In this document: piece by piece, positions 1-38,206 of the stretch
Layout of the letters: every line of letters begins with the position of its first letter
Numbering within the stretch: the first letter of the stretch is position 1
Assembly (NCBI GenBank): GCA_945872355.1
Contig: CAMBZU010000030.1
Span: 1-38,206, forward strand
Direction of reading: 5' to 3'
DNA: 38,206 nucleotides
Origin: Chitinophaga pinensis
GTDB taxonomy: Bacteria > Bacteroidota > Bacteroidia > UBA4408
The notes under the pieces: generated by a model
Database searches by the model: none
Told to the model about the DNA's origin: nothing
Seen by the model: only the letters and a program-made list of their open reading frames with translations
Program-made: the position numbers and the translations under genes

Positions 1-303
1 CGCGCTTCACCACTATGTCACGCTGAGCAAAGCGAATGCGTCCTAAGCGCTATGGTCAAAATGTTTTTTTAAACTGTTCACTTAAAACTTTTTACTTACG
101 AGTATATCTCATTATCACGCGGATGCAACTTACAATAACTCCTCCGTAATTGTCATGGCGGGCTTGTCCCGTCATCTTCCATAAAAGTTTGAAAGAATCA
201 AGATGAATAGGATACTTTATAATGCTTCAATAATTTTTTAGTTGATATATTACCAATAAAGAGCTACAAAGCTAAATTCAAGAAATTAAGCGGAATATTA
301 CTT
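1..303. other. Non-coding left edge with hairpin repeat debris
   Basis: No convincing gene is seen here. The first ~60 bases (GTCACGCTGAGCAAAGCGAA and neighbours) and the segment near 150-180 are GC-richer than their surroundings. They resemble the dispersed 'GTCACGCTGAGC' and 'ATGGCGGGCTTG..CCCGTCAT' palindromic debris found between genes in many bacterial genomes. The rest is AT-rich spacer downstream of the ribonuclease G gene. An 11-bp inverted repeat (280-290 with 310-320) straddles the end of that gene. Confidence 0.5.
152..178. repeat. Short palindromic dispersed-type repeat
   Basis: ATGGCGGG (155-162) and CCCGTCAT (168-175) form an 8-bp stem around the 5-base loop CTTGT. One pair is G-T on the plus-strand RNA and a mismatch on the other strand. 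It is GC-rich in an AT-rich spacer and has no T-tract, so it looks more like a dispersed intergenic palindrome than an intrinsic terminator. Copy number elsewhere in the genome cannot be judged from this window. Confidence 0.45.
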
Positions 304-320
304 TTACAACTTAATTTCTT
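280..320 (-). repeat. 11-bp inverted repeat across the rng stop codon
   Basis: AAGAAATTAAG (280-290) and CTTAATTTCTT (310-320) are perfect inverted copies 19 bases apart. They overlap the last codons and stop of the ribonuclease G gene. The stem would form at the 3' end of that mRNA. It lacks a following U-run, so it is a poor intrinsic terminator, but it could protect the 3' end or be a chance AT-rich match. Confidence 0.3.
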
Positions 321-1854
321 CCTGATCGGGAGTAAAAAAGCGGTATTCAATAATGTTGTAAGCGTTCACAGGAACAACTTTTATCCACTTTTTGTATTTC
401 AAAAACCATTGTATTCTTTTCGAATACAAACCTTTGGTAAAGTAGGCTGCTAAATAAGGATTGGTATGCAATTCAATAGCTTTTTCGTTCTGCTCTTTAA
501 TTACAAAGCGCAAATTATTTTCAACTTCATCGGCCAATAAAACAGTTGAAGAAACTTCACCACTTCCTGCACATGCAGGGCATTTTTCTAAAGTTTCAAT
601 ATTCATTTCGGGGCGCACACGCTGGCGGGTAATTTGTACCAAACCAAATTTTGTTGGTGGTAAAACCTGATGGCGCGCACGATCGCTCTTCATTTCATCT
701 TTTACTTTTTGATACAGTGCTGCTCTATTTTCAGCATTGCCCATATCAATAAAATCAACCACAATAATGCCTCCCATATCGCGTAAACGCAATTGGCGAG
801 CTACTTCTACTGCAGCATCCATGTTTACTTCAAGCGCATTTAGCTCTTGCGTATTATCGCTTTTTGCTCTGTGACCACTATTAACATCAATCACATGCAT
901 GGCCTCGGTATGTTCAATAATGAGGTATGCACCCGTTTTCATGGGCACTGTTTTGCCAAATGATCCTTTTATTTGTTTTTCAATGCCAAAATGCTCAAAA
1001 ATGGGCAATTTGCCTTTGTATAATTTTAGGATGTCTTTCTTTTCTGGTGCAATATTAAGTAGGTATGATTTTACTTCCTCATAAAGACCTTCTTCATCAA
1101 CCTGAATATTACTAAAATTGGCATTTAAAATATCTCTTAATATGGCTGAAGTGCGATCAAGTTCACCCAATATCTTTTTTGAAGGCTGTACTACTTTTAA
1201 TGCTTCAAATAGATTGTCCCACTTTAGCATTAAATCTTTTAAATCAGCTTCAATTTCGGTTACCGATTTACCTTCGGCTACTGTACGAACAATAATGCCA
1301 AAATGCTTTGGTTTAATACCTTGCAATATTTTCTTAAGACGGTCGCGTTCTTCTCCGTTTTTAATCTTTTGCGAAACAGAAACTTTTTCCGCAAAAGGAA
1401 TTAAAACGATAAATCTACCAGCAAGTGATAATTCTGAAGTTATTCTGGGTCCTTTAGTAGAGATTGGTTCCTTGGCAATTTGCACCAAAACCATTTGTTG
1501 CCCATTCAATACTTGAGCAATTTTGCCCATTTTATCGATATCGGGCTCAATACTAAATTGGTCGAGCCCACTATTTTTTTGGCTCCCGTTAAGTACTTTT
1601 TTGGTGAATGAAGCTAATGATGCAAACTGAGGACCTAAGTCCAAGTAATGTAAAAAAGCATCTTTTTCGTAACCGACATCAATAAATACAGCATTCAAGC
1701 CAGGCATTATTTTCTTTACCTTACCCAAATGTATATCACCAACAGCAAAGCTACTGTTGCGTTTTTCCCTATGAAGTTCTTGTAGACGCTTATCGTTAAG
1801 CAGCGCAATTTGAACATCTGTGGGAGTAGACTCAATTATCAACTCGTATTGCAC
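304..1854 (-). CDS. rng: Ribonuclease G/E family endoribonuclease
   Basis: This is an endoribonuclease of the RNase E/G family, acting on rRNA 5' ends and mRNA decay. An S1 RNA-binding domain lies near residues 35-135 (GDIHLGKVKKIMPGLNAVFI) and carries the extra segment usual in Bacteroidota. The Mg-binding catalytic aspartates are in VIDVNSGH (D323) and IIVVDFIDM (D367). The Zn-link motif CPACAGSG is at 425-432. At 516 residues it matches RNase G and lacks the long degradosome tail of RNase E. It is the last gene of an operon HU-like > TPR > 30-residue basic protein > rng, transcribed leftward. Identification is firm; only the G versus E label is a naming choice. Confidence 0.96.
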   Translation of the reverse strand: MQYELIIESTPTDVQIALLNDKRLQELHREKRNSSFAVGDIHLGKVKKIMPGLNAVFIDVGYEKDAFLHYLDLGPQFASLASFTKKVLNGSQKNSGLDQFSIEPDIDKMGKIAQVLNGQQMVLVQIAKEPISTKGPRITSELSLAGRFIVLIPFAEKVSVSQKIKNGEERDRLKKILQGIKPKHFGIIVRTVAEGKSVTEIEADLKDLMLKWDNLFEALKVVQPSKKILGELDRTSAILRDILNANFSNIQVDEEGLYEEVKSYLLNIAPEKKDILKLYKGKLPIFEHFGIEKQIKGSFGKTVPMKTGAYLIIEHTEAMHVIDVNSGHRAKSDNTQELNALEVNMDAAVEVARQLRLRDMGGIIVVDFIDMGNAENRAALYQKVKDEMKSDRARHQVLPPTKFGLVQITRQRVRPEMNIETLEKCPACAGSGEVSSTVLLADEVENNLRFVIKEQNEKAIELHTNPYLAAYFTKGLYSKRIQWFLKYKKWIKVVPVNAYNIIEYRFFTPDQEEIKL

Positions 1855-2007
1855 AGCGTTTATTTAATTGTATGAAACACAGTAAATCATAACTCCATTT
1901 AGAGCAATATAATAATACAACACTTACAACTAGAAGTTTCCAGTTGTAAATGCTGTTACTGAATTTCGAATAAGTAAAACAAGATTTAAAAGTAAAGAAA
2001 TTAATCT

Positions 2008-2100
2008 CTATTTTTTCTTCTTATGTCTATTCTTTCTTAAACGTTTTTTACGCTTGTGTGTGGCAATTTTATGCCTCTTTCTTTTTTTTCCGCTTGGCAT
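2008..2100 (-). CDS. Tiny highly basic protein (30 aa)
   Basis: A 30-codon reading frame starts with ATG at 2100 and stops with TAG at 2008. It begins MPSGKKRKRHKIATHKRKKR and ends RKNRHKKKK, so about two thirds of its residues are Lys, Arg or His. It fills the gap between the TPR gene (5 bases upstream) and rng, on the same strand. I recall near-identical short proteins at this position in other Bacteroidota, and the composition suggests RNA or ribosome binding. Whether it equals one of the small ribosomal proteins described in this phylum cannot be settled here. It is too short for most gene finders. Confidence 0.8.
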   Translation of the reverse strand: MPSGKKRKRHKIATHKRKKRLRKNRHKKKK

Positions 2101-2105
2101 GGTAA

Positions 2106-2924
2106 TTATTTTTTAGTGTTTTTTAATTCATTTATAAACTCCTCAACCTGCTGGTTGATGATGTTATCATTGCTTTTTTTCATATAAAGTTCAAGCATTT
2201 CTATGGCTTGTTCCTTCTTCCCCATATCCGCATATATTTGACCAAGGTAAATATATGATTGAATATAATCGGGTTTAATTTTTAAAATCTTATTAAACCT
2301 GTCTAATGCCTTGTCCATTTGACCACTCTGAATCGCAAATAATCCTAGTTGAACTTGTGCATCAACATACGTTGAATCTTTGCTTATAACCTTTCTTAAA
2401 AGCATAATCCCATTCATTGGTTGCGAACTACCTTCCACAAAACAAGTTCCCAACATTGTTGAGGCCTCTAAATCATTAGTGTCAAGCTTTAATGCCTGAT
2501 CATAACATTCAATAGCCTTGCTAAATAAAGTTTGCTTTAGGTAAGGTTGGTCGAAACGTGTGGCTTTATAATAGAGCATACCCGCTTTTTTCCAAGCTAA
2601 ATTACTTGCTTTCACTTCAGCACTTTTTTCTAAAAAGAAGGCCGATGAGGCAACGCTTCTAGCCAACAAAATACCTGAAATGGAATCAAATCCTTTAGCT
2701 TTATCACTAAATTGCTTCATTTCATTTACCAATAACTTGTTAGCATTGTCAAGGCTTTGAATCACACTGTCGCTATAGCTTTCTAAATTAATTGCTGCTG
2801 TAGCTTCCAATTTCGGTATTTCCCTTTTCACTGGCTTGCCTTTTTTATTGGCAAAATATAAAAGAACGGTTAATGTTATTATTCCAAAAACTACAGCAAT
2901 TTGTATGGTTTTTGGCGACTTCAT
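2106..2924 (-). CDS. Membrane-anchored TPR protein
   Basis: This 272-residue protein has one N-terminal membrane segment (about residues 6-25, IQIAVVFGIITLTVLLYF) and a short basic stretch, so most of the chain is probably outside the cytoplasmic face. Tetratricopeptide repeats cover about residues 105-260, for example KIKPDYIQSYIYLGQIYADM and AIECYDQALKLDTNDLEAST. TPR arrays hold protein partners; no enzyme motif is visible. Its ATG (2922-2924) directly abuts the stop of the HU-like gene, so the two are surely co-transcribed and perhaps translationally coupled. The placement HU > TPR > small basic protein > rng recurs in Bacteroidota, but its purpose is unknown. Confidence 0.85.
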   Translation of the reverse strand: MKSPKTIQIAVVFGIITLTVLLYFANKKGKPVKREIPKLEATAAINLESYSDSVIQSLDNANKLLVNEMKQFSDKAKGFDSISGILLARSVASSAFFLEKSAEVKASNLAWKKAGMLYYKATRFDQPYLKQTLFSKAIECYDQALKLDTNDLEASTMLGTCFVEGSSQPMNGIMLLRKVISKDSTYVDAQVQLGLFAIQSGQMDKALDRFNKILKIKPDYIQSYIYLGQIYADMGKKEQAIEMLELYMKKSNDNIINQQVEEFINELKNTKK

Positions 2925-3212
2925 TTATTTTATTGGAGCGTTTTTAACTTTCTCAACAAATGTTTTTGCAGGCTTAAATGCAGGAATATTATGGGCCGGA
3001 ATAATTACTGCTGTATTTTTAGAAATATTTCTCCCAGTCTTTTCTGCTCTTCTTTTAACAATGAAACTGCCAAATCCTCTTAAATAAACATTTTCTCCGC
3101 TTGTAACAGATGATTTAAGGCTTTTCATAAAAGCTTCAACCACTGTTTGTACTTCCATTTTTTCAATGCCTGTTTTAGATGCAATTTCGTTTACAATGTC
3201 TGCTTTGGTCAT
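2925..3212 (-). CDS. HU/IHF-family DNA-binding protein
   Basis: This 95-residue nucleoid protein has the normal family length. The N-terminal helices (MTKADIVNEIASKTG) lead to the core LRGFGSFIVKRR (44-55) and the DNA-embracing arm GRNISKNTAVIIPAHNIPAF. The usual GRNPxTG arm sequence has Ser-Lys-Asn in place of Pro-x-Thr-Gly, so the intercalating proline of the arm tip is absent. It is the first gene of the rng operon and has a good Bacteroidetes-type promoter 58 bases upstream (3270-3300). HU bends DNA and organises the chromosome. The family is certain; which HU paralogue it is remains open. Confidence 0.95.
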   Translation of the reverse strand: MTKADIVNEIASKTGIEKMEVQTVVEAFMKSLKSSVTSGENVYLRGFGSFIVKRRAEKTGRNISKNTAVIIPAHNIPAFKPAKTFVEKVKNAPIK

Positions 3213-3690
3213 AGTGTGTGTAAGTTGCTGTTTTATATATACTTAGTCTTTATGCTAAAATTGGGGGTGCAAAGATAGTTTAATTTATAAAACACCCAAA
3301 TGTAGTTTTGTTTTTAATTTAATAATAGTTTTAAAGTCGACAAATTAAGCTTTCCCGTAGATGTTTATTTTATTTTACTCATTAATGCACATTGTTAACG
3401 CTGTAAATGCAAGTGCTTAGGTGTTATTTTGGGTTGCAAGAATAGCAAGTTGTGCTATCATTTAATAAAATAGTTTGTATTTTACATAGAATAATTCATT
3501 CGTTTCAGATTAAAGTTGTTCCTTTTCTCATCTGCACTTAGGGTTTAATAAGATTGCTTTAATGATGGAATTCTATGATCTATTAAATTATACTTCCATT
3601 TGACTAAATAATATTAATTTATTTGCTTTATTTTGAGCCGGCTAACAGAAGCTGACAAAACGCAATACATTACTTAGTAAATTTATAAGG
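3213..3690. other. Intergenic region between divergent HU and kynU
   Basis: These 478 bases separate divergently transcribed genes. The left end carries the HU operon promoter. For kynU the best rightward candidate is TTTG (3599-3602) with imperfect -7 boxes TTTATTTG (3618-3625) or TATTTTG (3629-3635); none fits well. No open frame with gene-like features and no tRNA or strong hairpin was seen. Confidence 0.6.
3270..3300 (-). promoter_or_regulatory. Bacteroidetes-type promoter of the HU-TPR-rng operon
   Basis: On the minus strand TTTG (3297-3300) is followed after exactly 19 bases by TATCTTTG (3270-3277). This fits the Bacteroidetes primary sigma factor pattern TTTG-N19-TAnnTTTG at every specified base. 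Transcription would begin near 3263, giving a leader of about 50 bases before the HU-like ATG at 3212. Confidence 0.75.
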
Positions 3691-4986
3691 ATGAATATTT
3701 TTAACAACAATATTGATTTCGCAAAACAATTAGATGCTAACGATAGCTTGCAAAGCTTTCGAGATAAATTTTATTTCCCGCATTTACATGGAAGGCAGGC
3801 CGTTTATTTTACTGGTAATTCACTAGGCTTACAACCAAAATCAACACAAGATGCCATATTAACAGAACTTGAAGATTGGGCCAACTATGGTGTAGAAGGT
3901 CATTTTCATGCGCGAAACCCTTGGTATTCTTACCATGAATTATTAAACCAAAGTGCTGCAAGGATAGTAGGGGCAGAGCCTTCGGAGGTGGTGATGATGA
4001 ATCAATTGACGGTTAACTTGCATTTATTGATGGTTTCCTTTTATAGACCTACCAAACAACGGTATAAAATTATTTGTGAAGCCAAAGCATTTCCTTCTGA
4101 TCAATACGCAATCGAAAGCCAAGTGAAATGGCATGGCTTTGATCCTGAATCGGCAATTATTGAAATTAGTCCAAGGGCTGGCGAACACTGCATTTCTCAT
4201 GAAGATATATATACTGCAATACAAGAAAATAAAGATGAACTAGCGCTGGTTTTATTTGGGGGCGTAAATTATTATTCGGGTCAAGTTTTCGATATGCAAA
4301 CAATTACTGAAAAGGCACATGATGCAGGTGCTTGTATTGGTTTTGATTTAGCACACGCAGCAGGAAATATAAATATACTGTTGCACGATTGGCAAGTCGA
4401 TTTTGCTTGTTGGTGTTCATATAAATATCTTAACTCAGGTCCTGGAAGTGTGGCAGGTGCTTTTGTGCATGAAAAACATCATAAGGAGCATTTGCCGCGT
4501 TTAGCCGGTTGGTGGGGACATGATAAAAGCACCCGGTTTAAAATGGAAAAAGGCTTCAACCCTATTCCAACTGCGGAGGGCTGGCAATTAAGTAACGCGC
4601 CCATTTTTTCGATGGCAGCTCATAAAGCTTCTTTAGCAATTTTTGAAGAGGCAGGCTTGGAAAACTTAATTGCTAAAAGTAAAGTATTGAAGGCTTTCAC
4701 CGAGTTTATTGTAGCAGATGTAAATGCACAACTTGGCAAGGATAAGGGCACTTTGGAAATTATTACACCTATGAATGATAGGCCTGCTGATTACTTTGGA
4801 AGTGGTTGCCAAGTCAGCATCATTGCGCATGGTTATGGCAAAAAGTTATTTGAAGATTTATTGTTGAATTCAGTGATTGCTGATTGGAGAGAGCCTAATG
4901 TAATTAGGATTGCACCTGTTCCTTTATATAATTCGTTTGAAGATATTTATCTGTTTGGTGAAGTATTATTGAAAATTATGAAATAG
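3691..4986 (+). CDS. kynU: Kynureninase
   Basis: This PLP enzyme cleaves L-kynurenine to anthranilate plus alanine (or 3-hydroxykynurenine to 3-hydroxyanthranilate) in tryptophan breakdown. At 431 residues it has the family length. Typical landmarks are YFTGNSLGLQPK near 39-50, the cofactor aspartate in GFDLAHAAGN (D219), the Schiff-base lysine in CSYKYLNSGPG (K245) and the C-terminal DWREPNVIRIAPVPLYN. The ATG is preceded by ATAAGG, one of the few purine-rich leaders here. No other kynurenine-pathway gene lies in the window. A secreted protein follows after 12 bases, suggesting co-transcription without an obvious shared pathway. Confidence 0.96.
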   Translation: MNIFNNNIDFAKQLDANDSLQSFRDKFYFPHLHGRQAVYFTGNSLGLQPKSTQDAILTELEDWANYGVEGHFHARNPWYSYHELLNQSAARIVGAEPSEVVMMNQLTVNLHLLMVSFYRPTKQRYKIICEAKAFPSDQYAIESQVKWHGFDPESAIIEISPRAGEHCISHEDIYTAIQENKDELALVLFGGVNYYSGQVFDMQTITEKAHDAGACIGFDLAHAAGNINILLHDWQVDFACWCSYKYLNSGPGSVAGAFVHEKHHKEHLPRLAGWWGHDKSTRFKMEKGFNPIPTAEGWQLSNAPIFSMAAHKASLAIFEEAGLENLIAKSKVLKAFTEFIVADVNAQLGKDKGTLEIITPMNDRPADYFGSGCQVSIIAHGYGKKLFEDLLLNSVIADWREPNVIRIAPVPLYNSFEDIYLFGEVLLKIMK

Positions 4987-4998
4987 TATCATTGCTTA

Positions 4999-5592
4999 AT
5001 GAATTGCAAAAAGTATTCAATAATTCTATTCACGTTATTTTCAATTGTAGCGCCACAAATGAGGGTGAATGCGCAAATGTGGAGTATTGGTATTTATATT
5101 AATGGCATCAATGCACACCTCAAAAAACCTTTAAATCCAAATCTTTATCACAGAACTTTTACAAATAATAAACGAATGGTTTATAATTTAGGAGGCGGAG
5201 TTAGAATTTCATATTACATAACGCCCGCTGCAGGATTAACTATTACTCAGCTTATTCTACCAAAAGATTGTGGGAATAAATTTTTTGGAATGACCCATGC
5301 GGGCATTTTTTTATCTACAAGGTATTTTTATGAAAGCAGGCATCAAGGATTGCTAATTATGGGGCCTATGTTGTTTTATAGAAAAAATTGGAATGCTTTG
5401 AATGCTTATATTGATGATCAATTGATGAAGCAAACCAAAAATAAAAAGTGGCAATACAAATTTGTTTGGCATGGTGGCTTCTTGGAATATCAGTATCATT
5501 ACGATAATTTCAATGCAGCTGGCATTCATGTAATGCCTGGTATTCCCGAAATAATAAGTATTTCGGGTCATCACACAAGTTTTATTAAATAA
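4999..5592 (+). CDS. Secreted protein, possible outer-membrane barrel
   Basis: I do not recognise this 197-residue protein. It starts with a signal peptide (YSIILFTLFSIVAPQMRVNA, likely cut before QMW). The rest has alternating aromatic and small residues with glycine turns, for example NLGGGVRISYYITPAAGL and GGFLEYQYHYDNFNAAG, as in small outer-membrane beta-barrels. There is no lipobox cysteine and no type IX sorting tail. It lies 12 bases after kynU and 38 bases before the GT4 gene, so it probably shares their transcript. The function is unknown; the barrel idea is an inference from residue pattern only. Confidence 0.75.
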   Translation: MNCKKYSIILFTLFSIVAPQMRVNAQMWSIGIYINGINAHLKKPLNPNLYHRTFTNNKRMVYNLGGGVRISYYITPAAGLTITQLILPKDCGNKFFGMTHAGIFLSTRYFYESRHQGLLIMGPMLFYRKNWNALNAYIDDQLMKQTKNKKWQYKFVWHGGFLEYQYHYDNFNAAGIHVMPGIPEIISISGHHTSFIK

Positions 5593-5630
5593 AAATTGCG
5601 CTTTAACGTTTATAGGATTCAAATTAAATA

Positions 5631-6782
5631 ATGCCCAATCATATACTTTTTATTAGCAGTTGGTATCCCACTCCCGAAAAAAAGAGTCAGGGTATTTTTT
5701 TTAAACGGCATGCTGAAGCTGCAGCTTTATTAAATCAAATATCTGCTATACATATTTGCTCAGGCGCTATCAATGAAATTAATATTCAACATGATCATGA
5801 GGTGTTTACTATTATTGGAACTTATAAAAAGGTTAGACATCAAATCCCAATTTTAGCTCCAATTCAAAAACTTTGGCGCTCGCTAAATTGTTTTATAGAA
5901 TGTTTTCATGTGTTACTTAAAAATAAATCAGTACCTCATTTGGTGCTTTTGAATGTGATATTTCCAGCGGGTATTTTTGTTTTGTGGGTACATTATTTTA
6001 AAAAAATCCCATTTATTATTCAAGAACAATGGTCGGGTTATTACCCCGAAGATGGCAATTATAAAGGCTTTTTTACAAAAAAAATTACCCAATTGTGTGT
6101 TAAGTATGCAAAAGCAATACTTGTAGTTTCAAACAAATTGCAGCAAAGCATGATGGCGCATGGCTTGCATAATAATTATTTGCGTATTGGCAATGTAGTA
6201 GATACCGATTTGTTTATTCCCGCTGAAAATCAAACTGAGGAAGCCTTTAACTTTATTCACGTTTCAACGGTAAATGATAAAGAAAAAAACATCACTGGGA
6301 TGATTGAAGCAGCGAATAAATTAAATAATAAAAACATTTCCTTTAGATTAAACATTGTTGGAGATGGACCTGAGCGCGCACAATTTGAGGCTTTAGCGCT
6401 AAAATACAATTTGCTTAATAAAGTGATTTTTTTTCATGGTTTTCAATTACCGCATTCGGTAGCAAAATTAATGGGGCAGTCACATTGTTTTTTATTGAAT
6501 AGTAATTACGAAGGTTTACCATGTGTATTGCTTGAAGCGATGGCATGTGGTATTCCTGTTATTACAACAAATGTTGGCGCAGTGCCCGAAATAATTGATC
6601 AAAAACAGGGTGTAATTATTCAGCCAAATTCAGTAAATGAATTAACAAAAGCCATGGAAGAAATGATTGCATCTTATGCTAATTATAATGCTAAACAAAT
6701 AAGAACAGAAATTATAGATAAGTATTCCTATCCGGCTATAGCTAAAGATTTTGATGCCATTTTTAAAACTATTTTAAAGTGA
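5631..6782 (+). CDS. Glycosyltransferase family 4
   Basis: A retaining GT-B glycosyltransferase of 383 residues. The N-terminal Rossmann half begins ILFISSWYPTPEKKSQGIFF, typical for GT4 enzymes acting on envelope polysaccharides. The C-terminal donor half contains VGDGPERAQFEALALKY, the loop FFHGFQLPHS and the E-x7-E motif NYEGLPCVLLEAMACGIP, followed by TTNVGAVPEII. The sugar donor and acceptor cannot be read from sequence. Its stop codon TGA shares bases with the ATG of the next gene, implying translational coupling with the formyltransferase/GINT1 fusion. Cytoplasmic, probably membrane-associated. Confidence 0.93.
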   Translation: MPNHILFISSWYPTPEKKSQGIFFKRHAEAAALLNQISAIHICSGAINEINIQHDHEVFTIIGTYKKVRHQIPILAPIQKLWRSLNCFIECFHVLLKNKSVPHLVLLNVIFPAGIFVLWVHYFKKIPFIIQEQWSGYYPEDGNYKGFFTKKITQLCVKYAKAILVVSNKLQQSMMAHGLHNNYLRIGNVVDTDLFIPAENQTEEAFNFIHVSTVNDKEKNITGMIEAANKLNNKNISFRLNIVGDGPERAQFEALALKYNLLNKVIFFHGFQLPHSVAKLMGQSHCFLLNSNYEGLPCVLLEAMACGIPVITTNVGAVPEIIDQKQGVIIQPNSVNELTKAMEEMIASYANYNAKQIRTEIIDKYSYPAIAKDFDAIFKTILK

Positions 6783-8455
6783 TGAGTCAAAAAAAGAAAT
6801 TGAAATTTGGCATACTGTGCAACAGTTTAGTTTTTGAAGCTTGGGAAGCAGCCTGCATTAAACAATTATTGCAACATCCTGCAATTGAACTGCAACTTTT
6901 GGTAGTTAATCAAGAAGCCCATTTGCCAGGCTCTTCACTACTGCAAAAACTTAAAGTCTATCCTTATAAAAGTTTTCTTTTTCGTGCTTACAAAAGGTAT
7001 TTATTAAAGGCAAAAGCTTTCCAAAATATTTCATTAGAAGAGCAGTTTAAAACAATTCCTAAATTAGAATGTACCACAATTAAAAAGGGAAAGCACAGTG
7101 CGTATTTTGATGAAAAGGATGTAGCACATATTAAAGCTTTTGATCTTGATTTTATGTTGAGATTTGGATTTAACATCATTAAAGGCGATATCCTCGAAAG
7201 TTGTAAATACGGCATTTGGTCATTTCATCATGCCGATAATGATTTTATTAGGGGAGGGCCTATTGGTTTTTGGGAAATATATTTAAAATATGACACTACA
7301 GCCGCTGTTTTGCAGCAGCTCAACAACAAACTTGACCAAGGTAAAACATTACGAAAAGGGTATTTAAAAACAATAAATCACAGCTATCAAGAAAACATTG
7401 ATCAACTTGCTGAAATGACTGCTATTTGGCCCTTGCAAGTATGTATTGATTTATTAAATGAGCAAAGTGTTTTTCATGCTCAAGAGGAAATTACCCCCAA
7501 AGCTAAACTTTATAAGTATCCAACAAATTACCACTTTTTAAAATTTGTGTTGGTATTGATAATGAATAAAATAAAGTTTCATGTTGCGCAATTATTTATG
7601 GCCGAATCATGGCAAGTAGCCAGGTTTGAAGGAGCTATAGAGCACATCGTAAGTCAGCCAATACTTAAACCAGATAGTATCACTAAATCATGTTCAGAAA
7701 CTTATTGTGCAGATCCATTTTTATGGCCAAATGAAGCCGAAAAACTAATGCTATTTGAGTATTTTTCATACAAAGAAAATGTAGGCAAAATTGCATTGGC
7801 TGACTTCGATGGCAAGCAATTTAAATTACTCGATTTTGGTATAAACAGCCATATGTCTTATCCTTTTTGTTTCGAATTTGAAAATCAAGTTTATTGTTTG
7901 CCTGAACAAGCTGCTTCAAATACGGTTTCTTTGTATAAAATCAATAAAAACGGACAAGTAATTAAAGTAAAAGATTTGATTTGTAATTTTGAAGCACGTG
8001 ATGCAAGTTTAATTTATTTTCAGCAAAAGTGGTGGTTGTTTTGTGCTAAAGCCAATTACTTTGAGAATGCAGCCTTGTTCATATTTTCTGCAAATAGTTT
8101 ATTCGATGATTTTCTACCGCATCAAAATAATCCTGTGAAGGTAGATGTGCAAAATGCGCGGCCAGCAGGTGCTTTATTTTTAAAAAATAATGAATTGTAT
8201 AGGCCTGCTCAAAACAGTGCAAAACATTATGGAAATGAAGTGAATATCAATAAAATTGTAACGCTAAGCACCATTGCGTTTCAAGAAGAAATTGTGCAAA
8301 CTATTAATGCAACTAACTTTGGAGATTACAAAGGCATTCACCATATATCAAATCACAACGGACATACAGTGATTGATCTAAAAACGACAAGATTTAGCCT
8401 ATATAATTTCAGGTTTCAAATGTTACGGAAATTCAAAAAAATGGGCAAGTTTTAA
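6782..8455 (+). CDS. Formyltransferase-like / GINT1-like propeller fusion
   Basis: Two domains are joined in 557 residues. Residues 5-240 resemble the formyl-transferase fold: FDLDFMLRFGFNIIKGDILE, then GIWSFHHADNDFIRGGPIGF, which matches the family's GxxNxHxSLLPxxRG-type loop, and LDQGKTL matching LDxGxxL. The catalytic His (H149) and Asp (D185) are kept, but the position of the usual Asn is Ser (S147). Residues 275-545 resemble the beta-propeller N-domain of glucosamine inositolphosphorylceramide transferase (GINT1_N): CADPFLWPNE, INSHMSYPFCFEFEN, CLPEQAASNTVSLYK. I chose ATG 6782, overlapping the GT4 stop, rather than GTG 6779. A role in sugar modification beside the GT4 enzyme is likely but unproven. 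It ends tail to tail with rfaE2, overlapping 4 bases. Confidence 0.85.
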   Translation: MSQKKKLKFGILCNSLVFEAWEAACIKQLLQHPAIELQLLVVNQEAHLPGSSLLQKLKVYPYKSFLFRAYKRYLLKAKAFQNISLEEQFKTIPKLECTTIKKGKHSAYFDEKDVAHIKAFDLDFMLRFGFNIIKGDILESCKYGIWSFHHADNDFIRGGPIGFWEIYLKYDTTAAVLQQLNNKLDQGKTLRKGYLKTINHSYQENIDQLAEMTAIWPLQVCIDLLNEQSVFHAQEEITPKAKLYKYPTNYHFLKFVLVLIMNKIKFHVAQLFMAESWQVARFEGAIEHIVSQPILKPDSITKSCSETYCADPFLWPNEAEKLMLFEYFSYKENVGKIALADFDGKQFKLLDFGINSHMSYPFCFEFENQVYCLPEQAASNTVSLYKINKNGQVIKVKDLICNFEARDASLIYFQQKWWLFCAKANYFENAALFIFSANSLFDDFLPHQNNPVKVDVQNARPAGALFLKNNELYRPAQNSAKHYGNEVNINKIVTLSTIAFQEEIVQTINATNFGDYKGIHHISNHNGHTVIDLKTTRFSLYNFRFQMLRKFKKMGKF

Positions 8456-8946
8456 GCCCCTTGTTTTATTTTTGTTTCAATATTAGTGGTAGAGAAACCA
8501 TCAATAAAAGGAATTACTTTTACCTGTCCACCATAACTTAAAACTTCATTTGCTCCAACAATTTTTGAAGGCTCCCAATCACCACCTTTCACTAAAAAAT
8601 CAGGTTGTATTAATGTTATCAAATCAAGCGGCGTGTCTTCTTCAAACAAAATTACAGCACTTACAACATGCATACTGGCCATAATTAGTGTCCTAGTTGT
8701 TTCATCTTGAATTGGTCTATGTAATCCTTTTAATTTTTGAACAGAACGATCACTGTTTACACCAACAATTAATCGGTTTCCTAATGAGGCAGCTTGTGCA
8801 AGATATGTAACATGCCCACGATGCAATAAATCGAAACAACCATTGGTAAAAACGATAGTTTGGTTTTTAAGTCGGTAGTTTTCTACAAGTTTTGATAAAT
8901 AGTTTTTATCAATAATTTTATTTTGAAGTATTTGAAGATATTCCAT
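8452..8946 (-). CDS. rfaE2: D-glycero-beta-D-manno-heptose 1-phosphate adenylyltransferase
   Basis: A 164-residue nucleotidyltransferase equivalent to the C-terminal half of E. coli HldE. It makes ADP-heptose from heptose 1-phosphate and ATP for lipopolysaccharide core. The signature is TNGCFDLLHRGHVTYL (34-49, with the HxGH ATP site HRGH), followed by VGVNSDRSVQKLKG and the Bacteroidota-typical PDFLVKGGDW and GFSTTNI. The kinase half (RfaE1) is not fused and not in the window. The gene start overlaps the end of the upstream membrane-protein gene by 29 bases, so its translation probably depends on that gene. The stop overlaps the convergent fusion gene within a shared TTAA. Confidence 0.93.
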   Translation of the reverse strand: MEYLQILQNKIIDKNYLSKLVENYRLKNQTIVFTNGCFDLLHRGHVTYLAQAASLGNRLIVGVNSDRSVQKLKGLHRPIQDETTRTLIMASMHVVSAVILFEEDTPLDLITLIQPDFLVKGGDWEPSKIVGANEVLSYGGQVKVIPFIDGFSTTNIETKIKQGA

Positions 8947-9952
8947 TTGTTTTTTTGTTTAAAATAGGGAGTAAAATGAGTGAAAGTAATCCTCCAATAA
9001 TAATTGCAATGGTTTGGCTACTCCAAATTATCCAACCTAATGCGTAGCCTACATTGGCAGAAATTCCATAAATTATTAGGGTATTTTGAACTATTATTTG
9101 ATAGGCGCCAATACCTCCTTGAACCAATATAAACGCAAAAGTGCCAAAAAACAAAATGGCTAATGAGGCGCCAATCCCTAGGGTGCTTGTTTCAGGCAAG
9201 GCCATAAAGCCAACATAAATACCAGAAAAATAAATTACCCAAATCAATACTGAATGGAAAACAAATAGGTATGGTTTTTTAAGTTTTGTAATGGTACTTA
9301 AACCAGTTGAAAAGCCTTTTAAAAATTCAATAAATTTAAGAGCGAACTTGCTTTGTAAAATACTTTTTCTCATTAAAAACAAAACTAAAATCAGTATACA
9401 AAAACTGATGATTAGTCCTGTCTTAATTGGAAAGGCATCTTGGCTTTGGGCAGGTTTAAACAATGTATGATAAGCTTCAAAAAGTTTAGCAGATAATACA
9501 TCGAATTGCCATAAAATAGTAATTACAGATACAACTAATAAAAGAAAGGAATCGATAATTCTTTCAACCACAACAGTTCCAAAAACACTATCTAAGGGCA
9601 GGTTTTCATACCGTTTTAAAATACCACAACGCGTTACCTCTCCAATGCGAGGCACAGCTAAATTTGCCATGTAGCCCACCATAACAGCCATAAAGGTGTT
9701 TAAAAAGCGTGGTTTATGTCCCAATGGTTCAATCATGATTTGCCAACGAATTGCCCTGCTAACGTGGCTTAAAATACCTAGGAGCATAATCAAGATGATA
9801 ATTCCATAATTTGCTTTACTGAAAGAAAGAAAAATTTCTGATTTGTCTTTTTCTGTCAAATTACGCACTACGAGCCAAATTAAGAGTATACCAATGCCAA
9901 GAAAAAAAGCAGTTTTTAGGACATCAAATAATGCTTTTCGACCTTTACTCAT
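8918..9952 (-). CDS. LPG-synthase-type (UPF0104) integral membrane protein
   Basis: A 344-residue polytopic membrane protein of the lysylphosphatidylglycerol synthase transmembrane family. About eight hydrophobic segments are visible. Family motifs include SRAIRW (65-70), NLAVPRIGEVTRCG (96-109), VVVERIIDSFLLL and VQGGIGAYQ. The soluble aminoacyl-transferase domain of MprF is absent, so lipid lysylation is unlikely. Members of this stand-alone type are thought to be flippase-like or to regulate envelope glycolipids. The start overlaps panC by 8 bases (ATGAGTAA) and the end overlaps rfaE2 by 29 bases. The panC/LPG-type pairing recurs in Bacteroidota. Confidence 0.88.
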   Translation of the reverse strand: MSKGRKALFDVLKTAFFLGIGILLIWLVVRNLTEKDKSEIFLSFSKANYGIIILIMLLGILSHVSRAIRWQIMIEPLGHKPRFLNTFMAVMVGYMANLAVPRIGEVTRCGILKRYENLPLDSVFGTVVVERIIDSFLLLVVSVITILWQFDVLSAKLFEAYHTLFKPAQSQDAFPIKTGLIISFCILILVLFLMRKSILQSKFALKFIEFLKGFSTGLSTITKLKKPYLFVFHSVLIWVIYFSGIYVGFMALPETSTLGIGASLAILFFGTFAFILVQGGIGAYQIIVQNTLIIYGISANVGYALGWIIWSSQTIAIIIGGLLSLILLPILNKKTNGISSNTSK

Positions 9953-10781
9953 AAACTAACATATTATCGATAAGTCTTACTTTGCCTAATTTTACAGCAA
10001 TAAACAAAATGATTGCCCTACTTTTATCGAGTGCTTTCACATTTTCTAAATTATCTGCATAAGCAAATTGGATATATTCTGGCGTTATGAGCGGGTAATT
10101 TCTGAAATTTTCATGAGCATATTGCAACAGTTCATGCGGATTTGATCCTTTACTATTGGTTTTAATGCGGGTTAAAGTTTCATAAATACCCGAAGCTTGT
10201 GCTCTTTCAGTTGGTGTCAGCAGCATATTTCTTGAACTCATGGCTAAACCATCTTCTTCACGAATTATTGCGCCCGGAACTATTGTAATTGGCAAATTGA
10301 GCAATTTTACTAACTGCTTCACCACACAAAGCTGTTGGAAATCTTTTTCACCAAAAAAAGCAAAATGGGGCTGCACAATGGCAAACAATCTTTGCACAAC
10401 ATTGGCCATTCCGTTGAAATGTCCTGGACGATGTTCTCCTTCCATTACTTTTTCCATAGCTCCAAAGTCATAGTGTTGCATTGGTAAATGAGGAGGGTAA
10501 ATTTCATCGACTTCAGGAATAAAAACCACATTGCAACCCGCTTCTTTTAACAAGGCTAAATCCTTTTCGGTGGTTCTTGGGTAGTTTAGTAAATCGTTTT
10601 TATCGTTAAATTGTGCAGGATTCACAAAAATACTACAAACTGTGGTTTCGCATTGTTGTTCCGACAGTTTAATTAAAGAAACATGCCCTTTGTGCAATGC
10701 ACCCATAGTTGGTACAAAACCAACCTTGGTTTTATTACTTAAATAGGCAGAAAGTGCCAGTTTGTCCTTAAAAACCTCCAA
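9945..10781 (-). CDS. panC: Pantothenate synthetase
   Basis: This enzyme joins D-pantoate and beta-alanine using ATP, the last step of pantothenate synthesis for coenzyme A. At 278 residues it has the standard length. Motifs are GFVPTMGALHKGHVSLI (21-37, ATP site HKGH), FVNPAQFN, RPGHFNGMANVV, FFGEKDFQQL and the KMSKS-like loop MSSRNMLL. It opens a leftward operon with the membrane protein and rfaE2 and is divergent from the GlgA-like gene 284 bases away. panD is not adjacent. The leader is short; a weak -7-like TAACTTTA lies at 10795-10802 on the minus strand. Confidence 0.97.
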   Translation of the reverse strand: MEVFKDKLALSAYLSNKTKVGFVPTMGALHKGHVSLIKLSEQQCETTVCSIFVNPAQFNDKNDLLNYPRTTEKDLALLKEAGCNVVFIPEVDEIYPPHLPMQHYDFGAMEKVMEGEHRPGHFNGMANVVQRLFAIVQPHFAFFGEKDFQQLCVVKQLVKLLNLPITIVPGAIIREEDGLAMSSRNMLLTPTERAQASGIYETLTRIKTNSKGSNPHELLQYAHENFRNYPLITPEYIQFAYADNLENVKALDKSRAIILFIAVKLGKVRLIDNMLVYE

Positions 10782-10920
10782 AACAATTGCGGATTAAAGT
10801 TAAAATAAAAGGCAGAAATTCGTGTTAAAAATATCAATTTTCTCAATATTATCAGGGCCTAGCAATAGGTATAACGATATTCAAAAAAGTAATTTTCAGC
10901 AGGCAAAGCTAATATAATAC

Positions 10921-10951
10921 TTTATTTTCAGGATTTTTTTTATTATTTTTG
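10921..10951 (+). promoter_or_regulatory. Probable promoter of the GlgA-like/DUF4270/glmS operon
   Basis: TATTTTTG (10944-10951) fits the -7 pattern TAnnTTTG, and TTTA 19 bases upstream (10921-10924) matches the -33 TTTG at three of four bases. Transcription from about 10958 would give a leader of about 108 bases before the ATG at 11066. The surrounding region is very T-rich, so a chance match is possible. Confidence 0.4.
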
Positions 10952-11065
10952 TATTCGTTTTAAAATTAACATTAAAATAATGAAATAAAACTAGCAGGTA
11001 GTTAACTTCATATTTACAATAGCAATATCTTTTGCTATGGTTATCAAATCCTAATTAAATAAAAC

Positions 11066-11893
11066 ATGAAAAAATCTAAAGTACTATTTGTTTCGCAAGA
11101 AATTTTCCCTTATCTTGAAGAGAGTCCAATGGCTAATGTGGGTAGGTATTTACCTCAGGGTATACAAGAAAGAGGAAAGGAAATTCGTACTTTTATGCCT
11201 CGTTTTGGTTTGATAAATGAACGTAGAAATCAATTACACGAAGTTATTCGTTTGTCAGGAATGAATATTATTATTGACGACACCGATCACCCATTAATTA
11301 TTAAAGTTGCTTCCATTCAATCTGCTAGAATGCAGGTTTATTTTATTGATAATGAGGAGTATTTTCAAAGAAAGCATTTATTTACTGATGCCAATGGCAA
11401 TCATTTTGAAGATAACGATGAGCGCAGTTTGTTCTTTTGTAAAGGTGTGATTGAAACAGTTAAAAAGTTAGGATGGGCGCCTGACATTATTCATTGCCAT
11501 GGTTGGATGACCAACGCAATGCCAGTATTGATTAAAAAAACATACGCCGAGGACCCACTTTTTGCTGAAACTAAAGTAATTTACTCAGTATATGATGATA
11601 GTTTTGATAAACCTTTAAATAAGAAATTCATTACCAAGGTTTCAAATGAAGGTATTGCTGAGTCAGAATTAAAAAGACTTAAGGATCCAACCTATGCTAA
11701 TGTTACAAAGCACGCCATTGATTTTTCTGATGCAGTTATAAAATCTTCAGAAAACATTCATGCAGATGTTGAGAAGCATTTAAAAACCTTAGATATTCCT
11801 GTGTTAGATTTTCAACCACTTGACACTTATATTGACGCTTATTCAGCTTTTTATGATGAGGTATTGTTTAACGAATCTGTTATGGCCGAGTAA
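11066..11893 (+). CDS. GlgA-like glycogen/starch synthase N-domain protein
   Basis: A 275-residue protein equivalent to the N-terminal (GT5) half of glycogen synthase: VLFVSQEIFPYLEES at the start, FMPRFGLINERR, FEDNDERSLFFCKGVIE, and PDIIHCHGWMTNAMPVLIKK near 135-160. It lacks the C-terminal nucleotide-sugar half. The ADP-glucose-binding KxGGL loop after the first strand is replaced by ESPMANVGR. Databases usually call such proteins 'glycogen/starch synthase', but on these grounds I doubt synthase activity; a structural or regulatory role is possible. It is divergent from panC and followed within 40 bases by DUF4270 and glmS, an order I recall from other Bacteroidota. Confidence 0.85.
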   Translation: MKKSKVLFVSQEIFPYLEESPMANVGRYLPQGIQERGKEIRTFMPRFGLINERRNQLHEVIRLSGMNIIIDDTDHPLIIKVASIQSARMQVYFIDNEEYFQRKHLFTDANGNHFEDNDERSLFFCKGVIETVKKLGWAPDIIHCHGWMTNAMPVLIKKTYAEDPLFAETKVIYSVYDDSFDKPLNKKFITKVSNEGIAESELKRLKDPTYANVTKHAIDFSDAVIKSSENIHADVEKHLKTLDIPVLDFQPLDTYIDAYSAFYDEVLFNESVMAE

Positions 11894-11929
11894 TTATAAA
11901 TGAATTCAAACTTTTTAAATTTCAATTTT

Positions 11930-13246
11930 ATGCGGAAAACTTTTAGGTTTTCCGCTTCTTTTTTTAATGTAACTTTATTTTTACTTTTTGCTACTTTGGG
12001 ATTAAATTCTTGTAAGGAAAGCGATACCTTGGGTGGGAATTTATTGCCAAGCAGCGATCAATCACAATTTAAAACAAGTTCAAAGTTTAATTTAACAACC
12101 TTCACAATTAAAGAAGATTCTATTAAGTCAGATGATCTTTCTATTAGTTTAATTGGGAGTTACGTGGATCCAATCTTTGGAAAGTCCACGGCATCATTTA
12201 TTACAGAATTTGTTTCAAGCACCAATCAGTTGGATTTTGGTTCCAATCCTATTGCGGATTCAATAATATTAACCATGACCTATAGTTCCTATTATGGGAA
12301 AGTGAATAAGTTTGATGGATTGCAAAAATTTAGAATTTACAAAGTTTCTAATGGTTTAATTAAAGACAGTAGCTATTATTCTGCTGAAAACCCTAATAAA
12401 TACGCATCAGAAAGCGATTTTATTAGCGAACACACTTTTTTACCCGACCCAAGTGGCAAATATCAAACAGGAACTCCTGTAGAGAAATTTAAGTTACCGT
12501 TAAGTTTTGGTCAACAATTTTTAAATAATCAAAGCCTTATCAATAGCGGTGGATTTTTAAATTTTTTTAAAGGCTTTTATTTAAAACCGGTAAACGATTT
12601 TCAAGCAAGTGGGCAAGGTGCTGTTTTATCATTCAATTTAATAAATCCAGAAGTGCCCTCTAAAATGACACTCTATTTTCATAATGATAATAATGGTGCA
12701 AATCAAAAGTTTGAAATGTTAATCAATAGTGATTGTTCGAGGGTTAATTTCTTTAAGCATGATAGAAATGGAATACCCGCCATTAACAATCAGTTTACAG
12801 ATACAACACAAGGTAAAACGCAATTGTTTATTCAAAATATGGCAGGCCTTTCATCTAAAATATGGTTCACCAATTTAGAAAGTTGGAAGGATTCTATGCC
12901 TTTGGCGATTACCAAAGCCGAGTTAATTGTGCCTGTTGAATCCTCACTCATAGCTATTTATGGCGTGCCATCGCGACTGCTTTTGGTTGAAAAAGATGAT
13001 CAAGGACAATATGTTTCTATCTCAGATTTTGATTTAGGAGATAGCTATTTCAACGGGAATTACAACCCATCTAAACAAACATATAATTTCAATTTGGCAC
13101 TTTATATTCAAGAAATATTGGCTGGGAAAAGAACGCAAAAAGGTTTATATTTGGTGCCTACAGCATCCGCTGTTGGAGCTAATAGAGTGGTTTTAAAAGG
13201 GAGTAATTTTATAAAGTTTAACGTTACATACACTAAAATTAAATAA
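11930..13246 (+). CDS. DUF4270 family lipoprotein
   Basis: A secreted lipoprotein of about 438 residues. From ATG 11930 it has a basic start (MRKTFRF), a hydrophobic core (FFNVTLFLLFATLGL) and a lipobox ending NSC, followed by KESDTLGGNLLP, the typical opening of DUF4270 proteins. An upstream in-frame ATG at 11900 would add 10 residues; I prefer 11930 because it places the basic residues at the N terminus. The body has motifs I associate with DUF4270, such as GSYVDPIFGKSTASF and ADSIILTMTYSSYYG. Its function is unknown; it is probably exposed on the outer membrane. glmS starts 4 bases after its stop. The start lies in a terminator-like hairpin. Confidence 0.88.
   Translation: MRKTFRFSASFFNVTLFLLFATLGLNSCKESDTLGGNLLPSSDQSQFKTSSKFNLTTFTIKEDSIKSDDLSISLIGSYVDPIFGKSTASFITEFVSSTNQLDFGSNPIADSIILTMTYSSYYGKVNKFDGLQKFRIYKVSNGLIKDSSYYSAENPNKYASESDFISEHTFLPDPSGKYQTGTPVEKFKLPLSFGQQFLNNQSLINSGGFLNFFKGFYLKPVNDFQASGQGAVLSFNLINPEVPSKMTLYFHNDNNGANQKFEMLINSDCSRVNFFKHDRNGIPAINNQFTDTTQGKTQLFIQNMAGLSSKIWFTNLESWKDSMPLAITKAELIVPVESSLIAIYGVPSRLLLVEKDDQGQYVSISDFDLGDSYFNGNYNPSKQTYNFNLALYIQEILAGKRTQKGLYLVPTASAVGANRVVLKGSNFIKFNVTYTKIK
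11932..11965 (+). terminator. Intrinsic terminator-like hairpin on the DUF4270 start
   Basis: GCGGAAAAC (11932-11940) and GTTTTCCGC (11947-11955) form a perfect 9-bp stem with the 6-base loop TTTTAG, followed by TTCTTTTTTT. This is the standard shape of a Rho-independent terminator. It lies 38 bases after the GlgA-like stop, but it also begins inside the likely ATG (11930-11932) of the DUF4270 gene and runs through its first codons. It may end most transcripts after the GlgA-like gene, act as an attenuator, or hide the start codon. Confidence 0.7.
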
Positions 13247-13250
13247 TATT

Positions 13251-15089
13251 ATGTGCGGAATTGTAGCATACATTGGAAACAGGGAAGCCTACCCTGTAAT
13301 TATTAAAGGCCTTAAAAGATTAGAATACAGAGGGTACGATAGCGCAGGAATAGCATTAATGGATGGTGAAATAAACATCTATAAATGCAAAGGAAAAGTA
13401 TCTGACTTGGAAGCGTATATTGGGGATAAAAATATTAAAAGTAATATTGGGATTGGCCATACTAGATGGGCAACTCACGGTGTTCCAAATGATGTAAATG
13501 CGCATCCACATAGTAGTGAATCAAATAATTTAGTGATGATTCACAATGGTATTATTGAAAACTATGGCACGCTAAAAAAAGAGTTAGAAAGGATTGGATA
13601 TAAATTTGTGAGCGATACTGACACCGAAGTTTTAGTATTTCTGATTGACCATATTCAACAAAAAGAAAATATTGATTTGGTTGAAGCTGTGCGCTTGGCC
13701 TTAAATGAAGTTGCTGGTGCATATGCAATTGTTGTAATGGAAAAGCAACATCCCGATATTTTAGTGGCTGCAAAAAAAGGAAGTCCTATGGTTATTGGGA
13801 TTGGAAAAGATGAATATTTTGTTGCTTCTGATGCATCGCCAATCATTGAATATACCAAGAATGTGGTGTATTTAGAAGAAGAGGAAATTGCAGTTTTAGA
13901 GCGCAATAAAGAATTAAAGATCATCACCATCAAGAATAAAAAAATTACGCCATATATTCAAGAGTTAGAATTGCATCTTGAAGCCATTGAAAAAGGTGGC
14001 TTTGAGCATTTTATGTTGAAAGAAATATTTGAACAGCCTCGTTCTATTTTAGATAGCATGCGCGGCCGAATCAATATAGAAAAAGGTACAATTCAACTAG
14101 GTGGTATACAAGAATATCTCGAGAAAATTAAAAATGCAGAAAGGATTATCATCATTGGTTGTGGTACAAGTTGGCATGCTGGCTTAGTGGCCGAATATTT
14201 AATTGAAGATTTAGCGCGTGTGCCTGTTGAGGTTGAATATGCATCTGAATTTAGATATAGGAATCCCATAATAAGTGAAAAAGATGTTGTAATAGCAATT
14301 TCACAATCAGGTGAAACTGCTGATACCTTAGCAGCGATAGAACTCGCAAAATCAAAAGGAGCTACTATTTTTGGTGTTTGTAATGTTGCTGGTTCAAGTA
14401 TCGCACGTGCTTCGCATGCAGGAGCTTATACCCATGCCGGACCAGAAATAGGCGTAGCTAGTACCAAAGCCTTTACTGCCCAGGTTACAGTGTTAACCTT
14501 AATTGCATTAAGTTTAGCCAAGCATAAAGGAACAATAACTCAATCTAGATTTCATCAAATATTAAATGAGTTAGCGCTTGTGCCTGATATGGTAGAAAGG
14601 GTGCTACAAACCAATGATCAAATTGAATTTATTGCTTCTATCTTTAAAGATGCACGAAATTTCTTATACCTTGGTAGAGGTTACAGTTTTCCTGTAGCCT
14701 TAGAAGGTGCTTTAAAGTTGAAAGAAATATCTTATATACATGCTGAAGGCTATCCTGCAGCGGAAATGAAACACGGCCCTATCGCATTAATTGATGAAGA
14801 AATGCCTGTAGTTGTGATTGCCACTAAAGGAGGAAATTATGAAAAAGTGGTAAGCAATATTCAAGAAGTAAAGGCACGCAAAGGAACTATAATTGCTGTT
14901 GTAACAGAAGGCGATGTGCAAGTAAAAGAGATGGCCGATTATGTAATTGAAGTGCCTGAAGTTGATGATGCATTAATTCCATTAATATCAGTAATTCCAT
15001 TGCAGTTATTAAGTTATCATATTGCAGTTATGCGCGGTTGCAATGTTGATCAGCCTAGGAATTTAGCGAAGAGTGTAACGGTGGAGTAA
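13251..15089 (+). CDS. glmS: Glutamine--fructose-6-phosphate aminotransferase (isomerizing)
   Basis: This enzyme makes glucosamine 6-phosphate from fructose 6-phosphate and glutamine, the entry step to UDP-GlcNAc for peptidoglycan and lipid A. All landmarks are present in 612 residues: the N-terminal nucleophile after Met removal (MCGIVAYIGN, C2), RLEYRGYDSAG, HTRWATHGVPN, HNGIIENY, two SIS domains (IIIGCGTSWHAG and ISQSGETADTLAA; LGRGYSFPVALEGALKLKEI) and the C terminus DQPRNLAKSVTVE. It lies 4 bases after DUF4270, so it is co-transcribed. No glmS ribozyme-type leader is possible in that gap. Confidence 0.98.
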   Translation: MCGIVAYIGNREAYPVIIKGLKRLEYRGYDSAGIALMDGEINIYKCKGKVSDLEAYIGDKNIKSNIGIGHTRWATHGVPNDVNAHPHSSESNNLVMIHNGIIENYGTLKKELERIGYKFVSDTDTEVLVFLIDHIQQKENIDLVEAVRLALNEVAGAYAIVVMEKQHPDILVAAKKGSPMVIGIGKDEYFVASDASPIIEYTKNVVYLEEEEIAVLERNKELKIITIKNKKITPYIQELELHLEAIEKGGFEHFMLKEIFEQPRSILDSMRGRINIEKGTIQLGGIQEYLEKIKNAERIIIIGCGTSWHAGLVAEYLIEDLARVPVEVEYASEFRYRNPIISEKDVVIAISQSGETADTLAAIELAKSKGATIFGVCNVAGSSIARASHAGAYTHAGPEIGVASTKAFTAQVTVLTLIALSLAKHKGTITQSRFHQILNELALVPDMVERVLQTNDQIEFIASIFKDARNFLYLGRGYSFPVALEGALKLKEISYIHAEGYPAAEMKHGPIALIDEEMPVVVIATKGGNYEKVVSNIQEVKARKGTIIAVVTEGDVQVKEMADYVIEVPEVDDALIPLISVIPLQLLSYHIAVMRGCNVDQPRNLAKSVTVE

Positions 15090-15168
15090 TTGATATACCA
15101 AGTATAAAGTCCTAACATGTTCTAAACTGAGCTTATTTTAATTGCTCGAGTGGTAATTGTATTTGAAA

Positions 15169-16776
15169 TTATTTTTTCTTGATTTCAAAATAGCTTTCAA
15201 TATCAGTCAAACACTTGGCATTGAAACACATTTCTTTGTTTAATAATCCTTTTTGAGCTACATAAATACCATATTGAAGATCATCTATACCTAAAATGCT
15301 ATGCGCATCTGGGTTAATGGAAATTGATACTCCTTTTTTCATGCAATGACTTATTAACCTCCAATCAATATCTAATCTATATGGATTGGCGTTAAGCTCT
15401 ATAATCACTTTATTTGCAGCGCAGGCATCAATTATTTTTTGAGTGTGTAATGGATATCCTTCACGAGATAATAATAAACGCCCTGTCATATGACCTAACA
15501 TAGTTGTATATGGGTTCTCGATGGCTTTCAATAAACGGTTTGTGGCCTTCTCAACATCCATCTTTAAAACACTATGAACAGATGCAATTACAAAATCAAA
15601 TTGTTTTAAAATATCCTCCTCGTAATCTAAATTTCCATCATACAAAATATCGCTTTCTATGCCTTTAAATATTTTAAAAGGTGCAAATGTTTTGTTCAGT
15701 TCATCAATTTCTTGGTGTTGCTGCAACACCCTTTCGGCAGTTAAACCATTGGCGTAAAATGCTGAACGACTATGATCCGTAATCCCAATATATTGCATGC
15801 CTTTTGCTTTTACAGCAGCAGCCATATCTTTTATGGTACTTGCACCATCACTGTATTTGGTGTGCACATGAAAGATCCCAGTAATATCAACTAATTGAAT
15901 TAAGTCTTTCGTTTTATTTTGTGCAGCAAAGTCAATTGCATTGCCACTTTCACGCACCGATGGTATTAAATAAGGCAAGCCAACTTTTGTAAATATTTCT
16001 TCTTCTGATATCGTATTTTCATGCAAGGTGTATTTTGCATTAAAAGCGTCTAAGAAATTTGTTGTAGCTGTAGTTTTAAATAATTCTGTCGCAAATTTTT
16101 GACTTTCAACAAAGGTAATTTTAAGTGCAATTGGTGTATTTATAACTAACGTTGATTGTTCAATACCTGCTATGGTGCTTAGTATTTCAAGTTCTTCAAT
16201 AGTTTCACATTTTCTTCGAAAGGCACCTGTGAAGCTAAATTGTTCTTCGGGGTAGTTGTTTTGTAATTGAGCTAAAATGTTTTTTGCTTCTTCTTCAATC
16301 TCAGCATATAGAAATTTACCTTCATTAGATTGGCTATACTCGATAGATTTTTTAATAGCCGCTTGTGTTTTTTCGCCGAAACCTTTCAGCTCCACTAAAC
16401 GATTTTCATTGCAAGCATATAAAAGTTCACCAGGGCTCTCAACATCTAAATTTTTCCAAAGCATGGCCACTTTTTTTGGTCCAATGCCTTTAATAAACAT
16501 CATTTGAATGACACCTTTTGGCACCCTTTGTAAAAGTTGTTGAAGCTCAGTAGTGGTTCCTGTTTGATTTAGTTCATTGATTTTGGCTGCAGTGCTTTTT
16601 CCAATGCTTTCGAGCTTTTCAATTTCTTGTTGACCCAAAGTGTGCAAATCAACTTCCATTTTATCAACTTTAAAGGAAGCACTGAGTAGGGATTTTATTT
16701 TAAAGGGATTATCATCCAACAACTCTAAAAGGTTGGCGGTAAGTTTTAAATTATCGGCAATCTCGCTGTTGGTCAT
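15169..16776 (-). CDS. polX: PolX-type protein, PHP exonuclease with degenerate polymerase site
   Basis: A 535-residue protein with the PolX layout: helix-hairpin-helix repeats (about 50-140; KGIGPKKVAMLW, LKGFGEKTQAAI), a family-X polymerase domain (about 150-290) and a C-terminal PHP domain (300-530). The PHP metal ligands look intact: HVHTKYSD (H303, H305, D310), TDHS (D334, H335), GIESD (E374), SVHS (H401), GHMTG (H429) and NPDAHS (D490, H492). The polymerase site is not: the usual GSxRRGxE..DxD reads GAFRRKCE..ELE (E195, E197), and the third Asp and GSKxHN loop are missing. It is likely a 3'-5' exonuclease or DNA phosphatase-type repair enzyme, not a polymerase. It starts 52 bases after pntB. 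Confidence 0.92.
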   Translation of the reverse strand: MTNSEIADNLKLTANLLELLDDNPFKIKSLLSASFKVDKMEVDLHTLGQQEIEKLESIGKSTAAKINELNQTGTTTELQQLLQRVPKGVIQMMFIKGIGPKKVAMLWKNLDVESPGELLYACNENRLVELKGFGEKTQAAIKKSIEYSQSNEGKFLYAEIEEEAKNILAQLQNNYPEEQFSFTGAFRRKCETIEELEILSTIAGIEQSTLVINTPIALKITFVESQKFATELFKTTATTNFLDAFNAKYTLHENTISEEEIFTKVGLPYLIPSVRESGNAIDFAAQNKTKDLIQLVDITGIFHVHTKYSDGASTIKDMAAAVKAKGMQYIGITDHSRSAFYANGLTAERVLQQHQEIDELNKTFAPFKIFKGIESDILYDGNLDYEEDILKQFDFVIASVHSVLKMDVEKATNRLLKAIENPYTTMLGHMTGRLLLSREGYPLHTQKIIDACAANKVIIELNANPYRLDIDWRLISHCMKKGVSISINPDAHSILGIDDLQYGIYVAQKGLLNKEMCFNAKCLTDIESYFEIKKK

Positions 16777-16828
16777 ATTTCTGGAAGGTTTATCTTTTAC
16801 GACTTCAGTTTATGAAATCATAAAAAAA

Positions 16829-18229
16829 TTACAATGTTTTAATTTCAGCAACTAAAGTAGTAAGTGCTTTTTTGGCATCTCCAAAGAACATACTACATTT
16901 TGGATCATAAAATAACAGGTTGTCGATACCAGCATAACCAGCACTCATACTACGTTTGTTTACAATAATATTTTTAGCTCTATCAACTTCTAAAATAGGC
17001 ATACCAAAAATTGGTGAAGAAGGATCTGATTTAGCTGCAGGGTTTACAACATCATTTGCTCCTACTACCAATACAACATCTGTTTGATCAAATTCAGGAT
17101 TGATTTCATCCATCTCTACCATTTTATCATAAGATACATTGCTTTCTGCCAATAGCACATTCATGTGACCAGGCATACGACCAGCCACAGGATGAATAGC
17201 ATATTTAACTTCAACACCACGCTCCTCTAATAAAAGTTCCAACTCATGAATTACATGTTGTGCTTGTGCAACGGCTAAACCATAACCAGGCACAATAACT
17301 ACTTTTTTACTGTAATTCATTAATATAGCCAAATCGCTCACACCAATATCTTTAATTGAGCCATTTGTTTCAGCTCCTGCATCAGCTGTTGCTGCGCCAC
17401 CACCAAATGCACCAAAAATTACATTACTTAAAGGACGGTTCATGGCTTTGCACATTATTAATGTCAATAAAGTACCGGCTGAACCAACCAAAATACCACC
17501 AGTAAGCATTACCTTGTTATCATATAAAAAACCTCCGAATGCAGCAGCCAATCCGGTAAATGAATTTAATAATGAAATTACAACTGGCATATCTGCTCCA
17601 CCAATTGGAATGGTAAATAATATTCCATAAATAATGGCAGAAGCAAACAATAAATAAAGCAATGTCATATTGCCACCTGTAACTACCATATACGCGCCAA
17701 AGGCCAATAAAGCAATCATTACAATAGTATTTAATATATTGTATTTAGGCAATCGAATTGGCTTTGCCATTGCGCCATTCAGTTTGAGATAAGCAATAAT
17801 ACTTCCCGAAAAAGAAACAGTTCCAATGATTAAACCAGCCATTATAGCAGTGATTTCACCCATTGAAGGAACACTATCCAAAGCATGTTGCATGTGACTG
17901 TACTCAATAATTGAAATTAATGCTGCACAAGCACCGCCCATGCCATTAAACATAGAAACAAGTTCAGGCATTTTAGTCATTTGTACTTTTTTGGCTGTCA
18001 TCCAACCAACAATAGTACCTATGCCAATGGCGCCAAAAATCAATCCGTAAATGATAGGACTGACTTCATTATCGTGCAAAAAAATGGTTCCTATAATTGC
18101 GATAGTCATACCCACAGCACCAATTAAATTGCCTTTTCTAGCGGTTTTAGCATTGCCCATCATTTTTAAACCTACTATAAAGGTGATGGAGCCTATTAAG
18201 TAGCAAATTTCAAGTATATTGTGTTTCAT
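16829..18229 (-). CDS. pntB: NAD(P) transhydrogenase subunit beta
   Basis: The beta subunit of proton-translocating transhydrogenase, which uses the proton gradient to reduce NADP with NADH. Its 466 residues carry about nine membrane segments (residues 5-265), then the NADP-binding domain: VIVPGYGLAVAQAQHVIHEL, HPVAGRMPGHMNVLLAE, VVLVVGANDVVNPAA and the C-terminal KRSMSAGYAGIDNLLF. It belongs with pntAA and pntA2 upstream on the same strand. Unusually, nearly 500 bases containing a four-helix-bundle gene separate it from pntA2, so its expression may depend on read-through of, or a promoter in, that insert. Confidence 0.97.
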   Translation of the reverse strand: MKHNILEICYLIGSITFIVGLKMMGNAKTARKGNLIGAVGMTIAIIGTIFLHDNEVSPIIYGLIFGAIGIGTIVGWMTAKKVQMTKMPELVSMFNGMGGACAALISIIEYSHMQHALDSVPSMGEITAIMAGLIIGTVSFSGSIIAYLKLNGAMAKPIRLPKYNILNTIVMIALLAFGAYMVVTGGNMTLLYLLFASAIIYGILFTIPIGGADMPVVISLLNSFTGLAAAFGGFLYDNKVMLTGGILVGSAGTLLTLIMCKAMNRPLSNVIFGAFGGGAATADAGAETNGSIKDIGVSDLAILMNYSKKVVIVPGYGLAVAQAQHVIHELELLLEERGVEVKYAIHPVAGRMPGHMNVLLAESNVSYDKMVEMDEINPEFDQTDVVLVVGANDVVNPAAKSDPSSPIFGMPILEVDRAKNIIVNKRSMSAGYAGIDNLLFYDPKCSMFFGDAKKALTTLVAEIKTL

Positions 18230-18251
18230 AAATGTTGAATAAATTCTATTC

Positions 18252-18714
18252 CTAAATTCTAATCTCTAAAAACTAAATTTTAATCCCGATAACTATCTGG
18301 ATTAACTACTAAATTATAACTAAACCTTATTACTTATTTTATTCCTGTAAATAGCGCTCATAATGTTTTTTAACTCTATTGCTTCATTTATATAAGTTTG
18401 TTCTTTCTATTTCCAGAGTATCCAATTTTACATCCACTAGCCTCAACCATAAAATAGATTCTTTTGCTTCTTTCTTGCAGTTTCTTAATTTCATTAAAAG
18501 ATCTTTTTCTCCAAGTTTTTCGTTTGCTTCAATATAATTTGCTGCCACTGACCCTGATGAACGTACTACTTGTTTTATGTCTTCTTTATTCCAAGTATTA
18601 ACTTCTAATTTTCTTACAAATAATCTTATATCTCTTGCAAATTCAAAGGTTCTTTCTTCTAAATCATAAACCTTTTTGGAACCTTCCATTTAGAATTTAG
18701 TTTTTAGAATTTAG
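18252..18714. repeat. Inverted-repeat-flanked insert in the pnt operon
   Basis: Imperfect inverted repeats bracket the four-helix-bundle gene. CTAAAAACTAAATT at 18266-18279 has an exact inverse at 18694-18707, and the neighbouring CTAAATTCT at 18252-18260 has an exact inverse at 18706-18714. On the left the two blocks are split by about seven extra bases; on the right they overlap. The repeats lie just outside the gene, and the unit sits between pntA2 and pntB, which are normally adjacent. No transposase is present and no target duplication is obvious. It could be a small mobile or transferred unit. Confidence 0.55.
18384..18689 (-). CDS. Four-helix-bundle protein (23S rRNA IVS type), C-terminal frameshift
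   Basis: The 101-residue frame encodes a four-helix-bundle protein of the family first known from 23S rRNA intervening sequences: VYDLEERTFEFARDIRLFVR, QVVRSSGSVAANYIEANE and LRNCKKEAKESILWLRLV are typical. The molecular role of the family is not established. Family members normally run about 20 residues longer. Just past the stop, another frame continues EAIELKNIMSAIYRNK to a TAG at 18320-18322, exactly the expected last helix. A single extra A in TATAAATGAA near 18383-18390 would explain the break. So this looks like a recent frameshift, a sequencing error, or a slightly shortened protein. Inverted repeats flank it within the pnt operon. Confidence 0.75.
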   Translation of the reverse strand: MEGSKKVYDLEERTFEFARDIRLFVRKLEVNTWNKEDIKQVVRSSGSVAANYIEANEKLGEKDLLMKLRNCKKEAKESILWLRLVDVKLDTLEIERTNLYK

Positions 18715-18725
18715 AATTTTTTCCT

Positions 18726-19031
18726 TTATTTTTTCTTAAACATTTCGAGCATACGATCGGTAACAACGAAGCCTCCAACCACATTAAGTGTTCCTAAAAG
18801 CACAGCTAAAAAACCAAGAATTAATGCCAAAATATTTTCAGTATCAACATTCAGCATCACATAAATGGCGCCAACGATAACAACGCCATGAATTGCATTA
18901 GCGCCACTCATTAAAGGCGTATGCAGCACTGTAGGAACACTGCCAATTACTTCAATACCCACAAAAATGGAGAGTGCCACAAAATAAATCATTTCACGAT
19001 GCACACTTACTAAATTTAGAATTTCTTCCAT
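18726..19031 (-). CDS. NAD(P) transhydrogenase subunit alpha, membrane part
   Basis: This 101-residue protein is the separate membrane piece of the alpha subunit (PntA2/PntAB type), fused to the NAD-binding part in E. coli. Three hydrophobic segments are visible: MIYFVALSIFVGIEVIGSVP, GANAIHGVVIVGAIYVML and ILALILGFLAVLLGTLNVVG, ending GGFVVTDRMLEMFKKK as usual. It forms the proton channel together with PntB. It lies 26 bases after pntAA. The next gene, a four-helix-bundle protein, interrupts the path to pntB. Confidence 0.95.
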   Translation of the reverse strand: MEEILNLVSVHREMIYFVALSIFVGIEVIGSVPTVLHTPLMSGANAIHGVVIVGAIYVMLNVDTENILALILGFLAVLLGTLNVVGGFVVTDRMLEMFKKK

Positions 19032-19057
19032 GTTTATATATTTAATTTTATTATTTA

Positions 19058-20188
19058 TTAAGCATTAATTGCAGTCTTCACACTTGGGTGAACGGCCTGT
19101 CCTTTATGAACTATTAAAGCACCTTTGGTAATTTCTTCATCCATTTCCCACTTAAAGCCTTCGCTGGTAGCTAAATGGTATAAAAAAGTTTGAATGTTTT
19201 TTGCGTATAAATCACTGGCATTCATTGGTAATAATGAAGGAATGTTACTTTCGCCAATGATCGTAACTCCATGCTTTTGCACTGTTTTATTTAATTCACT
19301 TCCTATCACATTTCCACCTTGTTCTACAGCCATATCCAATATCACTGAGCCAAATCGCATGCTTTTAACCATTTCTTCTGTTACCAAAAGGGGTGCTTTT
19401 TTGCCGGGTATTAAAGCTGTTGTAATTACAATATCAGCTTCCTTAACATGTTTAGCGACAGTTTCCTGTTGCTTCTTTAAAAACTCATCAGAAACACTTC
19501 TAACATAACCACCTTCTAATTTAATTGTATTGTCTGCGGGTACCTCAATAAATCTGCCACCTAAAGATTCAACTTGTTCTTTAGTATCAGGTCTGATATC
19601 AGAAACTTCTACAATAGCGCCTAAGCGTTTAGCTGTTGCAATTGCTTGCAGACCAGCCACACCAGCACCAAAAATAACTACCTTGGCAGGCTTAATTGTA
19701 CCGGCGGCAGTTGTCATCATTGGTAAAATTTTTCCTAAAGTATCTGCGGCTAAAATTACCGATTTGTAACCAGCCAAATTTGCTTGAGAAGATAAGGCAT
19801 CCATTTTTTGTGCTCTAGAAATACGTGGTACAGCATCCATGCTAAATGCAGAGATGTTGGCTTTACAACAAGCTTCAACCATGGCTGGGTTTGTAGCAGC
19901 AAAAAGGAAGGAAATGAGGATTGCTTCCTTCTTCATCATTGCTATTTCTTCTGGTGAAGGCGCATTAACGCGTAAAACAATGTCAGCATCTCTGTAAATC
20001 GCTGTTAAATCAACACTTACAGTTGCGCCAGCGGCGATGTATGCTTCATTCGAAAAAAATGAGCCTAAGCCTGCGCCTGATTCAACCATTACCTGAAATC
20101 CTTTACTTACTAAATCTTTTGCTACATCAGGTGTAATGGCTACTCGATTTTCTTTAAATTTAGTTTCTTTTAGTATTGCTATTCGCAT
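19058..20188 (-). CDS. NAD(P) transhydrogenase subunit alpha, NAD-binding part
   Basis: The soluble NAD(H)-binding subunit (PntAA) of the three-polypeptide transhydrogenase, 376 residues. It shows the alanine-dehydrogenase-like N terminus (MRIAILKETKFKENRVAITP), the segment SRAQKMDALSSQANLAGYKS, the dinucleotide-binding VVIFGAGVAGLQAIATAKRL and VEVSDIRPDTKEQVESLGG, and ADIVITTALIPGKKAPLLVT. It is the first gene of the pnt group. A near-consensus -7 (TACTTTTA) lies on the minus strand near 20250, without a convincing -33. The enzyme supplies NADPH for biosynthesis. Confidence 0.96.
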   Translation of the reverse strand: MRIAILKETKFKENRVAITPDVAKDLVSKGFQVMVESGAGLGSFFSNEAYIAAGATVSVDLTAIYRDADIVLRVNAPSPEEIAMMKKEAILISFLFAATNPAMVEACCKANISAFSMDAVPRISRAQKMDALSSQANLAGYKSVILAADTLGKILPMMTTAAGTIKPAKVVIFGAGVAGLQAIATAKRLGAIVEVSDIRPDTKEQVESLGGRFIEVPADNTIKLEGGYVRSVSDEFLKKQQETVAKHVKEADIVITTALIPGKKAPLLVTEEMVKSMRFGSVILDMAVEQGGNVIGSELNKTVQKHGVTIIGESNIPSLLPMNASDLYAKNIQTFLYHLATSEGFKWEMDEEITKGALIVHKGQAVHPSVKTAINA

Positions 20189-20341
20189 ATAGATTGCTGT
20201 TGTTTAATAGATACTAATTATTTGTATCTGATTAATTTCGGGCGCTAAAAGTATAAAAAATATGCAATAAATGGATAGCATTTAACAAGTGCTTAAAACT
20301 AAGTTATAAACCTAGTAGTTTCAGTTGCAAATGCTTAATAA

Positions 20342-21325
20342 CTAACTTTCTCTTTGCATCAAGTTTTCTGCAAAGTTGATGAGTTGGTCTTTATTATTTT
20401 GGTTACAAGGTATTTGGTTCAGATGCGTTAGTCCTTTTAAATAGAACTTTTGCATTTCTGCTTCTGCTAAAGCTTTTACACCTAAATATTCATATATAGA
20501 CTTTACTGCTTCTACTTTTTCTACGGGATCAACATTTGTAGTATGCATCCACAATTGCAACTCTTCTTTTTTATAGCGATCAGCCATATCCATTGCTTTC
20601 AACAATAAATATGTTTTTTTATTACTTACAATATCTCCACCAGTTTGCTTCCCAACTTTTTGGCTACTTCCAAACACATCAAGAATATCATCTTGCAATT
20701 GAAAGGCAATGCCTAAATTTTTTCCAAATTCATAAATATGTTGAGCATCTTCAGCTCTTGCATTACCAATAATAGCTCCAATTTTCATGCTGCCTGCCAA
20801 CAGCACAGATGTTTTAAGGCCAATCATTTTAATATATTGAGGAATGCTTACATTCAATTGACTTTCAAAATCCATATCCATTTGTTGGCCTTCACAAACT
20901 TCAATTGCAGTTTTTGTAAATACGTCTAAAACCTCCTTTAAATGTAAAGTAGGGCTCTGCATTACATATTGAAAACTCTGCACAAACATAGTATCACCAC
21001 TTAAAATGGCAATATCAGGATTCCACTTTTTATGAACTGTAGGTTGATTTCTCCTCAAGGGAGCCTTGTCCATAATATCATCATGTAATAGGGTAAAGTT
21101 GTGAAAAATCTCGAGGCCGAGCGCTGGTTTAACTGCATCACTCACATTTCCATCAAACAAATCACAAGCAATAAGGTTAAGCAACGGGCGCATACGTTTT
21201 CCACCCAAATCTAAAGTGTATTTTATTGGTTCATATAAACTAGAAGGTTTTTTATTCAATAAAGAATTATTGAACTCTTCAAGTTCAAAATCGATGAGCT
21301 TTTTTAAAGCAACTAAATTATTCAA
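20342..21325 (-). CDS. Polyprenyl diphosphate synthase (GGPP-like)
   Basis: A trans-isoprenyl diphosphate synthase of 327 residues that chains isopentenyl units to an allylic diphosphate. Both aspartate-rich motifs are intact: LLHDDIMDKAPLRR (D82, D83, D86) and FQLQDDILDVFG (D212, D213, D216). The substrate motif GGKRMRP is at 41-47. Phe77, five residues before the first motif, with no insertion in that motif, resembles geranylgeranyl diphosphate synthases, so a C20 (or C15) product is more likely than a long quinone tail. The ATG lies 17 bases after ugd, so it is probably the last gene of that transcript, though its substrate is unrelated. Confidence 0.92.
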   Translation of the reverse strand: MNNLVALKKLIDFELEEFNNSLLNKKPSSLYEPIKYTLDLGGKRMRPLLNLIACDLFDGNVSDAVKPALGLEIFHNFTLLHDDIMDKAPLRRNQPTVHKKWNPDIAILSGDTMFVQSFQYVMQSPTLHLKEVLDVFTKTAIEVCEGQQMDMDFESQLNVSIPQYIKMIGLKTSVLLAGSMKIGAIIGNARAEDAQHIYEFGKNLGIAFQLQDDILDVFGSSQKVGKQTGGDIVSNKKTYLLLKAMDMADRYKKEELQLWMHTTNVDPVEKVEAVKSIYEYLGVKALAEAEMQKFYLKGLTHLNQIPCNQNNKDQLINFAENLMQRES

Positions 21326-21342
21326 TGTTGTTGAAAGTGAAA

Positions 21343-22692
21343 TTATTGTTTAACAGCTTCTCTACCTATGCTTTCGTAATGATATCCTAATTGTTTCATT
21401 TGATCATTACCGTAAACATTTCTACCATCAAAAATAACCTTATTTTTTAATTTGGCACTTACTACGTCAAAGTCTGGTGTGCGGAAAACGCTCCACTCTG
21501 TAGCAATAATTAAGGCATCAGCATTAATTAAAGCATCATACGGATTTTCGGCAAAGCTTATTTTATCACCAAGTATATGTTTTACATTAGGCATACCTTC
21601 TGGATCAAATGCTGTTACTGTAGCTCCTGCCGCTGTTAGCTCTTCTATTAAATATAATGCTGGAGCTTCCCTTATATCGTCTGTGTCGGGCTTAAATGCT
21701 AATCCCCAAAGTGCAAAATGTTTTCCTTTTAAATCGCTATTGAAGTAACGTTTTACTTTTGGTATGATAATGGTTTTTTGCGTTTTGTTTACTTGCATTA
21801 CTGCATTCAATAAATTGAATTGGTAATTAACCTCGTTGGCAGATTTTGATAAAGCTTGAACATCTTTTGGAAAACAACTTCCACCATAACCAATACCCGG
21901 GAAAAGGAAGCGTTTTCCAATTCTATCATCAGAACCAATTCCTATTCTAACCATATCAACATCCGCACCTAAGCGCTCACAAAGATTGGCTATTTCATTC
22001 ATAAATGTAATTTTTGTAGCTAAAAATGCATTGGCTGCATATTTAGTTAACTCAGCAGATTTTTCATCCATAAAAATAATAGGATTTCCTTGACGAACGT
22101 AGGGTCTATAAAGTTCTTCCATTAGTTTTCTAGGGCGTTCATTGCTGCTTCCAATCACAACTCTATCGGGCTTCAAAAAATCATCAACAGCAAATCCTTC
22201 TCTTAAAAATTCTGGATTACTTACAATATCAAAAGCAGCTTCTTTATCTTCATCACTAATGAAGTTTGCATTAAATTTCATAGTTCCAAGCATGGCTTCG
22301 CGCACTTTATCAGCTGTGCCCACTGGTACTGTGCTTTTATCAACTATTACTTTATAATCTTTAATGATTTTTCCTAAATCTTTTGCCACGCCAATAATGT
22401 AACTTAAATCTGCAGATCCGTCTTCGCCTGGAGGCGTTGGTAATGCTAAAAAAATGATTTTCGCTTTTTCGATGGCTTCAGCTAAGTTCGTTGTAAAACT
22501 TAATCGGCCTGCTTTGATATTTCTATGAAAAAGAACGTCTAAATGTGGTTCATAAATTGGCACCACACCTTCTTTCATTTTCTTAACTTTTTCTTCGTTA
22601 ATATCAACACAAATAACTGTATTGCCTGTTTCTGCAAGGCATGTTCCTGTTACTAAACCAACATAACCTGTACCAACAACTGCTATATTCAT
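21343..22692 (-). CDS. ugd: UDP-glucose 6-dehydrogenase
   Basis: This enzyme oxidises UDP-glucose twice with NAD to UDP-glucuronate, a precursor of envelope polysaccharide sugars. Its 449 residues show the NAD motif MNIAVVGTGYVGLVTGTCLA, FLALPTPPGEDGSAD, VDKSTVPVGTA, NPEFLREG and the catalytic cysteine loop YGGSCFPKDVQAL, followed by WGLAFKPDTDDIREAPA. It is downstream of a DegT-type aminotransferase (87-base gap), which suggests a joint route to a uronic-acid-derived amino sugar. Family assignment is firm; UDP-N-acetylglucosamine dehydrogenases have partly different substrate loops, so a different UDP-sugar is a small possibility. Confidence 0.94.
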   Translation of the reverse strand: MNIAVVGTGYVGLVTGTCLAETGNTVICVDINEEKVKKMKEGVVPIYEPHLDVLFHRNIKAGRLSFTTNLAEAIEKAKIIFLALPTPPGEDGSADLSYIIGVAKDLGKIIKDYKVIVDKSTVPVGTADKVREAMLGTMKFNANFISDEDKEAAFDIVSNPEFLREGFAVDDFLKPDRVVIGSSNERPRKLMEELYRPYVRQGNPIIFMDEKSAELTKYAANAFLATKITFMNEIANLCERLGADVDMVRIGIGSDDRIGKRFLFPGIGYGGSCFPKDVQALSKSANEVNYQFNLLNAVMQVNKTQKTIIIPKVKRYFNSDLKGKHFALWGLAFKPDTDDIREAPALYLIEELTAAGATVTAFDPEGMPNVKHILGDKISFAENPYDALINADALIIATEWSVFRTPDFDVVSAKLKNKVIFDGRNVYGNDQMKQLGYHYESIGREAVKQ

Positions 22693-22779
22693 AATGTTAT
22701 AAATTTAAATTGCGCTAACTTTTACTATTGTTAGCTGCAAATTGATTATTATTAATAAGTTAATTAAAAAGTAAAATAG

Positions 22780-23931
22780 TTATTTACTTGTAAATTCTAG
22801 AACTTTCCCAACGATATAACTTAATGTTTTCTCTTCCAACTCAGTATGCATTGGAAGTGATATTACACAAGCGCAAAGTTGCTCTGTAACCGGGAAATCA
22901 CCTGATTTATAACGAGCATCAATATAGGCTTTTTGCATGTGTAAAGGAATTGGATAGTATATCATTGCTGGAACTCCTTCATCACTTAAATAGGCCCTTA
23001 GTAAACTCCTGTCAACGCCATTTAATTGTAAAGTGTACTGATGAAAAACATGGTTGCTGTTTTTTACACGCACTGGTGTTTTTATTTTAGCATGGTTCGC
23101 GAAAGCATTATCATAATAGGCAGCAACTTTATTTCTAGCGGCAGCATATTCATCTAAATGTCTTAATTTTATTCTTAAAATAGCAGCTTGAATGCTATCT
23201 AATCTGCTATTAACACCAATGCTATCGTGCACATATTGCACACTTTGACCATGGTTAGCAATCATTCTAATTTTTGCAGCCAAATCATCATCGTTTGTAT
23301 ACATTGCGCCACCATCGCCATAGCAGCCTAAATTTTTACTTGGAAAAAATGATGTACAGCCAACAGTGCCAATGGTTCCAGCTTTCTTAATATCACCATT
23401 GCTAAAGGTAAAATCGGCACCTATAGCTTGCGCTGTATCTTCAATTACATATAAATTATGTTTTTTTGCAAGCGCCATAATGGCTTCCATATTGGCACAT
23501 TGACCGAACAAATGAACAGGCACAATGGCTTTGGTTTTTGGAGTAATGGCCTTTTCAATAGCCTCAACATTAATATCAAAAGTATCGGGATAAACATCTA
23601 CTAAAACTGGCGTTAAACCTAACAAAGCAATAACTTCTGCAGTGGCTACGTAGGTAAAATCAGCTGTTATTACTTCATCACCTTGTTTCAAATCTAAGGC
23701 CATCATTGCAATTTGAAGCGCATCTGTACCATTAGCACATGGAATCACATGTTTTACAGAAAGATATTTTTCAAGTTCTAATTGAAAATTTTTAACCTCT
23801 GGTCCATTAATAAATGCAGTGTTTTCAATAACACTTTGAATAGCGGTATCTACCTCAGTTTTAATTTTTTCGTACTGGGTTTTTAAATCTACCATTTGAA
23901 TTTTTGGAGCTGTTTTTTGATCCATAGCCAT
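22780..23931 (-). CDS. DegT/DnrJ/EryC1/StrS sugar aminotransferase
   Basis: A PLP enzyme of 383 residues that aminates a nucleotide-keto-sugar. Landmarks are MVDLKTQYEKIK, the cofactor region CANGTDALQIAMMAL, ADFTYVATAEVI, VPVHLFGQCANMEAI, EDTAQAIGA and the Schiff-base lysine in FFPSKNLGCYGDGGA (K199), then MIANHGQ and VNSRLDSIQAAIL. It most resembles WbpE/WlbC-type enzymes that make 3-amino sugars of UDP-GlcNAc-uronate, though the partner oxidase and acetyltransferase are not in the window. ATG codons lie at 23931 and 23925; either can serve. It is probably the first gene of an operon with ugd and the polyprenyl synthase. Confidence 0.94.
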   Translation of the reverse strand: MAMDQKTAPKIQMVDLKTQYEKIKTEVDTAIQSVIENTAFINGPEVKNFQLELEKYLSVKHVIPCANGTDALQIAMMALDLKQGDEVITADFTYVATAEVIALLGLTPVLVDVYPDTFDINVEAIEKAITPKTKAIVPVHLFGQCANMEAIMALAKKHNLYVIEDTAQAIGADFTFSNGDIKKAGTIGTVGCTSFFPSKNLGCYGDGGAMYTNDDDLAAKIRMIANHGQSVQYVHDSIGVNSRLDSIQAAILRIKLRHLDEYAAARNKVAAYYDNAFANHAKIKTPVRVKNSNHVFHQYTLQLNGVDRSLLRAYLSDEGVPAMIYYPIPLHMQKAYIDARYKSGDFPVTEQLCACVISLPMHTELEEKTLSYIVGKVLEFTSK

Positions 23932-23952
23932 GCTTTATCTTAAAATTTTGCG

Positions 23953-23972
23953 CAAATATAGTTATAAATTTG
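23953..23972. promoter_or_regulatory. Divergent -7 box pair
   Basis: On the minus strand TATATTTG (23953-23960) fits the Bacteroidetes -7 box for the aminotransferase gene, with an expected leader of about 15 bases. On the plus strand TAAATTTG (23965-23972) fits the -7 box for the outer-membrane-type gene. They are 4 bases apart and point away from each other. Neither has a clear TTTG at the ideal distance, so this is tentative. Confidence 0.35.
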
Positions 23973-24021
23973 CTTATCTGTTTTCACTTTTGTTTCTTTG
24001 AGCACATTCAGCCCCATAATT

Positions 24022-24801
24022 GTGAGAGTTAACTCCTTATTAAAATTTCTCATCATAACACCTGTTCTGCAGGTATTTTCATATAAGGTAAATGCCCAAG
24101 TATCAAAAAAGGATACTGCTATAAATGCCCCAATGATTGGTTTAAGTTATGCCTTCCAACTTCCTGAAGGGAATTTAAAAAATCGCTTTGGCTTTAACTC
24201 AAGTGTTGGTATTCATTTCTTAAATAAAACTAAAACAAACTGGATTTGGGGCTTAGATTGGACTTTTACCTTCTCTCCTCAAAGTCAGGTTAAAGACACT
24301 TATTCACTTTTTGATTCAATAAATACTGCTAATGGCAATGTAGTTGATGCTAATGGTGAATATGCAACATTGTTATTTTATGAAAGAGGTTGGACATCTT
24401 CAGCTAAATTTGGAAAACTTTTCCCCCTTAGTGCACATAATAAAAACTCAGGCATATGCATACTTACAGGACTTGGCTTTATGCAACATAAAATTAGAAT
24501 TGAAGATAAATTCAATAGAGCACCTCAATTAACAAAAGAATATCGCAAAGGATATGATAAATTGAGCAGTGGATTTATGTTAAGCCAATTTGTGGGCTAT
24601 TTGTTTTTAGGCAATAATAGGTTATTAAATTTTTATGCTGGATTTGAATTAATGGCAGGGTTTACGCAAAGTCGTAGAACTTTTAATTTTGATACGATGG
24701 AGCAAGACACCCAAAAAAGATTAGATATTTATTACGGACCTCGTATAGGATTTATACTGCCGCTTTATAAGAAATTACCTGATGAGTTTTACTATAAATA
24801 A
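24022..24801 (+). CDS. Probable outer-membrane beta-barrel protein
   Basis: I do not recognise the family. The protein has a signal peptide (SLLKFLIITPVLQVFSYKVNA, cut before Q) and a body rich in barrel-like strands: PMIGLSYAFQLPEGN, SSVGIHFLNKT, WIWGLDWTFTFSPQ, FAG/GFELMAGFTQS and a final strand GPRIGFILPLYKKLP. No ATG precedes the signal peptide. GTG at 24022 gives a normal signal peptide; TTG at 23998 would add eight residues. Both lie after the candidate -7 box (23965-23972). It is divergent from the aminotransferase gene and convergent with the SET-domain gene. The barrel call is inference from residue pattern. Confidence 0.75.
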   Translation: MRVNSLLKFLIITPVLQVFSYKVNAQVSKKDTAINAPMIGLSYAFQLPEGNLKNRFGFNSSVGIHFLNKTKTNWIWGLDWTFTFSPQSQVKDTYSLFDSINTANGNVVDANGEYATLLFYERGWTSSAKFGKLFPLSAHNKNSGICILTGLGFMQHKIRIEDKFNRAPQLTKEYRKGYDKLSSGFMLSQFVGYLFLGNNRLLNFYAGFELMAGFTQSRRTFNFDTMEQDTQKRLDIYYGPRIGFILPLYKKLPDEFYYK

Positions 24802-24817
24802 TTTTATTAAAATAGTA

Positions 24818-25252
24818 TTAATGTAGCTTCATTGCTTTCCAATAATCATCACCATAACTCACAAAAATTTCTTCTCCTGCTTTAATGTTTTTTGTGGCTA
24901 TGATATAGGGTACGCGTTTAATTACTAAGTATTCAGCATTGTTGTTTAAGCCTTTAATTTTAGTATGACCTTTGGCATCATTAGCATAGCGAGCAAGCGC
25001 GTCTAAGGTGTACTCTGCATCAATACAATTTTTAGCGCTTATGTAAAATAAGTAGGGAGATTGAAAAGCATGATTTTCATTTCTCTTGAGCCCTTCTGCC
25101 CATGTAATTTTCTCTCCAGTGTATTCAACAATTAACATTCCTTTTTTTATATCAACAGTTGTAAATAAACCCATTCCACAATTGGGAAGTGTGCTTTCTT
25201 TTACATTCAAAAATGCAGCATCAATTATTTCGTTTTTTTTATTCTTAGGCAT
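24818..25252 (-). CDS. SET-domain protein
   Basis: A compact 144-residue SET-domain protein, so probably an S-adenosylmethionine-dependent protein lysine methyltransferase. It opens with NCGMGLFTTVDIKKGMLIVE (SET-N), has EYTGEKITWAEG, then the cofactor/substrate segment LDALARYANDAKGHTKI, in place of the eukaryotic RFxNHxCxPN, and the tail AGEEIFVSYGDDYWKAM. No pre- or post-SET cysteines are present. Stand-alone SET proteins are scattered in bacteria and their targets are mostly unknown. It follows a DinB/DUF1569-like gene by 15 bases on the same strand. The family is well supported; the substrate is unknown. Confidence 0.88.
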   Translation of the reverse strand: MPKNKKNEIIDAAFLNVKESTLPNCGMGLFTTVDIKKGMLIVEYTGEKITWAEGLKRNENHAFQSPYLFYISAKNCIDAEYTLDALARYANDAKGHTKIKGLNNNAEYLVIKRVPYIIATKNIKAGEEIFVSYGDDYWKAMKLH

Positions 25253-25267
25253 TGGGATGAAAAAATA

Positions 25268-25732
25268 TTATAGCAAACTGAATTGTTTGCAGTGATGTTC
25301 AAAATGTTTATTTAATAAAAAGGTCCATTCTTCAAAATTTAATTCGCCAAAGAATGGATTAGTAATCATTTTTAGAGGCTTATTTTCAAATGCGTTTATA
25401 AAATCTAGGAGCTCTTTTTTCAATGCTTCAACAGCCTCTTGCATGTTTTTTTTTATTGCAGGCGTTGGAATTTCGGGCATTTGTATGTTTTTTGTATTTT
25501 CTTTAAAAGGCTTTTCGCTCAATATAAAACCGCGTAAACGTTCTAAATTGTCTAGAGGTGTCAAAAGTATTTCTTGCCTTTTGCCATTGGCTATGCTAAC
25601 CGAATCAATTAAATGCTCCACCATTTGTTGTGCATTTAAAACTCCCCAATTTCCTTTTTGTTCAGGCCTTAATTGCAACAATAAATCAGGTACTATGTTA
25701 GAGATAAAATTTAATTTTTGTGAATGGCTCAT
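25268..25732 (-). CDS. DinB/DUF1569-like protein
   Basis: A 154-residue soluble helical protein. The segment NAQQMVEHLIDSVSIANGKR and the C-terminal NPFFGELNFEEWTFLLNKHF with EHHCKQF resemble the DUF1569 branch of the DinB-like four-helix fold, in which three histidines can bind a metal; the histidines of VEHL and NKHFEHH are visible. No catalytic role is established. It is co-directional with the SET-domain gene and divergent from hemL, sharing a very short control region whose -7 boxes abut (25753-25768). Confidence 0.7.
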   Translation of the reverse strand: MSHSQKLNFISNIVPDLLLQLRPEQKGNWGVLNAQQMVEHLIDSVSIANGKRQEILLTPLDNLERLRGFILSEKPFKENTKNIQMPEIPTPAIKKNMQEAVEALKKELLDFINAFENKPLKMITNPFFGELNFEEWTFLLNKHFEHHCKQFSLL

Positions 25733-25768
25733 TTTGAAAAATTAAAGCGCATCAAAAGTATAACTTTG
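25733..25768. promoter_or_regulatory. Abutting divergent promoters of hemL and the DinB-like gene
   Basis: TAACTTTG (25761-25768) is a perfect plus-strand -7 box; TTTG at 25733-25736 lies 24 bases upstream, slightly wide. On the minus strand TACTTTTG (25753-25760) is also a perfect -7 box with no clear -33. The two boxes touch back to back, so RNA polymerase could open DNA in only one direction at a time. Predicted starts are about 25775 (hemL leader ~28 bases) and about 25746 (leader ~14 bases). Confidence 0.55.
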
Positions 25769-25802
25769 CATGCAACTTTTTATAATTATTATTAAATCAT
25801 AT

Positions 25803-27104
25803 ATGAATAGAAATAATTCAGAAGCATTATTTTTTAAAGCCAAATCCTATTTTCCTGGCGGTGTTAATAGTCCTGTTCGTGCCTTTCGCTCCGTTGGAGG
25901 CACGCCTCTTTTCATAAAAAAAGGCAAAGGAGCAATTATTTGGGATGCTGATGATAATGAGTTTATTGATTATTGCTGCTCTTGGGGTCCACTGATCTTA
26001 GGTCATGCTAACGATGGTGTTGTAAATGCTGTGATTGAAACTGTAAAGAATGGAAGCTCATTTGGGGCTCCAACAGCCTTGGAGAATGAACTTGCTGAAC
26101 TTATTTTATCATTTAATCATTTTATTGAAAAAATTCGATTTGTAAGCTCGGGAACTGAAGCTGTAATGAGTGCTATTAGATTAGCAAGGGCTTACACTGG
26201 CAGAAATAAAATTTTAAAATTTGAAGGCTGTTATCATGGTCATAGCGATTCATTGCTTGTAAAAGCAGGCTCTGGATTGGTAACCTTTGGTAATACTTCT
26301 TCTGCAGGTGTGCCCGAAGCTTTTGTAAATGAAACAATTGTTGTTGATTTGAATAATAGAGCCGCGGTCATTGAAGCATTTGAAAGGTTTAAAAATGAAA
26401 TTGCTTGTGTAATTATCGAACCTGTACCAGCCAATAATGGCTTGTTGTTGCAAGATAAAGATTTCTTAATTTTTCTAAGAGATATTTGTACTGAAAATAA
26501 AACATTATTGCTTTTTGATGAAGTGATTAGTGGCTTCAGACTCTGTTTTTGCGGCGCTGCAGGATATTACAGCATTAAACCCGATATTATAACTTACGGT
26601 AAAATTATTGGCGGGGGCCTACCCGTGGGTGCATACGGTGCTTCAAAGGAAATTATGGCTACAGTATCACCAGATGGGCCAATGTATCAAGCTGGTACTT
26701 TAAGTGGTAATCCTGTTGCTATGGCAGCTGGAATTGCCCAATTGAGCGCTTGCTTAAAACCAGGTTTTTACGATGAATTAGCGCTTAAAACAAGTTACTT
26801 AATTGATAAAATCAAAACATTAGCAAATGAGTCAAAAGTGTCTTTCAAATTTTTTAGCATTGGTAGTATTTTTTGGATTGCCTTTACAGATGCAGCAACT
26901 ATTCAATCAGCTTCAGAGATTGATGCCAATAGCATGAGATATTTTAGGCAATTACACACGTATTTATTAGAACATGGTATTTATTTAGGCCCTTCGGGTT
27001 ATGAAGTAGGATTTGTGAGTGAGGCACATTCTTATGAGCAGTTAGATAAAACAGCCTTTGCCTTTGCAAATGGGATTTTATCTTTAAATAAAATAGAAAA
27101 TTGA
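25803..27104 (+). CDS. hemL: Glutamate-1-semialdehyde 2,1-aminomutase
   Basis: This PLP enzyme converts glutamate 1-semialdehyde to 5-aminolevulinate for haem and other tetrapyrroles. The 433 residues have the standard length. Motifs are YFPGGVNSPVRAF, FVSSGTEAVMSAIRLARAYT, KFEGCYHGHSDS, LLFDEVISGFR and the Schiff-base lysine in YGKIIGGGLPVGAYG (K267). I chose ATG 25803 rather than an in-frame ATG at 25770. The extra MQLFIIIIKSY is not a family feature, and a start at 25770 would precede the predicted transcription start near 25775. An SDR gene follows after 31 bases. Confidence 0.96.
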   Translation: MNRNNSEALFFKAKSYFPGGVNSPVRAFRSVGGTPLFIKKGKGAIIWDADDNEFIDYCCSWGPLILGHANDGVVNAVIETVKNGSSFGAPTALENELAELILSFNHFIEKIRFVSSGTEAVMSAIRLARAYTGRNKILKFEGCYHGHSDSLLVKAGSGLVTFGNTSSAGVPEAFVNETIVVDLNNRAAVIEAFERFKNEIACVIIEPVPANNGLLLQDKDFLIFLRDICTENKTLLLFDEVISGFRLCFCGAAGYYSIKPDIITYGKIIGGGLPVGAYGASKEIMATVSPDGPMYQAGTLSGNPVAMAAGIAQLSACLKPGFYDELALKTSYLIDKIKTLANESKVSFKFFSIGSIFWIAFTDAATIQSASEIDANSMRYFRQLHTYLLEHGIYLGPSGYEVGFVSEAHSYEQLDKTAFAFANGILSLNKIEN

Positions 27105-27135
27105 AATTGATTTCAAAAAAATAAAAAATTTAAAA

Positions 27136-27837
27136 ATGAATATACAAGACATTAAAGCAATTGTTACGGGTGGAAGCTCAGGAATAGGATTAGAAATAGC
27201 AAAGCAACTTATTGAAAAAGGCGCTCAGGTAATGATAACTGGGAGGGATGAAAGCAAACTAAAAAATGCTGCATCGCTTATAGGCGCTCACTATGCAGTT
27301 GCCGATGCCAGCAAGGAGGCACAAGTAATTGCTGCATTTGAACAAGCTAAATCAATAATGAAAGGTTACAATGTTTTAGTGAACAATGCTGCTTATGGCG
27401 CATTCGGATTGCTTAAAGACCAAGATACAAAAATATTTGAACAACTTTTAGCAACAAATGTAACAGGTGCAATGATTGCGGGAAGAGAGGCAGCAAAACA
27501 TTTTATTGAAAACAATTTTGGCAATATTGTAAATATTTCAAGCACGGCAGGAAATGCTGGTTTTGCAGGGGGTACAGCCTATGTTGCTAGTAAGTTTGCA
27601 TTAAAAGGAATGACCGAATGTTGGCGCGCAGAGCTTCGAAAATCAAATATTAGAGTGATGCTTGTGAACCCAAGTGAAGTGCAAACTCCATTTTACCAAG
27701 CACTTGGTGGAGAGCGGCCTTTTAATGCTACAAAGTTGGAAGCATCTGAAATTGCTCATTTGGTTTTAGCAATGCTTACCATGCGCGATGTTGGATTTAT
27801 TACAGAAGCCACTGTTTTTGCCACAAACCCACAATAA
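27136..27837 (+). CDS. Short-chain dehydrogenase/reductase
   Basis: A classical SDR of 233 residues. The cofactor loop TGGSSGIG (11-18) is followed by TGRDESKL, whose Arg suggests NADPH preference. NNAAYG (83-88) marks the fold, and the catalytic set is Ser in NISSTAG (135/136), Y149 and K153 (YVASK). The C terminus is that of 3-ketoacyl-ACP reductase-like proteins. The substrate is not predictable. It lies between hemL and a thioredoxin-like gene with short gaps, so they probably share a transcript. The stop is 4 bases from the next ATG. Confidence 0.93.
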   Translation: MNIQDIKAIVTGGSSGIGLEIAKQLIEKGAQVMITGRDESKLKNAASLIGAHYAVADASKEAQVIAAFEQAKSIMKGYNVLVNNAAYGAFGLLKDQDTKIFEQLLATNVTGAMIAGREAAKHFIENNFGNIVNISSTAGNAGFAGGTAYVASKFALKGMTECWRAELRKSNIRVMLVNPSEVQTPFYQALGGERPFNATKLEASEIAHLVLAMLTMRDVGFITEATVFATNPQ

Positions 27838-27841
27838 ATTT

Positions 27842-28444
27842 ATGAAAATTACAGAAAATATTATTCAGCAAAGCTTGGCTTACGAAAGTTATAGGAATTT
27901 GATTGAAAGCCTTTTTAAAGAAGGTAAATCAACTGGAATAACGCAAAGCGAAGAGTTATTGCATTACAGTGAATTAAATATTCACAGAATGAATAGAGTT
28001 GAAAAAACAACTGTTTTAAATGAAGATTTAAAAGTTGAATTAGGTAAAATTAAAAGCCCACAAATTTGGCTTGTGCTTACTGAAGGTTGGTGCGGGGATG
28101 CAGCACAATCAATACCTGTATTTAATTCAATTGAAAAGAGTTTTCCTAATATCCAATTCCGACTTGTTTTGAGAGATGAAAACTTAGATTTAATGGATCA
28201 GTTTTTAACGAATGGAGGAAGGGCAGTTCCTAAATTATTAATTTTAGATGCCTCAAACTATGAATTATTAGCACACTGGGGGCCGCGGCCGCAAGAAGCT
28301 ACAAAGCTAATTAATGAAATGAAAGCATTGAATATTGAGTTTGCTGAAATTAAAGAAAAACTGCACTTGTGGTACGCTAAAAATAGGAGTCAAGCATTGC
28401 AAGCTGAGCTTTTAAATATCATAACTAAGATTGTAGAAAATTAA
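27842..28444 (+). CDS. Thioredoxin-fold protein with one active-site cysteine
   Basis: A 200-residue cytoplasmic protein of the 'thioredoxin family' common in Bacteroidota. The fold is recognised from WLVLTEGWCGDAAQSIPVFN (76-95), FRLVLRDENLDLMDQFL and GGRAVPKLLILD with the cis-proline. The CxxC site is WCGDA: the first cysteine (C84) is kept and the second is alanine, so it cannot act as a normal dithiol reductase. I chose ATG 27842; an upstream frame start at 27788 lies inside the SDR gene and adds non-family residues. Role unknown; probably co-transcribed with hemL and the SDR gene. Confidence 0.88.
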   Translation: MKITENIIQQSLAYESYRNLIESLFKEGKSTGITQSEELLHYSELNIHRMNRVEKTTVLNEDLKVELGKIKSPQIWLVLTEGWCGDAAQSIPVFNSIEKSFPNIQFRLVLRDENLDLMDQFLTNGGRAVPKLLILDASNYELLAHWGPRPQEATKLINEMKALNIEFAEIKEKLHLWYAKNRSQALQAELLNIITKIVEN

Positions 28445-28463
28445 GGTTTGAATTTTATTGAAT

Positions 28464-28994
28464 CTATTTTCTCCGGTAAATTTGTGTCCAGCTATAAAGT
28501 AATAAAAAGGTAAAAAGCAGTCCAAAAATAATTCCTGAAAAGGCATTTAAATCTTCAACTTCATTGTTGTAGAGATCGCGTATAGAAAGGAAGATGGCAA
28601 ATAATCCTACCAAAATTAAGCTTGCAAACATCCAGTTTTCCATGGCAGTAAAGTTGGGTTTTTCTTCTTTTTTAGTTTTTTTTGTATAGGCTTTACCTTG
28701 GGCATTAGGTGTTGAACTTCGATAGGCAGTACCGTATTTACGACCTTTATCTTGTGTATATTTATTGTCAAGTTTTACTTCTTTTCCTGAAGCGTAATAA
28801 AAATCATAATGTCTTTTTTTTGAAGCATTGCCTAGCGTTCTATATGCTTCATTAACATCTCTAAATAAGGCTGTTGCATCACTAGCATTATTAATATCAG
28901 GGTGGTATTTTAATGCCAATTTACGATAGGCTCTTTTAATTTCAACCTCTGTTGAATTGCGATTAATTTCTAGTATGTGATAATAGTCTTTCAA
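28464..28994 (-). CDS. J-domain protein with C-terminal membrane segments
   Basis: A 176-residue DnaJ-like co-chaperone. The J domain occupies residues 1-66: MKDYYHILEINRNSTEVEIK, then LALKYHPDINN with the HPD motif that stimulates DnaK, and AYRTLGNASKKRHYDFYY. A charged linker (KKTKKEEKP) leads to two membrane helices, NWMFASLILVGLFAIFLSI and FSGIIFGLLFTFLLLYSW. There is no Gly/Phe region and no zinc centre, so it is a membrane-anchored J protein that recruits DnaK to the membrane rather than a general DnaJ. It has a good upstream -7 box and a convergent neighbour on the left. Confidence 0.93.
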   Translation of the reverse strand: MKDYYHILEINRNSTEVEIKRAYRKLALKYHPDINNASDATALFRDVNEAYRTLGNASKKRHYDFYYASGKEVKLDNKYTQDKGRKYGTAYRSSTPNAQGKAYTKKTKKEEKPNFTAMENWMFASLILVGLFAIFLSIRDLYNNEVEDLNAFSGIIFGLLFTFLLLYSWTQIYRRK

Positions 28995-29029
28995 AATAAT
29001 CCTTAAAAATAGTATTTATTAAAATTAAT

Positions 29030-29060
29030 CAAACGTAATGCGAAATATTTGGGTTTAAAA
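29030..29060 (-). promoter_or_regulatory. Probable promoter of the J-domain gene
   Basis: On the minus strand TACGTTTG (29030-29037) fits TAnnTTTG exactly, and TTTT (29057-29060), 19 bases upstream, matches the -33 TTTG at three of four bases. The expected transcription start is near 29023, giving a leader of about 29 bases before the ATG at 28994. Confidence 0.45.
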
Positions 29061-29143
29061 ATATAAATATGAGACACTAAAAAAACTAAATCATCGTTTA
29101 TTCAGCAATTTTTCTTTTTTTTGTTTCCTGAAACATACAATAA

Positions 29144-29863
29144 ATGATTAAAAAATTATCCATTATAATACCTGCTTACAATGAGGGCAGAACCATCCAT
29201 TTGATTCTTGACAAAGTGCGTCAGGTTAATTTATTAAACAATATTCAAAAGGAGGTAATTATTGTAAATGATGCTTCTAGTGATAATACCAAAGATGCAA
29301 TTGAGAATTACATAAGTCAATATGGAAAAGAAATGCATATTAGTTTGTTTAACCAAGAAGTTAACCAAGGCAAAGGCGCTGCAATTCATAAAGGGATAGA
29401 ATTAGCCACAGGCGAGTTTTTAATTGTTCAAGATGCAGATTTAGAATATGATCCGGAGGAATTTAATATTTTATTAAAACCAGTTATTGATGGCTATGCT
29501 GATGTGGTTTATGGCTCTCGTTTTATGGGAGGTAACCCGCATCGTATTTTGTTTTTTTGGCACACCATAGGCAATAAATTTTTGACTTTCTTAAGCAATA
29601 TGTTTACCAATTTGAATCTTACAGATATGGAAACTTGTTACAAATTATTTGACTCAAAAATTGCCAAAGGTTTAAAATTAAAGGAAAAGCGTTTTGGTTT
29701 TGAGCCCGAGGTTACGGCCAAAGTTTCAAAAGTGCCTAAAATTAGAATTTATGAAGTTGGCATTTCTTATTATGGTAGAACTTATGAAGAAGGGAAAAAA
29801 ATTGGCCCAATTGATGGTTTTAGAGCTATTTATTGCATCTTAAAGTACAATATTTTCTCTTAA
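29144..29863 (+). CDS. Glycosyltransferase family 2 (polyprenyl-phosphate sugar synthase-like)
   Basis: A GT-A fold glycosyltransferase of 239 residues. It starts KKLSIIIPAYNEGRTI, has EVIIVNDASSDNTKDAI, NQGKGAAIHKGIELATGEF and the metal-binding VQDADLEYDPEE (DxD). The region YGSRFMGGNPHRI and MTFD-like DMETCYKLFD resemble dolichol/polyprenyl-phosphate mannose or glucose synthases that load a lipid carrier. No C-terminal membrane helices are seen, so it would be a peripheral enzyme. It stands alone between the divergent J-domain gene and a 320-base spacer. Sugar specificity is unknown. Confidence 0.93.
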   Translation: MIKKLSIIIPAYNEGRTIHLILDKVRQVNLLNNIQKEVIIVNDASSDNTKDAIENYISQYGKEMHISLFNQEVNQGKGAAIHKGIELATGEFLIVQDADLEYDPEEFNILLKPVIDGYADVVYGSRFMGGNPHRILFFWHTIGNKFLTFLSNMFTNLNLTDMETCYKLFDSKIAKGLKLKEKRFGFEPEVTAKVSKVPKIRIYEVGISYYGRTYEEGKKIGPIDGFRAIYCILKYNIFS

Positions 29864-30183
29864 CATCATTCAAAATTTATCTAATAGAAAAGGGAATAAA
29901 TACGATTGCTCAAATTTTGTGATATAATACCGATGTGAAATAAGTAATGGCCCAAATTTGTTTCACAGCATTTGTCCCAAACTTTTTTCCGATTGGCATT
30001 TACCAATGTAAGATTTTAAATTATTGGCATAATTTATAAATCACGTTGGTATAATTTTGGGTTTAAATTAAGCCAAATTAAACCGAATAATTTTACTTAG
30101 TTATATTAATGCTAATTGTTGCGCGTATTTCCTTTCGCATTAGCAGTAAATAAAGCTTACATTGTAGGCTTAAATTTATTGTA
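29864..30183. other. 320-base spacer with several inverted repeats
   Basis: No gene-like frame is seen. Visible elements: GTGAAA (29935-29940) paired with TTTCAC (29961-29966); a -7-like TAATTTTG (30052-30059); TGCTAAT (30110-30116) paired with ATTAGCA (30139-30145); and an 8-bp triloop hairpin AAGCTTAC-ATT-GTAGGCTT (30153-30171), including one G-T pair, ending 12 bases before the ATG of the next gene. TTAAGCC (30068-30074) could instead pair with GGCTTAA (30167-30173). A structured leader is possible, but AT-rich DNA gives such pairs by chance. Confidence 0.45.
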
Positions 30184-30483
30184 ATGGATGATAAACTTCC
30201 TAAAGGTTGGGAACTAATTGAAGAGTGGGAGGGGAGTTTTATTTTTGAAAATTCAAAATTAAGTTTTAGTGTGAATATCGACTTTGAAGCGCTACTTAAA
30301 GAGCCTTACACCATTGAGTTTTTGCACACTAAAGGTTATTTAAAATTGGTAAATTTTGATGAAGGTGTATATAAAGTAACTGCATTAAACGAGGCAGAAG
30401 CACTGCAAAAGGCCCTACTTATGATGAGTTTTATCAATAAAAATATTCAGTGGCTGCTTTCTACCCAAAGTAAAATGGAGTAA
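30184..30483 (+). CDS. Hypothetical 99-residue protein
   Basis: I do not recognise this protein. The frame starts MDDKLPKGWELIEEWEGSFI and ends QWLLSTQSKME. It is acidic, soluble, without signal peptide, membrane segment or cysteines, with a plausible mix of beta strands (SFIFENSKLSFSVNIDF) and a C-terminal helix (EAEALQKALLMMSFINKN). The composition and the lack of a stronger overlapping frame argue that it is real. It stands alone, with a possibly structured leader upstream and a convergent neighbour downstream. Confidence 0.65.
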   Translation: MDDKLPKGWELIEEWEGSFIFENSKLSFSVNIDFEALLKEPYTIEFLHTKGYLKLVNFDEGVYKVTALNEAEALQKALLMMSFINKNIQWLLSTQSKME

Positions 30484-30663
30484 TAGCTTAAATTTAACTG
30501 AATTCATCATTGTCATTCGGTATTAGGAAGCTACAATCTGTTGAGCTATTTATTTTGAGGTTAACCGTATTCACAAATGGTATGATCCATTGCTTTCTTA
30601 GTTCTGAAGCATATAACCCCTTTACTATGATGAGTTGTAGAAATTTTGTCAACTATTATTTAT

Positions 30664-30690
30664 ACCATTGCTTTTTAATAAATGGTTTTT
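30664..30690 (+). terminator. Weak terminator-like hairpin
   Basis: ACCATT (30664-30669) and AATGGT (30681-30686) form a 6-bp stem with an 11-base loop followed by TTTT. It lies 180 bases after the stop of the 99-residue gene and before the convergent T9SS cargo gene. The stem is short and AT-rich, so it is only a candidate. The rest of the 30484-30753 spacer shows a 62-codon frame (30510-30698) without gene-like features. Confidence 0.25.
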
Positions 30691-30753
30691 ATGAGTAAAT
30701 AATTAACAAATAATCTGAGCATAAAAAAAGTTGTAACTAAGGAAAAATTGCCC

Positions 30754-31620
30754 TTAATTTTTAACCAATTTTTTAATCACGGTTTCGTTAGGTGATCCTA
30801 TTTTTAAAAAATAAATACCACTTTCAAAGGCACTAATATCTATTGATTCGCTTGTACTATTGTGATTGTAATTTTTCGAATAAACGATTTTTCCATAAAC
30901 ATCATAAACACTTAAAGTCCCATCATTTTTAAATGGTAAATAATTAATGGTGATTACATCTTTACTTGGGTTTGGATATAATATAACCTTATTACTGGTA
31001 TGCAAATTTGATAAACCTGTTGTGATTAAATAGTCGAACCCAAAATCTTGCCAAGTTGTACTGCCAAAACCTGTTTGCGCAAGGGCAGCAGTATCGGCAC
31101 TAATTAGCTTTTGCGTGCTATTGGTATTTCCAATCGTTCCAAAATTGGCAGCGGTGGTATTATAAAACTGTATTTCAACAATCAGTGTTTTTGAACTATC
31201 GTATATAAATGGCGTTTGCAAATCAATGCCAAACCAATCGCCCTGCACTCCTGCCGGAATAGTATATGCACTATCAAATCTTACAGTTGTTAATCCGGTA
31301 AAAAATAATGTGTCTGAAGTAAATACAGTATCAATTGTTTGTCCCAATTTAATAGTAAAAGGACTTAAATCATGTGAGGTAGTAATTCCTGTAGAACCAT
31401 AACGATAGTATATTTTAGTGATTTCACCATTAAAAGGCAAACTGTTAAAATCAGAGGGCTTATATAAGCATTGCGATTTTCTTGCATTGGTAGCGCCCAG
31501 TAAAAATGTGCTATTACTCGTGTTCAGGCCTTTATAAATTGATTGCGCATTGCAATTTTCAAATCTAAAAACGAGCAAATAAAAAATAAAAAATACACTA
31601 ACTAAAATCTTGTTGATCAT
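30754..31620 (-). CDS. Secreted protein with type IX sorting domain
   Basis: A 288-residue exported protein. It has a signal peptide (ILVSVFFIFYLLVFRFENCNA, cut before Q) and a C-terminal type A sorting domain of about 75 residues: VILYPNPSKDVITINYL, LSVYDVYGKIVYSKN, GIYFLKI and the final VIKKLVKN. The type IX secretion system would move it across the outer membrane and attach or release it. The middle part (GATNARKSQCLYKP, then beta-rich segments such as GDWFGIDLQTPFIYDSSKTL) resembles beta-sandwich modules in other cargo but shows no enzyme motif. It is on the same strand as the Asp-box protein upstream, 101 bases away. Confidence 0.9.
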   Translation of the reverse strand: MINKILVSVFFIFYLLVFRFENCNAQSIYKGLNTSNSTFLLGATNARKSQCLYKPSDFNSLPFNGEITKIYYRYGSTGITTSHDLSPFTIKLGQTIDTVFTSDTLFFTGLTTVRFDSAYTIPAGVQGDWFGIDLQTPFIYDSSKTLIVEIQFYNTTAANFGTIGNTNSTQKLISADTAALAQTGFGSTTWQDFGFDYLITTGLSNLHTSNKVILYPNPSKDVITINYLPFKNDGTLSVYDVYGKIVYSKNYNHNSTSESIDISAFESGIYFLKIGSPNETVIKKLVKN

Positions 31621-31721
31621 ACTGTTTTAAGGTTAGTTTATCAATTTAGTAAAAGTAATTATTTGAATAGCTATATCTAACTAAATCAAGGAGCAATATT
31701 CACATTCTTAAAGTTGATAAT

Positions 31722-34700
31722 TTATTTCAATTTATCAAACTCAGCCCTACTCATCAAAGCAAGTTCAGGTTTTCCAGCAGCTTTTAATGCAATATTTAAA
31801 TTATTCAAATGCTTTGTATCCACAGCAGCATAAGCATTTGCATTGTCTTTAATATCCTTTTCAAAACTTGTAGATTTTTCAAATTGCGTTGCACTTGGCC
31901 TGCCATCATAGCTCACTACTTGAATATAAACATTACTCAATTTATCGCGTAAATAATTATTGCCATCATTAATCAAACCTTCTTTTGTATTTACAACCAG
32001 CTTGCGTTGTGTTTCTAATTTATCAGCATACTCAACCAACATTTTCTTTACTTTTTCATTCGTTACTAATTCCTTTTCTAACACTTTTAATTTATCGCGT
32101 AAATCAACATGACTATTTACAGTGTATGTAAACTCATTGCATTGGTTGTAAAGTTTCATCATCAACTCATGTCTTGCATCTTTGTCTGCAGCACTGTGTT
32201 GGCTTTTAGGATTATGAATAATTGTAAATGGAATAAAAGTGGTGTCTGTTTCCTTAACCACTTTTAATTGGTAGTTACCTGCTTTTAATGGTGCTCCATA
32301 AAATCCAGCATAAGCAGGTGATGGGCCTGTAGGCATTTTTGGGGCTTTAATTTGTAAATCAATTTCAAGCAAATTAATTCCTTTTCTTTTGCTCGCCGTT
32401 TTTGTGCTGATTAATTGCTTCTTATCATCTAAAACCTCAACATAAAAATCACCGTTCATGTGTTTCTTCTGCAAATAATAAGTCAATACAAAGCCCGATT
32501 TAGGATTTACAAAGCCATTCTCATCATCACCAAAACTAATAGCATCAAATCCAAATTCTGGATAAAAATAAGGCTTTAAAGGAAATGCATAAAACTTGCT
32601 ATTGATAACTTCCTCTGTAAGCAATCTAATAGATGTTAGATCGTCAATAATCATAATTCCCCTTCCGTGCGTAGCTAATATTAAATCGTTTGTTGTTGGG
32701 TGAATAGCAATGTCTCTTATGGCCACATTGGGTACATTGTTGTTGTGGTCTAATTGCGCCCATTGAATGCCTCCATCTAAACTTACAAACAATCCAAACT
32801 CTGAACCTACAAAAAGCAAGTTTTTATTTTTAAAATCTTCTCTTACAACATGGCAATAACCTTTAATAGTGCTTGCTCCAAGTCTTGCCCAAGTTAAACC
32901 AAAGTCGGTGGTTTTATATACATAAGCATTTATATCACCTTGCGTATGATTATCAAAAGTAACATAAGCAGTGCCTTCATTAAACCTACTCGCTTCAATA
33001 GTACTAACCCAAGCAAATGCAGGTAATTCCTTGATGTTTTTCACCAAATTACTCCAAGTTTTTCCTCCATCTTTTGTCAATTGCACATTGCCATCATCTG
33101 TTCCAACCCAAACAATTTTTTCATTTAATGGTGATTCTGAAATAGTATAAATTGTACAATGATTTTCGGCACTGCTATTGTCAGAAGTCAATCCACCACT
33201 GTCTTCCTGTTTTTGTTTTGAAGGATCATTCGTTGTTAAATCAGGCGATATTTTTTCCCATGAATCTCCTTTATTGTTAGAAACAAATAAATATTGAGCT
33301 GCATAGTAAAGTTTGTTTTTGTTGGTCGGACTTGTACAAATTGGCGTATTCCAATTATATCTATACCTTGGCTGTCCTGCCATTTCTAGTGGTTTTATAC
33401 TCTTTCCTGTTTTTGTAGTTTTGTTATAACGTTGCAATTCTCCGCCTTGCGATTCGCTGTAAACAAAATTATTATCTGCTGGGTCGGGCACAACCCAAAA
33501 GCCATCGCCCCATCCAACGGTGCTCCAATTTCTATTGCTAATACTTCCTGTAAGTGTTCTCGATGGACCCATCCATGAACCATTATCTTGGAGTCCACCA
33601 TAAACATTATAGTTTTCTTCATTATCAAATGCTACATGGTAAAATTGCCCTACAGGTAAGTTTTTATGTTGGATAAAATGCGAACCTCTATCATAACTAG
33701 TGTATACACCTCCATCTGTAACAGCAACAATATTATCAGTGTTATTTGGATTAATCCAAAGGTCATGATAATCACCATGTGCGCCACCTCTAAATGGTGT
33801 AAATGATTTACCACCATCAGTACTCACAAGCATGGTTAAACCTGCTCTGTAAATACGATTGGGATCTTTAGGATCAGCAATTAATTTTGCAAAGTAAAAT
33901 GGTCTTTCAATAATATAGTTGTGCGTGCCTGTTTTAACCCAAGTTTCACCTTTGTCGCTGCTGCGATAAATGGCTGTTTCTTTTGATTCAATAGTAGCAT
34001 ATAATACACTAGCATCAGCAGGGGAAACAGCCAAGTCAATACGTCCTAAATTACCAGTGGGTATGCCATTGCTTAATTTTTTCCATGTAGTTCCACCGTC
34101 AATTGATTTATATATACCTCCATTTTTACCACCTGAATTAAAAGAATAAGCCTTTCTTCTAAATTCCCAAGCAGCGGCATAAATGATCTCTGGATTTGTG
34201 GGATCTACTGCTAAGTCGGAAATACCAGTTTGTGGATTGATGTAAAGAATTTTTTTCCATGTTACACCACCATCGGTAGTTTTGTACAAACCTCTGTCTT
34301 CACTATCGTTCCATAAAGCGCCGGGAGCAGCAGCATATACAATATTATTATCTTTTGGATGAATGTAAATTTTACTGATTCTTTCCGTTTTTTCAAGTCC
34401 TAATTTTTTCCAATTTTCACCTCCATCAGTGCTTTTATATATGCCATCACCAACAGATACGCTGTTTCTTGTCCATGTTTCACCTGTGCCTGCCCAAATA
34501 GTATCAGGGTGCGCTTGATCAATACAAATGGCTCCAATGCTTTGATTGTGTTTTTCAAAAACGGGTTTGTAAGTAACACCAAAATCTAATGTTTTCCAGA
34601 TACCTCCACCAGCAGTACCAACGTATAAAATTCCTTGTTTATTATTCACTCCATCTATACATGCAACCCTGCCGCTCATTACAGAAGGCCCCAAATGCCT

Positions 34701-34802
34701 AGCCCTGATATCGCCAAAAATTTTAGCATCAAATGCAGTTTGAGAAAAGATTGAATTTGGAATAATAATACCTAACCAAAGTAATAAGCAGTATTTACGC
34801 AT
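31722..34802 (-). CDS. Large Asp-box (VPS10/sortilin-type) exoprotein
   Basis: A 1026-residue secreted protein with a signal peptide (YCLLLWLGIIIPNSIFSQTA). Residues 30-700 hold about ten Asp-box repeats (SxDxGxTW), for example STDGGENWKK, TTDGGVTWKK, SIDGGTTWKK, SSDKGETWVK, TKDGGKTWSN and TTDFGLTWAR, as in the multi-bladed propellers of VPS10/sortilin and sialidase folds. The C-terminal part has a beta-rich region (AGNYQLKVVKET) and helices near 860-1000. Databases often call such proteins 'glycosyl hydrolase', but I see no sialidase catalytic residues, so a binding role is as likely. No type IX sorting tail or lipobox. A LolA-like gene lies 31 bases upstream on the same strand. Confidence 0.87.
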   Translation of the reverse strand: MRKYCLLLWLGIIIPNSIFSQTAFDAKIFGDIRARHLGPSVMSGRVACIDGVNNKQGILYVGTAGGGIWKTLDFGVTYKPVFEKHNQSIGAICIDQAHPDTIWAGTGETWTRNSVSVGDGIYKSTDGGENWKKLGLEKTERISKIYIHPKDNNIVYAAAPGALWNDSEDRGLYKTTDGGVTWKKILYINPQTGISDLAVDPTNPEIIYAAAWEFRRKAYSFNSGGKNGGIYKSIDGGTTWKKLSNGIPTGNLGRIDLAVSPADASVLYATIESKETAIYRSSDKGETWVKTGTHNYIIERPFYFAKLIADPKDPNRIYRAGLTMLVSTDGGKSFTPFRGGAHGDYHDLWINPNNTDNIVAVTDGGVYTSYDRGSHFIQHKNLPVGQFYHVAFDNEENYNVYGGLQDNGSWMGPSRTLTGSISNRNWSTVGWGDGFWVVPDPADNNFVYSESQGGELQRYNKTTKTGKSIKPLEMAGQPRYRYNWNTPICTSPTNKNKLYYAAQYLFVSNNKGDSWEKISPDLTTNDPSKQKQEDSGGLTSDNSSAENHCTIYTISESPLNEKIVWVGTDDGNVQLTKDGGKTWSNLVKNIKELPAFAWVSTIEASRFNEGTAYVTFDNHTQGDINAYVYKTTDFGLTWARLGASTIKGYCHVVREDFKNKNLLFVGSEFGLFVSLDGGIQWAQLDHNNNVPNVAIRDIAIHPTTNDLILATHGRGIMIIDDLTSIRLLTEEVINSKFYAFPLKPYFYPEFGFDAISFGDDENGFVNPKSGFVLTYYLQKKHMNGDFYVEVLDDKKQLISTKTASKRKGINLLEIDLQIKAPKMPTGPSPAYAGFYGAPLKAGNYQLKVVKETDTTFIPFTIIHNPKSQHSAADKDARHELMMKLYNQCNEFTYTVNSHVDLRDKLKVLEKELVTNEKVKKMLVEYADKLETQRKLVVNTKEGLINDGNNYLRDKLSNVYIQVVSYDGRPSATQFEKSTSFEKDIKDNANAYAAVDTKHLNNLNIALKAAGKPELALMSRAEFDKLK

Positions 34803-34833
34803 ATAAAAGGGATTAATAAAGTGACAGAATTAG

Positions 34834-35577
34834 TTAGTTTTTAATTTCAGGTTTCTTGAATAAATCATCAGCCATTTCCTTATTGATTTCAATTGAAGTT
34901 ATTTTTATTGGCGTTTTATAAATTTGTCCCATATAGGTAGAACTGCTCTCTAATTCGTATGGTTTGGTGAGGCCTTCAACAGTTTTGAAATTGCTGAATA
35001 AAACTACTGATTCAACTTCACTTCCATCTTCGTTTTTTTGCTTGAAACTTTGCTTCACTAAATAATTTGTCTCTTTGTCAATAAAAAAATTAGTCACATC
35101 ATTCTTATCTGTAATCAACTTTAACTTATAAGCCATGGCGCCATCCACATCTTCTTCTCCTTCATAACTAACCTTAAATCCTTTTTTTGCATAATCAATT
35201 AATTCACCATCTAAATCAGCTTGAATTTTCATTTCTTTAATATCATCTTCTGGCATTGATTCTACTGTTTCTCTTCCAGTAAATGGATTCACCACCCAAC
35301 CTTCGGTGCCATTAAAAATTTGTAATGATGTTTTGCCTTGAAGTAATGTTTCTTCACGAAACATATTGGGTCTTTTCCCATAAATTGTTTGATTGATGGT
35401 CATACCACCAGTTTCGATTGTTAAAACCGTTTTTTCTGTCTTAACAGCTTTTATTTTTTCTAAACCACCAGTAGCATTAATATATTTAGAAATAATTTCA
35501 TCGGCAGTTTGGCCAAAACTAATAAAGCCGCTGCAACTAAGCAGTAAACTTGATAATATAAAAAGTTTTTTTCTCAT
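34834..35577 (-). CDS. LolA-like periplasmic protein
   Basis: A 247-residue exported protein with a signal peptide (KKLFILSSLLLSCSGFISFG). The mature part starts TADEIISKYINATGGLEKIK, common in Bacteroidota proteins annotated as outer-membrane lipoprotein-sorting proteins, and continues with antiparallel beta strands typical of the LolA/LolB fold (MFREETLLQGKTSLQIFNGT, GWVVNPFTGRETVE, LKLITDKNDVTNFFIDKET). The LSCSG cysteine lies inside the hydrophobic core, so a lipobox is doubtful. LolA fold proteins bind lipids or lipoproteins; whether this is the true carrier is unclear. It heads a unit with the large Asp-box protein 31 bases downstream. Confidence 0.82.
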   Translation of the reverse strand: MRKKLFILSSLLLSCSGFISFGQTADEIISKYINATGGLEKIKAVKTEKTVLTIETGGMTINQTIYGKRPNMFREETLLQGKTSLQIFNGTEGWVVNPFTGRETVESMPEDDIKEMKIQADLDGELIDYAKKGFKVSYEGEEDVDGAMAYKLKLITDKNDVTNFFIDKETNYLVKQSFKQKNEDGSEVESVVLFSNFKTVEGLTKPYELESSSTYMGQIYKTPIKITSIEINKEMADDLFKKPEIKN

Positions 35578-35693
35578 AAGATTTAAAGTGTTTGTTTGGT
35601 TTATGACGAATGTAATAATTAAAATGTTACAACGCTCACATGCTTTTTCTCTTATTCACATAATTTGTATTTTAATTTATAGTTTTACTTTAA

Positions 35694-35724
35694 ATTGAGC
35701 TTTAAACATATTCATTTATCTTTA
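35694..35724 (+). promoter_or_regulatory. Probable promoter of the thioesterase-gldH-yifB unit
   Basis: ATTG (35694-35697) and TATCTTTA (35717-35724) are spaced by 19 bases and differ from TTTG-N19-TAnnTTTG at one base each. Transcription would start near 35731, giving a leader of only about 8 bases before the ATG at 35739. Confidence 0.5.
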
Positions 35725-35738
35725 CACAAATTTTAAAA

Positions 35739-36251
35739 ATGAAATCAAAGAAAGCGATTGAAAGTTTTGCTGTAAGTACAGAAATTGTGCTTCCAAATGA
35801 TACAAATACCTTGGGAAACCTTATGGGAGGTAGGCTCTTGCATTGGATGGATATCATAAGTGCAATTGCAGCACACCGTCATTGTAGAAGAGTTGTTGTA
35901 ACAGCTTCTGTAAATAATGTTAGTTTTAACCAACCTATTAAATTAGCTGATGTAGTTACTTTGGAAGCTAAAGTTTCTCGCGCATTCAGTACTTCAATGG
36001 AGGTGTTTATTGATGTATATGTCGAAAATCATTCCACGGGTGTAAAAACTAAATGTAATGAGGCCATTTATACTTTTGTAGCAGTTGACCAAATGGGCCA
36101 TCCCATTGGTGTGCCAGAACTTGTGCCAGAATCTGAGGAAGAAAAAGAAAGATTTACAGGTGCACTTAGAAGAAAACAATTAAGTTTAATTTTAGCTGGT
36201 AAAATGAAACCAAATGAAGCTACAGAGTTAAGAGCTTTATTTAATTTGTAA
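35739..36251 (+). CDS. Acyl-CoA thioesterase (hotdog fold)
   Basis: A 170-residue hotdog-fold acyl-CoA thioesterase of the YciA/ACOT branch. The motif LPNDTNTLGNLMGGRLLHWM (18-37) with the following aspartate carries the catalytic region, and VTASVNNVSFNQPIKLADVV is the second signature; VKTKCNEAIYTFVAVDQMG follows. It hydrolyses fatty acyl-CoA to free acid and CoA; chain length preference is not predictable. The C-terminal 35 residues (SEEEKERFTGALRRKQ) are charged and helical. Its stop abuts the gldH ATG, so the two are co-transcribed. Confidence 0.93.
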   Translation: MKSKKAIESFAVSTEIVLPNDTNTLGNLMGGRLLHWMDIISAIAAHRHCRRVVVTASVNNVSFNQPIKLADVVTLEAKVSRAFSTSMEVFIDVYVENHSTGVKTKCNEAIYTFVAVDQMGHPIGVPELVPESEEEKERFTGALRRKQLSLILAGKMKPNEATELRALFNL

Positions 36252-36722
36252 ATGATGATGAAACTTTGGCAATATTTATTTTTAGGATGTTTTCTTATGT
36301 CCATTGCGGCCTGCGATTCTAAAAGAGTTTATGAGCAAAATGTTGATATTCCTGATTATATATGGGATAAAGAAAACCCCATTTACTTTGATGTACCCAT
36401 TACCGATACTATTTCACTTCATAATGTATATGTTAACATTAGGAATGCAAGTGGCTATGCTTACAGCAATATTTATTTATTTTTAGATACCAAGTATCCT
36501 AATAATACAATGTCAAGAGATACGATTGAATGTATTTTAGCTGATCCATCAGGTAAATGGCTTGGCGATGGCAGTGGCGATATATGGGACAATCAAATTT
36601 TGTTCAAAAAAAATGTTCGCTTTAAACAAAAGGGCACCTATAAATTTAGGTATGAACATGCCATGCGCATGCCCAAGTTGCCTATGATTATGGATGTTGG
36701 ATTAAGAATTGAAAAACAGTAG
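36252..36722 (+). CDS. gldH: Gliding motility lipoprotein GldH
   Basis: A 156-residue lipoprotein. The signal peptide (LWQYLFLGCFLMSIAAC) ends in a lipobox with cysteine at position 21, followed by DSKRVYEQNVDIPDYIWDKE, the hallmark of GldH. Strand-rich segments include YVNIRNASGYAYSNIYLFLD and DPSGKWLGDGSGDIWDNQIL. GldH is needed for gliding in Flavobacterium, but its exact job is unclear; homologues also occur in non-gliding Bacteroidota. Three ATG codons in a row (36252-36260) leave the exact start open. Its stop lies 3 bases before the YifB start. Confidence 0.94.
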   Translation: MMMKLWQYLFLGCFLMSIAACDSKRVYEQNVDIPDYIWDKENPIYFDVPITDTISLHNVYVNIRNASGYAYSNIYLFLDTKYPNNTMSRDTIECILADPSGKWLGDGSGDIWDNQILFKKNVRFKQKGTYKFRYEHAMRMPKLPMIMDVGLRIEKQ

Positions 36723-36725
36723 CCT

Positions 36726-38206
36726 ATGTTAGTTAAAAGCTTTGGCAGCGCCGTTTATGGGGTAAATGCTACAACAATTACTGTAGAAATTGATGTTTCT
36801 GCGGGCTTCAAATACTTTCACGTAGGCCTACCCGATAATGCAGTTAAAGAAAGTCAACAAAGAGTTACTTCGGCATTGAAGCACGTAGGTTATAAAATGC
36901 CTGGTAAGCGCATTGTTATTAATATGGCGCCTGCAGATATCAGAAAAGAAGGCTCTTCTTACGATTTAACTATTGCTGTAGGTATTTTAGCGGGCTCCGA
37001 ACAAATTTTTACTGAAAAACTGGCCGATTATATCATTATGGGAGAGTTATCCTTAGATGGAATGGTGCAGCCTATCAAAGGCGCATTGCCTATCGCTATT
37101 CAAGCTAAAAAGGAAGGCTTTAAAGGATTTATTTTGCCTCAACAAAATGCACGTGAAGCAGCTATTGTGAGCGATTTAGAAGTATATGGGGTGAATAATT
37201 TAAGTGAGGTAATTGAGTTCTTAATTGGAGAAAAAACATTAGAAAGAACAACAGTAAATACCAGGGAAGAATTTTTTTCAAAACTCAATGAATCAGAATT
37301 TGATTTTTGCGATGTTAAAGGACAAGAAAATATAAAAAGAGCACTTGAAATTGCTGCTGCAGGAGGGCATAATGCCATTTTAGTTGGACCTCCTGGCGCA
37401 GGAAAAACCATGCTTGCTAAAAGATTACCAACAATTTTACCACCGCTCACTATTCAAGAGTCATTAGAAACAACTAAGATTCACAGTGTGGCAGGTAAGA
37501 TGGGAAAGAACAATTCGCTCATTACAGTGCGCCCTTTTCGCTCTCCACATCATACCATTAGCGATGTGGCACTGGTAGGAGGAGGTGGCATTCCACAACC
37601 TGGTGAAATTTCTTTGGCACACAATGGGGTACTATTTTTAGATGAATTGCCCGAGTTTAAACGCACTGTTTTAGAAGTAATGCGTCAACCTTTAGAAGAA
37701 AAACGCATCATGGTTTCAAGAGCAAAATTCTCTGTTGAATATCCTGCAAGTTTTATGCTTATTGCAGCCATGAATCCGTGTCCGTGTGGCTATTACAATC
37801 ATCCTGAAAAGGAATGTGTTTGCGCACCTGGCGTTGTACAGCGTTATTTAAATAAAATTTCAGGTCCATTGTTAGATCGTATTGATATTCACGTAGAGGT
37901 TACTCCCGTTGCTTTTGGCGAATTAACAAAAGAAAGAGTAAGTGAGAAAAGTGCTGCCGTGCGCGAAAGAGTGATGAAAGCGAGAGAAATGCAAGAAAAA
38001 CGATTTGCTGATGTAGAAAATGTGCATTGCAACGCGCAAATGACAGCCAAGAAAATACAGGCTATTTGTAAAATAAACGATGCTGGAAGGAAATTGCTGA
38101 AAACAGCTATGGAAAGGTTAGGTCTCAGCGCTAGAGCCTTTGATAGTATCCTTAAAGTATCGCGTACCATTGCCGATTTAGATGGTGCTGATGAAATTCA
38201 AAATCA
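36726..38206 (+). CDS. comM: YifB/ComM family Mg-chelatase-like AAA ATPase (partial)
   Basis: The frame starts at ATG 36726 and stays open to the window end (493 codons, normally about 510), so only the last residues are missing. It begins MLVKSFGSAVYGVNATTITV with the N-terminal Lon-type domain (GELSLDGMVQPIKGALPIA). Walker A is GPPGAGKT (221-228) and Walker B GVLFLDELPEF (301-311). The cysteine-rich AAMNPCPCGYYNHPEKECVC precedes the sensor/arginine region SGPLLDRIDIHVEV. ComM is a helicase that promotes branch migration during natural transformation. It is the third gene of the thioesterase > gldH unit, 3 bases after gldH. Confidence 0.95.
   Translation, partial: MLVKSFGSAVYGVNATTITVEIDVSAGFKYFHVGLPDNAVKESQQRVTSALKHVGYKMPGKRIVINMAPADIRKEGSSYDLTIAVGILAGSEQIFTEKLADYIIMGELSLDGMVQPIKGALPIAIQAKKEGFKGFILPQQNAREAAIVSDLEVYGVNNLSEVIEFLIGEKTLERTTVNTREEFFSKLNESEFDFCDVKGQENIKRALEIAAAGGHNAILVGPPGAGKTMLAKRLPTILPPLTIQESLETTKIHSVAGKMGKNNSLITVRPFRSPHHTISDVALVGGGGIPQPGEISLAHNGVLFLDELPEFKRTVLEVMRQPLEEKRIMVSRAKFSVEYPASFMLIAAMNPCPCGYYNHPEKECVCAPGVVQRYLNKISGPLLDRIDIHVEVTPVAFGELTKERVSEKSAAVRERVMKAREMQEKRFADVENVHCNAQMTAKKIQAICKINDAGRKLLKTAMERLGLSARAFDSILKVSRTIADLDGADEIQN

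Follow-up and report, generated by a model that had tools for sequence, protein, structure and literature searches.

A four-helix-bundle gene enclosed by inverted heptad arrays in the pnt operon of Chitinophaga pinensis resembles the intervening sequences of 23S rRNA

Why genes for S23-type four-helix-bundle proteins are so common is unexplained, and how the intervening sequences (IVS) of 23S rRNA originated and move has been a question for over 25 years. In Coxiella burnetii, the 23S rRNA IVS is 428 nt long and carries an S23 ORF in its loop; its terminal stem comprises 28 bp with one mismatch and one bulge, tandem heptamers (GACAGAT) of strain-variable number lie 5' of the ORF, RNase III excises the element, and the ORF is decaying (PMC4990558). 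Heptamers that pair in a hairpin, as in the element described here, are also known from the P6b stem of the cyanobacterial tRNA-Leu intron, where degenerate copies of variable number occupy both sides of the stem, although this stem is part of a group I intron and its loop is devoid of an ORF (PMC3488679). Intergenic 7-nt repeats such as the TAACTGA array are found in Bacteroidetes and Cyanobacteria, often just 5' of start codons; they differ from the arrays reported here in that they are direct, possess one fixed sequence, and have no report of flanking a single gene family in inverted pairs (PMC4679880). The S23 protein family, the rRNA IVS and the heptad stems of the tRNA-Leu intron (PMC3488679) are thus already known. 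For elements residing in operon gaps, for copy-specific inverted heptad arms, and for a link between heptad and protein subfamily, we found no description in the literature searched, which was short on subscription journals.

The stretch of DNA analyzed here, hereafter the window, comprises 38,206 nt of C. pinensis. On its minus strand it carries pntA2 (18726..19031; PF12769, the 4TM region of transhydrogenase) and, downstream, pntB (16829..18229; PF02233), and between the two an ORF of 101 amino acids for a four-helix-bundle (S23/23S rRNA IVS) protein (18384..18689, minus strand). This arrangement had been read from the sequence in the original prediction, and matches to TIGR02436, PF12769 and PF02233 confirm it. 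They are accompanied by support for the further statement that pntA2 and pntB are normally adjacent: among 30 relatives, 27 have a gap of 5-110 nt, and a length of 459-512 nt is confined to the three in which the gene is present. Both predicted repeat pairs (18266-18279 with 18694-18707, and 18252-18260 with 18706-18714) are indeed present and are exact reverse complements. We found an inverted repeat of 30 nt (18254-18283/18690-18719) with 90% complementarity. Its 5' arm in transcript sense (18690..18719, minus strand; stem strand 18694-18719) is placed immediately 5' of the ORF and consists of the tandem heptads AAATTCT, AAATTCT, AAAAACT and AAATTCT; the 3' arm (18254..18283, minus strand; stem strand 18254-18279) is the reverse complement of the 5' arm. 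The repeats are accordingly heptad arrays of the CTAAATT/AAATTCT type with no fixed terminal sequence. The local-alignment score of the two arms, 45, was reached by none of 5000 dinucleotide shuffles of both gaps (maximum 41) and, when 1509 pairs of positions with the same spacing were scored across the window, by this one alone. Folding as RNA in operon sense pairs the arms into a stem of 25 bp (9 + 16 bp with one interruption) that encloses the entire ORF in the MFE as well as in the centroid structure, with a modest z of -2.6. From outer arm end to outer arm end, the element measures about 466 nt. It lies outside any rRNA gene, and an Rfam search of positions 17900-19100 returned no match.

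The tie to insertions in 23S rRNA that had been proposed for this gene agrees with the anatomy of the Coxiella IVS (PMC4990558). The window element has in common with the 23S rRNA IVS a size of about 430-470 nt, a terminal inverted-repeat stem of 25-28 bp with a mismatch, a sense S23 ORF in the loop, and tandem heptamers before this ORF; the sporadic distribution and the ORF decay of the IVS are also seen for the operon elements. The two differ in their location, an rRNA helix for the IVS and the gap between the genes of a protein operon for the window element, whose cleavage by RNase III we propose by analogy. Heptads on both arms, moreover, are a feature of the operon elements, found at many loci. 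Because each anatomical point of the Coxiella IVS is matched, we consider it probable that the window unit is an RNA-hairpin element of the IVS type that resides, as a selfish or neutral entity, in the untranslated gap of a protein operon and is likely cut out by RNase III. The same anatomy, with inverted arrays of degenerate heptamers as arms, surrounds most four-helix-bundle genes of the Bacteroidia and their relatives in other phyla.

The window protein shares with the S23 family an HMM match and four predicted helices. It scores 49.5 bits against TIGR02436 (four helix bundle protein; cut-off 24) and 30.8 against PF05635, which is under the family cut-off of 33.8, and it departs from the family further in being frameshifted and in belonging to a divergent subfamily of the YDLEE/RSSGSxAANYIEAN type. 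Its AlphaFold model (pLDDT 91) contains four helices, of which helix 4 is truncated. The closest folds are the S23 proteins 2rld (TM 0.68) and 2gsc (TM 0.75), which are also its best sequence matches; the likeness to Avd and bAvd is more distant (TM about 0.55). This latter likeness would fit a protein that serves as an Avd-like accessory to the reverse transcriptase of a diversity-generating retroelement, with the arms as its template or target. However, no reverse transcriptase is found beside the locus, the ORFs in the 14-23 kb region of the window being ordinary metabolic genes, and the free-standing proteins 2rld and 2gsc fit the fold better; we thus regard such a role as very improbable.

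Near its end, the window ORF is broken by a frameshift that truncates the fourth helix: the conserved C-terminal segment YINEAIELKNIMSAIYRN resumes in another frame at about 18320-18397, and alignment with intact relatives identifies the displaced coding remnant there (18320..18397, minus strand) as YINEAIELKNIMSAIYRNKISNKV. This single lesion may be an assembly error. The pnt copies of two other genomes (G002 and G035) carry lesions unlike that of the window, and intact four-helix-bundle genes are present at the pnt site in L237, L239 and L256. An in-frame stop is found in 9 of the 24 best YDLEE-type copies recovered by a profile search of 395 genomes and in 6 of 8 pnt-site copies, yet the arms of the latter still pair.

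The host genome (G000) encodes five four-helix-bundle proteins with five different arm sequences, and most of the other four genes, like that of the window, are flanked by inverted short tandem repeats that differ from gene to gene. A second copy of the pnt repeat was not found in this genome, in which matches with one mismatch occur at the level of a reversed-pattern control. Since the repeat varies by gene and has no second copy, the ends are not a common transposon terminus. The search of the host genome for more copies with the same ends, by which the original prediction would have gauged mobility, consequently came back empty, and near-identical copies of the element were likewise not found there. 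Hairpin elements of the REPIN/RAYT and MITE type are small, palindromic, non-autonomous dispersed units that possess fixed common ends and depend on a transposase; the operon elements are small palindromic units as well, but their ends differ between lineages. A MITE-like transposon that moves at the DNA level through its terminal inverted repeats, with a transposase provided in trans, would explain why inverted repeats are present at both ends, why presence is patchy, and why there is movement between loci. It does not readily accommodate ends that are periodic arrays and differ among the copies of one genome, the lack of near-identical copies, or the strong bias toward co-directional operon gaps, and no target-site duplication was seen, the empty-gap sequences being too diverged to read boundaries. 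We therefore deem this explanation improbable. Of the small mobile unit originally envisaged, gain, loss and movement between loci are upheld (G001, G003, L238, L256 and a purE copy); a reading as a conventional transposon unit is not, as the periodic ends pair within a copy and the heptads of other copies differ. The suggested comparison with empty sites did yield gene-free pnt gaps, of 31 and 58 nt, in the congeners G001 and G003.

Genes of the four-helix-bundle (S23) family are present in 96 of the 119 Bacteroidia genomes searched. For 96 distinct Bacteroidia genes, we aligned the upstream flank to the reverse-complemented downstream flank. The median score was 36 for matched flanks, 18 for flanks of different genes (99th percentile 31), and 20 in direct orientation; 56 of the 96 matched pairs exceeded the mismatched 99th percentile, and at about a quarter to two fifths of the loci copy-specific pairing of the arms is weak or absent. 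The flanks on either side of these genes show autocorrelation maxima at 7, 14 and 21 nt. In a control sequence of 438 kb (the window and 20 further regions), a score of at least 30 was attained by 18 of 21 four-helix-bundle genes and by 6 of 364 other genes, and these six either lie close to four-helix-bundle genes whose heptads are similar (two regions) or represent a GxxExxY gene. Period 7 was the commonest among the arrays in this sequence, with 36 instances vs. 0-7 for periods 5, 6, 8, 10 and 11. Among longer simple repeats, heptanucleotides are the most frequent in most of the bacterial genomes that are rich in such repeats (Mrazek 2007, as cited in PMC4679880), and heptad arrays and hairpins that lack a gene also occur in operon gaps, so one might think of a by-product of replication slippage, in which AT-rich heptad repeats form independently between genes and flank the four-helix-bundle genes by chance. 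This would leave unexplained the inverted matching within a locus, the contrast to control genes, and the subfamily-specific heptads found across phyla; both the matched/mismatched flank test and the control-gene test disfavor it, and we give it hardly any credence.

The gene-less heptad arrays show that the arrays and the four-helix-bundle gene are separable. Such hairpins were observed in operon gaps of L158 (8553-14620), L153 (12420-12479), L161 (16273-16446) and L235; in L158, the heptads GTTGTTCGTTG recur in four gaps of a single fad operon and are unlike those elsewhere, as if locally spread. Long AATTACG heptad arrays surround two tandem four-helix-bundle genes on contig 1 of G001 (L149/L204) that have 96% DNA identity and represent a recent duplication. 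A Flavobacteriaceae MAG (L237) carries in its pnt gap, downstream of the gene, a long and very regular array that alternates AGAATTT and AGAYATT in a 14-nt unit and is an expanded 3' arm.

The heptad type tracks the protein subfamily: AAATTCC/AAATTCT accompanies the YDLEE type across phyla, AATTANN the KSGTS type, and AG[AT]NNNN the SNIAEG type. With subfamilies defined by motif, a procedure that leaves 24 of 97 loci without assignment, arm similarity amounts to 15.3 within and 9.6 between subfamilies (permutation p 0.001), and strand polarity is present. As its heptads are common to the subfamily, the own partner arm seldom ranks first among YDLEE-type loci (8 of 63), with a median rank of 7 vs. 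32 expected. Similarly, the arms of the pnt lineage are conserved between species and hence not copy-specific. G402 has arms that make up a near-perfect repeat of 73 bp. Here the 3' arm scores 136 to its own 5' arm vs. at most 98 to orthologous 3' arms, which argues for copying from arm to arm; in further species of this genus, arm evolution follows descent.

Four-helix-bundle genes are co-directional with both neighbors in 79 of 94 cases, vs. 165 of 346 control genes. They recur at fadB-fadA, sufB-sufC, between two metH halves, and at lpd, pnt, rimM-trmN6, purE-M3 peptidase and nuoM-nuoN, where all names outside pnt derive from reading the translated neighbors without family searches. One suf operon holds three copies in three gaps, and one LolA/FtsX operon three copies together with a GxxExxY gene. 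Occupancy of the fad gap is patchy, like that of pnt. In one densely sampled genus, the rimM-trmN6 gap carries an AAATTCC element in 8 of 31 species, and the copy of G451 is reduced to the arms and about 25 codons; gaps without the element mostly measure 52-107 nt. Because these element-free species often carry a short heptad array of another type (L312-L341), the gap is one that becomes refilled time and again.

In gene trees, the copy L238, which lies between other genes, falls into the pnt lineage and has the AAATTCT arms of that lineage; the occupant of the L256 pnt gap belongs to an unrelated lineage and differs in its arms; and the purE-site copies fall within the clade of the rimM site. 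The pnt gap has been invaded at least twice, and the metH sites have been colonized by several lineages. In AU tests, the gene tree rejects the neighbor-gene tree at fad and suf (dlnL 45 and 63), but this is partial evidence only, since control chunks of neighbor genes lead to rejection in 4 of 6 cases as well (dlnL 13-31). Cophylogeny was considered as proof of vertical descent and is weak, with a Mantel rho of 0.31-0.45 vs. 0.71-0.79 between neighbors. Some of the movement may reflect recombination of whole operon gaps. These data also bear on the proposal that the hairpin, the protein, or both are a device useful to the host that processes, stabilizes or decouples mRNA segments and is mainly inherited vertically, with losses. 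The use of the same sites across families, each tending to its own protein clade (one at sufB-sufC, one at pnt), the co-direction with the operon, and the retention of the stem in copies with a broken or partly deleted ORF (L317 and the pnt copies) are in line with such a device. Yet congeners live without the element and without visible harm, ORFs of the YDLEE subfamily decay frequently, the trees conflict at fad and suf within the bounds just given, and unrelated lineages share one site at metH and pnt, so that we find a host function unlikely.

The YDLEE subfamily also occurs in records labeled Cloacimonadota, Armatimonadota, Patescibacteria and Desulfobacterota, most of which are metagenome bins, so that single phylum labels may be wrong. 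All of the 14 relatives from other phyla that were checked lie outside rRNA genes. The YDLEE-type proteins of L247 and L250 (Cloacimonadota) and those of L242 and L245 (Armatimonadota) are nearly identical (branch lengths 0.03-0.16), which represents either recent transfer or a binning error.

Unrelated genes in operon gaps are flanked by repeats as well. GxxExxY (TIGR04256) genes in L170-L199 (e.g., L178, L185, L176 and L197) have inverted flanking arrays of roughly 10-nt, CACAGA-centered units, ACCACAGATTACACAGATT, with a median flank score of 32.5 for matched and 20 for mismatched pairs. Genes judged by eye to encode DUF559-like endonucleases (L200:8501-8935 and L202:8424-8771) are situated in gaps of the same operons, with palindromic repeats of their own nearby, CCCCTCTCAAGAGGGG.

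Tentatively, and with more doubt than confidence, one can picture the operon gaps of Bacteroidia as housing a large class of transposase-free hairpins with inverted short-tandem-repeat arms that copy each other, and with unrelated cargo genes: S23 with 7-nt units, GxxExxY with roughly 10-nt CACAGA units, and DUF559-like nucleases with palindromes. Such hairpins would spread as RNA or as single-strand hairpins, and the rRNA IVS would be a small branch of them.

For the IVS-type element that we favor, the data lend themselves to the following model. The operon would supply transcription of the element by co-transcription, and its paired arms would form a stem that RNase III could cleave. A stem cut in this manner would release the element from the polycistronic mRNA between two ORFs, and therefore at little cost to the host, so that it could persist as a selfish or neutral passenger. 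The S23 protein may act on the arms of its own element, and these arms may be rewritten via template-switching within the hairpin and slippage by 7 nt. If this holds true, unnoticed cleavage of mRNA is to be predicted between the subunits of core operons (pnt, nuo, suf and fad), and the linkage of heptad type and subfamily would provide a testable handle on the binding target and the action of the S23 protein. Should the operon elements be relatives of the IVS, then the latter would cease to be a peculiarity of rRNA and would be the one conspicuous branch of a widespread, mRNA-dwelling element.
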